Shown here: positions 1 through 64,000 of the stretch, one piece after another | Layout of the letters: each line of letters starts with the position of its first letter | How positions within the stretch are numbered: the stretch's first letter is position 1 | Origin: Methylobacterium sp. Leaf117 | GTDB lineage: Bacteria; Pseudomonadota; Alphaproteobacteria; Rhizobiales; Beijerinckiaceae | Length of the DNA stretch: 64,000 nt | Reading direction: 5' to 3' | NCBI RefSeq assembly: GCF_001422985.1 | Contig: NZ_LMNL01000037.1 | Location: 225,332 to 289,331, forward strand | The notes under the pieces: generated by a model | Seen by the model: only the letters and a program-made list of their open reading frames with translations | The model's database searches: none | What the model was told of the DNA's origin: nothing | Position numbers and translations under genes: made by a program

Positions 1-159
1 GACACCGGCGATTCACGTCATCTGCAGATCACAGTCCGGCCGGTAGGATCTCGGGACTAAATCGCTGGCGGATGTCACAATTCCCCCTCATAATACATGA
101 TACCGGACGCTATCCCGGCGGGTGCCCGTCCGAATCCATTCTCTTCCGAAGCGAACGCG

Positions 160-1038
160 ATGCCGATTCCCGCACGCCCCTCCGCAGCCCTGACCCTGGC
201 CCTGATGGCCCTCGGGTCCGTTGCGGTCGCCCTCGGACATCCGGCCCGGGCCGAGCCGGCTCCCGTCCCGAACGAACAGACCGATCCCGAGCGGGTGGCC
301 CTGGTCCAGACGCCTGCAGCCGTCGCGCCGCCCATGACCGTGACGCGCGCGGCGATCCCGCGCCGGACCCTGGCCCGCCTCCCCCGTCTCGCCAGCCTCA
401 TCGCCCAGGGCCAGCCCATCCGGATCGTGGCCTTCGGCTCCTCCTCGACCGAGGGCTCCGGCGCCTCCTCGCCGAGCACCACCTACCCGGCGCAGCTCCA
501 GCGCGATCTCGAGGCCCGGCTGAGCGGGATGGGAGCCGCCCATTCCGCCGTCACGGTGCTCAACCGGGGCGTGGGCGGCGACGATTCGGAGGCCATGGCG
601 CGCCGCCTGGAGCGCGACGTGCTCGCCGACAAGCCGGACCTCGTGATCTGGCAGACCGGCAGCAACGACCCGATGAGCGGCGTCAGTGTCGCGCGCTTCT
701 CCGAACTGACCCGCGCCGGCATCCTGGCCATGCGCGCCACCGGCGCCGACGTGGTGCTGATGGACCAGCAATGGTGCAAGAAGCTCTCGACCACCGACGG
801 GGCCGAGGCCTACGGCGTCGCCCTCCACGCCATCGCCACCGAGCTCAACGTGCCGGTGATCCGCCGCAATGCCCTGATGCGCGCCTGGGCCGCCCAGGGC
901 CTGCTGACGCCGACTCAGATGATCGGCCCCGATGGTCTGCACATGACCGATGCGGGCTACGATCGCCTGGCCCAGGCCGCCACCGCGCAGATCCTCGTCA
1001 ATGCGGGCCTGCCGCAGGACGCGAGCACCCGGAACTGA
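160..1038 (+). CDS. Secreted SGNH/GDSL-family hydrolase
   Basis: A 292-aa protein with an N-terminal signal peptide (hydrophobic stretch about residues 9-26, then HPARAEP). The SGNH blocks are readable: FGSSSTEG near residue 93 (block I, nucleophile probably Ser95), an NRGVGGDDS block II, IWQTGSNDP (block III Asn) and GPDGLHMTDAGY, which supplies the Asp-x-x-His pair. The family hydrolyses esters, acyl groups or acetyl groups on lipids and sugars; the substrate cannot be read here. An upstream in-frame ATG at 97 would put extra residues in front of the signal peptide, so 160 is preferred. It stands alone, convergent with the leftward MBL gene. Confidence 0.85.
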   Translation: MPIPARPSAALTLALMALGSVAVALGHPARAEPAPVPNEQTDPERVALVQTPAAVAPPMTVTRAAIPRRTLARLPRLASLIAQGQPIRIVAFGSSSTEGSGASSPSTTYPAQLQRDLEARLSGMGAAHSAVTVLNRGVGGDDSEAMARRLERDVLADKPDLVIWQTGSNDPMSGVSVARFSELTRAGILAMRATGADVVLMDQQWCKKLSTTDGAEAYGVALHAIATELNVPVIRRNALMRAWAAQGLLTPTQMIGPDGLHMTDAGYDRLAQAATAQILVNAGLPQDASTRN

Positions 1039-1137
1039 GGGCGAGACCCCACCGCTACGGCCGAAGAGGCTTCGACAGGAAGTCAGGGCCGTCGTTGGGG
1101 GCAGGGAGGTGAGGCGTTCCCCCCTCCTCCCGGGCCC

Positions 1138-1962
1138 TCACAGGTCCAGCGTGACGCTCAACCCGTCATAGGCCGGCACCACGTCCGGCGGCAGCCTGGC
1201 GCTCAGCGTGGCGTAGTCGAGATCGGTGTGCAGGTTGGTCAGGATGGCGCGGCGCGGACGCACCCGCGCGATCAGCGCCAGGGCGTCCGAGACCGAGTAA
1301 TGCGTCGGATGCGGGGTCTCCCGCAGGGCGTCGATGATCAGCAGGTCGAGGCCGTGCAGCCGATCCTGCGCCGCCTCCGGCATCAGGCTGACATCGGGGG
1401 CGTAGGCCACCGGGCCGAAGCGGAATCCGAGCGCCGCCTCGTTGCCGTGCTCCAGGCCGAAGGGCAGGGCCGTCACCGCTCCGCCGGGGCCGTCCACCTG
1501 CATCGCCTCCCCGTCCGCCAGGTCGTTTATGTCGAGGATCGGCGGGTACTCGCTGCCGGGCGGGGTCTCGAAGCAATAGCCGAAGCGCGCCTCCAGCAGG
1601 CTCCGGGTCCGGGCATCGGCGAAGACCGGAATGCGCCGGCGCATATGGATCACGAGGGCGCGCACGTCGTCGATGCCGTGGGTGTGGTCGGCATGCGCAT
1701 GGGTGAAGAGGATCGCGTCGAGGCGCTGGACCGCCCGCCCCAGCAGCTGCTCGCGCAGGTCGGGGGAGGTGTCGACCAGGAGGGTGGTGGCCGCGTCGCT
1801 CCTGGTCGCATCGCGCCCGTCTCTATGCCGCTCGACCAGGATCGAGCAGCGACGGCGCCGGTTCCTCGGCTCGCCCGGATCGCAGGCCCCCCAGCCGTAG
1901 CCGACGCGAGGCACGCCGCCCGACGAACCGCAGCCGAGGATCGTCACCGTCAATGAACCCAT
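1138..1962 (-). CDS. MBL-fold metallo-hydrolase (PhnP/RNase Z-like)
   Basis: A 274-aa metallo-beta-lactamase-fold protein opening with TVTILGCGSSGGVPRVG and carrying the metal-binding THAHADHTHGIDD motif, followed by DVSLMPE and a late LTNLHTDLDY histidine. This is the arrangement of the PhnP/cyclic phosphodiesterase-like branch of the fold, which cleaves phosphodiesters in the cytoplasm. The substrate is not known. It is the last gene of the leftward block that includes tatD, metG, holB and tmk, an order I associate with Rhizobiales; co-transcription with tatD is likely, given a gap of about 70 nt. Confidence 0.85.
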   Translation of the reverse strand: MGSLTVTILGCGSSGGVPRVGYGWGACDPGEPRNRRRRCSILVERHRDGRDATRSDAATTLLVDTSPDLREQLLGRAVQRLDAILFTHAHADHTHGIDDVRALVIHMRRRIPVFADARTRSLLEARFGYCFETPPGSEYPPILDINDLADGEAMQVDGPGGAVTALPFGLEHGNEAALGFRFGPVAYAPDVSLMPEAAQDRLHGLDLLIIDALRETPHPTHYSVSDALALIARVRPRRAILTNLHTDLDYATLSARLPPDVVPAYDGLSVTLDL

Positions 1963-2035
1963 CCGCCCCTCCGTGCCCGTTGGTATCGGAGGCGGGCAGG
2001 GCCTGTCACGCCCCGATCCGAGCCCCCTGCCCGGC

Positions 2036-2815
2036 TCAGGCCGCGGCCTTGTGGAACAGCCGATGGAAATTGGCCGTGGTCAGGGCGGCGAAGTCCGGGA
2101 GTTCCAGGGCGAGGGTCTGGGCCAGGGAGCGGGCAGTGTCCGCCGTGTAGGCCGGCTCGTTGGTGCGGCCGCGATGCGGCTCGGGCGCCAGGAACGGGGC
2201 ATCGGTCTCCACCAGGATGCGGTCGCGCGGCACCGTGAGGGCGATCGCCCGCAGGTCGTGCGAGCGCCGGAAGGTGACGATGCCGGAGAACGACACGAAC
2301 AGGCCGAGCTCGACTCCTACCGCGGCGAGGCGCGCGCCGGACGAGAAGCAGTGGAGGACGGCCGTGAAGGCGCCGCGCCCCATCTCGTCGACGAGGATCG
2401 CCTCCATCTCGGCATCGGCATCGCGGGAATGGATGACGAGCGGCAGCCCGGTCTCGCGTGCGGCGGCGATGTGGCGCCGGAAAACCCGCTCCTGCACCGC
2501 CTCCGGAGCCGCATTGTCGTAGTGGAAGTCGAGCCCCGCCTCGCCGATGCCGATGCAGCGGGGATGGTGCGTGTGGGACACGATGGCCTCGGTCGGCACG
2601 TCCGGTTCGTCGCCGGCCCCGTTCGGATGGGTGCCGATGGTGTGCCAGATCTCCGGATGCGCCTCGGACAGGGCCTCGTAGGTCCCCGCCCTGGCGACCC
2701 GCGTCGAAATCGTGACCATCCGGGTCACACCGGCGGACCGGGCACGGGCGATGACGCCCGGCAGATCCTCCGAAAAGTTCGGAAAATCGAGATGGCAGTG
2801 GCTGTCGACCAGCAT
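2036..2815 (-). CDS. tatD: TatD-family metal-dependent hydrolase (YcfH type)
   Basis: A 259-aa TIM-barrel amidohydrolase-like protein. MLVDSHCHLDF at the start supplies the HxH metal ligands; GEAGLDFHYD, LPLVIHSRDAD and LVETDAPFLAPEPHRG supply the other family metal and catalytic motifs. TatD proteins act as 3'-5' exonucleases or DNases in DNA repair, and the YcfH branch is commonly linked to metG/holB/tmk, as here. The start at 2815 puts the HCH motif at the very N-terminus, as is normal for the family. Confidence 0.92.
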   Translation of the reverse strand: MLVDSHCHLDFPNFSEDLPGVIARARSAGVTRMVTISTRVARAGTYEALSEAHPEIWHTIGTHPNGAGDEPDVPTEAIVSHTHHPRCIGIGEAGLDFHYDNAAPEAVQERVFRRHIAAARETGLPLVIHSRDADAEMEAILVDEMGRGAFTAVLHCFSSGARLAAVGVELGLFVSFSGIVTFRRSHDLRAIALTVPRDRILVETDAPFLAPEPHRGRTNEPAYTADTARSLAQTLALELPDFAALTTANFHRLFHKAAA

Positions 2816-2885
2816 GGGGGGCTCGGGATTCCTTGAACCATCTGAAGCAGGCCGGCAGGAACGCTGGCAGCGGGAGGCTAAAGCC

Positions 2886-3215
2886 TCAGCCCGCGCCGCC
2901 CTTCGCCCTGACGTAGCTCCTCAACACCGCGTTGATCCGAGACTGATAGCCTTTGCCGAGGCTTCGAAAGTGGCGCAGCACTTCCGGATCGAGGCGCAGC
3001 GTGATTTGCTCCTTTGCTTCCGGCTTGGCAACGGGCAGCCGATCCCAGAAGCCGTCCGGCACCGTGCCTGCATCCGGATCCTGCAGGGCACGATGAGCCA
3101 CGTCCTCATCGCTGAGGGCCTTGAAGGCCGGGCTCAACGGCTCGGCGGGCGGCATCGCATCGAGGCTGTCAAACCGCACCGTCGTCCCGGGCTCGGAGAT
3201 ACGCTTCCCGGTCAT
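2886..3215 (-). CDS. brnA: BrnA-type antitoxin
   Basis: A 109-aa protein with a disordered N-terminal half (PPAEPLSPAF region) and a C-terminal ribbon-helix-helix-like segment: EQITLRLDPEVLRHFRSLGK followed by YQSRINAVLRSYV. This is the signature of BrnA antitoxins, which bind and neutralise the BrnT ribonuclease and repress their own operon. The start at 3215 (MTGKRISEPG) overlaps the end of brnT by 47 nt, typical of translationally coupled pairs; an upstream ATG at 3296 would add out-of-family residues. Confidence 0.85.
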   Translation of the reverse strand: MTGKRISEPGTTVRFDSLDAMPPAEPLSPAFKALSDEDVAHRALQDPDAGTVPDGFWDRLPVAKPEAKEQITLRLDPEVLRHFRSLGKGYQSRINAVLRSYVRAKGGAG

Positions 3216-3453
3216 GTCGTCCCGCCTTCCATGCTGAGATAATCCGGATGTCGTCGCCGCGCGGTGTGTGAACCACGCAGAGCACCGTTCCCTCATACGT
3301 GCCCAGGGTTATGAACCGCGGCTCGCCGTAGACACCTCGGGTATCCTCACGCGTGAGTCGAAATCCGCGGAAGACCTCGGCGGCTTGCCGGAAGCCGACA
3401 AGGTGCTTGGATTGGTTTGCCGCGTCCTTCTGCGGGTCCCATTGAAAACCCAT
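3169..3453 (-). CDS. brnT: BrnT-type ribonuclease toxin
   Basis: A 94-aa protein matching the BrnT family: MGFQWDPQKDAANQSKH at the N-terminus, GEPRFITLGTYEGTVLCVVHT in the middle, and IRIISAWKAGRHDREAY near the end, where the R-x-I-S-A-x-x-A-x-x-x-E-R core is usual (here the last part is GRHDREAY). BrnT is a RelE-fold mRNA-cleaving toxin. The pair sits between tatD and metG in an otherwise conserved housekeeping block, so it looks like an insertion. Confidence 0.88.
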   Translation of the reverse strand: MGFQWDPQKDAANQSKHLVGFRQAAEVFRGFRLTREDTRGVYGEPRFITLGTYEGTVLCVVHTPRGDDIRIISAWKAGRHDREAYLRARDDGAV

Positions 3454-3465
3454 CAGGCCATGTCG

Positions 3466-3478
3466 TTACAGAATGTAG
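3466..3478 (-). promoter_or_regulatory. Candidate brnTA operator (TTACA-GAA-TGTAG)
   Basis: A short inverted repeat with TACA/TGTA arms around a 3-nt centre lies 13-25 nt upstream of the brnT start codon, where BrnA would be expected to bind for autorepression. It is the only obvious dyad in the 74-nt gap between metG and brnT. Assigning it to BrnA is inference. Confidence 0.3.
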
Positions 3479-3527
3479 TGCGAGACGATCGAGCCTTCCA
3501 GTCCTATTCCTCAACCCGACCTCCGCC

Positions 3528-5132
3528 TCAGGCGGACGGCGCCTCCGGCTCGACGAAGCGCGGGAACAGGCCCGCGGGGGCGGGGAGTGCCGTTCCGGGA
3601 ACGAGGCGGCCGCCCTCCCCCACGTCGACGAGCTGCCGCCGGTCCGTCGGCACGGCCAGGAGATCGAGGAGCCGGGCACCGGAACCCGGCATGAAGGGCT
3701 GAACCAGGATGCCGATGGCCCGCAGGGTCTCGGCCACCACGTAGAGCGAGGCCGCCATCCGGGCCGGATCGGATTTGCGCAGCACCCAGGGCTTCTGGGC
3801 GTCGAAGTAGCGGTCGGCGGCGGTGATCACGGACCAGATCTCGGCGAGCGCGGTGTGGAGGGCGAGCTTGTCCATCGCCGTCCGCACGGTGGCGGGCAAG
3901 GCATCGGCCAGCGCCAGCAGGGCGCGGTCGTCCTCGGTGAGATCGCCATGTTCGGGAACCGCGCCGGAACAGTTCTTGGCGATCATCGAGAGCGAGCGCT
4001 GGGCGAGGTTGCCGAGGCCGTTCGAGAGGTCCGCCGTGTAGCGGGTGATGATCGCCTCGTGGCTGTAATTGCCGTCGCCGCCGAAGGGCACCTCGCGCAG
4101 CACGAAGTGGCGCACCGCGTCGACGCCGTAGGTCGCGATCAGGTCCATCGGGTCGACGACGTTGCCCAGCGACTTCGACATCTTCTCGCCCTTGGAGAGC
4201 AGGAAGCCATGGCCGAAGACGCGCTTGGGCAGGGCCAGGCCGGCCGACATCAGGAAGGCCGGCCAGTACACCGCGTGGAAGCGCACGATGTCCTTGCCGA
4301 TGACGTGCAGGTCCATCGGCCAGAATTTCGTCCGCGCGTCGGCCTCGTCGGGAAAACCCGTGACGGTGAGATAGTTGGTCAGGGCATCGACCCAGACGTA
4401 CATGACGTGGTCCGGGTGGCCCGGCACCGGCACGCCCCAGTCGAAATTGGTGCGGCTGACGGAGAAGTCCTTCAGGCCCGAGCGCACGAAGCTCGCCACC
4501 TCGTTGCGCCGGGTCTCCGGTCCGATGAAGTCGGGCTCGGCCTCGTACAGGGCGAGCAGCCGGTCCTGATAGGCGGACAGACGGAACAGGAAATTCTCCT
4601 CCTCCATCCAGGTCAGGGGCGTGCCGGTCTCGCGCGAGCGCCGCTCGCCGTCGGGACCGATCTCGGTCTCGTCCTCGGCGTAGTAGGCCTCGTCGCGCAC
4701 CGAGTACCAGCCGGCATATTTCGACAGGTAGAGGTCGCCGTTGGCCTCCATCCGGCGCCACAGTTCCTGGGCGGCGGCGTAATGATCGGGCTCGGTGGTG
4801 CGGATGAAGCGGTCGTGGCTGCATCCGAGCGCCTCGGCCATGGCGCGGAAGCGCGCCGACATGTCGTCGACGAGGGCGCGCGGCGTGATCCCGGCCTTGG
4901 CGGCGGTCTGCTGGATCTTGATGCCGTGCTCGTCGGTGCCGGTGGAGAACAGCACGTCGTAGCCGTCGAGGCGCTTGAAGCGCGCGATCGCGTCCGTGGC
5001 GATCACCTCGTAGGCGTGGCCGATATGCGGCGCGCCGTTCGGATAGGAGATCGCGGTGGAGAGGCTGAAGGTCTTGGCGGCGGCCGGGTCGGTGGCGGTC
5101 ACGTCGAAAGGTTCCCCGGATACAGGGTTCAT
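3528..5132 (-). CDS. metG: Methionine--tRNA ligase
   Basis: A 534-aa class I aminoacyl-tRNA synthetase that charges tRNA-Met. It shows the HIGH signature as PHIGHAYE (residues 35-42), the [16 protein letters not shown] stretch, [13 protein letters not shown], and the KMSKS loop as [10 protein letters not shown] about residue 325. The C-terminal anticodon-binding helical domain follows, and there is no extra C-terminal tRNA-binding (Trbp111-like) domain; about 510-540 aa is usual for Rhizobiales MetG. It lies between brnT and holB in the leftward block; the gap to holB is about 50 nt. Confidence 0.96.
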
Positions 5133-5182
5133 GGGATCACGGGCCGGCGCGACGGTATCGGATCCCAGGATACCAGCCCGCG

Positions 5183-6253
5183 TCAGACGGCGCGGAGCGC
5201 ACCGGCCAGGTCTCCGAACAGGGACAGGACCAGGGGCCGGCGGTCGAGATTGTAGGTTGCGGCCTCCCGCGCGGCGCGGGCGATCTTGTCACACACCTCG
5301 ACCAGGGCCGCAAGGCGGGCGGGCGGCTCGTGCCGGCGCCGGTCGAGTTCGGCCGAGACGAAGCGGAACACCGTGTCGAGGCTGTCGGCGAACAGATCGT
5401 CGGATTCGCGCCCGCTGAGCTTCTCGGCCAGGGCCAGGATGCGGCGCCAGTCCGGGTGGTCCAGGCGGGCGAGCAGGGTCTCGACCTCCGCGACGAGGTT
5501 GGCGCGGGCGGGATCGAGCATCGCCACCGCCTGCGCCACCGACCCCTCCGCGAGCTGCGCCGCCCGGGCGAGCGCCTGCGGATCGGGCTGCCCGAAGGGC
5601 GGGGCGAAGCGGGTGACCACCCGCGCCACGTCCGCCTCGGCCAGGGGGCGCAGGGTGAGGGCGCGGCAGCGCGAGCGGATGGTCGGCAGCAGCCGTCCCG
5701 GCGCGTGGCTGACGATGAGGAACAGGCAGCGCGGCGGGGGCTCCTCCACCATCTTGAGCAGCGCGTTGGCGCTGTTGGCGTTCAGGTCCTCGGCGCTGTC
5801 GACGATGCAGATGCGGTAGCCGCCCGCGCTGCCCGCCGTGGAGCCGAAGAGCGCGAGGGCGCCCCGGGCCGCGTCGACCGAGATCTTGGTCGCCAACGTC
5901 TTGGCATTGGCCGCGCGGGTCCGGCGCAGGGCCACGAGGTTCGGATGCGACAGGGCCGCCACCTGCCGGGCCGCCGGATGGGACGGATCGACCGCGAGGG
6001 TGTCGGGCACGTCCCGCGCCGTCGGATGGGCGATGAGCCAGCGGGCGACCCGGTAGGCCAGCGTCGCCTTGCCGATGCCGCGCGGGCCGCCGATGAGCCA
6101 GGCATGGTGCAGGCGCCCGGAGCCGATCGCCTCGACGAAGGCGGCCTCCGCCTCCGCGTGGCCGACGAGGTCGGCCTGCTCGCGCGGGCGCGGGACCTCG
6201 GGGAGGTCGCCCGGCTCGACATCCTCGGGGGCGCGCTCAGGCCGCATCGTCAT
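5183..6253 (-). CDS. holB: DNA polymerase III delta' subunit
   Basis: A 356-aa clamp-loader subunit. It has [20 protein letters not shown] (P-loop GPRGIGKAT about residues 45-53), [20 protein letters not shown] (the conserved NALLK-EEPP motif) and [19 protein letters not shown] (the sensor and SRC motif typical of delta'). With gamma/tau and delta it loads the beta clamp. The start codon lies inside the end of tmk (17-nt overlap at 6237-6253), so the two are translationally coupled; the second Met at 6247 is an equally possible start. The frame stays open further upstream, but that part is a shadow of tmk. Confidence 0.93.
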
Positions 6254-7001
6254 GCTTCGGACCGTCCTGCTTGGGACCATCCTGCCCCGAATCGTCCTGC
6301 CCCGGGCCGTCTTGCTCGGGCCCGGCCGAGCCGCGCAGGAGGCGGGGCAGGCGCTCGGCGACGACGGCGCGGATCGCCGCCTCCACCGCATCGGCCGGCA
6401 GGGCGGCGTTGACGACGGCGCAGCGCTTCGGCTCCTCCGCCGCGATGGCCAGGAAGGCCGAGCGCAGACGGGCATGGAAGGCGAGGGCCTCCGCCTCGAA
6501 ACGGTCGACCGCCCCGTCGGAACCGGCCTCGCGGCGCGCCCGCGCCCGCGCGAGGCCAAGCTCCGGGTCGCAATCGAGGATCAGGGTCAGGTCGGGCCGG
6601 GTCGGGCCGACGACGACGCGCTCGAGGGCGCCGAGGACGGCCGGGTCGAGGCCGCCGGCCGCGCCCTGATAGGCCCGGGTCGAGTCGGCGAAGCGATCGC
6701 AGAGCACGATCTCGCCCCGGGCCAAGGCGGGACGGATCCGGGTGTCGAGATGGTCGATCCGGGCGGCGGAGAACAGCAGCGCCTCGGCGAAGGGACCGTG
6801 GGGCTTGGCCAGCCCCGACAGCAGCGCCTCGCGGATGCGCTCGGCCTTGACCGAGCCGCCGGGCTCCCGCGTCGTCAGCACGGGGCGGCCGGATTCCGTG
6901 CGCAGATGCGCGGCGAGGCGGCGGATCTGGGTGGACTTGCCGGCCCCCTCCCCGCCCTCGAAGGTGATGAAGGTCCCTTCCCCCGATCCGGCCGCCGTCA
7001 C
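6237..7001 (-). CDS. tmk: Thymidylate kinase
   Basis: A 254-aa dTMP kinase making dTDP. It shows the P-loop FEGGEGAGKST (about residues 13-23), TREPGGS, and LCDRFADSTRAYQG (DR motif). Typical bacterial Tmk is 205-215 aa. This one carries about 35 extra C-terminal residues made of imperfect five-residue GPxQD repeats, encoded by a short in-frame DNA repeat at about 6255-6325. That tail is probably disordered and not needed for catalysis. It overlaps the carboxypeptidase gene by 4 nt (ATGA) and holB by 17 nt. Confidence 0.95.
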   Translation of the reverse strand: MTAAGSGEGTFITFEGGEGAGKSTQIRRLAAHLRTESGRPVLTTREPGGSVKAERIREALLSGLAKPHGPFAEALLFSAARIDHLDTRIRPALARGEIVLCDRFADSTRAYQGAAGGLDPAVLGALERVVVGPTRPDLTLILDCDPELGLARARARREAGSDGAVDRFEAEALAFHARLRSAFLAIAAEEPKRCAVVNAALPADAVEAAIRAVVAERLPRLLRGSAGPEQDGPGQDDSGQDGPKQDGPKHDDAA

Positions 7002-8269
7002 GATTTCGCGCCGGCCTTCTCGAAGGCTTTGCGGAACAGGCCGGTGCCGACCTCCCAGGTTGCGTCGAGCGCCCGCTGCGGGATGGTGCCCGCCTCCACG
7101 GTGTCGCCCGCATAGAGCGGCTGGTCGAGGGCCTGGGTGTCGCCGCGGGTGATGCGCAGGCGGCCGATCTCGCGGCCCTGTTCGACGGGGGCGACCAGGG
7201 GTCCCTGGTAGACCACCTTGGCGGTGATCCGGTCACCGGAGCCCCGCGGCAGCAGCACCCGCACGGCCTTCTTGGCGACGAGCGGCACGCTGCCGGCCGC
7301 GCCGCCGTAGACGGAGGCCTCCGCCACGGTCTCGCCGCTGGTGAAGATCTGGCGCGGCTCGAAGGCGCGGAAGCCCCATTCCATCAGCTTGCGCGATTCC
7401 GCGGCCCGGTCGCGGGCGGTCTTCAGCCCGCTCACCACCATGATCAGGCGCTGACCGTTCTGCACCGCCGAGCCGGTGAGGCCGTAGCCCGATTCCTCCA
7501 GGTAGCCGGTCTTGAGCCCGTCGGCGCCGATGTCGAGGGTGAGCAGCGGGTTGCGGTTCTGCTGCTTGATCTTGTTCCAGGTGAACTCGCGCTCGGCGAA
7601 GATCTTGTACAGGTCCGGGTAGGTCTCGATCAGGTGCAGGGCGAGCTTGGCGAGGTCGCGGGCGGTCACCTTCTGGTCCGGCGCCGAGTAGCCGGTGGCG
7701 TTGCGGAAGGTCGAGCGCGTCAGGCCGATCTCCTTCGCCCGCGCCGTCATCATCCGCCCGAAATTCTCCTCCGTGCCGGCGATGCCCTCGGCGATGGCGA
7801 TGGCGGCATCGTTGCCCGACTGCACGATGAGGCCGCGCAGGAGATCGGACAGCTTGATGCGGCTGTTGAGCTGCGCGAACATCGAGGAGCCGCCGCCGCC
7901 CGCCCCGCCCCGGCGCCAGGCGTCCTCGGTGATCTGGAACTCCGAATCCATGGTGAGCCGGCCCCGCCGGATCTCGTTGAACACGATCTCGGTGGTCATC
8001 AGCTTGGCCATGCTGGCCGGCGAGAAGGGCTCGTCGGCCCCCTTCTCGAACAGCACCGAGCCGGAATCGGCATCGACCAGGATGGCGTGCGGCGCCGCTG
8101 TCTGAAAGCTCTGGGCCCGGGCGCCGCCCGTCTCGAAGAGGCTCAGCGCCGCCAGCACCGACGCCACGATCAAGCCTGGCACGACTGCGCGGCCCGATCT
8201 GCTGCGCCCTGCGAGGCCGGATCCGGTACGCTCCGCAAGGACCAATCTCAAACCCATTCCCCGCCTCAC
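6998..8269 (-). CDS. D-alanyl-D-alanine carboxypeptidase (PBP5/6 family)
   Basis: A 423-aa peptidase S11 protein that trims the terminal D-Ala from peptidoglycan stem peptides in the periplasm. The three penicillin-binding motifs are present: SMAK at residues 86-89 (nucleophile Ser86), SGN at 151-153 and KTG at 253-255. An N-terminal membrane or signal segment (about 30-44) ends at GGARAQS. The C-terminal half has the beta-rich domain seen in DacA/DacC-type enzymes. It is first in the compact dacC-like/tmk/holB run, a linkage usual in alphaproteobacteria. Confidence 0.94.
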   Translation of the reverse strand: MRRGMGLRLVLAERTGSGLAGRSRSGRAVVPGLIVASVLAALSLFETGGARAQSFQTAAPHAILVDADSGSVLFEKGADEPFSPASMAKLMTTEIVFNEIRRGRLTMDSEFQITEDAWRRGGAGGGGSSMFAQLNSRIKLSDLLRGLIVQSGNDAAIAIAEGIAGTEENFGRMMTARAKEIGLTRSTFRNATGYSAPDQKVTARDLAKLALHLIETYPDLYKIFAEREFTWNKIKQQNRNPLLTLDIGADGLKTGYLEESGYGLTGSAVQNGQRLIMVVSGLKTARDRAAESRKLMEWGFRAFEPRQIFTSGETVAEASVYGGAAGSVPLVAKKAVRVLLPRGSGDRITAKVVYQGPLVAPVEQGREIGRLRITRGDTQALDQPLYAGDTVEAGTIPQRALDATWEVGTGLFRKAFEKAGAKS

Positions 8270-8403
8270 GCCGACCCGTCCATCGCCCCCACGATCAAGC
8301 GTGACGTTACAGGCATTCGCCGCCGAGATCGAACCCCAATCGCACCCGATTGTCGATGACGCGACGATGCGTCCGGAACACCACGGACAGGCCGAGGCGA
8401 CGC

Positions 8404-10002
8404 TCAGCGCGCCTCGGCGAAGCGGGCGCGGGCCGCCGCCTTGGCGACGAGCGCGGGCTTGCCGACCGAAACAGCCTTGGTCCCCGAGATAACCTTGGTC
8501 CCCGAGACAACCTTGGTCCCGGAAACAATTTTGGCCCCCGAAGCCAGCTTCGGTCCAGAAGCCACCTTCGTCCCGGACGCGTTCGGGCCGGACGCCAGCG
8601 CCTTGCCCCCCCCGGGGGCGCTCCGCGCCGCCTCGGCCGAGATCTTGGCCGAGACTTGGGCCGAGACTTGGGCCGAGACCTTGGCGAAAACGATCGCCTT
8701 CGGTGTCGGCCCGGATCGATGGCCGGCGTCGGCTTGAGCGCCGAGGCCCGGCCTCGATGAAGCCCCCGCCTTCAGGCTCGCCACCTGAACGGCAGGGGCC
8801 CGGGAGCCGCCCGCTTTCGGCGCGAGGCCCGCCATGCCCTGCCCGGCCAGCCGGGCCGGGGCGACCGCGTGGCCGGCCGGGCTTGACCCGGCGGCGGCCA
8901 TCCGGGCGGTCGCCGCGACCCGGCCGGACTGAACCGTCGCGACGCGGCTCCCGCCGGCCGTCTCGGAGCGGACCGGCTCCGGCCGCGCACCGGCGAGCCG
9001 CAGGGGCGGCGGCGTGAGGCTGAGGGGGCTCGGGCGGGAGGCGGCCTGCGTCGTGCCCGCCTGCGGCTCGGGCAGGTTGTGCCGGACCGGCCGGAAGGCC
9101 TCGGCCCGCGCCGCCGTGGGCTGCAGGGCGGCCGGCACCGCCACGGTGGCGGCGCTCGCCATCAGCACCGGTGCGGACCGGACCGGGCGCGGGGCCGGCA
9201 CGGCCTCCGCGGAAGCGTCCGGTGCCGCATCGCGGTCGCTGTCCGACTTGAAGGCCAAAGCCGGCTGGGACGCGCGGGCGAGGCGCTCGGAAGGCACCTG
9301 CGGCGCGTCGGGGCCGAGATCGGCCATCATGACCGGCCCCTGGCCGTGAACCCTTGCGGGCTGGCCGTCGGTGCGCAGGGTGGCGAGAAGCTTGCGGTCG
9401 TCGCTGCCGGCGGTCGAGGCTTTGCCGGCATACTCGACGCGGACCCGCGCGGTGCCGCTGCGGCGGAATTCCAGGGCCTCGGCCACCTCCTCGGAGACGT
9501 CCATCAGGCGGTTGGCATGATAGGGGCCGCGATCGTTGACCCGCACGATCATCGAGTGGCCGTTGGCGAGGTTGGTCACGCGGGCATAGCTCGGCAGCGG
9601 CAGGGTGGGGTGCGCGGCCGCGATCGAATGGCGGTCGAAGACCTCGCCGTTGGCGGTCATGCGGCCGTGGAAGGCCGAGCCGTACCAGGAGGCCAGGCCC
9701 TCGCGGACATACCCCTTGGCGTCGTCGCGGGGCACGTAGGTGCGCCCGGCCACCACGTAGGGCTTGCCGGAGAAGCGGCGTCCGCCGCCCTTCGGGATCA
9801 CGTCGCCCTCGTTATAGAGGCGCGGGCTGGCCTTGACGCCGTATTTCGGGTCGAGCGCGGAGCCGATTCCCGAGGCTCCGGCGAGCTTCTGCGGGTTCTG
9901 GGCACAATTCGCGGTGGCGAGCGCCACGGCCGAAACGGCCAGCAGCCGCCAGAGCGGCAGCGGCGCCGGATCCTGGTGTTCCGGCTTCGTCCTACGCGCC
10001 AT
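8404..10002 (-). CDS. rlpA: Septal ring lytic transglycosylase RlpA family, with long repetitive tail
   Basis: A 532-aa protein. A signal peptide (about 18-30) leads to Cys33 in TANC, an imperfect lipobox. The double-psi beta-barrel lies about residues 90-190 (GLASWYGSAFHGRMTANGE, NGHSMIVRVNDRGPY with the catalytic Asp, RLMDVSEEVAEAL). RlpA cleaves naked glycan strands at the septum. No SPOR domain follows; the last 330 residues are Ala/Pro/Ser/Arg-rich and end in two in-frame expansions, a 12-nt unit (8637-8690) and an 18-nt unit (about 8476-8580, reading SGTKV-type hexapeptides). The start at 10002 is chosen because it directly precedes the signal peptide. Confidence 0.85.
   Translation of the reverse strand: MARRTKPEHQDPAPLPLWRLLAVSAVALATANCAQNPQKLAGASGIGSALDPKYGVKASPRLYNEGDVIPKGGGRRFSGKPYVVAGRTYVPRDDAKGYVREGLASWYGSAFHGRMTANGEVFDRHSIAAAHPTLPLPSYARVTNLANGHSMIVRVNDRGPYHANRLMDVSEEVAEALEFRRSGTARVRVEYAGKASTAGSDDRKLLATLRTDGQPARVHGQGPVMMADLGPDAPQVPSERLARASQPALAFKSDSDRDAAPDASAEAVPAPRPVRSAPVLMASAATVAVPAALQPTAARAEAFRPVRHNLPEPQAGTTQAASRPSPLSLTPPPLRLAGARPEPVRSETAGGSRVATVQSGRVAATARMAAAGSSPAGHAVAPARLAGQGMAGLAPKAGGSRAPAVQVASLKAGASSRPGLGAQADAGHRSGPTPKAIVFAKVSAQVSAQVSAKISAEAARSAPGGGKALASGPNASGTKVASGPKLASGAKIVSGTKVVSGTKVISGTKAVSVGKPALVAKAAARARFAEAR
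8476..8580 (-). repeat. 18-nt in-frame minisatellite in the rlpA tail
   Basis: About six degenerate 18-nt units encode successive S-G-T-K-V-(V/I)-like hexapeptides near the RlpA C-terminus. A second, 12-nt array (four units, reading SAQV/SAKI-type tetrapeptides) lies at about 8637-8690. Both keep the reading frame, so copy number can vary without truncating the protein. Confidence 0.75.
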
Positions 10003-10340
10003 CGCGATGATCCGCCTCAAGCCCTCGCCCCGATACGCACAACACGCTGGATCGGCCCGCCGGCGGGCAAGAGCAGGACCGGCCGGACCCTCGACGGACG
10101 CACGCTGTGCCTCCCGTTCGATGGGCCAAGATTGTCCGGACGGCGTAAAGGAAGGCTGAACGGAACCGCGAAGCGGGTGTCCGACAGCGTCGCCGGGCTC
10201 CGCCGAACCCCGCGGAAGCGTCGCCTCCGGAACCGGCGGCAAACCCTTGTCCCCACTGGCGAAGACGCCTCGGCCGTCCGGTTCGTCGAAGACTGCGGTG
10301 TGGCGGCGGGATCGGATACCGCCCCCTCGCCCGTTCCATG
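10003..10340. other. Leader region upstream of rlpA, no gene seen
   Basis: The reading frame of rlpA is open leftward through this stretch, but it lacks a signal peptide-compatible start and the translation is low-complexity. I see no RNA gene or clear promoter. Its right end is the terminator of the upstream ParA/RHH transcript. Confidence 0.5.
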
Positions 10341-10368
10341 AAAAAACCCTGGCAACCTCTTGCCAGGG
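10341..10368 (-). terminator. Rho-independent terminator after the parA-RHH pair
   Basis: A perfect 9-bp stem (CCCTGGCAA / TTGCCAGGG) with a 4-nt loop is followed, on the minus strand, by six T residues. It lies about 40 nt past the stop of the ribbon-helix-helix gene and separates that transcript from rlpA. Confidence 0.88.
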
Positions 10369-10406
10369 CTTCGTCATCGTCTCGCATCGGGGGCTCGGAT
10401 ACGGCC

Positions 10407-10736
10407 TCAGCGGCCGCCCGGATCGTTGAGCTGATCGATCGACCGGGCGCCGCGCTGCTTGAACAGCAGGTCGAGGGCCTCCAGCATCAGGCCGTGCATC
10501 TTGGCGCGCTCCGCATGAGCGATGTCGCGGAGCTGATCGTAGACCGGCGGCTCCAGATAGACCGACATCTGTCGGGCGCGCTGCTTCAGGGTGGCGTTGG
10601 GGCGTCGGCCGGGTGGGGCGCCGGTGTCGAGCTGGACGATCTCGGCGGTCTGGTGGGAAGGGTGGTGGGATGACCTGGGCGGGGAACTCGAGGCGGCGAC
10701 GATGGAGGCGAGACTCAGCTTAGGCGGCTTTGGCAT
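10407..10736 (-). CDS. Ribbon-helix-helix DNA-binding protein partnered with ParA
   Basis: A 109-aa basic protein. Residues about 48-100 (TLKQRARQMSVYLEPPVYDQ, then LRDIAHAERAKMHGLMLEALDLLF) read as a ribbon-helix-helix fold: a short beta strand, then two helices. The N-terminus is a Ser/Pro-rich extension. It overlaps the parA stop by 17 nt, so the pair is coupled. Small RHH proteins act as centromere-binding partners or repressors of ParA ATPases in type Ib partition systems. Whether this chromosomal pair segregates DNA or positions some other cargo is unknown. Confidence 0.7.
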   Translation of the reverse strand: MPKPPKLSLASIVAASSSPPRSSHHPSHQTAEIVQLDTGAPPGRRPNATLKQRARQMSVYLEPPVYDQLRDIAHAERAKMHGLMLEALDLLFKQRGARSIDQLNDPGGR

Positions 10737-11394
10737 TCTTGATCACCTGCTTGATCCCCTGCTTGCTCTCCGATCTGCTCACCTGCATGCGCTTCTCGAT
10801 CCAGCCCCAGAGCTTGCGCACTTCCAGCGCGGCCTGCCCCTTCGGGTTGAACTCGGTGACGCCCTGACCGACGCCGATGGCGTCCTGGTGGTCGGTGCGG
10901 GCGACGATGTTGACGTCGGGCAGGATGCCCAGCACGGCGAGGCCGTCGGCGGCATCGCGGATGCGATAGGAGCGCGGCGGCGTCTGGTTCAGCACGAAGG
11001 CGAACTTCTTCTCCAGCCGGTAGATCGCCGCGAGCGTCGGCTTGAAGGCGCGCAGATCCGCGGGCGTCGGGCGGCACGGGATGATGCAGAGGTCGGCCGC
11101 ACGGATCGCCGAGAGGGTGCCGGCGGAATCGACGCCCGGGGTATCGATGAAGACGTAGTCGTAGGCGGAATCGCGCAGCTGGTTCATCACGCCCTCGATC
11201 TGGGTCGCGTCGATCTGCGCGACCTCCGGACCCTCGGCGGTGCGATGATCGAGCCAGTCGCTGATCGTGGCCTGGCGATCCATCTCGAGGATGCAGACGG
11301 AGAGCCCGCGTTCCTGGGCGGCGACGGCCAGCGAGATGCAGAGCGTGCTCTTGCCGCTGCCCCCCTTCTGGGTGACGAACGTGATGGCTTTCAT
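10720..11394 (-). CDS. parA: ParA/MinD-family ATPase (orphan, type Ib-like)
   Basis: A 224-aa deviant Walker ATPase: MKAITFVTQKGGSGKST gives the signature KGGxGKST (Lys10, Lys15), DYVFIDTPGVDS is Walker A'/B, and IIPCRPTPADLRA follows. There is no N-terminal helix-turn-helix domain, so it is the short ParA type typical of plasmid and cargo-positioning systems rather than the chromosomal ParA next to parB/gidAB. The start at 11394 places the P-loop at residue 10, as usual; the upstream open frame has no plausible sequence. Its neighbour is a ribbon-helix-helix protein and its upstream region has 16-nt direct repeats. Confidence 0.88.
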   Translation of the reverse strand: MKAITFVTQKGGSGKSTLCISLAVAAQERGLSVCILEMDRQATISDWLDHRTAEGPEVAQIDATQIEGVMNQLRDSAYDYVFIDTPGVDSAGTLSAIRAADLCIIPCRPTPADLRAFKPTLAAIYRLEKKFAFVLNQTPPRSYRIRDAADGLAVLGILPDVNIVARTDHQDAIGVGQGVTEFNPKGQAALEVRKLWGWIEKRMQVSRSESKQGIKQVIKNAKAA

Positions 11395-11427
11395 CCTGGC
11401 ATCCCTTCGCGAGCGTCGATCAATTCG

Positions 11428-11470
11428 GGTGGCGTGGAATTCCGGTGGCGCGGAATCCCGGTGGCATGTG
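11428..11470. repeat. Direct 16-nt repeats upstream of parA (possible RHH/partition site)
   Basis: Two adjacent 16-nt units of the form GGTGGCGYGGAATTCC (11428-11443, 11444-11459, the second ending TCCC) and a partial third (GGTGGC) lie 34-76 nt upstream of the parA start. Iterated direct repeats are the usual binding site of ribbon-helix-helix centromere proteins; the assignment is inference from position. Confidence 0.4.
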
Positions 11471-11585
11471 CGGCGGACGCATCCCGCAATCTGGATCGCC
11501 GGCGGTGGGCGGGGCGGTGGCCCCTGTCCCGTGCCCCTCGTCCTGTGACCCAAGGATGCTGCGATCCCGGTGTCGCGCATCATGG

Positions 11586-11600
11586 TTAACCAACGGTTAA
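11586..11600. promoter_or_regulatory. CtrA-type binding box TTAA-N7-TTAA
   Basis: The sequence TTAACCAACGGTTAA matches the alphaproteobacterial CtrA consensus (TTAA, seven bases, TTAA). It lies in the roughly 400-nt divergent gap between parA (leftward, start 11394) and the PAS-domain gene (rightward, start about 11801). CtrA would tie one or both to the cell cycle. The match is exact in the two half-sites; function is inference. Confidence 0.5.
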
Positions 11601-11800
11601 GCCGTCGGCGCCGCCGAAGCCCACATCGGCAATCTCAGGTTGCTTAAATTGGCATCGAATGTTGCACGCGCCCTTTGCGTCAGCGGGTTTCCCCTCTAGG
11701 TTGTTCGCGTACCGGCGGGATGCGCGAGACCCCGATGCCAACCTCAGGTCGTCCTGACGTTTCCCGCCATGACCTTTCGAGCGCCCCGTCCAGGAGGCTC

Positions 11801-12379
11801 ATGACGCGATCCCCCCTGCCGGATTCGGATGCGGATCTCCCCGGCGGCCTGCAGGCGGCGCTGTCCGCTTCGGGCGTCGTCGGCGTCTGGCTGCACGACA
11901 TCTGGGCGGACCGCCTCGTGGTGTCGGACGCCGTGGCCGTGGCCCTCGGCGTGCCGCCGGAAGCGGGCCTGCGGGGCATTCCCCTGGCCACCCTCCTGGC
12001 GCGGACCCACGAGGACGACCGGGCGCGGGTCGACAATGCACTCCACGCCGCCATCGCGCGAGGCGGTGCCTTCGCGATCGCCTTCCGCACCGCCCACGCC
12101 CCGCGGCGGCTGGACCTGCGCGGGCGCATCGAGGCGGACGCCGCCGGACGGCCGGCACGGGCGCGCGGCATCGTCCTCGACCTGACCGAGGAGCCGGCCG
12201 ACGATCCCCAGGACCAGCATGCGGTGAACCGGATGGCCGAGCACGCCATCGCCCTGCGCGGCCTGGCCGACGCTCTCGCGCGGCCGGGCCTGTCCCGGCT
12301 CCTCGACCACCTGATGATCGAGATCGGCCACGAACTCGCCCGGCACCTCCGGGACGCGCCGGACGGACAGCGGCACTGA
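11801..12379 (+). CDS. PAS-domain sensory protein without an output domain
   Basis: A 192-aa protein with one PAS/PAC fold about residues 18-130 (GVVGVWLHDIWADRLVVSDA, LATLLARTHEDDRARVDNAL, GIVLDLTEEPAD) followed by an alpha-helical tail. There is no kinase, GGDEF or HTH domain. An AGGAGG at 11792-11797 lies just before the ATG at 11801, although the 3-nt spacing is short; ATG codons at 11735 and 11675 are alternatives. It faces parA across the CtrA-type box. It may act as a stand-alone signalling or adaptor module. Confidence 0.65.
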   Translation: MTRSPLPDSDADLPGGLQAALSASGVVGVWLHDIWADRLVVSDAVAVALGVPPEAGLRGIPLATLLARTHEDDRARVDNALHAAIARGGAFAIAFRTAHAPRRLDLRGRIEADAAGRPARARGIVLDLTEEPADDPQDQHAVNRMAEHAIALRGLADALARPGLSRLLDHLMIEIGHELARHLRDAPDGQRH

Positions 12380-12432
12380 CCGATTCCCGCAGGCGAGGGC
12401 GCCTGACGGAGTGGCGCAGGCCTCCTGCCGGT

Positions 12433-13797
12433 TCAGCGGGGCAGGGCCGCGGCCTCCCGCGCCGGGCGGACACCCTGGCTGGCCAGCGCCCGTACGGCGC
12501 CCCCTGCCCCGGGTCGCGCCAGGGCCTCGGCGTAGGCGGCGATCAGACCGGCGCAGTCGCGCGGCAGGCGTGCCGCCGGGGCGGGACCGGCTTCGCGACC
12601 GCCCGGCCCGGCCTGCCGCGCGGCCCGGGCCAGGAGGGTCCGCACGGCATCGGCCGGCGGACGATCCGGGCTCAGGCTCGGAGCCGACAGGACGTCCTGC
12701 AAAGCCAGAAGATCGCCCGTCCCACCGATGGCGAGGCAGGCGTCTGGATCGGCATCGCGACCGGCTTCCGGACCGGCATCAGGACCCACTTGGCGCATGG
12801 CCCGCAGGACGAGTCCGCCCAGTTCGGTCCAGGTCGCCGCATCGGCGCCCTGCAGGACCTGCCGGATCGCGCGCGCCGCCCGGGCGCGCAGGCGATCCAG
12901 GGCCTCGCCCTCGGAGATCCCGGCCCGGTAGCCGTCGAGGTAGCCGGAGGCCAGGGCGGACAGGATCTCGTCCCGCCCGGCCAGCGCCTCCAGCAGGGGC
13001 AGCGCCCGCAGAACCGCCGCCCGGGCGCCGGCGAGGCTCGGGTCGTCGTCGAGGGTGGAATCGGGGAAGCGGTCGGTGTCGACGAGTTCGGTGGCGACCC
13101 GGGCCCGGACCAGGCGCGCGGGATCGGGAATCCACAGGCTGTCGGAGGCGACGCTGAGGGCCTCGGCGGCGAAGGACGGGTCGACGCCCGCCGCCACGTA
13201 GGCCGCCCGCTCGACCGCGGCATCGGCCTGCACGACCTGGCCGAACAGGCCGGGATCGTAGGGCGCATGAAAGCCGAGGCGCCCGTCGGTCACCAGGGCG
13301 CGGGTGGTGCCGCGCACGAAGGCGAGGGTGCAGGCCGAGACGCAGTAATCCGGCACGTAGGTGGAAAGCCCCCGCGCCGCGATCAGGTCGCCGATCGCCG
13401 AAGCCTCCGCGACGAGGCCGCCCTCGCTGGTGAGATGGATGCGCGTCACCGCGGGATGAGCCGCCAGGAGCGCGGCGAGGCGGTCGGCCGCGCCCTCCCC
13501 GATCTCGCCGGCGAACCGGATGTCGCGTCCGTGCGGGCCGAGCGCGATCCGGGCCGGCGGAGCCGGCGCCTGGGTGTGAAGCTGGTGCTCCAGGCGAAGG
13601 GACAGGGCCGCATAGGCACCGCCGAGGGCCGGGAGCGCGCCCGCGGCTGAAAGGGCGCCGCAGGCGGCGGCCGCCAGGACCATCGTGCCGCAGATCGTGC
13701 CCCATGGCCGGGCGCGACGCCCGAGTCCCGATCCGGCCGCCCGAACCCCGTCCGCTGCCATGCGCAAGCCCTCCCGAACCCGCCCCACGACAGTCAT
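12433..13797 (-). CDS. Membrane-anchored ClpP-like periplasmic protein (COG3904-like)
   Basis: A 454-aa protein. One membrane segment lies about residues 34-55, then a ClpP/crotonase-like core: RIHLTSEGGLVAEASAIGDL (the oxyanion GG), LSTYVPDYCVSACTLAFVRG (candidate nucleophile Ser in CVSACT), and GRLGFHAPYDP (candidate His). This is the arrangement of the COG3904 predicted periplasmic proteins. The C-terminal 200 residues are Ala/Arg-rich and helical with no known domain. It sits alone between the convergent PAS gene and cobF. A function in envelope proteolysis is plausible but unproved. Confidence 0.7.
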   Translation of the reverse strand: MTVVGRVREGLRMAADGVRAAGSGLGRRARPWGTICGTMVLAAAACGALSAAGALPALGGAYAALSLRLEHQLHTQAPAPPARIALGPHGRDIRFAGEIGEGAADRLAALLAAHPAVTRIHLTSEGGLVAEASAIGDLIAARGLSTYVPDYCVSACTLAFVRGTTRALVTDGRLGFHAPYDPGLFGQVVQADAAVERAAYVAAGVDPSFAAEALSVASDSLWIPDPARLVRARVATELVDTDRFPDSTLDDDPSLAGARAAVLRALPLLEALAGRDEILSALASGYLDGYRAGISEGEALDRLRARAARAIRQVLQGADAATWTELGGLVLRAMRQVGPDAGPEAGRDADPDACLAIGGTGDLLALQDVLSAPSLSPDRPPADAVRTLLARAARQAGPGGREAGPAPAARLPRDCAGLIAAYAEALARPGAGGAVRALASQGVRPAREAAALPR

Positions 13798-14007
13798 CGT
13801 GGTGGCGCGATCGGCCTATTATTGACTCCGCGAAGTCTCTCGCAAACACCCTGCCAGTCCTCGGGCCGACACGGTGAGCATCGAAGCCAGGACGAAGGGA
13901 TTTTTATTGATGTGTCCCGGCGGTCACGGGGGACGATCCCCCATCGATCGGGGAAGGAGCCGGACTTTCCTTCCGGATGCCGGTCACTTATGCCGCAGGC
14001 CGCTCCC

Positions 14008-14778
14008 TCAGGTTCGGTCGCGTGCGACCGGCGCGCGCAGCAGGTAGGTGTCCATGATCCAGCCGTGGCGGGCCCGGGCGGCCTCGCGGACGGCGCCGAT
14101 CTCGGCCGCCACGTCGCCGAGGCGGCCCGAGACCAGGATCTCGTCGGCGCTGCCGAGGAAGGCGCCCCAGTAGATGGTCAGGTCCGGGTCGAGATGGTCG
14201 AAGCGGGGGCGCCCGTCGAGCATCACCACGGTGGTGTCGGCACCCTCTCCCAGGCCGCCGGCGATCTGCCGGCCGGTGGTGATGGTGATCGGGGCGCCGA
14301 TGCGGTTGAGCGGGATACGGTGGCTCGCCGCCAGCGCCTGCACGCTGGTGATGCCCGGAATCACCCGGACCTCCAGGGCCAGGTGGCCGCGCGCCAGGAT
14401 GCGGTCGATGATGCGCAGCGTGCTGTCGTACAGGGAGGGATCGCCCCAGACCAGGATGGCGCCGCAGCCCTCTGCATCGAGTTCCGTGGCGATCATCCCC
14501 TCGTAGAGCGCGGCCCGCGCCGCGTGCCAGGCCTCGACGGTCGCGCCGTAATCGGACGGGTTGCGGTCCCGCTCCGGGTCCTGCGCCTCGACGAAGCGGT
14601 AGGGCCTGTCCGTGAGATAGCGGGCGCAGATCTCCCGCCGCAGGTCCACGAGGTCGGCCTTCTGGCGGCCCTTGTCGAGAGCGAAGACCACGTCGGCGGT
14701 GTTGAGGGCGCGGATGGCCTGGATCGTCATGTGCTCGGGATTGCCGGTGCCGATCCCGATCACCAGGAGAGTTCTCAT
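14008..14778 (-). CDS. cobF: Precorrin-6A synthase (deacetylating)
   Basis: A 256-aa tetrapyrrole methylase of the CobF type: LLVIGIGTGNPEHMTIQAI at the N-terminus, ILVWGDPSLYDSTLRIIDRI (the GDP-x-x-YDS SAM-binding motif) and VIPGITSVQALAASHRIPLN. CobF methylates C1 of precorrin-5 and removes the C2 fragment as acetate in aerobic cobalamin synthesis. It is isolated here from other cob genes. I found no cobalamin riboswitch in the 225 nt upstream. Confidence 0.93.
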   Translation of the reverse strand: MRTLLVIGIGTGNPEHMTIQAIRALNTADVVFALDKGRQKADLVDLRREICARYLTDRPYRFVEAQDPERDRNPSDYGATVEAWHAARAALYEGMIATELDAEGCGAILVWGDPSLYDSTLRIIDRILARGHLALEVRVIPGITSVQALAASHRIPLNRIGAPITITTGRQIAGGLGEGADTTVVMLDGRPRFDHLDPDLTIYWGAFLGSADEILVSGRLGDVAAEIGAVREAARARHGWIMDTYLLRAPVARDRT

Positions 14779-15003
14779 CGCGCCGTCCTCCGCTGCCGAG
14801 GCGTCCTCCGCACCCGCCCGCGCCGAGGCCCGGGCCGCCCGCTTAGAGCATGCGGCCGCGAAGGGAAACCGATCGCGCGAGAAACGTCGTGTGTTCCCAG
14901 TCCCTTAGGGTACGCCCGGGATGCCCCCGCAGGTGGGCGAGCACGCCCCGCGCCAAAACCGCCCTGTCGCCGTCGCCGCCCGCATGCTAACAATGGGGTC
15001 GAG

Positions 15004-15504
15004 ATGACCTGCATCCGGCACATGGCACTCTGGCTCGCGGCCACGATCGTTCTGATCGCGGTCGGCCTCATGCCGTCCGGCGCCCAGGCCCATGCTGGCA
15101 TGGGCCACGCCGGCCAAGCCCATGCTGGCATGGGCCACGCCGACCAAGCTCATGCTGGTCACGCGCGCGGCGGCGCGGCCCCCCTCCCCCCGGCCGCTTC
15201 GGCGCAGGCCCGGATCGGCGACGCCGAGGCCCGGATACTTCTGCCCGTGGCCGCGATCCGGACGGCCGTGATGCCGACGGCCACGCCGGTCCGGGCGCTC
15301 AGTGCCGGCGCCTGCGACGGCGCCTGCTCCAATGCCGGCTGTCGCCTGCCCAGTTCCTGCTGCACCAGCGCCGGGCTCACGCCGGACAGCATCGACGCGG
15401 CCGGACCACGCGGCCCCAGCGAGCGCACTTTGGCGCGCGCCCTCCCCGCCCGGACGGACGTCATCCCGGAAGCCGTTCCCGAACCGCCCAGATTCCACGC
15501 CTGA
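15004..15504 (+). CDS. Secreted His/Met/Cys-rich protein of the metal-efflux cluster
   Basis: A 166-aa protein with a signal peptide ending about MPSGAQAHA. Immediately after it come repeats of the type HAGMGHAGQ/HADQ (about residues 27-53, DNA period about 36 nt), which would present histidine and methionine ligands. A Cys cluster (CDGACSNAGC, then CC) lies about residues 103-122. It precedes the RND adaptor gene by 107 nt on the same strand, so it is probably a periplasmic metal-binding accessory. I recognise no named family. Confidence 0.65.
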   Translation: MTCIRHMALWLAATIVLIAVGLMPSGAQAHAGMGHAGQAHAGMGHADQAHAGHARGGAAPLPPAASAQARIGDAEARILLPVAAIRTAVMPTATPVRALSAGACDGACSNAGCRLPSSCCTSAGLTPDSIDAAGPRGPSERTLARALPARTDVIPEAVPEPPRFHA

Positions 15505-15611
15505 CGCTGCCCCGCGTCCGATCGGCGCTCGAGGTCCCCGGCGGACCTTGAGGCCGGGACGCGGTTCCGTCTTCCCCGGCGAAAGAATCCTGGTCGAAAG
15601 AACCCTGGTCC

Positions 15612-17447
15612 ATGTCCCGTTCCATCGCGGCCGCCCTGCGCGTGCCCGCCCTTCTGTGCGCCCTCCTCCTGCTGATCCTGCCCGGCCCCGCCATCGCCCA
15701 TGAGGGCCATGATCACGGCGCTGAGGCCGCCCCGGTCCCGGCCGCGGCCCTTCCGCGGGCGGAGAGCGTCTCCGAGCGCTTCGAACTCGTCGTCGTGGTG
15801 CAGGGCACCGACCTCGTGCTCTATGTCGATGCCCTGGCGACCAACGCCCCGGTCGCGGAAGCGACCGTCGCCGTCATGACGCCGGAGGGGAGGCGCAAAG
15901 CCGTCGCAGCCGCGCCGGGGACCTACCGGCTCGCGGCCCCCTGGCTGGCCTCCGAGCCGCACCACGACCTCGTGGTCGGGGTCTCGTCCGAGGGCCGCAC
16001 CGACGTCCTCAACCTCGATCTCGACCTGCCCGCGCCGGCCGGTCCCCCCGCGGCGGGCATACCCGCGGCGTTCGGCCCCAAAGCGTCCGACTTAAAGATG
16101 TCCGACCCAAAGGCGTCCGGCCCCACGGCTGCCGCGATGGCCCTGGCGGGCCGCCTCGCCGGGCAGCACCCGGCCGCCCTCGCGGCCGGCGGCTTCCTGG
16201 CGTGGCTCGGAATATCCCTCGGTCTCGGCGTCTTCGCCCTGGCGCGCCGCCGCCGCTCCGGACAGATCCTCGCGGTTCTCGTCGCCGTTCTCTTCGCCGT
16301 TCTCTTCGCAGCGCTCCTCGCGGGCGCGGCGGCCCTGGTTCTGGTCCCGGTCGGCACGGCCCTCGCGCATGAGGGTCATGCCGAGGGGCCTGAGACGGAC
16401 ACGCCCGTCACGCCGGCCATGCTGAGCGGCGGCGTCCTGATGGAGCGCGCGCGGCGCCTGCCCGACGGCTCGGTCTTCGTGCCGAAATCGCTCCAGCGCC
16501 TGCTGGCGCTGCGCACCGGCCTCACGGCCGAGCGATCCGTCACGCGCAGCGCCGAACTGCCGGGGCGGATCATCCCCGACCCCAATGCCAGCGGCGTGGC
16601 GCAATCCTCGGTCGGCGGCCGCCTGGCACCGCCCGAGAGCGGCTTTCCCCGCCTCGGCACGCGGGTGAAGCGCGGGGACGTGCTCGCCACCGTGACCCCG
16701 CCGGTCCAGGCGGTGGACGTCTCCGACATGCGCCAGCGCCAGGGCGAACTCGACCAGCAGATCGCCATCCTGGAGCGGCGCGTGACCCGCTTCGAGCGGC
16801 TCTCCACCACCGGCGCGGTGGCGCAGACCCAGCTCGACGATGCCCGCTCGGAACTCGGCGGCCTGCGCGACCGCCGTGCCGCCCTCGACGCCGTCCGGCG
16901 CGAGCCGGAAGCTCTGGTGGCGCCGGTCGACGGCATCATCGCCGAGACCAATGCGGTGGCGGGCGCCATGGCGGCGCCCGGCACGGTGGTCTACCGCATC
17001 GTCGATCCGGCCAGGCTCTGGGTCGAGGCCCTGAGCTTCGAAGCTTTGGCCGAGGGCAGCCGGGCCACGGCGCGGCTGGGGGACGGCGGCACCCTGCAGC
17101 TCGCCTATCGGGGCACGGGCCTGGCCGACCGCAACCAGGCGGTGCCCGTGCAATTCGCTGTCGAGGGAGACGGGAAGGGCGACATCAAGAGCTTGCGCCT
17201 CGGCCAGTTCGTCACCGTGCTGGCGCCCGTCGGCAGCGCCCGCCCCGGCCTGCCGGTGGCGCGCTCCGGCATCGTGCGGGCCGAGGGCGGCAGCCTCGTC
17301 TACGAGCACGTCAGCGCCGAACGCTTCCTGGGCCGCCCGGTGCGGGTGGCGCCGCTGGATGCCGACCGGATGCTGGTGGAGGACGGGATCACGGCCGGGC
17401 GCCGGGTCGTCGTCCAGGGCGCCGAACTTCTCGACCAGATCCGCTGA
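15612..17447 (+). CDS. cusB: RND efflux periplasmic adaptor, CusB/CzcB type, with N-terminal fusion
   Basis: A 611-aa protein, much longer than the usual 380-520 aa. Residues 1-28 are a signal peptide ending in [10 protein letters not shown]; 50-145 are a small beta domain ([39 protein letters not shown]); 180-245 hold two hydrophobic segments, the second ending in [12 protein letters not shown]. The true adaptor (barrel-sandwich lipoyl halves, a coiled-coil hairpin about 370-425, and VDGIIAE) follows. Both HEGH stretches look like mature N-termini, suggesting two secreted proteins were fused. It links inner-membrane pump and outer-membrane channel; no channel gene is in the window. Confidence 0.85.
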
Positions 17448-17454
17448 GGCCCCG

Positions 17455-20400
17455 ATGTTCGAGACCATCGTCGCGCAGTCCCTGCGCAACCGCCTGCTCG
17501 TGGTGGCGCTCGCCGCCGCCCTGGTGCTGACCGGGCTCCTGGCCCTGACCCGCCTGCCCGTCGACGTGCTGCCCGACCTCAACCGCCCCACCGTGACGGT
17601 GATGACGGAGGCCGAGGGGCTCGCCCCCCCGGAGGTGGAGCAGCGCGTCACCTACCCGATCGAGACCCGGATGAACGGGCTTCCCGGCGTCACCCGGGTG
17701 CGCTCGGTCTCGGGCATCGGCCTGTCCATCGTCACGGTGGAGTTCGCCTGGGACGCCGACCTCTACCGCGCCCGCCAGTTCGTGGCCGAGCGCCTCGCGC
17801 TGGCCCGCACCGAACTGCCCGCCAACGTGATGCCCCAGATGGGGCCGGTCTCGTCGATCATGGGCGGCATCCTGCTGGTGGCGGTGACCTCCGAGACCGC
17901 GACGCCGATGCAGCTGCGCGAGACCGCCGACTTCACCCTCCGGCCCCGGCTCCTGTCGATCCCGGGCGTGGCCCAGGTCATTCCCATCGGCGGCGAGGTA
18001 CGCCAGTTCCGGGTGGCGCCGAACCCCGCCGCCATGCGGGCGCTGGGCGTCACCCACGCGGCGATGACCCAGGCGCTGGAGGGCTTCGGCACCAATGCGG
18101 GCGGCGGCTTCACCGATGCGGGTGCCCGCGAGGTGCTGATCCGCGCCATCGGCCGGACCATCGACCTCGACGACCTTCGCAACCTCGTGGTGGCCACGCC
18201 CGCAGGGCCGGTCTACCTGCGCCAGGTAGCGGAGGTGGATTTCGCTCCCCGGCCCCGGCGCGGCGATGGCGGCTACATGGGCAAACCCGCCGTCATCGTC
18301 TCGGTGGAGAAGCAACCGGGGGTCGATACCGTGCGGCTGACCCGGACCGTGGAGGCGGCGCTCGCCGACCTCGCCCCCAGCCTGCCGCCCGGCATCGCGG
18401 CGCAGAAGATCCTGTTCCGGCAAGCGGATTTCATCGAGACCTCCCTGCACAACGTGGTGCAGGTGCTGCTCGAAGCGGTCGCGGTGGTCGCCGTGGTGCT
18501 GTTCGCCTTCCTGATGAACGCCCGCACCACCCTGATCTCGCTCACCGCGATCCCGGTCTCGATCCTCGCCACGGCGGCGATCTTCTCCGCCCTCGGGCTC
18601 TCCATCAACACGATGACCCTCGGTGGGCTGGCCATCGCCATCGGCGAACTCGTCGACGACGCGGTGGTGGATGTGGAGAACATCCTGCGGCGCCTGCGCG
18701 AGAACCGACAGGACGGCGCGCCGCGCTCGTCCTTCGCGGTGATCGTGGCGGCCTCCAACGAGGTCCGCTCCGGCATCGTCTACGCCACCGCGATCATCTG
18801 CCTCGTCTTCGTGCCGCTCTTCGCCCTGTCGGGCATCGAGGGCCGGCTCTTCGCGCCGCTGGGGCAGGCCTACATCATCGCGATCCTGTCGAGCCTTCTC
18901 GTCTCGCTCACCCTGACACCCGCCCTCGCCTCCTGGCTGCTCCCTGGCCTGAAGACCCTGGAGGCGCCGGAGGGCCGGCTGATCCGCTGGCTGAAAGCCG
19001 GCAACGGGCGGCTGGTGGCCTTCGCCTTCGGCCACCAGCGCACCGTGATGGCGGCGGCCGTGATCGGCGTCGGCGCGGCGGCCTATGCCGCCACCACCCT
19101 GCCGCGGGCCTTCCTGCCCCCGTTCAACGAGGGCTCGTTCACCGTCAACCTCGCCTTCACGCCGGGCATCTCGCTCGCCGAATCGAGCCGGATCGGCGCC
19201 ATCGCCGAAGGTCTCGTCCTCGACATCCCGGAGGTGGACCGGGTCGGGCGCCGCACCGGCCGGGCCGAACTCGACGAGCATGCCGAGGGCGTCCACTCCA
19301 CCGACCTGGAGATCGGGATCAGGACCGGGAATCAGGCGGGGAATCAGGCGAGGAATCAGGCCCGCGGGCGATCGCGCGAGGCCGTCGTGGCGGAGCTGCG
19401 GGCCCGCCTCGGAGTGCTGCCGGTCTCGGTCAATGTCGGCCAGCCGATCTCGCACCGCCTCGACCACATGCTGTCCGGCGTCCGGGCCGAGATCGCCCTC
19501 AAGCTGTTCGGCGAGGACCTCGACGGCCTGCGCCGCACGGCCGAAGCCCTCAAGAGCGCGTTCGAGACGATCCCCGGCATCACCGATCTCGCCATCGAGA
19601 AGCAGGTCCGCATCCCGCAGCTCGAGGTCCGGGTCGATTCCGGACGGGCCGCCCTCTATGGCGTCGCCCCCGGCGCCGTGGTCGAGGCGGTGAGCCGCCT
19701 CGCCAACGGCCGGGTGGTCTCCACCCTGGTGGACGGCCTGCGCCGCTACGACGTCACCCTGCGCCTGCCGGAATCCGGCCGCTCGGTGGCGGCCCTGCGC
19801 GAACTCCTGATCGAGACGCCCACCGGCTGGGTCCCGGCCCACGCGCTGGCCGACATCGCCGAGCGCGACGGCCCCAACCAGATCCTTCGCGAGAACGGGC
19901 GGCGCAGGCTGGTGATCCAGGCCAACACCCGGGCCGGCGCCGACGGCGCGGCCGTGGCCGCCGCCATGGCGGAGATCCTGGCGCGGACCACCCTGCCCCA
20001 GGGCATCACCCCGAGCCTGGAGGGCGCGTTCCAGGCGCAGGGGGAGGCGACCCGCACCATCGGGCTCCTCAGCCTCGTCTCGCTGGCCCTGGTCTTCGCC
20101 CTGCTGGCGAGCCGCTACCGCTCCGGCGTGCTGGCCCTCATCGTCATGGGCAACGTGCCCCTGGCGCTGATCGGCAGCGTCGCGGCCCTGTTCGTCGCGG
20201 GGCTGCCCCTGTCGGTCGCCTCGATGATCGGCTTCGTGACGCTCACCGGCATCGTCGCCCGCAACGGCATCCTGAAGATCAGCCACATCCTCAATCTCGG
20301 GCTGAGCGAGGGCCTGCCCTTCGGCCCGGCCCTGGTGCTGCGGGCCAGCAACGAGCGGCTGGTGCCGGTGCTGATGACGGCGCTGGCGGCCGGCATCGCC

Positions 20401-20622
20401 CTGGTGCCGCTGCTGGTCGACGGCACGGCCCCCGGCAAGGAGATCCTCCATCCCGTCGCCGTGACGATCTTCGGCGGCCTGTTCAGCGCCACCCTGCTCG
20501 ACGCGGCGCTCACCCCCGTCCTCGTCCTGCGCTTCGGCCGGGGCGCCTTCGCGCGGCTGCAGGCGGCGCAGGCCCCGGCTCCCCACCCCGCCCCGGGCGC
20601 CCCCGCCCCGTCCCTCTTCTGA
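17455..20622 (+). CDS. cusA: Heavy-metal efflux RND pump, CusA/CzcA family
   Basis: A 1055-aa inner-membrane proton-driven transporter. It has [20 protein letters not shown] at the start, [20 protein letters not shown] and two six-helix blocks. The fourth membrane segment reads [14 protein letters not shown], the acidic motif that relays protons; DD in this position separates it from CzcA (DG) and CnrA (DS) and suggests a less-studied metal-efflux subgroup. The start at 17455 follows the adaptor stop by 7 nt. A small in-frame expansion ([15 protein letters not shown] at about 19325-19365) sits in the second periplasmic domain. The metal is not decidable, though the His/Met-rich neighbours and DUF305 favour copper or silver. 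Confidence 0.9.
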
Positions 20623-20641
20623 ATCCCCGGAGACGAACCCC

Positions 20642-21115
20642 ATGAAGACCGCGACTGCCGTCCTCGCCGCCCTCGCCCTCCTCGCCCTGGCGGGCACCGC
20701 CCCGGCCCACGAGGATCATCATCACGACGACGGGCACGACCACGCCCACGGCACGCCGGGCCACGCCCACCCGGCAAAGCCGGCCGGCGCGGTTAAGGCC
20801 GGGGCCAAGGCCGGGACTGGGGTCTCGCCCTCCACCAAGGCGTTCCAGGACGCCGCCATGCGGATGCACGGCGACATGGAGATCCGCTATTCCGGCGACG
20901 TCGACCGCGACTTCGCCGCCGGCATGATTCCGCATCATGCCGGCGCCATCGCCATGGCCCGGGTCGCCCTGCAATACTCCAAGGATCCGGAAGTGCGCGC
21001 GCTGGCCGAGAGCATCGTCAAGGCCCAGGACACCGAGATCGCGCAGATGCAGGCGATCCTGAAGCGCAAGGAGACCGAGAGCAAAGAGGCTCAGGGGAAG
21101 CCGGCCCCGCGCTGA
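20642..21115 (+). CDS. DUF305 (CopM-type) periplasmic metal-binding protein
   Basis: A 157-aa protein with a signal peptide (about 1-22), a His-rich stretch right after it ([15 protein letters not shown]), and a DUF305 helical domain from about residue 60: [20 protein letters not shown], then [19 protein letters not shown] with the conserved M-x-x-H and HH-x-x-A-x-x-M residues. DUF305 proteins such as CopM bind copper or silver in the periplasm. It starts 19 nt after the RND pump and completes the metal-resistance operon. Confidence 0.88.
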
Positions 21116-21220
21116 CAGCGCCTCCCTTGACCACGCTCGCCTGACCACGCCCCCTGGTCGGGAACCCCGGCGGTTCTATCTGGATCGGTTCCAGACAGGC
21201 CACGGCGGAGACAGCCCGGC

Positions 21221-21739
21221 ATGAGCTTTCCCATCACGCTGACCGTGAACGGCACGGCCCGCAGCATCGTCCTGGAGGATGCGCGGGTCACCCTCCTCGA
21301 TCTGCTGCGCGAGCGCCTCGACCTCACCGGGGCCAAGAAGGGCTGCGACCGGGGCCAGTGCGGGGCCTGCACCATCCTGATCGACGGGGTGCGGGTGAAT
21401 TCCTGCCTGGCGCTGGCCGTCAGCCACGACGGTGCGGCGATCACCACCATCGAGGGATTGGCGCAGAACGAGGCCCTGCATCCCGTCCAGGCCGCCTTCC
21501 TGGAGCATGACGGCTTCCAGTGCGGCTTCTGCACGCCGGGCCAGATCCTCAGTGCGGTCGGCCTGATCCAGGAGGGCCAGACCGGGGGCGACCCCGAGCG
21601 GGTGCGCGAGGGCATGAGCGGGAATCTCTGCCGCTGCGGCGCCTATGCGGGCATCACGCAAGCCGTGCTGATGGCCCACGCGCAGATGACAGGGCCGGAC
21701 GTCCTGCCCGGCCGCCAGATCGCGGAGGATGCGGCGTGA
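21221..21739 (+). CDS. [2Fe-2S] small subunit of a molybdenum hydroxylase (PaoA/YagT-like)
   Basis: A 172-aa protein with the plant-type ferredoxin cluster CDRGQCGACTILIDGVRVNS and the second all-helical cluster CGFCTPGQ ... NLCRCGAYAGI. It passes electrons from the Mo cofactor to FAD in xanthine-oxidase-family enzymes. Unlike E. coli PaoA there is no twin-arginine signal before the first domain, so this enzyme is probably cytoplasmic. It overlaps the FAD subunit gene by 4 nt (GTGA). Confidence 0.92.
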   Translation: MSFPITLTVNGTARSIVLEDARVTLLDLLRERLDLTGAKKGCDRGQCGACTILIDGVRVNSCLALAVSHDGAAITTIEGLAQNEALHPVQAAFLEHDGFQCGFCTPGQILSAVGLIQEGQTGGDPERVREGMSGNLCRCGAYAGITQAVLMAHAQMTGPDVLPGRQIAEDAA

Positions 21740-22797
21740 AGGCCTTCGACTATCTCCGCCCGTCCAGCATCGCCGAGGCGGTCGCGGCCGCCGGCCGGCC
21801 CGGTGCCGCCTACCTCGCCGCCGGCACCAACCTCGTCGACCTGATGAAGGGCGGCGTCACCCGCCCCGACACCCTCGTGGACATCACCCGGCTGCCCGGC
21901 CTCGACCGGATCGAGCGCCGCGCCAACGGCACGACACGGATCGGCGCCCTGGTGCGCAACGCCACCCTGGCGCACGATCCGGTCATCGCCCGGCGCTACC
22001 CGGCGCTCGCCGAAGCCCTGCTCTCGGGGGCCTCGGGCCAGCTCCGCAACGCCGCCACCACCGCCGGCAACGTGCTGCAGCGGACCCGCTGCGCGTATTT
22101 CACCGACACCGCCAGCGCCTGCAACAAGCGCGACCCCGGCACCGGCTGCGACGCGCAGGGCGGCGTCACCCGTGCCCACGCGGTGCTCGGCTGGAGCCAG
22201 CACTGCATCGCCACCCACCCGTCGGATTTCTGCGTGCCGCTGGCCGCCCTCGACGCCGTCGTGGAGATCGAGGGGCCGGCCGGTCCCCGCAGCGTGCCCC
22301 TGGACGCGTTCCACCGCCTGCCGGGCGACCACCCGGAGCGCGAGACGGTGCTGGAGCCCGGCGACCTCGTCGTCGCCGTCACCCTGCCGGCAGAGGCCGA
22401 AACCTTCGCCGGCCACAGCCGCTACCTCAAGGTCCGCGAGCGCACCTCCTATGCCTTCGCGGTGGTGTCGGCGGCCGTCGGCCTGCGCCTCGACGGGGAC
22501 CGGATCGCGGAAGGCCGCATCGCCCTCGGCAGCGTCGCCCTGAAGCCCTGGCGCGCCCGCGAGGCGGAACACCTGCTCGCCGGCGCGGCCCCCACGCCCG
22601 AGATTTTCGCCAGGGCGGCCGAGGCCGCTCTGGCCGACGCCAAACCCTCGGGCGACAACGCCTACAAGATCGAGCTTGCCCGCCGCATCGTCGTGCGCGC
22701 CCTCACCCTGGCCGTTGCCGGCACCCCGGACCGCGTGCCCGCGCTCCCGGCCAGTCCCTTCGCCACCCCTTCGGCCGGAGTCTCCGCCCATGCCTGA
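21736..22797 (+). CDS. FAD-binding medium subunit of a molybdenum hydroxylase (PaoB/YagS-like)
   Basis: A 353-aa subunit starting with GTG at 21736, overlapping the previous stop. It begins KAFDYLRPSSIAEAVAA, has the FAD loop AAGTNLVDLMKGGV, GASGQLRNAATTAGNVLQRT, and then Cys residues in RTRCAYF...ACNKRDPGTGC. The CNKR-x-PG-x-GC pattern is that of PaoB-like subunits carrying an extra [4Fe-4S] cluster, which points to the aldehyde oxidoreductase branch. It overlaps the large subunit gene by 8 nt. Confidence 0.9.
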   Translation: MKAFDYLRPSSIAEAVAAAGRPGAAYLAAGTNLVDLMKGGVTRPDTLVDITRLPGLDRIERRANGTTRIGALVRNATLAHDPVIARRYPALAEALLSGASGQLRNAATTAGNVLQRTRCAYFTDTASACNKRDPGTGCDAQGGVTRAHAVLGWSQHCIATHPSDFCVPLAALDAVVEIEGPAGPRSVPLDAFHRLPGDHPERETVLEPGDLVVAVTLPAEAETFAGHSRYLKVRERTSYAFAVVSAAVGLRLDGDRIAEGRIALGSVALKPWRAREAEHLLAGAAPTPEIFARAAEAALADAKPSGDNAYKIELARRIVVRALTLAVAGTPDRVPALPASPFATPSAGVSAHA

Positions 22798-25021
22798 GCG
22801 TCAGCGCCACGGCGCCTCCATCGGCCAGCCGCTCACCCGGCGCGACGGCCCCGACAAGGTCACGGGTGCGGCCCGCTACAGCGCGGATTTCAAGCCCGAG
22901 GGCTTGGCCCACGCGGTGATGGCGGTGAGTTCGATCGCGCGCGGGCGGGTCACGCATCGCGACATCGCGGCGGCGCAGGCCCATCCCGGCGTGATCGCCG
23001 TGATGACGCCGGAGAACGCGCCGGCGCTCGCCAAGTCGCCGGACCAGAAGGACAATCCGTTCACCTTCCGCCTCGACCTGCTGCAGAACGACGGCGTGCG
23101 CTACGCCAACCAGCCCATCGCGGTGGTGATCGCCGAGACGCTGGAAGCGGCCACCGAGGGTGCCGCCCTGCTGGCGCCCCGCTACGAGGCGGAGCCGGTC
23201 AGCGTCACCCTCGGAGCCGGCGAGATCTTCAGCCCCGACACCATCGGGGCCGGCTCGGCCACCGACGAGGGGTCCGGCGATCTGGCCGCCGGCCTGGCGG
23301 CGGCGGAGACGCGGATCGCGGCCACCTACGACACGGCGGCGCAGTATCACAACGCCCTCGAACCCCATTCCTGCGTGGCGGAATGGGACGGCGACCGCCT
23401 GACCCTCCACACCCCGACCCAGGCCCTCTGGATCGCCAAGGGCCGGATCGCCGACCTGTTCGGCATCCCGCCGGAGAACATCCAAGTGGTCTGCCACTAT
23501 CTCGGCGGCGGCTTCGGCTCGAAGGGCTTCATCGCCGCGCCGCAGATCCTCGGGATCATGGCGGCCAAGATGGTGGGACGCCCGGTCAAGCTGGTGACGC
23601 GGCGCGAGCAGATGTTCGGCCCGGTCGGCCACCGCGCCGCCACCCGCCAGACCCTGAGGCTCGGCGCATCGCGGAACGGGACGCTCACGGCCCTCGACCA
23701 CCACACCCTGACCCTGACGAGCCGGCACGACGACTTCGTCGAGCCCTCCGGCATCCTCTCGCGCCACCTCTACGCGGCGGGCGCGATCGCGACCACGCAC
23801 GCGGTCTCCCGGGCCGATATCGGCACCCCGATCTTCATGCGGGCTCCCGGCGAAGCCTCGGGCAGCGTCGCGGTGGAGAGCGCGCTGGACGAGCTGGCGC
23901 TCGAACTCGACCTCGATCCGCTCGAGATTCGCCTGCGTAACTACGCCGAGGTCGAGCCGATCACCCATCGGCCGTTCTCCTCGAAGGCGCTGCGCGAATG
24001 CTACGCCCAAGGCGCGGCGCGCTTCGGCTGGGCCGCGCGCCCGCGCCAGCCGCGCCAGATGCGCGACGCCGACGGGCTGCTGGTGGGCTGGGGGCTCGGC
24101 ACCGCCACCTACCCGGCCGGGATGATGCAGGGCGAGGCCCGGGCCACGATCCGGGCCGATGGCACGGCCCTGATCGAGACCGCCGCCCAGGACATGGGCC
24201 AGGGTGCCTGGACGGTGCTGGCGCAGATCGGCGCCGACGGTCTCGGACTGCCCATCGCCCAGGTCGAGCTGCGCATCGGCGACTCGAACCTGCCGAACGG
24301 CGGGCTGGCGGGCGGCTCCACCGGCACCGCCACGGGCGGCACGGCGGTCCACAACGCCGCGCAGGCGGCGATCGCCGAACTCGCGGACCTGGCCGTCAAC
24401 GACCCGGCCTCGCCCCTCTACGGCGCCGGCAATGCCGGCGTCACCGCCCGCGACGGACGCCTCGCCCGCAACGACGACCCCGCCCGCTCGGAAGCCTTTT
24501 CCGAAATCCTGGGCCGAGCCGGCAAGGCCTCGGTCGAGGCCAAGGGCCAGGGCGCGGGCGACCCCGCCTCGCGAAAAGCCTACGCAATGCACGCGCACGG
24601 GGCGGTCTACGCGGAGGTGAAGGTCGATCCGGACTTGGGCCAGATCCGGGTGACGCGCCTCGTCGGCGCCTTCGCGGCCGGGCGCATCGTCAACCCGCAC
24701 CTCGTGCGCAGCCAGTATTACGGCGGCATGATCTGGGGCGTGTCCCTGGCCCTGCACGAGCACGCGGTGCTCGATCCGCGCTCGGGCCGGGTGATGAACG
24801 GGAACCTGGCCGAGTACCACATCCCGGTGAATGCCGACGTGCCCGCGATGGAGGCGATCCTGGTGGAGGAACACGATCCGCACGTGAACCCGCTGGGCAT
24901 CAAGGGGGTCGGCGAGATCGGCATCACCGGCACCGCCGGCGCCATCGCCAACGCGGTCTGGCACGCCACCGGCGTGCGGGTGCGCGACATCCCGATCACC
25001 CTGGACAAGCTGCTGGGGTGA
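22790..25021 (+). CDS. Molybdopterin-binding large subunit of aldehyde/xanthine oxidoreductase (PaoC/YagR-like)
   Basis: A 743-aa catalytic subunit. It shows GQPLTRRDGPDKVTGAARY, CHYLGGGFGSKGF, IFMRAPGEASGSVAVESALD, QDMGQGAWTVLAQIGAD, and the catalytic glutamate in GIKGVGEIGITGTAGAIAN. These enzymes hydroxylate aldehydes or N-heterocycles with water as oxygen source. The set is complete (small, medium, large), but no PaoD/XdhC-type chaperone or substrate-linked gene is adjacent, so the substrate remains open. Confidence 0.92.
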   Translation: MPERQRHGASIGQPLTRRDGPDKVTGAARYSADFKPEGLAHAVMAVSSIARGRVTHRDIAAAQAHPGVIAVMTPENAPALAKSPDQKDNPFTFRLDLLQNDGVRYANQPIAVVIAETLEAATEGAALLAPRYEAEPVSVTLGAGEIFSPDTIGAGSATDEGSGDLAAGLAAAETRIAATYDTAAQYHNALEPHSCVAEWDGDRLTLHTPTQALWIAKGRIADLFGIPPENIQVVCHYLGGGFGSKGFIAAPQILGIMAAKMVGRPVKLVTRREQMFGPVGHRAATRQTLRLGASRNGTLTALDHHTLTLTSRHDDFVEPSGILSRHLYAAGAIATTHAVSRADIGTPIFMRAPGEASGSVAVESALDELALELDLDPLEIRLRNYAEVEPITHRPFSSKALRECYAQGAARFGWAARPRQPRQMRDADGLLVGWGLGTATYPAGMMQGEARATIRADGTALIETAAQDMGQGAWTVLAQIGADGLGLPIAQVELRIGDSNLPNGGLAGGSTGTATGGTAVHNAAQAAIAELADLAVNDPASPLYGAGNAGVTARDGRLARNDDPARSEAFSEILGRAGKASVEAKGQGAGDPASRKAYAMHAHGAVYAEVKVDPDLGQIRVTRLVGAFAAGRIVNPHLVRSQYYGGMIWGVSLALHEHAVLDPRSGRVMNGNLAEYHIPVNADVPAMEAILVEEHDPHVNPLGIKGVGEIGITGTAGAIANAVWHATGVRVRDIPITLDKLLG

Positions 25022-25072
25022 GGCCGGGCGACCGGTCCCTCCGGGTCGCCGGCGCCGCCTCGCGGATCAGGC

Positions 25073-25786
25073 CTATTCGCGAATCAGCTTGCCCGAATAC
25101 ACCACCGGCCCGGTCGGGAGACCGGTGGGAGAGCCCCCCTCCGGCTCGACCGAGACCGCGAAGGTGCCGCCCGCCAGGGCGTCGGCCTTGGCCGGCAGAA
25201 TCAGGCCCTTCGCGTCCGATCCGACGAGCCCGAGGGTCTTCGGGGGTTCTCCCGCGCCGACATACCAGAGTTCGAGGCTGTGCCCCGCGGGCGCCTGCGC
25301 GCCGACCGGGCGTACGCGAGCGGTCCCGGCCCGGGTGTCGATGCTGACAAGGAGCGCGGGGGCCTCGCCGCCGCTGTTGACCACGGCGATGTAGCGCCCG
25401 TCCCCATCGCCCGGGCGCGGCTCGCCCACGGCGATGAACAGGGCCAGCCCGGCCGCCAGGGCGGCCGCCGTGCCGGCGGCGAGGCGCCAGCGCCACACCG
25501 CGCCCTGCAGGGCGCCGATGCGGTCGTCGTTTGCGGCGGCGGCGCGGTGTCCCGCCCCATCGCCGGCCACGGCCCGGGCGATCGCCGGCCACACCTCCGG
25601 CCCCGGCGGAACCTCGGGCGCCGCGAGGGCGAGGGGCGCCAGGCGACGCTCCCAAGCCTCCCGCGCCGCCCGGGCGGTCGGGTCGACCGCGAGTTCGAGG
25701 TCCACCGCGGCCCGTTCGGCCGGCGGCAGGGTGCCGAGCACGTACTCGGCGAGGCGCAGGTCGCGCTCGTCCGGATCGGGGGTCAT
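25073..25786 (-). CDS. Anti-sigma factor (RskA/COG5343 type)
   Basis: A 237-aa protein. The N-terminal 75 residues (RDLRLAEYVLGTLPPAERAA, VDLELAVDPTARAAREAWER) are the anti-sigma helical domain; one membrane segment lies about residues 105-125; the remainder is the periplasmic RskA C-terminal domain (SLELWYVGAGEPPKTLGLVG). No ChrR/ZAS zinc motif is visible. It overlaps its sigma gene by 4 nt, so it is the cognate inhibitor that would release the sigma factor on an envelope signal. Confidence 0.85.
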   Translation of the reverse strand: MTPDPDERDLRLAEYVLGTLPPAERAAVDLELAVDPTARAAREAWERRLAPLALAAPEVPPGPEVWPAIARAVAGDGAGHRAAAANDDRIGALQGAVWRWRLAAGTAAALAAGLALFIAVGEPRPGDGDGRYIAVVNSGGEAPALLVSIDTRAGTARVRPVGAQAPAGHSLELWYVGAGEPPKTLGLVGSDAKGLILPAKADALAGGTFAVSVEPEGGSPTGLPTGPVVYSGKLIRE

Positions 25787-26421
25787 GCGACACCGTCCAG
25801 GCAGCCGCGCAGGGTCGCGAGACCGCGATGCAGCCAAGTCTTGATGGTGCTCACGGGCCGGTCGTAGCGCAGGGCGAGGTCCTCGCGGGACTGGCCCTCG
25901 CAATAGGCCAGCACGATGCAGTCGCGGTGCATCGCCTCGAGCCGGCCGAGACAGGCCCGCAGGGCATCGCGTCCCAGGATCGTGCCCTCGCTGTCGTGGG
26001 GATCGACCAGACGCTCCACCCAATCCTCCCCGTCCTCGGTGACCGGCCCCTGGACCTCCTGGCGCCGCCGCACCCCGTCGATGGCGCGGTTGCGCGCGAT
26101 GGAGCACAGCCAGGCCAGGGGTCGCCCGGCCGCCGGGCTGTAGGAGGCGGCCTTCTGCCAGACCCGCAGATACACCTCCTGCAGCACGTCCTCGGCCATG
26201 CCGCGATCGGTCTGGATACGCAGGATCACCCCCAAAAGTTTCGGCGCCGTCCGATCATAGAGGGTCCGCAGGGCGGTTGCGTCGCGCCGGGCGATATCGG
26301 CGATCAGGTCCGCGAGGGCGACGTCGGTGCGCGAGGGATCGTCCGCGACGGCACCATCACGCAGGGGGCTGGCACGCAACGGCTGGGCATCCTCTTCCCG
26401 GGCGCGGGTTGTCCCCTGCAC
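25783..26421 (-). CDS. ECF RNA polymerase sigma factor (SigK-like)
   Basis: A 212-aa sigma-70-family factor with region 2 (LRTLYDRTAPKLLGVILRI, AEDVLQEVYLRVWQKA, AWLCSIARNRAIDGVRRR) and region 4 (DCIVLAYCEGQSREDLALRY, VSTIKTWLHRGLATLRGCL). Regions 1.1 and 3 are missing, which defines the ECF group; the pairing with an RskA-type anti-sigma factor resembles the SigK/RskA set. The first 30 residues are variable, so the start could be slightly further in. Targets are unknown. Confidence 0.88.
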   Translation of the reverse strand: MQGTTRAREEDAQPLRASPLRDGAVADDPSRTDVALADLIADIARRDATALRTLYDRTAPKLLGVILRIQTDRGMAEDVLQEVYLRVWQKAASYSPAAGRPLAWLCSIARNRAIDGVRRRQEVQGPVTEDGEDWVERLVDPHDSEGTILGRDALRACLGRLEAMHRDCIVLAYCEGQSREDLALRYDRPVSTIKTWLHRGLATLRGCLDGVA

Positions 26422-26570
26422 GACGGCGCGGCCTCGGATCGATTCGGTGCGATCCGCACAATCGCGCCCGCATCAGTTAATCGAGGTCGGCGCCGCGCGC
26501 CACCGGACGCCGTCGCCGACCGCGCGATCGATGGGGATATTCGGTCCGGCCGGGCGAAACGGCCTCGCCG

Positions 26571-27818
26571 TCAGCGGCGCTCGTAGAGCAGACGCGCCCG
26601 GATCGTGCCGTCGAGCGCCCGGATCTCCTCCAGCAGGCTCTCGGCGTCGGCATCGGTCACGTCGGTCTCCACCACCACGTAACCGACCTCGCCGTCGGTC
26701 TGGTAGAACTGCGCCGCGATGTTGACCCCGCGCCGGGCGAAGGTGTCGTTGAGGCGCCCCAGCATGCCCGGGATGTTGCGCTGGACGTGGATCAGGCGCG
26801 TGCCGGTGGGGCGGGCGGGCAGCTGCACCTGCGGGAAGTTCACGGTGCCCACCGTCGAGCCGATATCGGAATAATCGACGAGCTTGCGCGCCACCTCCGA
26901 GCCGATGCGCTCCTGCGCCTCCTCCGTCGAGCCGCCGATATGCGGCGTCAGGATCACGTTGGGCAGGCCCTGGAGCGGGCTGACGAAGCGCTCCTGGTTG
27001 GAGCCCGGCTCCACCGGGAACACGTCGACGGCGGCCCCCCGCAGGTGGCCGTCGCGCAGGGCACCGGCCAGGGCGTCGAGATCCACCACGGTGCCGCGGG
27101 CGTTGTTGATCAGGAAGGCGCCGGGCTTCATCGCCCGGATCTCGGCCTCGCCGATCATGTTGTGGGTCTCGGGCGTCTCCGGCACGTGGAGGGAGACCAC
27201 GTCGCTCTGGGCCAGCAGGGTCTCCAGGCTGTCGGTGGGCTCGGTGTTGCCGTGGCGCAGCTTGTCGGTCTGGTCGTAGAACACCACCCGCATGCCCATC
27301 GCCTCGGCCAGGGTCGAGAGCTGCGAGCCGATATTGCCGTAGCCGACGATGCCCAGCGTCTTGCCGCGCACCTCCTGCGAGCCCGTGGCCGACTTGTCCC
27401 ACGCGCCCGCATGGGCGCCCACCGAGCGCGGCACGATCCGGCGCAGCAGCATCACGATCTCGCCGATGACGAGCTCGGCCACCGAGCGGGTGTTGGAGTA
27501 GGGCGCGTTGAAGACCGGGATGCCGCGGTGGCGCGCGGCCTCGAGATCGACCTGGTTGGTGCCCACCGAGAAGCAGCCCACCGCCAGCAGGCGCTCGCCA
27601 TGGGCCAGGGCCGCCGCGTCGAGCTGCGTGCGCGAGCGGATGCCGAGGATGTGGGTGCCCTTCAGGGCCTCGTGCAGGGCCTCGCGGTCCAGGGCCTTGG
27701 CCACCCGCACGACGTTGGTGTAGCCGGCGGCGGCGAAGAGCTCGGCGGCGCTGTCGTTGATGCCTTCGAGCAGCAGGACGCGGATCTTGTCCTTCGGGAA
27801 GGAGAGTCGTTCGGCCAT
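26571..27818 (-). CDS. serA: D-3-phosphoglycerate dehydrogenase
   Basis: A 415-aa NAD-dependent D-2-hydroxyacid dehydrogenase: FPKDKIRVLLLEGINDSAAE, GCFSVGTNQVDLEAARHRGI, NAPYSNTRSVAELVIGEIVM, the Rossmann loop KTLGIVGYGNIGSQ, HVPETPETHNMI, and PHIGGSTEEAQERIGSEVA with the catalytic His. A C-terminal ACT domain follows (VNIAAQFYQTDGEVGYVVVE). The length and layout match the E. coli type of SerA (410 aa), which is serine-inhibited and also reduces 2-oxoglutarate to D-2-hydroxyglutarate. The neighbouring divergent flavoprotein fits that side reaction. Confidence 0.93.
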   Translation of the reverse strand: MAERLSFPKDKIRVLLLEGINDSAAELFAAAGYTNVVRVAKALDREALHEALKGTHILGIRSRTQLDAAALAHGERLLAVGCFSVGTNQVDLEAARHRGIPVFNAPYSNTRSVAELVIGEIVMLLRRIVPRSVGAHAGAWDKSATGSQEVRGKTLGIVGYGNIGSQLSTLAEAMGMRVVFYDQTDKLRHGNTEPTDSLETLLAQSDVVSLHVPETPETHNMIGEAEIRAMKPGAFLINNARGTVVDLDALAGALRDGHLRGAAVDVFPVEPGSNQERFVSPLQGLPNVILTPHIGGSTEEAQERIGSEVARKLVDYSDIGSTVGTVNFPQVQLPARPTGTRLIHVQRNIPGMLGRLNDTFARRGVNIAAQFYQTDGEVGYVVVETDVTDADAESLLEEIRALDGTIRARLLYERR

Positions 27819-28085
27819 GGTCGTGTTCTTCTCGGATCTCGCGCCCGTGTCGGGCGGATGGGACGCCGGACCCGTCGGGCCGCGCGACGCGGTCGGGCCC
27901 GTGGCGCCAGCGCCCGAATGGGCCGTGTGAGAGGCCAGTTCGCCGGGACGGTCAAGGCCCGGCCTTGAGCATCGGCGGCGATTGTCAGGCCGCCCCCTTG
28001 ACCCGGGCCGCCGCCGTCGGGATGCCGGGGCGACCCGTTTTCGGACAGGCGGCCCGGCCCGGGCCCCCGCACGAGGAGGCCGCCC

Positions 28086-29501
28086 ATGAGCCTGCTGATG
28101 AGCCCGACCACCCTGCCCGCCGATCTCCTCGGCCGGCTGGATTCCTGCCTCGGCCGGGGCGGTCTGCTCACCGCCGCGGACGATCTCGCGCCCTACGCGG
28201 TCGATTGGCGGGGCCTGTTCCCGGGCCGGCCGGCGGCGGTGGCGCGCCCCGCCACCACCGCCGAGGTCTCGGCCGTGATGGCGGCCTGCCACGCGGCCGG
28301 CGTCGCGGTGGTGCCCCAGGGGGGACATACCGGCCTTGCGGGCGGCGCAACCCCGGACGCCTCCGGCGGCCAGGTGGTGCTCTCGCTCGCCCGCATGAGC
28401 GCGATCCGCCAGGTCGATCCCCTCGGCCTCACCCTGGAGGCGGAGGCCGGCTGCATCCTCAAGGTGGCGCAGGACGCGGCGGAGGCGCAGGGCCGGCTCC
28501 TGCCCGTCAGCCTCGCGGCGGAGGGCTCGGCCATGCTGGGCGGCATCATCGCCACCAACGCGGGCGGCATCAACGTCGTGCGCTACGGCATGACCCGCAA
28601 CCTCGTCCTCGGGCTCGAGGTGGTGCTGGCCGACGGGACCGTGGTCGACGGACTGCGCGCCCTGCGCAAGGACAATGCGGGCTACGACTGGAAGCAGCTC
28701 TTCATCGGCAGCGAGGGCACGCTGGGCATCGTCACGGCCGCGATCCTGCGCCTCGTGCCGCGCCCGCGCCACACCGCCACGGCGCTCCTGGCGGTGCCGG
28801 ACCCGGCCGCCGCCCTGCGCCTCCTGCGCGCGGCCCAGGACGCGCTGGGCGACACCATCCAGGCCTTCGAGCTGATCGCGGGCGAGTCCCTGGCGCTGGT
28901 GGCCGAGCATGCCGGCCTGGCGAGCCCCATCGCCGCCGCGGACTGGACCGTGCTGATGGAGGCGGGTTCGAGCCTGCCCGGCCTGCGCGAGGCGGTGGAG
29001 ACGCTGCTGGGCGAGGCCCTGGAGCGGGGCGACGCCACCGACGGGGTGCTGGCCGAATCCGGCCCGCAGGCGGCCGGCCTCTGGGCCCTGCGCGAGTACA
29101 TCACCGAGGCCGAGGCCCGGGCCGGCAAGAGCGTCAAGCACGACGTCTCGGTGCCGATCCCGGCGATCCCGGACTTCCTGGCGGCGGCGGGCGCGGCGCT
29201 GCGTGCGGGCGCGCCCGGCACCCGGCCGAACATCTTCGGCCACATGGGCGACGGCAACATCCACTACAACGTGCTCATCGGCCCCGAGCACGGCCCGGAG
29301 GCCATCAACCGCATTGTCCACGACGCGGTGGCGCGATTCGGGGGCAGCATCTCCGCCGAGCACGGCATCGGGCAGTACCGGGTCGACGAACTCGTCCGCC
29401 ACCGGCGCCCGGAGGAGATGGCGCTGGCCCGCCGGATCAAGCAGGCCCTCGACCCGCAGGGGCTGCTGAATCCCGGAAAGGTGCTGCGCGCCGCGCATTG
29501 A
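28086..29501 (+). CDS. FAD-linked oxidase, D-2-hydroxyglutarate dehydrogenase/GlcD family
   Basis: A 471-aa flavoprotein of the VAO/PCMH fold. The FAD domain has VVPQGGHTGLAGGATPDASG and GGIIATNAGGINVVRYGMTR; the C-terminal cap domain has FGHMGDGNIHYNVLIGPEH and SISAEHGIGQYRVDELVRHR, including the metal-binding His residues typical of D-lactate and D-2-hydroxyglutarate dehydrogenases. It is divergent from serA with a 267-nt gap, so both may share regulation. An ATG at 28098 is an alternative start. Confidence 0.9.
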   Translation: MSLLMSPTTLPADLLGRLDSCLGRGGLLTAADDLAPYAVDWRGLFPGRPAAVARPATTAEVSAVMAACHAAGVAVVPQGGHTGLAGGATPDASGGQVVLSLARMSAIRQVDPLGLTLEAEAGCILKVAQDAAEAQGRLLPVSLAAEGSAMLGGIIATNAGGINVVRYGMTRNLVLGLEVVLADGTVVDGLRALRKDNAGYDWKQLFIGSEGTLGIVTAAILRLVPRPRHTATALLAVPDPAAALRLLRAAQDALGDTIQAFELIAGESLALVAEHAGLASPIAAADWTVLMEAGSSLPGLREAVETLLGEALERGDATDGVLAESGPQAAGLWALREYITEAEARAGKSVKHDVSVPIPAIPDFLAAAGAALRAGAPGTRPNIFGHMGDGNIHYNVLIGPEHGPEAINRIVHDAVARFGGSISAEHGIGQYRVDELVRHRRPEEMALARRIKQALDPQGLLNPGKVLRAAH

Positions 29502-29594
29502 GCGGTTGCAACGTCGCTCCAGACTGTCGAAATTCGAGCCGGCGACCTATCTCCGGTCTCATCGACACGACACGACGGCAGGAAAGACGCTCCC

Positions 29595-30569
29595 ATGGCC
29601 TCGCCCGGAGACTGGAAGATTCCCGCATCCGCCCAGCCCAAGGCCGCCGATTACGGCTACGACCTCGAGCAGGCGCTCACCGCCATCGTGGCGCTCTCGA
29701 CGCGGGTGCCGCCGGAGGCCTTCACCGCCGAGACCCTCGGCACCGAGCGAGCCGGCAACGGCGTCGTCATCGGCGAGGACGGCCTCGTCCTCACCATCGG
29801 GTACCTGGTGACGGAGGCCGAGTCCGTCTGGCTCACCACCCATGACGGGCGCTCCGTGCCCGGCCACGTGGTCGGCTTCGACGCGGTGACCGGCTTCGGC
29901 CTCGTCCAGGCGCTGGGGGACCTCAGGATCAAGCCGCTGAAGCTCGGGCGCTCTGCACCCGTCAAGATCGGCGACCGGGCGGTGATGGCCGGGGTCGGCG
30001 GACGCGCGCGCAGCCTCGCGGTCGAGATCGTCGCCCGCCAGGAATTCGCCGGCTACTGGGAATACGTCCTCGACGAGGCCCTGTTCACCGCGCCCTCGCA
30101 CCCGCACTGGGGCGGCGCCGCGCTGATCGGGCCGGACGGGTCCCTCCTCGGCATCGGCTCGCTGCAATTGCAGCAGGGCAGCACGGCCGGGCCGAAGACC
30201 ATCAACATGATCGTGCCGATCGACCTGCTGCCGCCGATCCTCGACGACCTCACCACCCGCGGGCGGGTCGACCGGCCGGTGCGCCCCTGGCTCGGCCTCT
30301 ACGCCAGCGACGGCGAGGAGGCCGTGGTGGTGATGGGGCTCGCCGACGATGGCCCGGCCGAGGCGGCGGACCTGCGCCCGGGCGACGTCATCGTGGCGGT
30401 GGCGGGCGAGCCGGTGGCCGACCTCGCGGGCTTCTTCCGTCAGGTCTGGGCGCTCGGCGAGGCCGGGGTGCGGGTGCCCCTGACGATCCAGCGCGACGGC
30501 AAGCCGCTCAAGCTCTCGGTGACCTCCTCCGACCGCGAGCGCTTTTTGGCCTCCCCCCAGCTCCATTGA
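29595..30569 (+). CDS. HtrA/DegP-like pseudoprotease with PDZ domain
   Basis: A 324-aa trypsin-fold protein with a C-terminal PDZ domain (about 225-310; [20 protein letters not shown]). The fold motifs align with HtrA, but all three catalytic positions are replaced: the His of TNNHVV reads TIGYLV (Tyr70), the Asp of DPRTDLA reads DAVTGFG (Gly100), and the Ser of GNSGG reads PHWGG (Trp172). No signal peptide is visible. It is therefore probably a binding or scaffold protein rather than a peptidase. It lies 93 nt after the flavoprotein gene and just before trmFO. Confidence 0.82.
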
Positions 30570-30600
30570 TCCGAGGGTCGGGCGGGTCTATCCCGTGGCG

Positions 30601-32031
30601 ATGACGGACAGCGCGGACTCCTTGCCCATCCATATCGTCGGCGGCGGCCTCGCCGGGTCGGAGGCCGCCTGGCAGATCGCCGAGAGCGGCCACGACGTGG
30701 TGCTCCACGAGATGCGCCCGGTGCGGGGCACCGAGGCCCATCACGGCTCCGACTTCGCCGAACTGGTGTGCTCGAACTCGTTCCGCTCGGACGACGCCAA
30801 CGGCAACGCGGTCGGGCTCCTGCACCAGGAGATGCGGACCCTCGGTTCGCTGATCCTGCGCGCGGCCGACGCGCATCAGGTCCCGGCCGGCGGGGCGCTC
30901 GCCGTCGACCGCGAGGGGTTCGCCAGGGCCGTCACCGCCGCGATCGAGGCGCATCCGCGCATCACCATCGTGCGCGAGGAGGTCGAAGGCCTGCCGCCCG
31001 AGTCCTGGGGCCGCACCATCATCGCCACCGGTCCCCTCACCGCCCCGTCGCTGGCGCAGGGCATCCGCGAACTGACCGGCGCCGAGTCTCTGGCCTTCTT
31101 CGACGCGATCGCCCCCATCGTGCACCGCGACTCGATCGACATGGGCAAGGCCTGGTTCCAGTCGCGCTACGACAAGGTCGGGCCCGGCGGCACCGGCGCC
31201 GACTACATCAACTGCCCGATGAACCGCGAGCAGTACGACCGGTTCATCCAGGCGCTCGTCGAGGGTGAAAAAATCGGGTTCAAGGAGTGGGAGGCCTCGA
31301 CCCCCTACTTCGACGGCTGCCTGCCGATCGAGGTCATGGCCGAGCGCGGCCCCGAGACCCTGCGCCACGGCCCGATGAAGCCGGTCGGCCTCACCAACCC
31401 GCACGACCCCACCGTGAAGGCCTGCGCCATCGTCCAGCTGCGCCAGGACAACGCGCTCGGCACGCTCTACAACATGGTCGGCTTCCAGACGAAGCTGACC
31501 TATTCCGAGCAGGTCCGGGTGTTCCGCACGATTCCCGGCCTCGAGAACGCCGAGTTCGCGCGGCTCGGCGGCCTCCACCGCAACACCTATCTCGACAGCC
31601 CCCGCCTCCTCGACGCGACCCTGCGGCTGAGGGCGCGGCCGAGCTTGCGCTTCGCCGGCCAGATCACCGGCTGCGAGGGCTATGTCGAGAGCGCCGCCAT
31701 CGGGCTGATGGCCGGCCGCTTCGCGGTCGCCGAGGCGCAGGGCCACACCCTCGAACCGCTGCCCGCCACCACGGCACTCGGCGCCCTGATCGGCCACATC
31801 ACCGGCGGCCACATCGCGGCCGAGGACGTCGGCACCCCGCGCTCGTTCCAGCCGATGAACGTGAATTTCGGCCTGTTCCCGCCCCTCGATCACGCCCCGA
31901 AGGGCGAAGGCGGCAAGCGCCTGAAGGGGCCGGAGAAGGCGGTGGCCAAGAAGAAGGCGCTGACCGACCGGGCCCGCGCCGACCTGGCGGCCTGGATGGG
32001 ACAGGGCGCAGCGCGGATCGCGGCCGAGTAG
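30601..32031 (+). CDS. trmFO: Methylenetetrahydrofolate--tRNA-(uracil-5-)-methyltransferase
   Basis: A 476-aa FAD/folate-dependent enzyme that makes m5U54 in the tRNA T-loop. It has the dinucleotide-binding start [72 protein letters not shown] and [20 protein letters not shown] with the conserved Cys. A GTG at 30595 gives two more residues and is an equally possible start. Confidence 0.95.
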
Positions 32032-32171
32032 GACGGGGGGCGGGTGGGTCGACGCCCCGGCAACTCTCAGACTGCCGCGTGCTCCCTGTGGGATGACGAA
32101 CTTCGCACGTTGCGCGGGAAGGGAGGGTCGCCTCTCCTTTCAGGCAGGGCGATCGCATATGGTGGCGCGTC

Positions 32172-32284
32172 GTCATTCCGGGGCGCCGCAGGCGAGCCCG
32201 GAATCCAGAGCCGCCGATGGTGTAAAGTCTTGCACCCCTTACGTTTCTGGATCCCGGGCTCCGCTGCGCGGCCCCGGGATGACG
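32172..32284. repeat. REP-like palindrome pair, locus 1
   Basis: A form-A element (begins GTCATTCCGGGGCGCC, ends CCCGGAATCCAGA) is followed after about 37 nt by an inverted form-B element (CTGGATCCCGGGCTCCG ... CCCCGGGATGACG). Each is a near-perfect imperfect palindrome of about 38 nt. The pair lies in the 474-nt trmFO/transporter gap. The rest of that gap shows no gene. Confidence 0.85.
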
Positions 32285-32505
32285 AAGTTCTGCGCGTGGG
32301 CCTCCGACGAGCGAATCGGCATTTGTAGTCGCCCCGCCACTAGGCGGGAGGGCGACGTCGCGGATCCCCCCCGCCCTCTCCCTGCCCGCAACACCCAAAC
32401 AGCCTTGAATCCGCTATATCCCCCGCCGGCCCTAGCGCTCGCGAAAAAACATGCCCACCCTGGGATGAACGGCCCAGGGCCGGGCGTATCAGGCAAGGAC
32501 CTCCG

Positions 32506-33846
32506 ATGGCGAGCCATCCGGATCACGACCAGGGCGGCTCCCGGGCCTCTACCGTCCTGCGGGTGACGAGCGGCAACTTCCTGGAGATGTTCGACTTCTT
32601 CGCCTTCGGGTTCTACGCCACCGACATCGCCAAGGCGTTCTTCCCGAGCGAGAGCGACGTCGCCGCGCTGATGCTGACCTTCATGACCTTCGGGGCCGGC
32701 TTCCTCATGCGGCCCCTCGGAGCCGTGCTGCTCGGGGCCTATGTCGACCGGGTCGGCCGCCGCAAGGGCCTGATCGTCACCCTGTCGATCATGGCCGCGG
32801 GCACCATCCTGATCGCCCTGGTGCCCGATTACGCCAGCATCGGCCTCGCGGCGCCGGTCCTGGTGCTGATCGGCCGCCTGCTCCAGGGCTTCTCCGCCGG
32901 TGTCGAACTCGGCGGCGTCTCGGTCTACCTCGCCGAACTGGCGCCGCCCGGCCGCCAGGGCTTCTACGTCGCCTGGCAATCGGGCAGCCAGCAGGTGGCG
33001 ATCATGGCGGCGGCCGCCATCGGCTACGCCCTCAACCGCCTGTTGATGCCGGCCGAGATGGGCGCTTGGGGCTGGCGCATCCCTTTCCTGATCGGCTGCC
33101 TCCTGGTGCCGTTCCTGTTCTACATCCGGCGCTCGCTGCAGGAGACCTCCGCCTTCCGCGCCCGCAAGGTCCACCCGCCGGTGGGCGCGGTGCTGCGGAC
33201 CCTGGCCCGCAACTGGCGGATCGTCGGGCTCGGGATGCTGATGGTGGCCATGACCACGATCGCGTTCTACGCGATCACGGTCTACACGCCGACTTTCGGC
33301 AAGAACGTCCTCCGGCTCTCCGACACCGACAGCCTGATCGTCACCTTCTGCGTCGCGGTCTCGAACCTGTTCTGGCTCCCCGTGATGGGGGCGCTCTCCG
33401 ACCGGATCGGGCGGCGTCCGATCCTGCTGCTGTTCTCGGGGCTGACCCTCGTCACCGCCTACCCGGCGCTGGCCTGGCTCGTGGCGCATCCGAGCTTCGA
33501 GACCATGCTGGCGGTGCTGCTGTGGCTGTCCTTCCTCTATGGCGGCTACAACGGCGCCATGGTGGTGGCGCTCACCGAAATCGTGCCGCCGGAGGTGCGC
33601 ACGGCCGGGTTCTCCCTGGCCTATTCCCTGGCGACCGCGCTGTTCGGCGGGATGACGCCGCTGATCGCCACCTGGCTCATCGCGGAGACGGGCAACAAGG
33701 CGGCGCCCGGCCTGTGGCTCGCCCTCGGCGGCGCCTGCGGACTCCTCGCCACGCTCATCATCTATCGCCGGAGGGCGTCGGATCTGCCGGCCCCGGTCAC
33801 GTCCGCTCCGCTCGCTTCCGCCCCCGTCACGCCGGCGCGAACGTGA
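32506..33846 (+). CDS. MHS-type major facilitator (citrate/tricarballylate:proton symporter family)
   Basis: A 446-aa twelve-helix transporter of the metabolite:H+ symporter group: [20 protein letters not shown] (first helix motif), [20 protein letters not shown] (loop 2-3 motif G-x-x-x-D-x-x-G-R-R), [15 protein letters not shown] and [14 protein letters not shown] (loop 8-9). The N-terminal motif and the helix-5 sequence are like CitA/TcuC rather than KgtP or ProP, hence a tricarboxylate is the best guess. It is a single gene with no adjacent catabolic enzyme. Confidence 0.85.
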
Positions 33847-34399
33847 AGATCCGGCGTCCGGGCAATTCGCCCGCATCGCCGGTGTCGCGGAATCCGACCT
33901 TGCGCAGGAGACCGGCCGAGGCCGCGTTTTCGGGACGGCACTGGGCGATGATGAAGCGATGGGGGAAGCGCTCCCGCAGCAGGCCCACGGCGGCGGTGAC
34001 CGCCTCGGTGCCGAGCCCCTGCCCCCGGGCCGCGCCACCCACCCAGTAGCCGACCTCGGCGGCATGGTCGCCGCGCAGGTGCAGGCCGATCACCGCCGCG
34101 AGGGCGCCGTCCGACCGCAGCCGTGCCCCGAGGAAGCAATCCTTGGTCACCTTGGCCGGGCCGATCAGCCGGCGCGCGTCCTGGAGGGTGAAGGGCGTCG
34201 GCAGGAAATCGACCACGCCGGTGATGGCCGGGTCGTCGGTCAGCGCCCGCACGGCCTCGGCATCGGACGGCACCAGCGGCGCGAGCCGCAGCCGGGCCGT
34301 CTCGACGGGCTTGAGGTTCGCGAGGCTGTAGCGCGAGGCGAGCTTGCGGAAGAACATGCCCCGGATTTGCGCCCGCGCGGCCCGGGACACAAGCGGCAT
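33827..34399 (-). CDS. GNAT-family N-acetyltransferase (RimJ/RimL-like)
   Basis: A protein of about 190 aa with the RimJ/RimL-type fold: [20 protein letters not shown] at the start, [20 protein letters not shown] and [18 protein letters not shown] (acetyl-CoA-binding R-x-x-G-x-G), [18 protein letters not shown] (the N-x-x-S-x-x-L-x-K-x-G-F motif). Starts at 34399 or 34357 are both possible; the open frame further upstream reads through the triple terminator and is not credible. The 3' end overlaps the convergent transporter gene by 20 nt. Confidence 0.82.
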
Positions 34400-34424
34400 C
34401 GCGCGCCGCCGGGTACCCTCACCG

Positions 34425-34456
34425 AAAAACCTGCCCCGGATCGTCTCCGGGGCAGG
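34425..34456 (-). terminator. Terminator 1 of 3 after lldP
   Basis: An 11-bp stem (CCTGCCCCGGA / TCCGGGGCAGG) with a 5-nt loop is followed on the minus strand by five T residues. It is the last of three tandem, related terminators. Confidence 0.8.
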
Positions 34457-34467
34457 TACCGGCATGG

Positions 34468-34498
34468 AAAAAACCCGCCCGGACATTTCCGGGGCGGG
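34468..34498 (-). terminator. Terminator 2 of 3 after lldP
   Basis: A GC stem (CCCGCCCGGA / TCCGGGGCGGG, one bulge) with a run of six T residues on the minus strand. It is a near-copy of terminator 3, separated by a repeated ACCGGCATG spacer. Confidence 0.8.
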
Positions 34499-34508
34499 CA
34501 CCGGCATG

Positions 34509-34541
34509 AAAAAAACCCGCCCCGGACATTTCCGGGGCGGG
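34509..34541 (-). terminator. Terminator 3 of 3 after lldP
   Basis: An 11-bp stem (CCCGCCCCGGA / TCCGGGGCGGG) with loop CATT and seven T residues on the minus strand. It is the first hairpin met by polymerase leaving lldP, about 30 nt past the stop codon. Confidence 0.85.
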
Positions 34542-34572
34542 CTCTGTCGTCAGGGTGTCGGGCGGGTGACGC

Positions 34573-36300
<1,728 letters not shown>

Positions 36301-36499
36301 GGGCGCCGTACTCCTCCAGGGCAGCCCGATCTCCCGCCGGGCCTTGCTTCGTTGCTAGCAGAGCAGTTCGGCGGGCTCAACGCGGTTAATCATGTATTCA
36401 GAGGGTGTTGCATGCGGATATCAGCGCGCGGCGCGACGGGGCTGACAAATGTTGCCCCGATTTAGGACACCGAGCCGCACATCATCGTGGTGCCCGAGG

Positions 36500-36525
36500 G
36501 GAACATGCCCCTCCGACGACCCGTT
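36500..36525 (+). promoter_or_regulatory. EcfG-type (general stress response) promoter of the manganese catalase gene
   Basis: GGAAC at 36500-36504 and CGTT at 36522-36525 are separated by 17 nt, the consensus (GGAAC-N16/17-CGTT) of the EcfG sigma factor controlled by PhyR/NepR in alphaproteobacteria. It lies about 43 nt upstream of the catalase ATG. Confidence 0.75.
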
Positions 36526-36567
36526 CCCGGTCGAGACCCCGAGCGACCGGAACCGGAGATTTAATCT

Positions 36568-37491
36568 ATGTTTATGCGCGTCGACAAGCTACAGGCCGAG
36601 CTTCCCGCCCCGAAGCGGAAAGATCCCAACGCGGCTGCGGCCCTACAGGAACTCCTCGGCGGCAAGTATGGTGAGATGTCGACTCTGGGAAATTACATGT
36701 TCCAGAGTTTCAATTTCCGCAGCAAATCCAAGCTACGCCCGTTTTATAGCTTGGTTGCCGCCATCACGGCCGAAGAACTCGGCCACGTGGAGCTCGTCAG
36801 CAACGGCGTGGCGATGCTCAACAACGGCCCCGACAACGACGGCGACGCCAAGGACGGCGGCGACATCTCGAAGGCGCCCTTCGAAGACATGAAGGATATC
36901 CGGCTCGCGGCCGCCTTCCTGTCGAACGGCGGCGGCGTGACCCCGGTCAACAGCAACGGCGCCTCCTGGAACAACGACTTCATCACCACCACGGGCAACG
37001 TCGTGGTCGACCTGCTGCACAACTTCCATCTCGAATGCGGCGCCCGCCTGCACAAGCTGCGGGTCTACGAGACCCTGAAGGACCCGACGGGCCGCGAAGT
37101 GTGCGGATACCTTCTGGTGCGCGGCTCGGTCCACGCCCATGCCTACGCCCTGGCGCTGAAGAAGATCACCGGCGTCGAGATCGAGAAGTTCCTGCCGACC
37201 CCGAACATCAACCTCGACAAGATCCCCGAGTGCCAGAAGTACCTGCAGGAGGGGTCGCATCGCCGGCTCTACACCTTCAGCCCCGGCGACTACACCGAGA
37301 TGGCCGGCATCTGGGGCAATGGCGAGATGGCGCTCCCGGGTGATCCGCCGGGCGAGCTCAGCGTCGTCGAGGGCATGCCCGAAGGCGGCAAGATCCACCA
37401 GCTCACCGGCGTCCCCTCGGCCTTCACCCCGGACTACGCGCCCGAGGAGATGTTCGAGATCGCCGAGAAGCTGACGAAAAAGGCCCGCTGA
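36568..37491 (+). CDS. Manganese catalase (non-haem)
   Basis: A 307-aa ferritin-like protein that disproportionates hydrogen peroxide at a dimanganese site. Probable ligands are Glu36 (GGKYGEMSTLGNYM), Glu70 and His73 (TAEELGHVELV), Glu156 (HNFHLECGARLH) and His189 (VRGSVHAHAYALAL); the 3-residue spacing of Glu70-His73 and 33-residue spacing of Glu156-His189 equal those of the Lactobacillus enzyme. The C-terminal tail (GEMALPGDPPGEL) is family-typical. The EcfG-type promoter upstream predicts induction in stress and stationary phase. Confidence 0.95.
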   Translation: MFMRVDKLQAELPAPKRKDPNAAAALQELLGGKYGEMSTLGNYMFQSFNFRSKSKLRPFYSLVAAITAEELGHVELVSNGVAMLNNGPDNDGDAKDGGDISKAPFEDMKDIRLAAAFLSNGGGVTPVNSNGASWNNDFITTTGNVVVDLLHNFHLECGARLHKLRVYETLKDPTGREVCGYLLVRGSVHAHAYALALKKITGVEIEKFLPTPNINLDKIPECQKYLQEGSHRRLYTFSPGDYTEMAGIWGNGEMALPGDPPGELSVVEGMPEGGKIHQLTGVPSAFTPDYAPEEMFEIAEKLTKKAR

Positions 37492-37517
37492 CGCGGACCT
37501 TTCTTCGAAGCCATCCT

Positions 37518-37545
37518 GGGGCGGTCCCTTCGGGGGCCGCCCTTT
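37518..37545 (+). terminator. Terminator 1 after the manganese catalase gene
   Basis: A strong GC hairpin (GGGGCGGTCCC, TTCG loop, GGGGGCCGCCC) followed by TTTCT, 27 nt after the stop codon. Confidence 0.75.
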
Positions 37546-37554
37546 CTCCATCAT

Positions 37555-37582
37555 GGGGCGGTCCCTTCGGGGGGCGCCCTTT
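37555..37582 (+). terminator. Terminator 2 after the manganese catalase gene
   Basis: A near-identical second hairpin (GGGGCGGTCCC, TTCG, GGGGGGCGCCC, TTT) 10 nt further on. The tandem arrangement protects the convergent gene on the other strand. Confidence 0.7.
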
Positions 37583-37616
37583 GTCATGCGCCGGCCGGAC
37601 AGGAGCCGGCCGGGCT

Positions 37617-38498
37617 TCAGCCGCGCCGGGAGGCGCGCCAGAGCGCCCACAGGCGGCGCCAGCGCGGAATCTCGATCACGGTGTTGAGGGGATCGTAGCC
37701 CGGCCGCTCCATGGCGGCGAGGTAGGGCTCGACCAGGGCCACCGGCAGGAAGGCGGGACGCGCCGCCGGCGCGATGGTGGCGCGGGCCGCCTCGTAGGCC
37801 TTGAGATGGCTGCGCGCCAGGGCCCGCAGGTCGGCGGCGGCGCGCAGGAGCCCGGGGCCGCCGCGTCCGGTGACGATGTCCTCGCGGGTGACGCCATAGG
37901 TCTTGAGGATGTCGGCCGGCAGGTAGACCTGGCCGGAGCGGGCGTGCCACGGCAGGGCCCGCAGCAGGCCGGTGACCCCGTAGGCCACGCCGGCATGACC
38001 GGCGGCGGCGGCCCCGCCGGGCTCGACCCCGTCGCACAGGACGAGGGCGCCGAGCCGGATCAGGGACGAGACGGTCTCGCCGCAATAGCCCTCAAGATCG
38101 TTCACCCGGGGCATCGGGTCCTCGTAGAGGTCGAAGACCCGGGCATCGATCAGATCGACGAAGGGCTGGCGCCCGAGCTTGCGCCGCACGATGGCATCGT
38201 CGAGGGCCGCGGCGACCGGGTTGGCCTTCACGTCGCCGCGCGCCTCGCCCTGGAGGGCGTCGCGCCACCATTGCAGGCGGATCTCGCCGGCCATCGGGTT
38301 GGAGGCGGCCTCGCGGACCCGCGCGACGGTGAGGCTGAAGGCGATGAGGGCGAAGAGGTGGGGCCGGGCGCTCGCCGGCGCGAAGAGGGTGGCGAAGTAG
38401 CGGTCGGGGTCGCCCTCCCGCACCAGGGCCTCGCAATGCTGGAACGCGAAGGCGAGGTTGCCCTCCGCCGTGGCGGCGCGGGTGTCGGACTCGGTCAT
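37617..38498 (-). CDS. NDUFAF6-like squalene/phytoene-synthase-fold protein
   Basis: A 293-aa member of the squalene/phytoene synthase superfamily that lacks the metal-binding aspartate motifs: where DxxxD is expected it reads FSLTVARVREAASNPMAGEI followed by RLQWWRDAL, and the second Asp-rich motif is likewise absent (ALPWHARSGQVYLPADIL). That pattern matches NDUFAF6, the mitochondrial complex I assembly factor, more than a prenyl synthase. It follows the NDUFAF3-like gene by 13 nt, which supports the assembly role. Automatic annotation would probably call it a phytoene synthase. Confidence 0.78.
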   Translation of the reverse strand: MTESDTRAATAEGNLAFAFQHCEALVREGDPDRYFATLFAPASARPHLFALIAFSLTVARVREAASNPMAGEIRLQWWRDALQGEARGDVKANPVAAALDDAIVRRKLGRQPFVDLIDARVFDLYEDPMPRVNDLEGYCGETVSSLIRLGALVLCDGVEPGGAAAAGHAGVAYGVTGLLRALPWHARSGQVYLPADILKTYGVTREDIVTGRGGPGLLRAAADLRALARSHLKAYEAARATIAPAARPAFLPVALVEPYLAAMERPGYDPLNTVIEIPRWRRLWALWRASRRG

Positions 38499-38511
38499 GT
38501 CCCGGCCCCCC

Positions 38512-38901
38512 TCACGCGACCGCGATCAGGGCGGCGGCGACCTTGCGGTTCTCCGCCATGAGGATGTTGTAGGTGCGCGCCGCCGCGCCGGTCTGCATCA
38601 CGTCGAGTCCGATGCCACCCTCCTTGAGCCAGCGCCGGAGCGCATCAGGGAAAGGCGCGATGTCGAGCCCGGTTCCGACGAGGAGCAGGTCCACCGCTCC
38701 CGCCTCGGCGAGAATCGGCCGCAGGGCATTGCGGTCGATGCCGCGGGGCTCGGTCACGTCCCAGGCCCGGATGCCCGAGGGCGTGACCAGGATCGAGCCG
38801 CGATGCGACATCTCGGCGAAGCGGAAGCCGCCATTGCCGTAGGCGTCGATCAGGTGGCGCCCGGGAACGAAGCCGTCGTGCAGGCTGCCGGAGGACGCCA
38901 T
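38512..38901 (-). CDS. Mth938-like domain protein (NDUFAF3 family)
   Basis: A 129-aa single-domain protein: LIDAYGNGGFRFAEMSHRGS, ILVTPSGIRAWDV, VDLLLVGTGLDIAPFPDALR and GIGLDVMQTGAAARTYNILM followed by AENRKVAAALI. The (V/L)xxTG-x-A-x-x-T-(Y/F)-N-x-L motif is characteristic of the Mth938/DUF498 family, whose mitochondrial member NDUFAF3 helps assemble complex I. It begins 10 nt after secF. Confidence 0.88.
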   Translation of the reverse strand: MASSGSLHDGFVPGRHLIDAYGNGGFRFAEMSHRGSILVTPSGIRAWDVTEPRGIDRNALRPILAEAGAVDLLLVGTGLDIAPFPDALRRWLKEGGIGLDVMQTGAAARTYNILMAENRKVAAALIAVA

Positions 38902-38910
38902 GGCCGCTCC

Positions 38911-39876
38911 CTACTCCGCCGCCTGGGGCAGGCGCCCGCCGGTGGGGCCGTTCCCGCCGGTCGGACGGGCCTGCGCCTTCACGCCCGAGAGCATCAGGCC
39001 GAGATAGATCAGCACCGGCGTCGAGACGAAGATCGCCGAGTAGGTGCAGATCACCACGCCCGCCAGCATCACGATGGCGAAGCCCTTGATCGCCTCGCCG
39101 CCGAACAGCACCAGGGCCAGCAGCGACAGGAAGGCCGAGGTCGCGGTCATCACCGTGCGGGACATGGTGGAGTTGATCGAGAGGTTGAGGAGTTCCACCG
39201 TCGGAATGGTCTTGTAGCGCCGCATCAGCTCGCGGGTCCGGTCGAACACCACCACGGTCTCGTTGAGCGAGTAGCCCACGATGGTGAGGATCGCGGCGAT
39301 CGAGGTCATGTTGAACTCGATGCGGGTGATGACGAAGACGCCGAGCGTCAGCACGATGTCGTGCAGCGTGCCCACGATGGCGCCCAGAGCCAGCTCCCGC
39401 TCGAAACGGAACCAGAGGTAGAACAGCACGGCCAGCACCGAGAGCACGACGCCGATGGTGCCGGACTGCACGAGCTCGCCCGAGACGCGCGGCCCCACGG
39501 TCTCGGTGCGGCGGAACTCGTAATCGGCGTCGAAGGCGGCATGCGCCTTCTGCATCACGGCGGTCTGGCCCTGCTCGCCCGGCTGGAGCGGGAAGCGCAC
39601 CAGCACCGTGCCCTCGCCGCCGAGTTCCTGCACCTCGGTCTCGCCGAAGCCGAAGCCGTTCGCCGTATGGCGGACGGTGCCGACATCGGCCGTCTTCGAC
39701 TTCGCCTGCAGCTCCACCAGGGTGCCGCCCTTGAAGTCGATGCCGAAATTCAGCCCCACCGTCAGGAACAGCACCACCGTCGCCACCGACATGAAGGCCG
39801 AGAGCGGGAAGGTGAAGCGCCGGAAGCGCATGAAGTCGACGTGCGACTCGTCGGGCCAGAGGCGGAGCAGGCGCAT
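38911..39876 (-). CDS. secF: Protein translocase subunit SecF
   Basis: A 321-aa RND-superfamily membrane protein with six transmembrane segments. Readable motifs are VGLNFGIDFKGGTLVELQAK, GYSLNETVVVFDRTRE (helix 4) and STMSRTVMTATSAFLSLLAL. With SecD and YajC it pulls preproteins across the membrane using the proton gradient. The Asp/Arg in NETVVVFDRTRE is the conserved core. Confidence 0.95.
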   Translation of the reverse strand: MRLLRLWPDESHVDFMRFRRFTFPLSAFMSVATVVLFLTVGLNFGIDFKGGTLVELQAKSKTADVGTVRHTANGFGFGETEVQELGGEGTVLVRFPLQPGEQGQTAVMQKAHAAFDADYEFRRTETVGPRVSGELVQSGTIGVVLSVLAVLFYLWFRFERELALGAIVGTLHDIVLTLGVFVITRIEFNMTSIAAILTIVGYSLNETVVVFDRTRELMRRYKTIPTVELLNLSINSTMSRTVMTATSAFLSLLALVLFGGEAIKGFAIVMLAGVVICTYSAIFVSTPVLIYLGLMLSGVKAQARPTGGNGPTGGRLPQAAE

Positions 39877-39942
39877 GATCGGTCTTTCGGCGATGAGGTC
39901 GAACGGAGGCCCGATGATCGCACACGCTGCCCCGGGCTCGGC

Positions 39943-40054
39943 GTCATTCCGGGGCGCCGAAGGCGAACCCGGAATCCAGAACCACGGATGGCGCCGGTCC
40001 TGCCGCGTCGGTGCGTCTGGATCCCGGACTCCGCTTCGCGGCCCCGGGATGACG
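39943..40054. repeat. REP-like palindrome pair, locus 2
   Basis: Form A at 39943-39980 and inverted form B at about 40014-40054, separated by about 34 nt, in the 310-nt gap between secD and secF. The rest of the gap contains short GAACGGCAG-type direct repeats (about 40138-40195) and no gene. The insertion splits an operon that is usually contiguous. Confidence 0.85.
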
Positions 40055-40186
40055 CGGTGACGTGACGACCGTGCGGATCACGCGAAAACCGGATCGACCT
40101 CCCTTTGCAAGCAGTGAACGGACGGACAGCGAAGTTCAGAACGGCCAGACTTTTAGAACGGCAGAGCCTTTGGAACGGCAGGGCGT

Positions 40187-41794
40187 CTAGAACGGAAGGG
40201 CTTTGGGCCGGGCCATGTTGTACCACAGGGCGATCATCATGCGGGTCAGGGTCACGGCGGTGATGACCGTGGTGAGGATGCCGAGGATGAACACCACGGC
40301 GAAGCCCTTCACCGGGCCGGAGCCGAGGAAGAACAGGATCAGGGCGGCGATCGCCATGGTCGAGTTCGAATCGATGATGGTGGCGAAGGCCTTGTCGAAG
40401 CCGGCCTGGAGCGCCGACACGATGGAGCGCCCGGCCCGCACCTCCTCGCGCACGCGCTCGTAGATCAGCACGTTGGAATCCACCGCCGTGCCGATGGTGA
40501 GCACGATGCCGGCGATGCCCGGCAGGGTCATGGTCGCCTCCAGCACCGACATCAGGCCGAGGATGAGGCCCACATGGACGATGAGGGCGATGTTGGCGAA
40601 GAAGCCGAACACCCCGTAGGTGGCGAACATGAAGACGACCACGAGGGCGCCCGCCACCAGGGTCGCCAGCTTGCCGGCCTGGATCGAGTCGCGGCCGAGG
40701 CCGGGGCCGACCACGCGGCGCTCGACCACGGTGAACTTGGCCGGCAGGGCGCCGGCCCGCAGCAGCACCGACAGGTCGTTGGCCTGCTGCACCGTGAAGT
40801 TTCCGGTGATCTGGCCGGAGCCGCCGGTGATCGGCGTGTTGATGCGGGGGGCCGAGACCACCTCGTTGTCGAGCACGATCGCCATGCGGCGGCCGACATT
40901 CTCGGAGGTCGCCTGGCCGAAGCGCTGGGCGCCTTTCAGGTTGAACTTGAAGCTGACCATCGGCTCCTGGGTCTGATGGTCGAAGGCCGGCTGCGCGTCG
41001 ATGAGGTCGCCGCCATCGGCCATGATCCGGCGCTCGACCGGGACCCGGGCCCCCTTCTCGTCGCGGGATGGCAGCAGATCGACGTCACCCGAGGGCGAAT
41101 CGGCCAGCATGCGGAATTCGAGCTTGGCGGTGGAGCCGAGGAGCTTCTCCAGGCGCTCCGGGTTCTGCTCGCCCGGCACCTGGATCAGGATGCGGTCGGC
41201 CCCCTGCTGCTGGATCGACGGCTCGGTGGTGCCGGTGGAATCGAGGCGGCGGCGGATGACCTCGATGCCCTGGCTCACGGCGCGGCGGGTGCGCTCGGTG
41301 ATGCCGGCCTCGGTGAGGGTCATGCGGATCAGGCCATCGGGCTGCTCGGCGATGTCGAGGGTGCGCCCGGCGCCCTGGCCCACGAGGGGGTTGGCGATCG
41401 GCTGGGCGAGTTCGCGCAGCTTGGGCAGCAGCTTGGCGCGGGCGGCCGCGTCGGTGACGCGGACCTGGACGCCGCGCGGCAGGAGCTGGATGCCGCCCTC
41501 GGCCCGCACGCTCTCCTGCTGGAGGATGCGGCGGACGTCGTCGCGCAGGGCCTTGGCCTGCGAGGCGACGAGTTCGTTCTGGTCGACCTCCAGCAGCAGC
41601 TGCGAGCCGCCCTGGAGATCGAGGCCCAGCACGATGGCGCGCTGGGGCACGATCCAGCTCGGGAACCAGCCCGGCAGCGAGGCCATGAAGCCCTTGCGCT
41701 GCTCGGGCGAGAAGAAGCTCGGCACGGCGAGGCTGAGGCCGATCAGGATGACGGCCAGCGTCGTGACGATCTTAGTTCTCGAGAAGCGCAGCAT
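40187..41794 (-). CDS. secD: Protein translocase subunit SecD
   Basis: A 535-aa membrane protein: MLRFSRTKIVTTLAVILIGL (first helix), GLDLQGGSQLLLEVDQNELV, ILIQVPGEQNPERLEKLLGS (periplasmic P1 head) and GTAVDSNVLIYERVREEVRA with the conserved Asp-Arg in helix 4. Size agrees with alphaproteobacterial SecD. The start at 41794 precedes the first helix; the open frame upstream is not SecD-like. Confidence 0.96.
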   Translation of the reverse strand: MLRFSRTKIVTTLAVILIGLSLAVPSFFSPEQRKGFMASLPGWFPSWIVPQRAIVLGLDLQGGSQLLLEVDQNELVASQAKALRDDVRRILQQESVRAEGGIQLLPRGVQVRVTDAAARAKLLPKLRELAQPIANPLVGQGAGRTLDIAEQPDGLIRMTLTEAGITERTRRAVSQGIEVIRRRLDSTGTTEPSIQQQGADRILIQVPGEQNPERLEKLLGSTAKLEFRMLADSPSGDVDLLPSRDEKGARVPVERRIMADGGDLIDAQPAFDHQTQEPMVSFKFNLKGAQRFGQATSENVGRRMAIVLDNEVVSAPRINTPITGGSGQITGNFTVQQANDLSVLLRAGALPAKFTVVERRVVGPGLGRDSIQAGKLATLVAGALVVVFMFATYGVFGFFANIALIVHVGLILGLMSVLEATMTLPGIAGIVLTIGTAVDSNVLIYERVREEVRAGRSIVSALQAGFDKAFATIIDSNSTMAIAALILFFLGSGPVKGFAVVFILGILTTVITAVTLTRMMIALWYNMARPKALPF

Positions 41795-41871
41795 CCGCCG
41801 GTACCGTCCTGTGTCCGTGGGTTCAGTGGCGATGCGGGCCGAGGGCGGCGCGCATCGCGGGTCTTGAGCCG

Positions 41872-42207
41872 TCAGGCGGCCTTGACCGGCGCGCCCTTGA
41901 CGCGGACTTCGGAGATCATCGCGCGCACGACCTTGACGCGGACGTTGGGGGCGATCTCGACCTCGATCTCCGAGGCCTCGTCGGCGACCTTGGTGACGCG
42001 GCCGACAATGCCGCCGGTGGTCACGACGGTGTCGTCGCGGCGCACGTTCTTGACCATGTTCTGATGCTCCTTCACGCGGCGCTGCTGCGGGCGGAGGATC
42101 AGGAAGTACATGATGACGAAGATGAGGACGAACGGCACCACCTGCAAGGCGATGTCCGCTCCGCCAGCGGCCGAAACGGCCCCTTGCGCGAAGGCGGGGG
42201 TGATCAA
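41872..42207 (-). CDS. yajC: Preprotein translocase subunit YajC
   Basis: A 111-aa single-span protein: QVVPFVLIFVIMYFLILRPQ then QRRVKEHQNMVKNVRRDDTV, VVTTGGIVGRVTKVAD. YajC is an accessory to SecDF. It is first in the leftward yajC-secD-secF order, 77 nt before secD. Confidence 0.95.
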   Translation of the reverse strand: MITPAFAQGAVSAAGGADIALQVVPFVLIFVIMYFLILRPQQRRVKEHQNMVKNVRRDDTVVTTGGIVGRVTKVADEASEIEVEIAPNVRVKVVRAMISEVRVKGAPVKAA

Positions 42208-42461
42208 GCGGGTGACTCCTCAAGGATAGGGCCGGGTCCGCCAGACCCTCGTCGAGGGGGCGTCCGGGCTTGTCAAAAAGCGCGCGGACTATAGCCAGGG
42301 ACTAAGTGAAAGCAACGCCGCCCGGGTGAGGCGAATGGGTCGAGCCCCCGAAAGGGGCCGTCCGCCGCGCGATTTATCGGGTTCATGCCGATGGCCCGGC
42401 GCCGTAAAGGACCGGATCTTCCGCGATCTCCGCCCGCTTCCAGCCCGTTCGAGGAGCCCCC

Positions 42462-43385
42462 ATGACCGCCACGCCTCCCGCCGCCACGCTTCCCGCCGAC
42501 ACGCTTCCCGCCGGTGCCGCGACCCTCGCCGCGGTCCTGCCCGTCCTCGAGCGGATCGCCGCCGCTCTGGAGCGCGCCGCCCCCGTTCCCCCTGCCCCCG
42601 TCGACCTGACGGCGGCGGATGCCTTCCTGTGGGGGCCGGAGCGCCGGCTGATCCCGGTGCCGCGGGTCAACCGGGTGGCGATCGGGCTCCTCACCGGCAT
42701 CGACCGGGCCCGCGACACCCTGGTGGAGAACACGAGGCTGTTCGCCGCCGGCCTGCCGGCCAACAACGCGCTGCTGTGGGGCGCGCGCGGCATGGGCAAG
42801 TCGTCGCTGGTCAAGGCGGCGCATGCGGCCATCAACGCGGCCCGCGCCGACGGCGCCCTGCCCCTGAAGCTCGTCGAGATCCACCGCGAGGACATCGAGG
42901 CGCTGCCCGACCTGATGGCGACCCTCCGGGCCGACGCCCATCGCTGGATCGTCTTCTGCGACGACCTCTCCTTCGACGGCGACGACACCTCGTACAAGTC
43001 CCTGAAGACGGCGCTGGACGGCGGCATCGAGGGGCGCCCCGAGAACGTGCTGTTCTACGCCACTTCGAACCGGCGCCACCTGCTGGCCCGGGACATGGTA
43101 GAGAACGAGCGCTCCACGGCGATCAACCCCGGCGAGGCGGTGGAGGAGAAGGTCTCGCTGTCCGACCGCTTCGGCCTCTGGCTCGGCTTCCACAAGTGCA
43201 GCCAGGACGAGTATCTGGCGATGATCCGCGCCTACGTGGCGCGCCACGGCCTCAAGGCCGAGCCCGACCGGGTACGGGCCGAGGCCCTCGAATGGGCCAC
43301 CACCCGCGGCTCTCGCTCGGGCCGCACCGCGTTCCAGTTCATCCAGGATCTCGCCGGGCGCCTGGGGCAGCGGCTGGAGGGGTGA
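42462..43385 (+). CDS. DUF815 AAA+-type ATPase
   Basis: A 307-aa P-loop protein: ALLWGARGMGKSSLVKAAHA (Walker A), HRWIVFCDDLSFDGDDTSYK (Walker B), VLFYATSNRRHLLARDMVEN (sensor) and SLSDRFGLWLGFHKCSQDEY (arginine finger region). DUF815 proteins are widespread in proteobacteria with no assigned role. The first 40 residues are a low-complexity TATPPAATLPA-type tail. Confidence 0.85.
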   Translation: MTATPPAATLPADTLPAGAATLAAVLPVLERIAAALERAAPVPPAPVDLTAADAFLWGPERRLIPVPRVNRVAIGLLTGIDRARDTLVENTRLFAAGLPANNALLWGARGMGKSSLVKAAHAAINAARADGALPLKLVEIHREDIEALPDLMATLRADAHRWIVFCDDLSFDGDDTSYKSLKTALDGGIEGRPENVLFYATSNRRHLLARDMVENERSTAINPGEAVEEKVSLSDRFGLWLGFHKCSQDEYLAMIRAYVARHGLKAEPDRVRAEALEWATTRGSRSGRTAFQFIQDLAGRLGQRLEG

Positions 43386-43511
43386 GGACCCAGTCTCATC
43401 GTCACGCTTGCGCTGCGCCCGCTCAGAGACCGGATCATCGCGCCGCGCGGCCGCAAGTCAGGGCGATTGCACAGGCTGATCGGCTCATCGGAAACCCACG
43501 CGCAACACCGC

Positions 43512-43651
43512 GTCATCCCGGGGCCGCGCAGCGGAGTCCGGGATCCAGAAACACTGGTTTTGCAAGGTCTTGCACTCTCGGCGGCTCTGGATTGCACGCC
43601 GTTGGCGCGCGCCTTCGGATCCAGACTCACCTGCGGCGCTCCAGAATGCCA
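43512..43651. repeat. REP-like palindrome pair, locus 3
   Basis: A form-B element (begins GTCATCCCGGGGCCGCG) at 43512-43549 and a decayed form-A partner at about 43615-43651. It sits in the 478-nt gap between the DUF815 gene and the DUF3597 terminator; the rest of the gap has no gene. Confidence 0.7.
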
Positions 43652-43782
43652 GCGCGCCACTGGGCGCAGGCTCCGTCCGGTCTGCCGCGGATCGCAGATC
43701 GAACCTCCGACCGAGCCACACCGTCTTTATCAAGCCGCGTCCATCACGCAGCCATCCGTCCCGTCACGGCACGCGGTGACCC

Positions 43783-43814
43783 AAAAAAAGGGCAGGGAAC
43801 GCTGTCCCCTGCCC
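43783..43814 (-). terminator. Terminator of the DUF3597 gene
   Basis: On the minus strand a GGGCAGGGGA / TTCCCTGCCC stem is followed by seven T residues, about 50 nt past the stop of the DUF3597 gene. Confidence 0.85.
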
Positions 43815-43863
43815 CCTGGGGCGCGGCCCCCAATTCAGGCCGCGCCGAACGTCGGATGACCAA

Positions 43864-44277
43864 TTAATCCTTGAGGTCGGCCGGCACCTTGCCGCCATTC
43901 TCTTCCAGCTTCTTGATGACCTGCTTGTGCAGCCAGACGTTCATCGTGGCCGAGTCTTCCTTGTCGCCGGTGTAGTGCAGCTCGTCGGCGAGCTGCTTGC
44001 GGGCGGTGAGGCTCGAATCGAGGTCGAGGAGCTTCATCAGGTCGACGATCGAGGTGCGCCAGTTCAGGCTCTGCGAATTCTTCGCCGCCATGCCGTTGAG
44101 CACCTGCTCGACGTCGACGGGGCCGCCGGCCGGGGCGCCGGTGCTGGTCGGGGTCGAGGCGGGGGCATCCGAGCCGCCGGCGGAGGGCTGCGCGTTCGCT
44201 TCCGACGGCTTGGCCTGGGCATCTCCGCCGCCGAAGGGATGGAGGATCTTGCTGACGATGCTGCCGAGGAGGCTCAT
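43864..44277 (-). CDS. DUF3597 domain protein
   Basis: A 137-aa protein. Residues 1-12 (MSLLGSIVSKIL) are an amphipathic start, followed by a Pro/Ser/Ala-rich linker (15-50) and a C-terminal helical domain (VDVEQVLNGMAAKNSQSLNW, TSIVDLMKLLDLDSSLTARK, ADELHYTGDKEDSATMN), which is the DUF3597 signature. Function is unknown; some relatives carry a LysM domain, not seen here. An EcfG-type promoter lies upstream, so it is probably part of the general stress response. The start at 44277 has a GGAGG-like site before it. Confidence 0.85.
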   Translation of the reverse strand: MSLLGSIVSKILHPFGGGDAQAKPSEANAQPSAGGSDAPASTPTSTGAPAGGPVDVEQVLNGMAAKNSQSLNWRTSIVDLMKLLDLDSSLTARKQLADELHYTGDKEDSATMNVWLHKQVIKKLEENGGKVPADLKD

Positions 44278-44329
44278 AACAGGTGTTCCCTCAATCTCAC
44301 GTCGGCGGCCGGTGCCGCGACGGGGTGAC

Positions 44330-44354
44330 AACGGGGTGAGTCCGGACGCGTTCC
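44330..44354 (-). promoter_or_regulatory. EcfG-type promoter of the DUF3597 gene
   Basis: Read on the minus strand, GGAAC (44354-44350) and CGTT (44333-44330) are separated by 16 nt, the alphaproteobacterial general stress response consensus. The -10 element is 52 nt from the DUF3597 start codon. Confidence 0.7.
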
Positions 44355-44641
44355 CGTAACGGCACAGATCACCGGGCGACGCGGGGGAATCCGAGGGGCT
44401 GCCGACCTTGCCGGGCAGCCCGCTTCCCTTCGATGGTGGGAGATTCATCTTCTCTCCCGAGCATTCCGCGGAGATGAAAACGCCAAACATCCGGGCTGGA
44501 ACGTCGAGACCGGAGCGGATTCTTGCGCTGCGGCCCCGTGCATGCCACTGCGCGGCATCCTCCTTGCCGGCCCCACGCCGCCGCACGCCGTCCCGCCGCG
44601 TGCGCGCCCGGGTTCGGCCCGTCCCTGACCGGAACCCCCCG

Positions 44642-45691
44642 ATGCGCCCCACCCGCCGTACCGTGACCCTCGCCGCGACTTTTGCCGCGTCCCTCGCCGC
44701 CGGAGCGGGCCTGCTCGCCGCCGCCCCGGCGGCGGCGCAGACCGCCACGCCCGTGCCGGTCCGCATCGGCGTCATCCCGGTGATCGGCGCGGCGCCGGTC
44801 TTCGTGGCCAACGGCGAGGGCTGGCTCAAGGAGGCGGGCCTCGCCCCCACCTTCACCACCTTCGAATCCGGCCCGAACATGATCCAGGCCCTGGCCTCCG
44901 GCACCATCGACGTCTACGTCGCCGGCGTGGCGCCGCTGGCCGTCGCCCGCACCAAGGGCATCGACGTGCGGGTGGTGGCCGCCACCGCCATCGAGGAGAT
45001 GGTGTTCGTGGCCGGCCCGAAGCTCGCCCCCTACTTCGCGAACGGCGCCGACAAGGCCGAGGCCTTCGCGCAGTTCCGGGCCAAGGAGGGCAAACCCGCC
45101 CGCCTCGCCACGCAGCCGCCGGGCTCGGTGCCCAACACCACCCTGCAGCACTGGCTCTGGCAGGTGGCGAAGGCCGACAAGGCCAATGCCGAGGTGGTGC
45201 CGATGGGCATCGACGCGACCCAGCAGGCCATGCTGGCCGGGGCCGTCGACGGCGCCTCGATCCGCGAGCCGGCGCTGACCATCGTGCAGATGCGCAACCC
45301 CGCCATCAAGCTGATCGCCACCGGCGGCGAGATGTTCCCGGACCAGCCGGGCACGGTGGTGGGCGTGTTCGGCGCCTTCGCCGACAAGAACCCGGCCGCG
45401 GTGGAGGGCCTGGTGAAGGCCGTGATGCGCGCCACCGAACTCCTGACGCGCGATCCGGCCCGCGCGGCCAAGCCGGTGGAAGCGGCGCTCGGCAAGGGCA
45501 TCACCGACATCGCCACCATCACCAAGGCGCTGACCTCGCCGGCCGCGAAGTTCACCGCCGACCCGCGCCAGATCATCGCCGCGACCAAGGCGATGCAGGC
45601 CTACCAGGTCTCCATCGGCACCCTCGACAAGGACGTGCCCCTCGAGGGCCTGTTCGAGCCGAAATACTACGAGGCCGCCACGAAGCGCTGA
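44642..45691 (+). CDS. ABC transporter substrate-binding protein (NMT1/SsuA-TauA type), orphan
   Basis: A 349-aa periplasmic protein with a signal peptide ending APAAAQT (about residue 32). The type II binding fold is evident: PVRIGVIPVIGAAPVFVANG, GWLKEAGLAPTFTTFESGPN, ALASGTIDVYVAGVAPLAVA and RLATQPPGSVPNTTLQHWLW. The NMT1-like fold commonly binds taurine, aliphatic sulfonates, nitrate or pyrimidine-like ligands. No permease or ATPase lies beside it, so its partners must be elsewhere. Confidence 0.85.
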   Translation: MRPTRRTVTLAATFAASLAAGAGLLAAAPAAAQTATPVPVRIGVIPVIGAAPVFVANGEGWLKEAGLAPTFTTFESGPNMIQALASGTIDVYVAGVAPLAVARTKGIDVRVVAATAIEEMVFVAGPKLAPYFANGADKAEAFAQFRAKEGKPARLATQPPGSVPNTTLQHWLWQVAKADKANAEVVPMGIDATQQAMLAGAVDGASIREPALTIVQMRNPAIKLIATGGEMFPDQPGTVVGVFGAFADKNPAAVEGLVKAVMRATELLTRDPARAAKPVEAALGKGITDIATITKALTSPAAKFTADPRQIIAATKAMQAYQVSIGTLDKDVPLEGLFEPKYYEAATKR

Positions 45692-45700
45692 CGCATCCCG

Positions 45701-46090
45701 TCAGCCCCGGTCCCGGGCGCGCTGCGCCTGGGTGAGCCCGCCATAGCCCCAGGCTTCCGCCGGCACCGCGTCGACCACCACGTAGGTGGCGAGGGGCAGG
45801 CCCGCCCCGAGAGTCCCGGCGAGCAGCCGATGCGCCGCCGCGATGAAATCCGCGATCGGCGCCGGGCCGTTGCTGCCGGCCGTGATCGTGGCCACGAGAT
45901 GGGCCGCGACGGCCACGGGCACGGCCCCGACGCTCCAGGCGCCCGACGCCGTGCCCTCCACCACGACCGCCGTGAGGTCGGCGCGCTTGCCCAGAACCTC
46001 GGCCATCAGGGTCGTGACGCCGGCTTGGAGCGCGGCCACGGCCTCGTCGCGTGGAGGTGGGCCGGCCAGGGTGATGCGGACGAACGGCAT
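45701..46090 (-). CDS. Tautomerase-family protein (4-oxalocrotonate tautomerase type)
   Basis: A 129-aa protein starting MPFVRITLAGPP, so Pro1 would be exposed after Met removal, the catalytic base of the family. It is about twice the length of a 4-OT monomer and reads as two beta-alpha-beta halves (VAALQAGVTTLMAEVLGKRA; PIADFIAAAHRLLAGTLGAG). It is divergent from a LysR gene with possible operators between. The substrate is unknown. The start at 46090 is set by the Pro1 rule. Confidence 0.82.
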   Translation of the reverse strand: MPFVRITLAGPPPRDEAVAALQAGVTTLMAEVLGKRADLTAVVVEGTASGAWSVGAVPVAVAAHLVATITAGSNGPAPIADFIAAAHRLLAGTLGAGLPLATYVVVDAVPAEAWGYGGLTQAQRARDRG

Positions 46091-46162
46091 GGAGGTCTCC
46101 CGGGGCTGTCGCTGCACGGCGGGTCCGTGTTGACGCCCACAGGCTTAGGCGCGCAGAACACG

Positions 46163-46191
46163 CGCGAAAATCGCGAAGATCCGAACGGATC
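46163..46191. promoter_or_regulatory. Candidate LysR operators between the tautomerase and LysR genes
   Basis: Two dyads lie side by side in the 116-nt divergent gap: CGCGA-AAA-TCGCG (46163-46175) and GATCCG-AA-CGGATC (46178-46191). LysR regulators typically bind such dyads near their own promoter and that of the divergent gene. Confidence 0.4.
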
Positions 46192-46206
46192 GTTTGGGAA
46201 ACCCGA

Positions 46207-47121
46207 ATGGTCGCGCCGACCGCCCTCGACCTCGATGCCCTGCGCAGCTTCGTCACCGGGATCGATCTCGGCAGCTTCGCCAAGGCCGCCGACCGCCTCG
46301 CCCGCTCGCCCTCGGCGGTCAGCCTGCAGCTCCGCAAGCTGGAGACCCAGGTCGGCCGGCCGCTGACCCGGAAATCCGGCCGGGGCCTCGCCCTGACCGA
46401 GGCCGGCGAAGCCCTCCTGGGTCCGGCCCGGCATCTCCTCGCCCTCAACGACGAGACCCTGGCCCGGCTGCGCGAACCGGCGCTGGCCGGCAGCGTCCGC
46501 CTCGGCCTGCCGCAGGATTTCGCCGAGACCTGGCTGCCGGACCTCCTCGGTCCGTTCGCGCGCCAGCATCCCGCGGTGCGGGTCGACGTGCTGGTGGAGG
46601 GCAACACCGCCCTGCTGGCGGGATTCCAGGCCGGGCGTCTCGACCTCGTGCTGGCCTGGGACGCCGTCGCCGCGGATTCCGGGGCTTCGACGGCGGCGCT
46701 CTGGCCGGGTCCGGCCCCCCTCGCCCGGCGCGATCTGCCGATGGCCTGGATCGGCCCGCGCGACGGCTTCGTGCGCGATCCCGGCACGCCCCTGCCCCTG
46801 GTCGCCTTCGCGGCGCCGTGCCTGTTTCGCCAGGCGGGTCTGCGGGCCCTCGACGGGGCCGCGATCCCGTGGCGGGTCGCCTTCACCTCGCCGAGCCTGA
46901 GCGGCCTCTGGGCCGCGGTGGGGGCCGGTCTCGGCATCGCCCTGCGGGTGCCGCACGGCCTGCCGCCGGGATTGCGGGCTCTGGAACCCGACGCGGCGAA
47001 CCTGCCGGCGCTGCCCCGGATCGGTCTCGCCCTGCGGGTCTCGACCGCGCGCCGCTCCCCGGCGCTGGACCGCTTGGCAGAGCTGCTGCGCGCCGCGATG
47101 GCTCCAAACCTGTTCGGCTAA
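46207..47121 (+). CDS. LysR-family transcriptional regulator
   Basis: A 304-aa regulator. The winged helix-turn-helix is at residues 9-67 (LDALRSFVTGIDLGSFAKAA, LARSPSAVSLQLRKLETQVG), followed by the effector domain (VRLGLPQDFAETWLPDLLGP). It is divergent from the tautomerase gene, the usual arrangement for a LysR regulator and its target. Confidence 0.92.
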   Translation: MVAPTALDLDALRSFVTGIDLGSFAKAADRLARSPSAVSLQLRKLETQVGRPLTRKSGRGLALTEAGEALLGPARHLLALNDETLARLREPALAGSVRLGLPQDFAETWLPDLLGPFARQHPAVRVDVLVEGNTALLAGFQAGRLDLVLAWDAVAADSGASTAALWPGPAPLARRDLPMAWIGPRDGFVRDPGTPLPLVAFAAPCLFRQAGLRALDGAAIPWRVAFTSPSLSGLWAAVGAGLGIALRVPHGLPPGLRALEPDAANLPALPRIGLALRVSTARRSPALDRLAELLRAAMAPNLFG

Positions 47122-47157
47122 GCGTCTGTTCGGCCGAGAGGCTGGTCGCCCGAGGGC

Positions 47158-48729
47158 CTATTCGGCGGCGAACAGGCCCGGCAGGCCGGATTCCTCGGCC
47201 GGCGGCGATGCGGCCGGGGCGCCGGATTTGGTCTCGACCGGGGCCTTCGGGTCGCCCGGCGCGGTCTCGCAGGCCAGGGCCGGCAGGGCGACGATGCGGT
47301 TGCCGCGGTAATCCATGCGGCACACGATGGTGCCACGGGTCTCCACATAGGCGAGCAGGCGCCGGGCCCGGCCGGGCGAACGGCTGCCGATCGCCCGGGC
47401 CAGGGCCTCGTCGCCGGGGCAGGGCTCGCCGGCCAGCGCCGCGCGGGCCAGCAACAGGAACAGGCCCTGGACCTCGTCCGGCAGGGCGGCCGCGGCGGCC
47501 TGCGCCTCCTCCCAGCGCGCGTCCACCGCGCCCGGGGCGTCGTCGTCCGCATCGAACCCAGCGCGGGCGACGCCGAGGCGGCGGCGGAAGGCGGCCAGGC
47601 TCATGGCCTCGCCGTCGAGGCCGCGCATGCGGCAGCGCACGAGGAAATCCTGGTAGATGACCGCCACCGGCTGGCCGCCGGCATCCGGGTCGGCGGCGAT
47701 GCCGCGCAGGACCGCGTCGAGCCCGGCGCGGATCTCCTCCTCGCTCATCGGCGCGGGCGCCTCCACCGGCTCCGGGCGGTAGGCGCTGAGTTCGCGCATC
47801 AGGTCGGCCGGCGTGGCGCGGGGGGTCGGCGGCGTGCGCGGGGCCGGCGCCCAGCCCTGCGCCGGCTCGTCGGGCGAACGGGTGAGGATCAGGGCGCGCA
47901 GGTCCGCATCGGCCGGGGCGGGCAGCGGCACCAACTTGGGCGAGCCGGAGCGCGCCGAGGTCGTCACCGGACCGATGCGGAGCGCCAGGGGCCGCCGGCT
48001 CAGGGCCGGCCCCAGAGCCACGAACTCGCCGCGGGACAGATCGCGAAACCGCTCGGCGCCGCGCCGGTCGAGGCCGAGGAGGTCGGCGGCGCGGGCCATG
48101 TCGATGTCGAGGAAGGTGCGGCCCATCAGGAAGTTGGTGGCCTCGGCCGCCACGTTCTTGGCGAGCTTGGCGAGGCGCTGGGTCGCGATGATGCCGGCCA
48201 AGCCCCGCTTGCGGCCCCGGCACATCAGGTTGGTCATGGCGCCGAGCGACGCCTTGCGGGCCTCGTCCGAGACGTCGCCGGCCGCGGCGGGCGCGAAGAT
48301 CTGGGCCTCGTCGACCACGATCAGGGCGGGGTGCCAGTGGGTGCGCTCGGCCTCGAACAACCCGCCCAGGAAGGCGGCCGCCGCGCGCATCTGCGCCTCC
48401 ATGTCGAGGCTCTCGAGGGTGAGCACCACCGAGACCCGGTGCGCCCGCACCCGCGCGGCGATGGCCTGGAGGTCGGCCTCCCCGTGGGCGCCGTCCACCA
48501 CCACGTGGCCGTAGGCCTCCGCCAGGGTGACGAAGTCGCCCTCGGGATCGATCACCACCTGCTGCACCGCGCCGGCGCTCTGCTCCAGCAGACGCCGCAG
48601 CAGGTGCGACTTGCCCGAGCCGGAATTGCCCTGGACCAGGAGACGCGTCGCCAGGAGTTCCTCGAGGTCGAGGCGCGCGGGCTCCGCCCCCGGCCCCATG
48701 CTCAGACCCATCTCGATGCCGACCGTCAT
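47158..48729 (-). CDS. HerA/VirB4-like P-loop ATPase (DUF87)
   Basis: A 523-aa ATPase: RLLVQGNSGSGKSHLLRRLL (Walker A about residues 34-41), WHPALIVVDEAQIF (Walker B DE), CRGRKRGLAGIIATQRLAKL (sensor/Q) and a C-terminal half with no clear domain (LPDEVQGLFLLLARAALAGE). HerA-type hexamers usually work with NurA in end resection or in conjugative pumps; no nurA is adjacent. The start at 48729 precedes the fold directly. Confidence 0.85.
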   Translation of the reverse strand: MTVGIEMGLSMGPGAEPARLDLEELLATRLLVQGNSGSGKSHLLRRLLEQSAGAVQQVVIDPEGDFVTLAEAYGHVVVDGAHGEADLQAIAARVRAHRVSVVLTLESLDMEAQMRAAAAFLGGLFEAERTHWHPALIVVDEAQIFAPAAAGDVSDEARKASLGAMTNLMCRGRKRGLAGIIATQRLAKLAKNVAAEATNFLMGRTFLDIDMARAADLLGLDRRGAERFRDLSRGEFVALGPALSRRPLALRIGPVTTSARSGSPKLVPLPAPADADLRALILTRSPDEPAQGWAPAPRTPPTPRATPADLMRELSAYRPEPVEAPAPMSEEEIRAGLDAVLRGIAADPDAGGQPVAVIYQDFLVRCRMRGLDGEAMSLAAFRRRLGVARAGFDADDDAPGAVDARWEEAQAAAAALPDEVQGLFLLLARAALAGEPCPGDEALARAIGSRSPGRARRLLAYVETRGTIVCRMDYRGNRIVALPALACETAPGDPKAPVETKSGAPAASPPAEESGLPGLFAAE

Positions 48730-49194
48730 GCCTGCTCCGGCTCCCGCGCGGGGGCTGTTCCGCCGCGCCTCCTGGCTCTTGCACGAAGGTCTTAACACGC
48801 GGGCCGGCCGGCCGGTCCGTCACGCGAGGCCGGCATCCACAGGCCAGGGGCCGCACCCCGGGTGGGGGCTGAGCCGGCGAATCTTTTCTTGTTCCGCTTT
48901 CGTTCCAAAGGCACCAAAAGGGTATTATCTTTAATCCTAGGATACCGAACCTATGCTCTTTGTCCTAGGTATTTTGACCTGTCTCACCCGCGCGATGGCG
49001 TCGATGGCGGTCCGTATGGAACAAAAACCGAACGATCGCTGTCGCGGAGACCTGCCGGGAGGGAGACCTGCCGGCACGACGATCGACAATCGTCACAAGT
49101 TCGGCAGGCTTGAGGGAGAGTCGCAGGCCTTCAAAGCCACCCGCGGCAAAGGCAGCCCTTGCCGCTCCGCCGGCCTGTTCCAGTTAATCCCGTC
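48730..49194. other. Non-coding gap with an AT-rich core
   Basis: An unusually AT-rich segment (about 48885-48985) contains two TCCTAGGATA/TCCTAGGTAT sites 38 nt apart and two GTTCC motifs, and further right a duplicated 13-mer GGAGACCTGCCGG (49046 and 49062). No gene is supported; an open frame at 48953-49198 has no domain and no good start site. Confidence 0.45.
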
Positions 49195-49401
49195 ATGAAC
49201 CCAGTCCTCGTCGTCGCCCTCGTCTGCGCCTCCACCGTCCAGGCCCCGGATTGCTCGCGGGAAACGGCGCTCGACATCATCACGGGCCCCGCCCACACGC
49301 TGCAGGAATGCCTGATGCAGGGACCCGTGCTCGCCGCCAATGCGGGGCACGGCAACGACCAGGGCACCTACGTGAAGACGCGGTGCGAACCGCGGCGCTG
49401 A
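49195..49401 (+). CDS. Small secreted hypothetical protein
   Basis: A 68-aa protein: hydrophobic start MNPVLVVALVCASTVQA, then PDCSRETALDIITGPAHTLQ and ECLMQGPVLAANAG, with Cys at about residues 20, 40 and 64. Short proteins with this Cys-x-RETAL start and ECLMQG middle occur in Rhizobiales as unnamed exported proteins. Function is unknown. Confidence 0.6.
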   Translation: MNPVLVVALVCASTVQAPDCSRETALDIITGPAHTLQECLMQGPVLAANAGHGNDQGTYVKTRCEPRR

Positions 49402-49463
49402 CGCCGCGCGGAAGGGCGGGACACGCCAGGAATACCGGACACGCCAGGAATACCGGACACAGC

Positions 49464-49748
49464 ATGGATGACATCGATCCCGAACGCGCGGTGATGATCC
49501 GCCTGCGCGCCCGCCTCGCGGTGGTGGAGCGCGCGGCCTGGTTCGGCCTGGTCCAGGCGATGCGGACGCAGCCCGCGGAGACCGAAGCCTATCTCACGGC
49601 CGAGCGGGCCAAGTGCGCCGAAGGCTTCGGTCAGCGCGGCTGGGCCGCCGACCTGACGGAGGCCGAGCGCCGCATGCTCGGCGCCGAGGTCGATGCCGGC
49701 CTCGCCGGCCTCATCGCGGATGCCAAGGCCGAACTCGGCCAAACCTGA
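49464..49748 (+). CDS. Small helical hypothetical protein whose 3' end has been tandemly copied
   Basis: A 94-aa protein, predominantly helical (MIRLRARLAVVERAAWFGLV, WAADLTEAERRMLGAEVDAG) ending DAKAELGQT. No family is recognised. A duplicated 18-nt unit lies just before the start codon (49428-49463). The last 27-28 nt of the gene are the ancestor of the tandem array that follows; its TGA overlaps the ATG of the first copied unit. Confidence 0.6.
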   Translation: MDDIDPERAVMIRLRARLAVVERAAWFGLVQAMRTQPAETEAYLTAERAKCAEGFGQRGWAADLTEAERRMLGAEVDAGLAGLIADAKAELGQT

Positions 49749-49915
49749 TGCCCAAGGCCGAACCCGGCCCCACCTGATGCCCAAGGCCGAACCCGGCCCC
49801 ACCTGATGCCCAAGGCCGAACCCGGCCCCACCTGATGCCCAAGGCCGAACCCGGCCCGATCTAATGCCCAAGGCCGGATTCGGCCCGATCCAATGCCAAG
49901 ACCGGGCCTGAACCG
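49720..49915 (+). repeat. 29-nt tandem array derived from the 3' end of the upstream gene
   Basis: ATG-anchored units begin at 49720 (in-gene, 28 nt), 49748, 49777, 49806, 49835, 49864 and 49893, with a strict 29-nt period. The in-gene unit encodes the C-terminus DAKAELGQT. Units starting 49748, 49777 and 49806 each read as a nine-codon frame MPKAEPGPT ending in TGA whose A is the first base of the next ATG; unit 49835 ends in TAA in the same way. The array fills the space to the P1 peptidase gene. Confidence 0.9.
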
Positions 49916-49916
49916 G

Positions 49917-50945
49917 TCACCCCCCGAACCGGTCGCGCCAGGCCGGCGGTCCGGCGAATCCCGGCGGAGTCGTGGCGCGATGGACGCCGATCGCCACGGC
50001 GCGCGCCAAGGTCCGGGCGGCCGCGTCGCCGATGCGGGCGAGGTCGATGACGGGGTCGGCGAGCGCCACCCGCCCGGTGGAGACCGCGAAGACGACGTCG
50101 CCGTCGAGCGGCGTGTGGATGGGGCGGATCGCCCGGGCGAGACCGTCCTGGGCCATCACGGCGAGGCGGCGGGCCTGGGCCTTGGTGAGGGTCGCGTCGG
50201 TGGCCACCACCGCGAGCGTCGTGCTGGCCCCGGCCGACCCCTTGCGCGGGGGCCAGGTGAACGCATCGGCCGGCATCGCGGCGGGACACCCGAGGCCCCC
50301 GAACTCGGCGCCGATCTCGTCGGCGCCGGCCCAGAAATGCGGCCCCTCCCCCAGCGTCACCCGGCCGAAGGCGTTCACCGCCACCAGCGCCCCGACCCGG
50401 ACGGGCCAATCAGCAGGATCGAGGCCCGTGGGATCGAGGCCGGCGACCTCGGCCGAGGCGGAGCCGATCCCGCCCTTCAGGTTGGCGGTGGCCGCCCCGG
50501 TCCCGGCCCCGACCGAACCGAGGGCGAAATCCCGCGTCGCCGCCACCGCCGCCGCATGGCCGAGCTCGCGATAGGGCGCGTACCGGCCCCAGGCCTTGTC
50601 GCCGCCATTGAGGAGATCGAACAGGATCGCGGCCGGCACGATCGGCACCCGGGCCGGGCCGATCGCGAAGCCTCGCCCGGTCTCGGCGAGGTGGGCGACG
50701 ACGCCGGCCGCCGCGTCGAGGCCGAAGGCCGAGCCGCCGGACAGCACCAGGGCGTCGATGCGCGCCACGGTGCGCTCGGGATCGAGAAGGTCGGTCTCGC
50801 GGGTGCCGGGACCGCCGCCGCGCACGTCGATTCCGGCCACCACGGGCGCGTCGAACAGGAGCGCGGTGACGCCGCTGGCGAGCCGCAGATCGGTGGCGTG
50901 GCCGACCCGGAGGCCGGCGATGTCGGTGATGCGGTTGGTCAGCAT
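49917..50945 (-). CDS. P1-family (DmpA/BapA-type) Ntn-fold aminopeptidase
   Basis: A 342-aa protein: NRITDIAGLRVGHATDLRLA (start signature), GIDVRGGGPGTRETDLLDPE, LSGGSAFGLDAAAGVVAHLA, VGAGTGAATANLKGGIGSAS and the self-cleavage/nucleophile site AGASTTLAVVATDATLTK. P1 peptidases autoprocess into two chains and cleave N-terminal D- or beta-amino acids or polyamide-like substrates. The start matches the family closely. Confidence 0.9.
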   Translation of the reverse strand: MLTNRITDIAGLRVGHATDLRLASGVTALLFDAPVVAGIDVRGGGPGTRETDLLDPERTVARIDALVLSGGSAFGLDAAAGVVAHLAETGRGFAIGPARVPIVPAAILFDLLNGGDKAWGRYAPYRELGHAAAVAATRDFALGSVGAGTGAATANLKGGIGSASAEVAGLDPTGLDPADWPVRVGALVAVNAFGRVTLGEGPHFWAGADEIGAEFGGLGCPAAMPADAFTWPPRKGSAGASTTLAVVATDATLTKAQARRLAVMAQDGLARAIRPIHTPLDGDVVFAVSTGRVALADPVIDLARIGDAAARTLARAVAIGVHRATTPPGFAGPPAWRDRFGG

Positions 50946-50999
50946 GGCGCCTCCCCGCGGGTCGCTCGGCGCGGGCTCCGATCGGAGAGCCCGCAGGAT

Positions 51000-51590
51000 T
51001 CAGGATCGCGCGTCGCCGGGCTCTACCTGGGCCGACGCCGCCGGTGCGGACCTGAGATAGGCGAACATGTGCGGCACGTAATCGGCCTTGCCGATTGCGA
51101 TCCCGTGGTTCCGCAGGATGGCGTAAGCCGTGATGACGTGGAAGTAGAATTGCGGCAGCGCCCAGTCGCGCGCGTAGGTTTCGCCCGTCATGTCGAAGGT
51201 CGGGCCGCCCGGAAGCTCGATCGCGATCGGCGCCGTTGCCCCCGCGTCGAGCGCGTCGTCGGCCAGATCGTCCAAATGGGACAAGGCCTCGCCGATCCGG
51301 CCCCGCGCCTGGGCGAAGGATCCGGGAACGTCGCCGGCCTGACGCCCCTCGGCCGCCACCGCATCGAGCGACGAAGGAATGGGCTGCCCACGCAGGCGGA
51401 AGGTCGCTTCCTGCGCCAGGAAGGCGGCGAATCGCAGCTGGGCCGCCAGCGGCAGCATATCGGTGGCGAGGCGCGCCGACAGCAGGCTTTCGGCCCGGGT
51501 CGGCGCCTGCCGTTCGACCGTGTCCAGCAGCCCGGCGAGGGTCGCCAGCATGTTTCGATAGGTCGGCACGAGAAGCGCGGTCAGCGACAT
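51000..51590 (-). CDS. DUF1993 protein
   Basis: A 196-aa protein: MSLTALLVPTYRNMLATLAG, LLSARLATDMLPLAAQLRFA, FYFHVITAYAILRNHGIAIG and KADYVPHMF. This is the DUF1993 pattern, a DinB-like four-helix bundle of unknown function. The start at 51590 begins the family sequence exactly. Confidence 0.85.
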   Translation of the reverse strand: MSLTALLVPTYRNMLATLAGLLDTVERQAPTRAESLLSARLATDMLPLAAQLRFAAFLAQEATFRLRGQPIPSSLDAVAAEGRQAGDVPGSFAQARGRIGEALSHLDDLADDALDAGATAPIAIELPGGPTFDMTGETYARDWALPQFYFHVITAYAILRNHGIAIGKADYVPHMFAYLRSAPAASAQVEPGDARS

Positions 51591-51691
51591 GGCGGTCTCC
51601 GGAATCGGCCGTGCGTCAATCCTATGCGAAACCACAGGGCGGATCGAGCGGTGACACGACGGCGTCCGGGGTCCGCTCACCCGGACGGTCC

Positions 51692-52585
51692 TCAGGCGCT
51701 CCGCGCCTGCCGGGCGGCACGGGTGGCATCGGCCGCGTAGATCGCCAGCGCCAGCCAGATCAGCCCGAACAGCACCATGCGGTGCGGCTCCAGCCGCTCG
51801 CCGTACACGAGGGTGCTGAGGACGAGGAGGCAGGAGGGGGCGAGGTACTGCATCAGCCCGAGGGTCGCCAGGGTGAGCCGCTCGGCGGCGGCCGCGAACC
51901 AGATCAGCGGCAGGGCCGTGGTGGCTCCCGTGAGCAGGATGAGCCCGGCCCGCACGGGGTCGCCCTGGATCACCGGCGGCGCGAAGACCGCGAGATAGAC
52001 CAGCGCCACCGGCAGGAGCAGCAGCGTCTCGGCGGCGAAGCCCACCATGGGGTCGACGCCGACGACCTTGCGGGCGAGCCCGTAGAGCGAGAAGCTGCCG
52101 GCCAGCGCCAGGGAGACCCAGGGCAGGCTGCCCGCCAGGACGACGGCCAGCAGCACGGCGCCGGCGGCCAGCGCCACGGCCGCGGCCTGGACCGGGCGCA
52201 GGCGCTCGCCGAGCACCACGGCGCCCAGAGCCACGCTCACCAGCGGGTTGATGAAGTAGCCGAGGCTGGCATCGAGCATGTGCCCGGATTGCACGGCCCG
52301 GAGATAGAGGAGCCAGTTCACGCCGATCAGCCCGGCCGACAGGACCAGGAGCCCGTGCCGGCGCACCAGGGGGAAGGGAGAGCGGATGCGGCGGCGGAGC
52401 GCCACCAGCAGGCCGGCGACGAGGAGGCTCGACCAGACGATGCGGTGGGCCAGGATGCTCGGGGCCGGCACGGCGTCGAGCAGGCGGAAATGCACCGGGA
52501 CCACCAGGCCCCAGCTCAGATAGGCGCCGAGCGCGTAGATCAGACCCAAAGGCCGCCTCCCCTCGCGGGCCCGTCGGCCCGCCAC
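51692..52585 (-). CDS. rarD: RarD-like EamA transporter
   Basis: A 297-aa ten-helix membrane protein: GLIYALGAYLSWGLVVPVHF, APSILAHRIVWSSLLVAGLL, GVNWLLYLRAVQSGHMLDAS, LGYFINPLVSVALGAVVLGE and ERLTLATLGLMQYLAPSCL. These are RarD signatures within the EamA/DMT superfamily; the transported compound is uncertain. Confidence 0.9.
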   Translation of the reverse strand: MAGRRAREGRRPLGLIYALGAYLSWGLVVPVHFRLLDAVPAPSILAHRIVWSSLLVAGLLVALRRRIRSPFPLVRRHGLLVLSAGLIGVNWLLYLRAVQSGHMLDASLGYFINPLVSVALGAVVLGERLRPVQAAAVALAAGAVLLAVVLAGSLPWVSLALAGSFSLYGLARKVVGVDPMVGFAAETLLLLPVALVYLAVFAPPVIQGDPVRAGLILLTGATTALPLIWFAAAAERLTLATLGLMQYLAPSCLLVLSTLVYGERLEPHRMVLFGLIWLALAIYAADATRAARQARSA

Positions 52586-52681
52586 GGCCCGGAAGGGGAC
52601 CGGGTGGGGCTTATAGCAAGCCCGTCAGCCCGCTTCGCACGGCCGCGCCGGTGCGGGACGGCGCAGGGTGCGCGAGCGCAC

Positions 52682-53224
52682 TCAGCGGCTACGCGCCAGC
52701 GTGACGGTGGGGTCGCCGCGCATGAGGGCGTTCAGGCGCTCGGTGTCGAAGCCCTCGGCGGCCTTCCTGGCCGGCTTCGCGGGCGCCACGGCGGCGACCT
52801 TGGCCACGGGCTTGGCCGGGGGCCGGCCCGCCGCCTCGCGTGTGGTGGTCTCGCGGGCGGTGGTCTCGCGGGCGGTGGTCTCGCGGGCGGTGGAGGCCCG
52901 GGGCACCGGCGGACGGGTCACCGTCGCGCGGGCGACCGGGTCGCGCCCGAGGATGTCGCGGATCGAGGGGCCGGTCTCCACCGGCAGCGACCCCGTCATG
53001 CTTGGCTCGGGCAGGCTGAGCCGGGTGAGCGCCGCCACCGGGGCGGTGGCGCGGACGGGCGCCGGATGGTCGAGCCGGTCGACGCAGGCGAAGGCGATGA
53101 CCAGGGCGCTGCCGCCGAAGATGCTGCCGACGACGATGTTCCGCAGGATACGCAAGCGACGAGCTTCCCGAATACGCGAGTGCGAGACAGGATTTAGCGG
53201 GTCTGCGTTAACGAACCGGAGCAC
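52682..53224 (-). CDS. Small single-span membrane protein with repetitive tail
   Basis: A protein of about 180 aa starting at GTG 53224 (a TTG at 53155 is an alternative; there is no ATG before the membrane segment). One helix (ILRNIVVGSIFGGSALVIAF) is followed by a Pro/Ala/Thr/Arg-rich periplasmic-type tail with ARETTARETTTRE repeats and a short ending FDTERLNALMRGDPTVTLAR. No family is recognised. The uncommon start lowers confidence. Confidence 0.55.
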   Translation of the reverse strand: MLRFVNADPLNPVSHSRIREARRLRILRNIVVGSIFGGSALVIAFACVDRLDHPAPVRATAPVAALTRLSLPEPSMTGSLPVETGPSIRDILGRDPVARATVTRPPVPRASTARETTARETTARETTTREAAGRPPAKPVAKVAAVAPAKPARKAAEGFDTERLNALMRGDPTVTLARSR

Positions 53225-53274
53225 ACGTCTTCGCGAAAACTTCCTGCGCCGGCACAACTCCCGTGCCGCGCTTG

Positions 53275-53373
53275 CGCGGCCTTCCAACCAAAACGGTTTC
53301 GCGCGGGCGCGGCCTTCCAACCAAAACGGTTTCGCGCGGGCGCGGCCTTCCAGCCAAAAAGGTCGCGCGCAGG
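53275..53373. repeat. Three-copy 33-nt tandem repeat
   Basis: Units at 53275-53307 and 53308-53340 are identical, and 53341-53373 is degenerate. The unit begins CGCGGCCTTCCAACCAAAAC. The 33-nt period keeps a reading frame, giving an 11-residue repeat (ARAKPFWLEGR on the minus strand), but there is no start codon. It sits between aapP and the small membrane protein gene. Confidence 0.9.
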
Positions 53374-53391
53374 CGCGCCCCTGACCGCCCC

Positions 53392-54135
53392 TCAGAGAAG
53401 ACGCGCGAGAAAATCCCGGGTGCGGGGATGCTCGGGCCGGTCGAAGAACGCGTCCGGCGGCGCGACCTCGACGATCTGGCCCTCGTCCATGAACACCACC
53501 CGGTCGGCGACGCGGCGGGCGAAACCCATCTCGTGGGTGACGCAGAGCAGGGTCATGCCGCGGGCCGCCAGGTCCGTCATGGTGTCGAGCACCTCCTGCA
53601 CCATCTCGGGATCGAGGGCCGAGGTCGGCTCGTCGAACAGCATCACCGCCGGGTCGAGGCAGAGGGCGCGGGCGATGGCGACCCGCTGCTGCTGCCCGCC
53701 GGAGAGCTGGCCGGGATGGCGCGGCGCCAGATCCGCGATGGCGAGGCGCTCGAGTTCCGCGCGCGCCCGGGCCTCGGCCGCCCGGCGCCCGATCCCGCGC
53801 CCGTGGATCGGCGCCAGGGTGCAGTTCTCCAACACGGTGAGGTGCGCGAACAGGTTGAAGTGCTGGAACACCATGCCGACGGCGCGCCGCACCGCCGGAA
53901 TGCGGGCCGGGGTGAGATCCTGGCCGGCGACCCGGAGGGTGCCGCCCTGATAGGATTCGAGGCCGTTGACGCAGCGGATCAGGGTCGACTTGCCCGAACC
54001 CGAGGGGCCGCAGATGACGATCTTTTCCGATTCGGCGACCGTGAGGGAGACGTCGCGCAGCACGTGGGTGGCGCCGAACCACTTGTTCACGCCGCGGAAC
54101 TCGAGTGCGGGCGGGGCTGGATCGGCGGGCGTCAT
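53392..54135 (-). CDS. aapP: General L-amino-acid ABC transporter ATP-binding protein
   Basis: A 247-aa ABC ATPase: [20 protein letters not shown] (Walker A), [16 protein letters not shown] (Q loop), [15 protein letters not shown] (signature), [16 protein letters not shown] (Walker B) and [15 protein letters not shown] (H loop). This is the polar amino-acid importer type (GlnQ/AapP). It overlaps aapM by 4 nt. Confidence 0.95.
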
Positions 54136-55268
54136 GCCCGGCCCCGCTCGCCGGCGGCCAGCCGCCGCTCGATGAAGGCGGCATAGCGCGCCATCGAAAA
54201 GCAGACCGCGAGGTAGAACAGGGCCGCGAAGGCGTAGGCCGTGGCGGGAATGGTCGGGGCCGACCAGCGCGGATCGGCGCGCGCCGCCTCCAGCACCCGG
54301 ATGAAGTCGGCGATGCCCACGATCGAGACCAGGGTGGTGTCCTTGAACAGGCCGATCAGCGTGTTGACGATACCGGGCACCACCACCTTGAGGGCCTGGG
54401 GCAGGATGACGAGGCGCAGGGTCTGCGCCCGCGTCAGTCCCAGCGCCAGGGCCGCCCGCCCCTGTCCCTCGGGTATCGCCTGCAGGCCGCCGCGCACCAC
54501 CTCGGCCATGTAGGCGGAGGCGAACAGCGCGATGCCGACGAGCGGGCGGACCAGCCGGTCCACGGTGAGGTCGCCGGGCAGGAACAGCGGCAGCATCACG
54601 TTGGCCATGAACAGCACGGTGATCAGCGGCACCCCGCGCCAGAACTCGATGAAGCCGATGCAGGCATAGCGCAGCACCGGCAGCGCGGAGCGCCGCCCCA
54701 GCGCCAACAGGATGCCGAGCGGCAGCGCGGCGACGATGCCGACCAGCGAGACCACCAGGGTCACCAGCATGCCGCCCCACAGGCTGGTGGCGATCGGGGC
54801 GAGGCTGAGGAATTCGGCGCCCGAGAGCAGCCAGAACGACAGGATCGGGCCGACCAGGAAGACGAAGACGGCGCCGAGGCCGCGCTTGGGCGCATCGAGC
54901 CACAGCATCCAGACCGCACTGAGCGCCACGAGCCCGAAGAACAGGTTCGGGCGCCAGCGCTCCGCCGCCGGGTAGGAGCCGTAGACGAGGTAGTTGATCT
55001 TGTTGCCGATGAAGGCCCAGCAGGCGCCGACCGGGTGCCCGGCGATTTCCGGCCGGCAGGCCTCGCCCAACGTCCCGCTCCAGACCGCGTCGGTGACGAG
55101 GAAGCGGATCACGGGCGGCAACAGGAGCGCCAGCCCGGCCAGGATCACCAGCGTGGTCAGCGTGTTGCCCCACCCTTCGAACAGGTTCTGCCGCAGCCAG
55201 CCGAGGGGGCCGCCGGTCCGGCGCGGCGGCGGAGCCGGGGGCAGCAGGGTCTCGCGGATCACCGTCAT
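54132..55268 (-). CDS. aapM: General L-amino-acid ABC transporter permease
   Basis: A 378-aa permease with the Aap-specific N-terminal extension ([20 protein letters not shown] and a long loop with [19 protein letters not shown]), then the permease domain [40 protein letters not shown] and the EAA loop [20 protein letters not shown]. The pair AapQ/AapM forms the channel for broad-range amino acids. Confidence 0.93.
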
Positions 55269-55316
55269 CGCGTCACCGGTTTCATCGGCTCACCGGTTTC
55301 CATCGGCTCACCGGTT

Positions 55317-56465
55317 TCATCGCGTCACCGGGGCCGCACGGCGGTTATAGGCGTTCATCAGGGCGGCGAGGCCGAGGCTCAGGGTCAGGTAGACCGCCAT
55401 GGTGATGGTCACGACCTCCACCGCCTGGTTGGTCTGATTGAGCACCGTGCCCATGAAGACGTGGACGAGGTCGGGATAGCCGATCAGCACCGCCAGCGAC
55501 GAGTTCTTCGTGATGTTGAGATACTGGCTGGTGAGCGGCGGCACGATCACCCGCATGGCCTGCGGGATGGTGACGAGCGCCAGGGCCTTGGCCCGGCTCA
55601 GGCCGAGGGCCGCCGCCGCCTCCCCCTGTCCGCGATCCACGCTGTTGAGGCCGGCGCGCACGATCTCGGCGATGAAGGCCGCCGTGTAGGTGGAGAGCCC
55701 GAGGAGCAGGGCGGCGAATTCCGGCAGCACCCCGAGCCCGCCGTCCGGCCCGTAGGGACCGGGCGCCGGCCACGCGACCGGCACGGGATGACCGGAGAGG
55801 CCGAGACCGATCCAGGCCAGGGCCGGCAGGCCGAGCACCAGGGCGAGGCCCGGCCCCGCGACCGGACCGGCTTCGGCCCCGGCCGCGACGCGCCGGTTGG
55901 CGCGCCGGGTCCAGGCGACCGCCGCGCCGATCCCCGCCACGAAGGTCAGGGGCACCAGCCAGGCAACCCCGGAAAACTCAGGTCGTGGCAGGACCAGCCC
56001 GCGCTGGCTCAGATACGCCCCGCCCCAGGCCGCCGGGTCGCGCGCTTCGGGCAGGGCCACCCGCACGGCCACGTACCAGACGAGGAGCTGCAGCAGCAGC
56101 GGCAGGTTGCGCAGGGTCTCGACGTAGATCGCCGCGAGCGTCCGCGCGAGCCAGTTCGGCGAGAGCCGGGCGATGCCGACGGCAAAGCCGATGAGCGTGG
56201 CGAGCCCGATGGCGAGGCCCGAGACCAGCAGGGTGTTGAGGAGCCCGACCACGAACGCGTCGCGATAGGTCGAGGTCGCGGCGGCGTAGGAGATCAGCCG
56301 CTGGCTGATGTCGAACCCCGCCGGGCGCCCGAGGAAGCCGAACCCGGCGGCGATGCCCTGGCGCGCGAGCTTTTCGGATGCGTTGGTGGCCGCCGCATAG
56401 GCCAGCGCCGCCAGTGCGAGCACGACGAGAGCCTGGAGCGCGAGGGCGCGGGGGGCCTTACGCAT
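55317..56465 (-). CDS. aapQ: General L-amino-acid ABC transporter permease
   Basis: A 382-aa permease with a long extension typical of AapQ (GFLGRPAGFDISQRLISYAA, then TYRDAFVVGLLNTLLVSGLA, YVETLRNLPLLLQLLVWYVA) and the EAA loop EIVRAGLNSVDRGQGEAAAA. An upstream Met at 56486 is an alternative start. The gap to aapM holds three short GGTTTCATCGGCTCACC-like repeats (about 55269-55320). Confidence 0.93.
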   Translation of the reverse strand: MRKAPRALALQALVVLALAALAYAAATNASEKLARQGIAAGFGFLGRPAGFDISQRLISYAAATSTYRDAFVVGLLNTLLVSGLAIGLATLIGFAVGIARLSPNWLARTLAAIYVETLRNLPLLLQLLVWYVAVRVALPEARDPAAWGGAYLSQRGLVLPRPEFSGVAWLVPLTFVAGIGAAVAWTRRANRRVAAGAEAGPVAGPGLALVLGLPALAWIGLGLSGHPVPVAWPAPGPYGPDGGLGVLPEFAALLLGLSTYTAAFIAEIVRAGLNSVDRGQGEAAAALGLSRAKALALVTIPQAMRVIVPPLTSQYLNITKNSSLAVLIGYPDLVHVFMGTVLNQTNQAVEVVTITMAVYLTLSLGLAALMNAYNRRAAPVTR

Positions 56466-56530
56466 GTGCCGACCTGCGGAGCGCAAAACCCTCCCTCTGC
56501 GGGCAGTGCGATTGCATAGGACAGCGCACC

Positions 56531-56670
56531 GTCATTCCGGGGCGCCGCAGGCGAACCCGGACCCGAAGGGGCGCGCCGGAGGCGCGCGATCCAGAGCCGC
56601 CGACAGTGTCGAGTCTTGCGCCACCTGCGTTTCTGGATCCCGGGCTCCGCTGCGCGGCCCTGGGATGACG
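56531..56670. repeat. REP-like palindrome pair, locus 4
   Basis: Form A (56531-56596, enlarged by an inserted GCGCGCCGGAGGCGCGC-type segment) and inverted form B (56631-56670) in the 317-nt aapJ-aapQ gap. No gene in the remainder. Confidence 0.8.
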
Positions 56671-56782
56671 CGGTGCCACGCATGGGCTTCCGGCCAGCAA
56701 ATCGGTATCTGCGATCGCTCTCTCCACACGGAGGAGGGGGAACGCGTGCGCTTTTGCAGAGCGGTCTGGCAAAGGACCGCCC

Positions 56783-57814
56783 TCACCGGATCGGCGGCCC
56801 GTACTGCAGGCCCCCGTTGGTCCACAGCGCGTTCAGCCCGCGCGGGATCTTCAGGGGCGTCGCGTCGCCGAGGTTGCGGGCGAAGACGTCGCCGTAATTG
56901 CCCACGTGACGGACGATCCGGTAGGCCCAGTCGGTGGTCAGCCCGAGGCCCTGCCCGTAGGTGCCCTCGACACCGAGGATGCGCTTCACGTCCGGACTCA
57001 GGGTCTCCGTCCGGAGCGCCTCGACGTTGGCCTGGCCGATACCCGCCTCCTCCGCGTCGATCATGGCGTAGTGGGTCCAGGCCACGAGGTCGCGCCAGGC
57101 ATCGTCGCCCTGGCGCACGCCCGGCGCGAAGGGCTCCTTCGAGATCGCCTCCGCGAGGATGACATGCTCCTCCGGATGCGCGGTCTTCAGGCGCTCGCCG
57201 TAGAGGGAGGACTTGTCGGTGGAATAGGCGTCGCAGCGGCCGGATTCGTAGGCGCCGAGCGTCTGCTCGCTGTTGGCGAAGGTGACCACCTGGTAGGTCA
57301 GCCCGCGGGTGCGGAACCAGTCGGCGGTGTTCAGCTCCGTGGTGGTGCCCTGCTGCAGGCAGATCGTGGCCCGGTCGAGCTGCTTGACGGCCGTGATGTT
57401 GAGGGATTTTCGGACCAGGAATCCCTGGCCGTCGAAGAAGGTGATCACCGGAAAGTTCATCGCGGCGGTGTCGCGCGACAGGGTCCAGGTGGTGTTGCGG
57501 GCGAGCACGTCGATCTCGCCCGATTGCAGGGCGGTGAAGCGCGCGGCCGAGGATTGCGGGATGAAGCGCACCTGGTCCGGATCGTCGAAGATCGCGGCGG
57601 CGAGCGCCCGGCAGAAATCCACGTCGAGCCCGTGCCAGCGCCCCTGCCCGTCCGGCATGCTGAACCCCGCCACCCCGCCGCTGACCCCGCAGACGAGGTG
57701 CCCGCGCGCCTTGACCTGGGCCAGGGTATCGCCTTGCGCGAGCGCCGCAGTCCGGGTCAGCACCGGAGACGCGGCGAGCAGGGCGGCGAGGAGCGGGATC
57801 GACAGGGATCGCAT
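56783..57814 (-). CDS. aapJ: General L-amino-acid ABC transporter substrate-binding protein
   Basis: A 343-aa periplasmic protein with signal peptide (about 1-26, AALAQGDT), then VKARGHLVCGVSGGVAGFSM, FCRALAAAIFDDPDQVRFIP, TTWTLSRDTAAMNFPVITFF and ATICLQQGTTTELNTADWF, the AapJ/BztA signature. First in the leftward aapJQMP order. The in-frame Met at 57832 would sit before the signal peptide. Confidence 0.93.
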   Translation of the reverse strand: MRSLSIPLLAALLAASPVLTRTAALAQGDTLAQVKARGHLVCGVSGGVAGFSMPDGQGRWHGLDVDFCRALAAAIFDDPDQVRFIPQSSAARFTALQSGEIDVLARNTTWTLSRDTAAMNFPVITFFDGQGFLVRKSLNITAVKQLDRATICLQQGTTTELNTADWFRTRGLTYQVVTFANSEQTLGAYESGRCDAYSTDKSSLYGERLKTAHPEEHVILAEAISKEPFAPGVRQGDDAWRDLVAWTHYAMIDAEEAGIGQANVEALRTETLSPDVKRILGVEGTYGQGLGLTTDWAYRIVRHVGNYGDVFARNLGDATPLKIPRGLNALWTNGGLQYGPPIR

Positions 57815-57892
57815 GCGCGCATTGCAGGGCATCGCGCGCCGGGGTCAAGCCGGGGACGATCCCGTGTGCCCCGAGTCATCCGACCCAACCCC

Positions 57893-57927
57893 GTCATTCC
57901 GGGGCGCCGCAGGCGAGCCCGGAATTA
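57893..57927 (+). repeat. REP-like form A, left end of GIY-YIG cassette 1
   Basis: Begins GTCATTCCGGGGCGCC and ends CCCGGAATTAAGA. It is preceded by CATCCGACCCAACCCC, the same 16 nt that precede the left end of cassette 2. Confidence 0.85.
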
Positions 57928-57973
57928 AGATGCGCGCGGCTGGGCCATCAGCCGCAACCTCCGTGAGGTGGTC

Positions 57974-58270
57974 TCACAGGGCGAGGCTCGCCGTCAGATC
58001 GGACCAATCCGGGTTGGCCTCCTCGATCAATCGGATCTTCCAGTCGCGGCGCCAAGTCTTGAGCGCCTTCTCGCGCTGAATCGCCTCGATGGCCCGTTCA
58101 TAGAGTTCGTACCAGACCAGGCGATCGACCTCGTACCGCGCCGTGAATCCGGCCGGTCGCTTCGCCTTGTGCTCATGGACACGACGCGCCAGGTCGTTCG
58201 TCACACCGATATACAGCGTGCCGTGCCGCCGGCTCGCGAGCATGTAGACGGCGAAAGGCATGGCGGTCAT
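57974..58270 (-). CDS. Single-domain GIY-YIG nuclease inside a REP-flanked cassette
   Basis: A 98-aa protein: AVYMLASRRHGTLYIGVTND (the GIY-YIG core as VYM...YIG), LARRVHEHKAKRPAGFT (Arg and His of the active site) and AIQREKALKTWRRDWKIRLI (the metal-binding Glu, then the K-W-R helix). The whole length is the nuclease fold, with no DNA-binding domain. Inverted REP-like elements lie 47 nt to the left and 72 nt to the right, and a hairpin GCGGCTG-GGCCAT-CAGCCGC follows the stop. Its biological role is unknown; mobility is inferred. Confidence 0.9.
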   Translation of the reverse strand: MTAMPFAVYMLASRRHGTLYIGVTNDLARRVHEHKAKRPAGFTARYEVDRLVWYELYERAIEAIQREKALKTWRRDWKIRLIEEANPDWSDLTASLAL

Positions 58271-58341
58271 CGCAGGGTAGAGCGGGTCAATGATGCGCCG
58301 ATCGTACGGCTGCGCCAGCGCTTCTTCGAGCCCAGTCGCGG

Positions 58342-58381
58342 TTCTAGATTCCGGGCTCGCCTCCGGCGCCCCGGAATGACG
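58342..58381 (-). repeat. REP-like form A inverted, right end of GIY-YIG cassette 1
   Basis: TTCTAGATTCCGGGCTCGCC...CCCGGAATGACG, the reverse complement form of the left element, closing the roughly 490-nt cassette. Confidence 0.85.
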
Positions 58382-58464
58382 GGATTGACAGTGGAATCAC
58401 GTCAACGCCCCATCCAAACGTCTCCAGCCAGCGCAAGCTCACATCCGCCATCCGACCCAACCCC

Positions 58465-58502
58465 GTCATTCCGGGGCGCCGAAGGCGAGCCCGGAATCCA
58501 GA
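58465..58502 (+). repeat. REP-like form A, left end of decayed cassette 2
   Basis: Preceded by the same CATCCGACCCAACCCC as cassette 1 and followed by the same GCGCGCGGCTGGGCCATCAG stretch that lies 3' of the intact nuclease gene. Confidence 0.85.
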
Positions 58503-58544
58503 CGCGCGCGGCTGGGCCATCAGCCGCAACCTCCGTGACACCGT

Positions 58545-58690
58545 CCGATCGCTTCGCCTTGTGCTGGTGAATGCGGCGGGCGGTCGTTCGTCACGCCCAT
58601 CGACAGCGTGCCGTGTCGTCCGCTCGCGAGCATGGAGACGGGATAGGGCGTCGACCGTCGATCGTGCAGCTGCGCCAGCGATGTTTCGGA
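58545..58690 (-). pseudogene. Decayed GIY-YIG nuclease remnant
   Basis: The plus strand here resembles the intact cassette at several points: TCGCTTCGCCTTGTGCT, GTCGTTCGTCAC, ACAGCGTGCCGTG, GCTCGCGAGCATG and GCTGCGCCAGCG appear in the same order as in 58150-58315. The C-terminal half of the gene is missing and the frame is broken. Together with its REP ends (58465-58502, 58719-58758) it is an internally deleted copy of the same cassette. Confidence 0.75.
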
Positions 58691-58718
58691 ATCCTGTGCG
58701 ATTCAAAATCCCCTGCGG

Positions 58719-58758
58719 TTCTGGATTCCGGGCTCGCTTGCGGCGCCCCGGAATGACG
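58719..58758 (-). repeat. REP-like form A inverted, right end of decayed cassette 2
   Basis: TTCTGGATTCCGGGCTCGCT...CCCGGAATGACG closes the second, shorter cassette (about 310 nt in all) upstream of metC. Confidence 0.85.
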
Positions 58759-58874
58759 GGTTTGGTTCGACGGCGGACGCGGTTCCACCTCTGACCCAGC
58801 GCCCGCCCGGCTTGACGCCGGCGCGTGCGGCGGGCTTCGGTCGCCGCACGCTCACCCCTCGCCCGCCGGTACCG

Positions 58875-60062
58875 ATGTCGAACACCCCTCCCCGCGATCC
58901 CGCCCGCTTCGGGGCGAGCACCCGCCTCGTCCATGCGGGGCGCGATCCCTCCGCCCAGCACGGCTTCGTCAACACGCCGATCTACCGCGGCTCGACAGTG
59001 CTGTTCCCGACCTACGACGACCTCCAGCACCGGCGCGGGCGCTACGATTACGGCACCTCGGGCACGCCGACGACGGATTCGCTGACCCAGGCCTGGAGCG
59101 AGCTGGCCGGGGCCGCCGGCACGGTGCTGACCCCCTCGGGCCTCGCCGCCCTCACGGTGGCGCTGATGGCGGTGGTCTCGGCCGGCGACCATCTCCTCAT
59201 CAGCGATTCCGCCTACCGCCCGACCCGCATCTTTTGCGACGGCGTCCTGAAACGCTTCGGGGTGGCGGTGGAATACTACGATCCCCTGATCGGCGCCGGC
59301 ATCGCCGACCTGATGCGCGACACCACCAAGGCGGTGCTGGTCGAGGCCCCGGGCTCGCAGAGCTTCGAGATGCAGGACGTGCCGGCCATCGCCGAGATCG
59401 TGCACGCGCGCGGGGCGGCCGTGATCATGGACAACACCTGGGCGACGCCGCTGCTGTTCCCGCCCCATGCGCGCGGCGTCGACATCGCGGTCGAGGCCGG
59501 GACCAAGTACCTCTCCGGCGGCTCGGACCTGCTCCTCGGCCTGACCTCGGCCAACGCGCAATACTGGCCGGCCCTGCACCGGACCTTCGAGCATTTCGCC
59601 ATGTGCCCCGGCCCGGAGGACGTGTTCCTGGCCCTGCGCGGCCTGCGCACCATGGCGCTGCGCCTGCGCGAGCACGGCGCCCAGGGGCTCGCCATGGCGC
59701 AGTGGCTCCAGGCCCGGCCGGAGGTGGCCCGCGTGCTCCATCCCGCACTCCCCGACGATCCCGGCCACGCCCTCTGGAAGCGCGACTTCGCCGGCGCCTC
59801 GGGCCTGTTCGGCGTCATCCTGAAGCCCGCCCCGGAGCGGGCCGTGGCGGCCATGCTCGACGGCCTCGAACTGTTCGGGATGGGCTTCTCCTGGGGCGGC
59901 TTCGAGAGCCTCGTCATCCCGTTCGACTGCAAGACCTATCGGACCGCCACCCGGTGGAACCCCGGCGGCCCGGGCCTGCGCTTCCACATCGGCCTGGAGG
60001 ACCTTGCGGACCTGCAGGCGGATCTCGACGCGGGGTTTGCGCGGTTGCGCGCCGCGTTGTGA
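58875..60062 (+). CDS. metC: Cystathionine beta-lyase
   Basis: A 395-aa PLP enzyme of the Cys/Met metabolism family: STRLVHAGRDPSAQHGFVNT, YDYGTSGTPTTDSLTQAWSE, LTPSGLAALTVALMAVVSAG, IMDNTWATPLLF and the Schiff-base lysine in AGTKYLSGGSDLLLG. The YGTSGTPT sequence and the SWGGFESL end are MetC-type rather than MetB or MetZ. It cleaves cystathionine to homocysteine. The start at 58875 is the first ATG compatible with family length. Confidence 0.9.
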   Translation: MSNTPPRDPARFGASTRLVHAGRDPSAQHGFVNTPIYRGSTVLFPTYDDLQHRRGRYDYGTSGTPTTDSLTQAWSELAGAAGTVLTPSGLAALTVALMAVVSAGDHLLISDSAYRPTRIFCDGVLKRFGVAVEYYDPLIGAGIADLMRDTTKAVLVEAPGSQSFEMQDVPAIAEIVHARGAAVIMDNTWATPLLFPPHARGVDIAVEAGTKYLSGGSDLLLGLTSANAQYWPALHRTFEHFAMCPGPEDVFLALRGLRTMALRLREHGAQGLAMAQWLQARPEVARVLHPALPDDPGHALWKRDFAGASGLFGVILKPAPERAVAAMLDGLELFGMGFSWGGFESLVIPFDCKTYRTATRWNPGGPGLRFHIGLEDLADLQADLDAGFARLRAAL

Positions 60063-60071
60063 TGAACTCCG

Positions 60072-62051
60072 CTACTCGTCGAACAACACAGAGAAGAAAG
60101 CTTGATTTCTCTTCTTTGCATTTTCGACCAAGGTATCATACCCAAACGCCTGGATAAATATTTGCTCATGATCTCTAAATCTTACAAATATTCTGGGATT
60201 CCAGTCATTTTTAAAATCATGCATTTTAAGTACTTCTACAAGTGAAGGCGTGAGATCAGCAATGATGTATGCGAATTTCTTCACAACTCCAGCGAACGAG
60301 AAATGTGTTCCATCGGATTTTGAAATCCCACCAACTTTGGTCACTTGATTCAAAGTTTTTATAACTTGGAAAACAGGATCGTCCTTCTCACGACCGAAAA
60401 TAAAATTATTCCTGCTAGGTTTTTTAAATTCAACTATAGTCAAAGTCGTTCCGTCGCTGTCTCCTAAGACTAAACTTTCGTCAAAAAACAGTAAGTCTGT
60501 GATTTTATCGCCGGTCTTGCGTCGGCCTCCATGGATAGTCCTATCGCTTGAAACGTAAGGCAGAAATGCAAGTGCATCGTCTATGAGCCACAGATTATGT
60601 TCAAAATAGTCAACCGAGACGTTGTCTGAAAATCTCTTAAAAACTAGATCATGAATGGTGTCTTCAGGAGAATGCTTACCATCCTTTTGGAACTTTCTAG
60701 CGGATTCAACTAAAGAAATAATGTTTTTACGATGTATTACGTATTCAGCTAGAGCTTCTTTCTTACTTCTATCTATTTTATCTACAATTACTTTAATTGT
60801 AGATTCGTAATTTTCAGAATTTGCAGAAGCAGCCACAATTTGCTTGATCAAATCATTGGTAGCCCTAAATCTTTCGACAGCCAAATCAGATACAAATTCT
60901 TCCTCTGACCAGTTGTTTGGTTTAGATGCAACATATTCCGCTATAGATTTCCCTTTGAGTCCTAAGCGCAGGATAGGATTTTCTTTCAATGCCGAGTCTA
61001 AGCTATGCGACTGATTAAATTTAATCTTTGCGATTTGTTGATGTTCTTTACTCTGAATGATATCGCTTATTTTTTTTACGATGTCTTCTACGGTTCTTGA
61101 ACTGAGATTAATACCCGTCCTTGCATCATTGAGCCGACTTTCAAAAACCTCACCTCGAACAACAGCAATAACAACGTATTTATTTTCATTTTCGTCAGTA
61201 AAAAAGGGTTCGCCGATTTTCTGCGATAAATCGCGGGGGGTTCCAACGATTCGGTCCGCAGCAGAAAGCAACAGGCAATGGTTCCTGAAGTTTTTGCTTC
61301 GATTAATACGCGCAAGAGAATAGTAGAGCCTTTCTTCAACTCCATCTATCTCACATGTGAATTCTCCATCTGCATACTGGACGAAAACTGCTTTAAATCG
61401 CTTGGATATATCCTCAGGTTCACCATCATCAAACTGGACATTTATGAGTGGTAGCCATTTATAAAGAAAATATGGAAGAAAATGGCTGCCAATTTCGGTT
61501 AATATTTCTTCTTCATTCAAACTCCGAATCAGATCATGCCAATTTGTAAGTGGCTGCTCGTACGAAACGTGCACTCCCGAATCTACAAGCTCTGAGTCGC
61601 TCTGGATAAATGAGATTTCGTCATCCTGTCGAATATCAAACCGAAAATCCCGACGTCCTATTGTATTGAAAAACTCATATCTTGTTGAGTACGTTACTCT
61701 TGAAAATACTTTAAACGCTATGAATCGACCGAATCCGCGCCCCTTTTGCTTCAGCTTATACCCGCTGAAGGGAGTTTTGAATGATTTGTAATTTGGATCA
61801 TTTAGACCAATACCATTATCAATGACTGAAACTTGTATTAATCCAGGATTCTGGGTATTTACAAATCTGACATTTATAATACCATTTACGTGTGCGCTCG
61901 AGCCGAATCGAGCTTCAACTCCGTGCATTGCATTCGATATGGCCTCAAATACCGGAAGTAAAAACCCATGTGTGTTATTACTCACATGAGTTCTAGAGAG
62001 AACCGCACTCATATCCGGTTTTATAAGACTATCACTCTGCTTTTCAGACAT
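60072..62051 (-). CDS. GHKL-type ATPase fused to a PD-(D/E)XK nuclease-like domain, candidate defence gene
   Basis: A 659-aa protein in a visibly AT-rich segment. The N-terminal Hsp90/MutL/MORC-type ATPase has an N box EAISNAMHG (Glu36, Asn40), VIDNGIGLND (Asp78, Gly80, Gly82) and KGRGFGRFIAF (103-113). A long helical middle follows (about 330-490), then ITDLLFF (Asp519) and LTIVEFKKPSR (Glu541-x-Lys543) with a downstream DPVFQVI (Gln562), the PD-(D/E)XK pattern. MORC-like ATPases joined to nucleases are known in restriction-type defence. Base and codon use are unlike both flanks, it has no partner gene, and its 3' end almost touches the convergent metC stop. Confidence 0.85.
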   Translation of the reverse strand: MSEKQSDSLIKPDMSAVLSRTHVSNNTHGFLLPVFEAISNAMHGVEARFGSSAHVNGIINVRFVNTQNPGLIQVSVIDNGIGLNDPNYKSFKTPFSGYKLKQKGRGFGRFIAFKVFSRVTYSTRYEFFNTIGRRDFRFDIRQDDEISFIQSDSELVDSGVHVSYEQPLTNWHDLIRSLNEEEILTEIGSHFLPYFLYKWLPLINVQFDDGEPEDISKRFKAVFVQYADGEFTCEIDGVEERLYYSLARINRSKNFRNHCLLLSAADRIVGTPRDLSQKIGEPFFTDENENKYVVIAVVRGEVFESRLNDARTGINLSSRTVEDIVKKISDIIQSKEHQQIAKIKFNQSHSLDSALKENPILRLGLKGKSIAEYVASKPNNWSEEEFVSDLAVERFRATNDLIKQIVAASANSENYESTIKVIVDKIDRSKKEALAEYVIHRKNIISLVESARKFQKDGKHSPEDTIHDLVFKRFSDNVSVDYFEHNLWLIDDALAFLPYVSSDRTIHGGRRKTGDKITDLLFFDESLVLGDSDGTTLTIVEFKKPSRNNFIFGREKDDPVFQVIKTLNQVTKVGGISKSDGTHFSFAGVVKKFAYIIADLTPSLVEVLKMHDFKNDWNPRIFVRFRDHEQIFIQAFGYDTLVENAKKRNQAFFSVLFDE

Positions 62052-62106
62052 CTAAGGCCTCAAATTAATGAAATAACCCAATGGCTTCTGAGCCCGATCA
62101 CAACCA

Positions 62107-62133
62107 ATTATAAGCGAATCCGACCCTAAGCAA
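62107..62133 (-). promoter_or_regulatory. Candidate sigma-70-type promoter of the GHKL gene
   Basis: A perfect TATAAT (62112-62107) with TTGCTT (62133-62128) 15 nt upstream, or ATTGCT with 16 nt, on the minus strand. It is about 55 nt before the ATG. A perfect TATAAT is uncommon in this GC-rich sequence and fits a foreign gene with its own promoter. Confidence 0.4.
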
Positions 62134-62622
62134 TCGAATACATGTCACGTAATCCATACTGTGAACAGCCGTTTACACCTGCCTTGCTTTGCAGCAGGCG
62201 CAAACTCACTGACGGGAAACGGAGGAGGGTTGTACCCAGACCCACCGCCCCTTTCGAAAAAACTTGACAATATTCCTATTCCGTGGTTCAGTGCGGGCAC
62301 TCACCTCCCACACGGGAGGCCCTCCGGCGGACCGGGTCGGGGGGCTCGGGGGGAGGAGACGGCGCCCCGCGTCGATGGCCCGGTTTCGCCATCGCCCCGG
62401 GCTGCATCGGCGACGCAAGGCGTCTCGGACGGGTAGGCCGCAAGGCTGGACCCGGTCCCCTGGGACGCAACGAGAGATCGGACGGTCCGCCCACTACGAG
62501 GCGGGCTCGGAGCCTCGGGCTCTGATCAGACGGCCGCCGGACGCCGCCGCCCGCCAGGGCGTCGGAGCCCGGAGGGGGGCTGCCATGAGCCGGGTCGCCG
62601 ATGCCGAGAAGACGCCGTGACG

Positions 62623-62647
62623 AAAAGGGTCGGCCCCGCGAGGGGCC
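62623..62647 (-). terminator. Possible terminator after the PNP-oxidase-like gene
   Basis: On the minus strand a GGCCCC-TCGC-GGGGCC stem precedes GACCCTTTTC. The T run is short and interrupted, and the site is 150 nt past the gene, so support is moderate. Confidence 0.4.
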
Positions 62648-62796
62648 GGGCCGAGGGACGCCGGGGGACCGGCCTATGATTCCAACAACGTGGTTTCGCG
62701 GCGTCCCGCGTCTCCCGTTTCGTGTCCTGGCCATCCCCCCGCGCCGGAACCGGCGGCGGGGCCGTTCCCGCACGGCCGTTCAGGCGTGGCGGATTT

Positions 62797-63390
62797 TCAC
62801 GGCGCCAGCCAGCATCCGCGCCAGTTCCCGGCCCGCTCCCAGGCCGCCCGGCGGTGGCCGCGCCGGTCGAGGTAGAGGAATTCGAGGCGGGCCACCCGCA
62901 CCACCACGGCGCAGAAGTTCGGTCGGCCGAGGGTCAGCGCCGTCTCGGCGTCCGGCAGGGTGTAGGCGTCGCCGCGGGGCAGCACCGCCCCGGGGGCGGG
63001 ATCGGCGCCGTAGCAGATCCGGCTCATGGCCATCGCGCCGGCCCAGGCCGCTTCGGCCAGGGCATCGTCGCTGTGGAGCGTCGCCGGGCCGGAGGCGCGG
63101 ATCTGGATCTTGGCGGCGGAATCGTAGCCGTGCAGGGCCGCATGCCCGGAGGCCGCGATCTCGGACGCCTTGTCGGAGCGGCGGTCGCAGTGGAAGCGCA
63201 GGGCTCCGGCCGCCGGATCGGCCTGCCGCAGCACCACGGTGCGGACCTGCGGGTGCCCCGCCGCATCGACGGTGGCCAGCGCCGGCATGTGGAAGGCGTT
63301 GCGGCGCAAGGCAGGCCCCTCCTCCAAGAGGCGCCAGACCTCCGCCCGTGCCGCGTCCAGGTCGTCGTGGAAGGGCGGCAGCGGGTCCAT
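62797..63390 (-). CDS. Pyridoxamine 5'-phosphate oxidase-family flavoprotein
   Basis: A 197-aa split-barrel protein: AFHMPALATVDAAGHPQVRT, VVLRQADPAAGALRFHCDRR, SDKASEIAASGHAALHGYDS and YLDRRGHRRAAWER. It resembles PNPOx-like FMN enzymes (the general stress/PdxH-like group) rather than true PdxH; the substrate is unknown. It follows the LABN gene by 2 nt, so they are coupled. Confidence 0.82.
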   Translation of the reverse strand: MDPLPPFHDDLDAARAEVWRLLEEGPALRRNAFHMPALATVDAAGHPQVRTVVLRQADPAAGALRFHCDRRSDKASEIAASGHAALHGYDSAAKIQIRASGPATLHSDDALAEAAWAGAMAMSRICYGADPAPGAVLPRGDAYTLPDAETALTLGRPNFCAVVVRVARLEFLYLDRRGHRRAAWERAGNWRGCWLAP

Positions 63391-63392
63391 GG

Positions 63393-63725
63393 TCACAGCG
63401 CCGCCCGGGCGGCGCGGCGCTCGCGCAGGATCAGGAAGACGTTGCGGAGATAGATGAAGGTCGAGAGGGCCTGGCCGAAGATGATCACCGGCTCGCGCCG
63501 CACCAGGCCGTAGACCAGGGTCATCAGGCCGCCCGCGATGGAGAGGAACCAGAAGGCCAGCGGCATCACGCTTCGGCCGGCCCGCTCGGAGGCGAGCCAC
63601 TGCACCACGAAGCGGGCGCCGAACACCGCCTGGGCCAGGATGCCGAAGACCAGCCAGGCATCGAAGCGGGTGACGAAGACGTCGTAGACGTAGCCGCGCA
63701 GGTCCTCGGCGAGCTGGATCAGCAT
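63393..63725 (-). CDS. Lipid A biosynthesis N-terminal domain (LABN) membrane protein
   Basis: A 110-aa protein with three hydrophobic segments: AWLVFGILAQAVFGARFVVQ, WLASERAGRSVMPLAFWFLS and PVIIFGQALSTFIYLRNVFL. This is the LABN domain found as a small membrane protein beside glycosyltransferases of undecaprenyl- or lipid-linked sugar pathways. It starts 3 nt after the stop of the neighbouring glycosyltransferase gene. Confidence 0.88.
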   Translation of the reverse strand: MLIQLAEDLRGYVYDVFVTRFDAWLVFGILAQAVFGARFVVQWLASERAGRSVMPLAFWFLSIAGGLMTLVYGLVRREPVIIFGQALSTFIYLRNVFLILRERRAARAAL

Positions 63726-63728
63726 GGC

Positions 63729-64000
63729 TCAGGCTCCCGTCACGTCCGTGACCCGGGGCGTCACGCGCTTGCGCCGGATCAGCCACCACACCCCGGCGAG
63801 ATCGAGGAGGCCGACCCAGAGCCGGTCGAACAGGCCGTATTTCGAGGTGCCGGTGAAGCGCGGCCGGTCGACCACGTCGCGATGGACCACGCCGAAGCCC
63901 TCGCGGGCGACGAGGGCCGGCATGAAGCGGTGCTGCCCGTCGAAGAAGGGCAGCGTGCGGTAGACGTCGCGGCGCACGAGCTTGTAGCCGCAGCCGGTGT
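63729..64000 (-). CDS. Family 2 glycosyltransferase, 3' part (truncated by the window edge)
   Basis: The last 89 codons of a leftward gene that enters from the right edge. The visible part (TGCGYKLVRRDVYRTLPFFD, GQHRFMPALVAREGFGVVHR, DRPRFTGTSKYGLFDRLW) is the C-terminal part of a GT-A dolichyl/undecaprenyl-phosphate sugar transferase (DPM1/ArnC type), including the RFTGTSKYG motif. The Met at 63977 is internal, not the start. With LABN it forms a lipid-linked sugar operon. Confidence 0.85.
   Translation of the reverse strand, partial: TGCGYKLVRRDVYRTLPFFDGQHRFMPALVAREGFGVVHRDVVDRPRFTGTSKYGLFDRLWVGLLDLAGVWWLIRRKRVTPRVTDVTGA

Follow-up and report, generated by a model that had tools for sequence, protein, structure and literature searches.

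Introduction

The CGTC superfamily of REPs, the GIY-YIG nucleases, and the systems in which REPs are paired with a RAYT enzyme are all already known. As described in the survey of Di Nocera et al. (2013; PMC3733652), CGTC REPs carry the sequence CGTC (or TGTC, or CCTC) unpaired at one end, followed by a stem of 8-9 bp that starts with AT, and enclose loops that are usually 4-5 nt long, with other lengths in some species. They frequently end in a CCA tail, occur as head-to-head pairs, and are found mainly in the Alphaproteobacteria, although the survey places them in every order of that class and in five phyla (PMC3733652). The same source identifies the Neisseria dRS3 repeat as a CGTC-1 REP, and comments that CGTC REPs “apparently lack a dedicated transposase”; a word search of its text did not return the term “GIY” (PMC3733652).

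Here we describe a locus within a window of 64,000 nucleotides, by which we mean the whole stretch of DNA that was analysed, in which a GIY-YIG gene lies between REPs of this kind. Enzymes with the GIY-YIG domain hydrolyse DNA, and we know of no strand-joining activity in this domain. One family of them, Ssn, is said to consist of site-specific single-stranded nucleases associated with the NTS repeats of Neisseria, and work reportedly published in Nature Communications in 2025 is said to have linked the Neisseria nuclease both to its repeated target and to transformation. The NTS repeat is itself reportedly a REP of the CGTC-1 kind, like dRS3. To our knowledge, the Ssn work did not extend to mobility, deletion derivatives or one-REP alleles. 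The original prediction for this locus regarded the RAYT transposase as the only well-described REP-linked enzyme, a statement that overlooks the Ssn family.

Results

An intact GIY-YIG cassette and its decayed neighbour

The first of two adjacent cassettes (cassette 1; Table 1) contains an intact open reading frame encoding 98 aa, in which GIY-YIG is the sole Pfam domain (PF01541; E 7.7e-16). As had been predicted, this gene lies between inverted REPs, embedded in arms of 51 nt that are 88% complementary (57886-57936 and 58337-58387). Across a 35-row alignment, residues Y9, Y20, R30, E67 and N86 are invariant, and we take the tyrosines, arginine, glutamate and asparagine to be the GIY-YIG catalytic residues; H34 is also conserved in the cassette nuclease. 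The AlphaFold2 model of the protein has a mean pLDDT of 91.8, and a Foldseek search with this model ranked UPF0213 (1zg2; E 1.8e-3) first and Slx1 (6seh; E 2.7e-3) second, with no match at E <= 0.001. The former was also matched in a profile comparison (E 4.2e-8), and both solved structures have the GIY-YIG fold in common with the cassette nuclease.

The host genome (G000) has two matches to PF01541, one being the cassette gene and the other lying in an open frame of 716 residues, probably that of UvrC. The cassette nuclease gene is present in a single intact copy. A profile search of the same genome found no match to Y1_Tnp (PF01797), the RAYT-type domain, and a RAYT was therefore rejected as the mover in this host.

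Approximately 70 nt beyond the right arm of cassette 1 begins a second copy, with inverted arms of 55 nt that are 89% complementary (58453-58507 and 58715-58769). The 180-nt block missing from this copy corresponds to positions 57967-58146 of cassette 1, and CCGTGA flanks the junction on both sides. Additional small indels distinguish it from cassette 1, the nuclease reading frame is broken, and the match to the remaining nuclease sequence is limited to query residues 3-27 (E 0.0015). Hence the proposal of a second cassette, with like ends and a broken nuclease remnant, holds; the accompanying claim of a common 16-nt left flank was correct as to the sharing, but not its extent, as the flank is part of a 90-nt common left end. 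Another neighbouring pair of intact and decayed GIY-YIG genes was seen at L070 (G125:C151:74546-75563), where two homologues lie within ~1 kb, and the second contains two stop codons.

Table 1. Positions of the cassettes, their REPs and the gene-less REP pairs within the window
Feature	Position	Strand	Basis
Single-domain GIY-YIG nuclease gene, intact, 98 aa	57974..58270	-	Pfam; alignment; AlphaFold2
Cassette 1 left REP, CGTC-tagged, tag outwards	57892..57928	+	Sequence, re-derived REP match
Cassette 1 right REP, CGTC-tagged, inverted, tag outwards	58345..58381	-	Sequence, re-derived REP match
Second copy: ends as cassette 1, 180-nt internal deletion, broken nuclease remnant	58449..58769	.	Comparison with cassette 1
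90-nt left end common to cassette 1 and second copy	57877..57966	+	86/90 positions identical
Second copy left REP	58464..58500	+	Re-derived REP match
Second copy right REP	58722..58758	-	Re-derived REP match
Heterodimeric REP pair (REPIN-like), same REP family, gene-less	32171..32284	.	Matches G000:C37:257502, 257577
Heterodimeric REP pair, same REP family, gene-less	39942..40054	.	Matches G000:C37:265273, 265342
Heterodimeric REP pair, longer spacer, gene-less	56530..56670	.	REP match

The REP family in the window and host genome

REP matches re-derived from the sequence span 57892-57926 (+) and 58346-58381 (-) in cassette 1, and 58464-58499 (+) and 58723-58758 (-) in the second copy. Each of these four REPs starts with CGTC as an unpaired tag, followed by an 8-bp stem that starts with AT (ATTCCGGG / CCCGGAAT). 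The loop is 13 nt long and contains an inner CGCC/GGCG stem, rather than being of the 4-5 nt usual in the superfamily, and loops of 4 nt are present in other GIY-YIG flanks (56 distinct 27-mers, from the strict hairpin finder used below). Both REPs of the second copy have the tail CCA, while those of cassette 1 have CTA and TAA.

A strict REP pattern has 13 copies in the 5.32-Mb host genome, and as three of these 13 lie within ~600 nt at the cassettes, the clustering of REPs at this locus is not a matter of chance. The three gene-less REP pairs in the window each combine one ATTCCGGGG half with one ATCCC half, whereas both cassettes have two ATTCCGGGG halves, such that one REP form occurs at both ends. 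The family noted elsewhere in the window is present there as heterodimeric pairs of two REP forms. On another contig of the host genome (L175:1030-1139, on C1), a lone cassette right end matches window positions 58283-58387 with 97% identity across 105 nt, and sits between direct repeats of other DNA.

Inverted repeats frame GIY-YIG homologues in many bacteria

Homologues of the nuclease were detected at E <= 1e-15 in 75 of the 149 genomes searched (host included), with between one and five copies per carrying genome. Each was assigned a bracket score, that of the best inverted repeat framing the gene, with a threshold of at least 20. At the level of the order, 114 places were found, 110 distinct places were analysed, and 108 were scored, with three places near contig ends, the second tandem copy at L070 and two unscored contig-start loci being left out. 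A second set from named genomes consisted of the best 80 of at least 587 matches, chosen by the motif GTLY[VI]GVT, of which 78 were scorable; according to record titles, it spans the Omnitrophota, Nitrospirae, Planctomycetes, Chloroflexi, Patescibacteria, Elusimicrobia and several proteobacterial classes. The two sets have one gene in common (L136 and L222 being one locus).

The threshold was reached by 69/108 order-level homologues (37/52 in the window's genus, and 32/56 in other genera), compared with 0/2000 random placements, which reached a maximum of 19.5 and are non-independent, being drawn from just twenty 20-kb stretches. It was also reached by 44/78 named-genome homologues, compared with 8/2000 placements that pool the named and IMG/VR loci and are likewise non-independent, and by 14 of the 20 IMG/VR loci (L269-L288). 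Some gene ends in the named and IMG/VR sets were set by default, with an error of up to ~15 nt, and using default ends throughout brings 45 named brackets to the threshold instead of 44. The IMG/VR contigs that carry GIY-YIG genes with bracketing repeats may be of either viral or host origin.

The bracketing repeats are very different in sequence from genome to genome. Nevertheless, 50 of the 69 order-level brackets had the tag [CT]GTCNT in each arm, and 55 had it in at least one; neither arm contained it in the remaining 14, in which some arms start inside the tag and others belong to another kind of repeat. Long inverted repeats of another kind (~50-110 nt), with no clear CGTC tag, were seen at the own-genus loci L042, L081, L061 and L096. 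Below the bracket threshold were 39/108 order-level and 34/78 named homologues, some of which have one-sided REPs or two unlike REPs, and some of which (e.g. L054) have none.

A strict CGTC-hairpin finder, applied within 200 nt of each gene, detected hairpins on both sides of 45/74 named loci, as against 0/2000 placements, and on at least one side of 66/74, as against 99/2000. The two-sided arrangement was found at 20/107 order-level loci, compared with 0/2200 and 0/2000 placements, this figure being low because the type-B REP, with its short stem, escapes the strict finder. The nearest REPs had their tags outward at 31/45 two-sided named loci, and at 9/20 order-level loci. These results supersede those of a looser hairpin finder (two-sided at 46/111 loci, with 102/4000 in the control).

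Such framing might be a by-product of REPs merely collecting in intergenic DNA beside small, dispensable genes, and the strict finder did place REPs on one side or both of 30/140 genes neighbouring the named loci. However, it detected two-sided framing at only 1/140 of these neighbours, and 0/277 genes in the 20-kb stretches, in contrast to 45/74 of the nuclease loci. Similarly, the bracket score reached 20 in 2/140 neighbours, 0/277 genes in the 20-kb stretches, and 0/51 small genes among the latter. As the presence of the gene also tracks REP abundance, as detailed below, this explanation is barely credible. Chance brackets were rejected by the random-placement and gene-based controls, and a purely local oddity by the framed homologues found across many phyla and among the IMG/VR contigs. 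Therefore the expectation that REPs would frame these genes more often than random positions, and more often than unrelated small genes, was borne out in a form of the test originally proposed.

REP abundance follows the type-matched gene

Four REP types (M, B, P1 and P2) were counted across the 149 genomes, with no mismatches tolerated in the genome-wide counts, and 2-3 tolerated in typing the gene flanks. The nuclease gene was present in 33/35 genomes with at least 10 copies of any REP type, compared with 42/114 others, and within the window's genus in 21/23 REP-rich genomes (again with at least 10 copies), compared with 21/66 of the rest; the cut-off at 10 copies was chosen arbitrarily, with five giving a similar picture, and the Fisher statistics relating gene to REP abundance ignore shared ancestry. 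Among genomes in which the gene has a given REP type on both sides, at least 10 copies of that type were counted in 9/15 for type M (3/134 others), 12/15 for type B (7/134 others), 4/5 for type P1 (0/144 others) and 6/8 for type P2 (1/141 others), a comparison in which a REP-rich genome would have more REPs beside any gene. The comparison based on gene presence is unaffected by this bias. Hence REP abundance follows the type-matched gene, with exceptions, among them G008 and G062, which have at least 10 type M copies and no homologue at the threshold used, and the seven genomes that are rich in type B despite having no gene with two-sided type-B flanks. Alongside the lack of a Y1_Tnp match in the host, this pattern supports the view that the partner of these REPs is the nuclease, rather than a RAYT.

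Variation between sites

The 52 own-genus loci fall at 19 sites, as defined by BLAST clustering of their flanks, which may split or merge a few (L083, for instance, has one flank common to L088/L091). Movement is thus a rare event, and the gene seems to be inherited vertically for the most part. At the window's site, the gene is also found in G003 and G048, whereas G001 has the left end only, followed by a ~4-kb stretch of other DNA in which there are long ORFs. In G004, G034, G008, G006 and G030, the flanks are present, with no gene or cassette-REP match between them. By eye, the cassette-less alleles L169-L171 (G004, G034 and G008) contain a different head-to-head hairpin pair, of the CTCATCCTGAGG type, and therefore the window's site may attract palindromic repeats.

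At another site, G050 has the arrangement REP-gene-inverted REP-REP, and G087, G038 and G063 align with it along the full length, whereas G002, G082 and G010 have one REP, the tag of which is degenerate in G082. The flanks in G002 are 97% and 94% identical to those in G050. When ordered by flank identity, occupied and one-REP alleles are intermixed, and the unit has therefore probably undergone more than one loss or gain, from REP to REP. The one-REP empty alleles, which are the cleanest, are explained equally well by insertion and by loss between direct REP copies. Two 149-nt REP pairs, alike at 144/149 positions, flank the gene in G003, and their spacer resembles the cassette DNA upstream of the gene (score 29, whereas 300 shuffles gave at most 18). 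In G003 at least, REP pairs therefore have the appearance of cassette deletion derivatives, and related pairs of similar length, with 72-79% identity, are present elsewhere in that genome. The anticipated site variation is therefore evident, as empty and occupied alleles differ between species. The original prediction also held that the nuclease maintains or spreads the REPs, of which the link between the two stands, while the spreading is interpretive, with the genes mostly at fixed sites.

This mostly fixed-site inheritance might instead reflect a host function like that of Ssn, in which a site-specific nuclease for single-stranded DNA has the REPs as targets through which DNA uptake or recombination is regulated, the REPs being gathered by selection or regulation around a unit that is not mobile. 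We consider this a possibility of some substance, though short of even, as it would suit both the single intact copy in the host genome and the reported tie between the Neisseria Ssn nuclease, a repeated target and transformation. It sits less comfortably with the deletion derivative at the window's locus, the cassette-like REP pairs in G003, the 19 sites in one genus, the empty alleles differing by a REP-to-REP unit, and the occurrence of the gene across many phyla and among the IMG/VR contigs.

Also less likely than not, in our view, is a homing-type mobility, in which the nuclease would cut gene-less REPs or REP pairs, and repair from the cassette would copy in the gene between them. The one-REP alleles of G002, G082 and G010 accord with this when set against the occupied alleles of G050, G087, G038 and G063, as does the frequent placement of the gene inside a tag-out REP pair, the arrangement of the gene-less REP pairs. 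Yet those one-REP alleles fit recombinational loss between direct REP copies equally well, and the empty alleles at the window's site, in G004, G034, G008, G006 and G030, contain no match to the cassette REPs or the gene.

It is improbable that the unit is a classical IS-like transposon, in which the REP ends would serve as terminal inverted repeats for the action of the GIY-YIG protein, or of a transposase of the host. No target-site duplication was seen when empty sites were compared by eye, gene copy number is between one and five per carrying genome, and GIY-YIG enzymes are generally understood to hydrolyse DNA, with no strand joining known to us, all of which weigh against the inverted ends (exceeding 100 nt at some loci), the copy with an internal deletion, and the third, partial end at L175 elsewhere in the host genome.

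Discussion

We conclude that this locus is probably a REP-delimited nuclease cassette, in which the GIY-YIG nuclease is the dedicated partner of a dispersed CGTC REP family, cutting REPs that are then maintained and copied through repair, and so fills the role taken by the unrelated RAYT transposase among GTAG-tagged REPs. Directly supporting this reading are the framing of the gene, the match in REP type, the variable sites, the one-REP alleles, the deletion derivative and the conserved catalytic residues. From these, we infer that the nuclease binds and cuts the REP, that its substrate is single-stranded, and that repair drives the spreading. The data therefore suggest that the nuclease is the missing partner enzyme of a very common bacterial repeat family.

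The proposed mechanism would begin with the nuclease recognising the REP hairpin, either extruded or in single-stranded DNA, and cutting at or near it. The resulting breaks would be mended using a further REP or the cassette as the source, and such repair could preserve REP copies and REP pairs across the genome, while occasionally copying or removing the gene that lies between REPs. Copies with internal deletions, of which the second copy in the window is an example, would then be non-autonomous relatives of the cassette. As no end joining by GIY-YIG enzymes is known to us, spreading would need host repair, and “transposase” would be the wrong word for this nuclease.

More broadly, CGTC REPs may be the non-autonomous clients of pan-bacterial selfish elements, the sole enzyme of which would be a hydrolytic GIY-YIG nuclease of ~100 aa, with transposase-free nicking and host repair copying or losing the REP pairs and the gene, in a system that evolved independently of RAYTs. 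We place this generalisation only slightly below an even chance. Many nuclease genes carry their predicted target at their own ends, providing many ready nuclease and repeat pairs for direct testing, and the prospect of small nucleases with predictable, differing hairpin targets.

The closest comparison is with Ssn, which is reportedly likewise a small, single-domain GIY-YIG protein of ~100 aa that has a multicopy cognate repeat. An overlap between the two is likely. GIY-YIG homing endonucleases of the I-TevI type resemble the cassette nuclease in their catalytic domain, and in the idea of cutting empty sites; the cassette differs in having no intron, in encoding a 98-aa protein without a separate DNA-binding domain, and in its presumed target being a dispersed hairpin repeat. 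Terminal inverted repeats are common to the cassette and the classical IS elements.

The cassette REPs are like the CGTC superfamily in their tag, stem and AT start, and differ in their longer loop; the superfamily is enzyme-less in the published account of these repeats, whereas here a GIY-YIG gene lies inside the REP frame (PMC3733652). Hence one gene family is now pointed to for repeats that were left without an enzyme in that account of 2013 (PMC3733652). A link between GIY-YIG genes and CGTC REPs was not found among the matches listed in literature searches, the coverage of which was incomplete, making this weak evidence of absence, and a word search for “GIY” returned nothing from PMC12306157, PMC5082802 or PMC5896051. 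Among the same matches, what appears to be new is the association of CGTC REPs and a GIY-YIG gene in a REP-delimited, sometimes mobile unit.

The cassette gene is flanked by a genome-dispersed REP family, as in a REPtron, and encodes a GIY-YIG protein, rather than a Y1 HUH transposase. As described in the literature on the RAYT/REPIN systems, the likeness extends to the REP-flanked gene, the dispersed REP pairs that are likely to be non-autonomous clients, and the match between the REP type and the resident gene (PMC2817692, PMC3116915, PMC3733652). The difference lies in the components, with RAYT/REPIN systems combining a Y1 HUH enzyme with a GTAG tag, and the cassette combining a GIY-YIG enzyme with a CGTC tag. 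Hence, if our reading is true, REP systems would have arisen at least twice, with unrelated enzymes.
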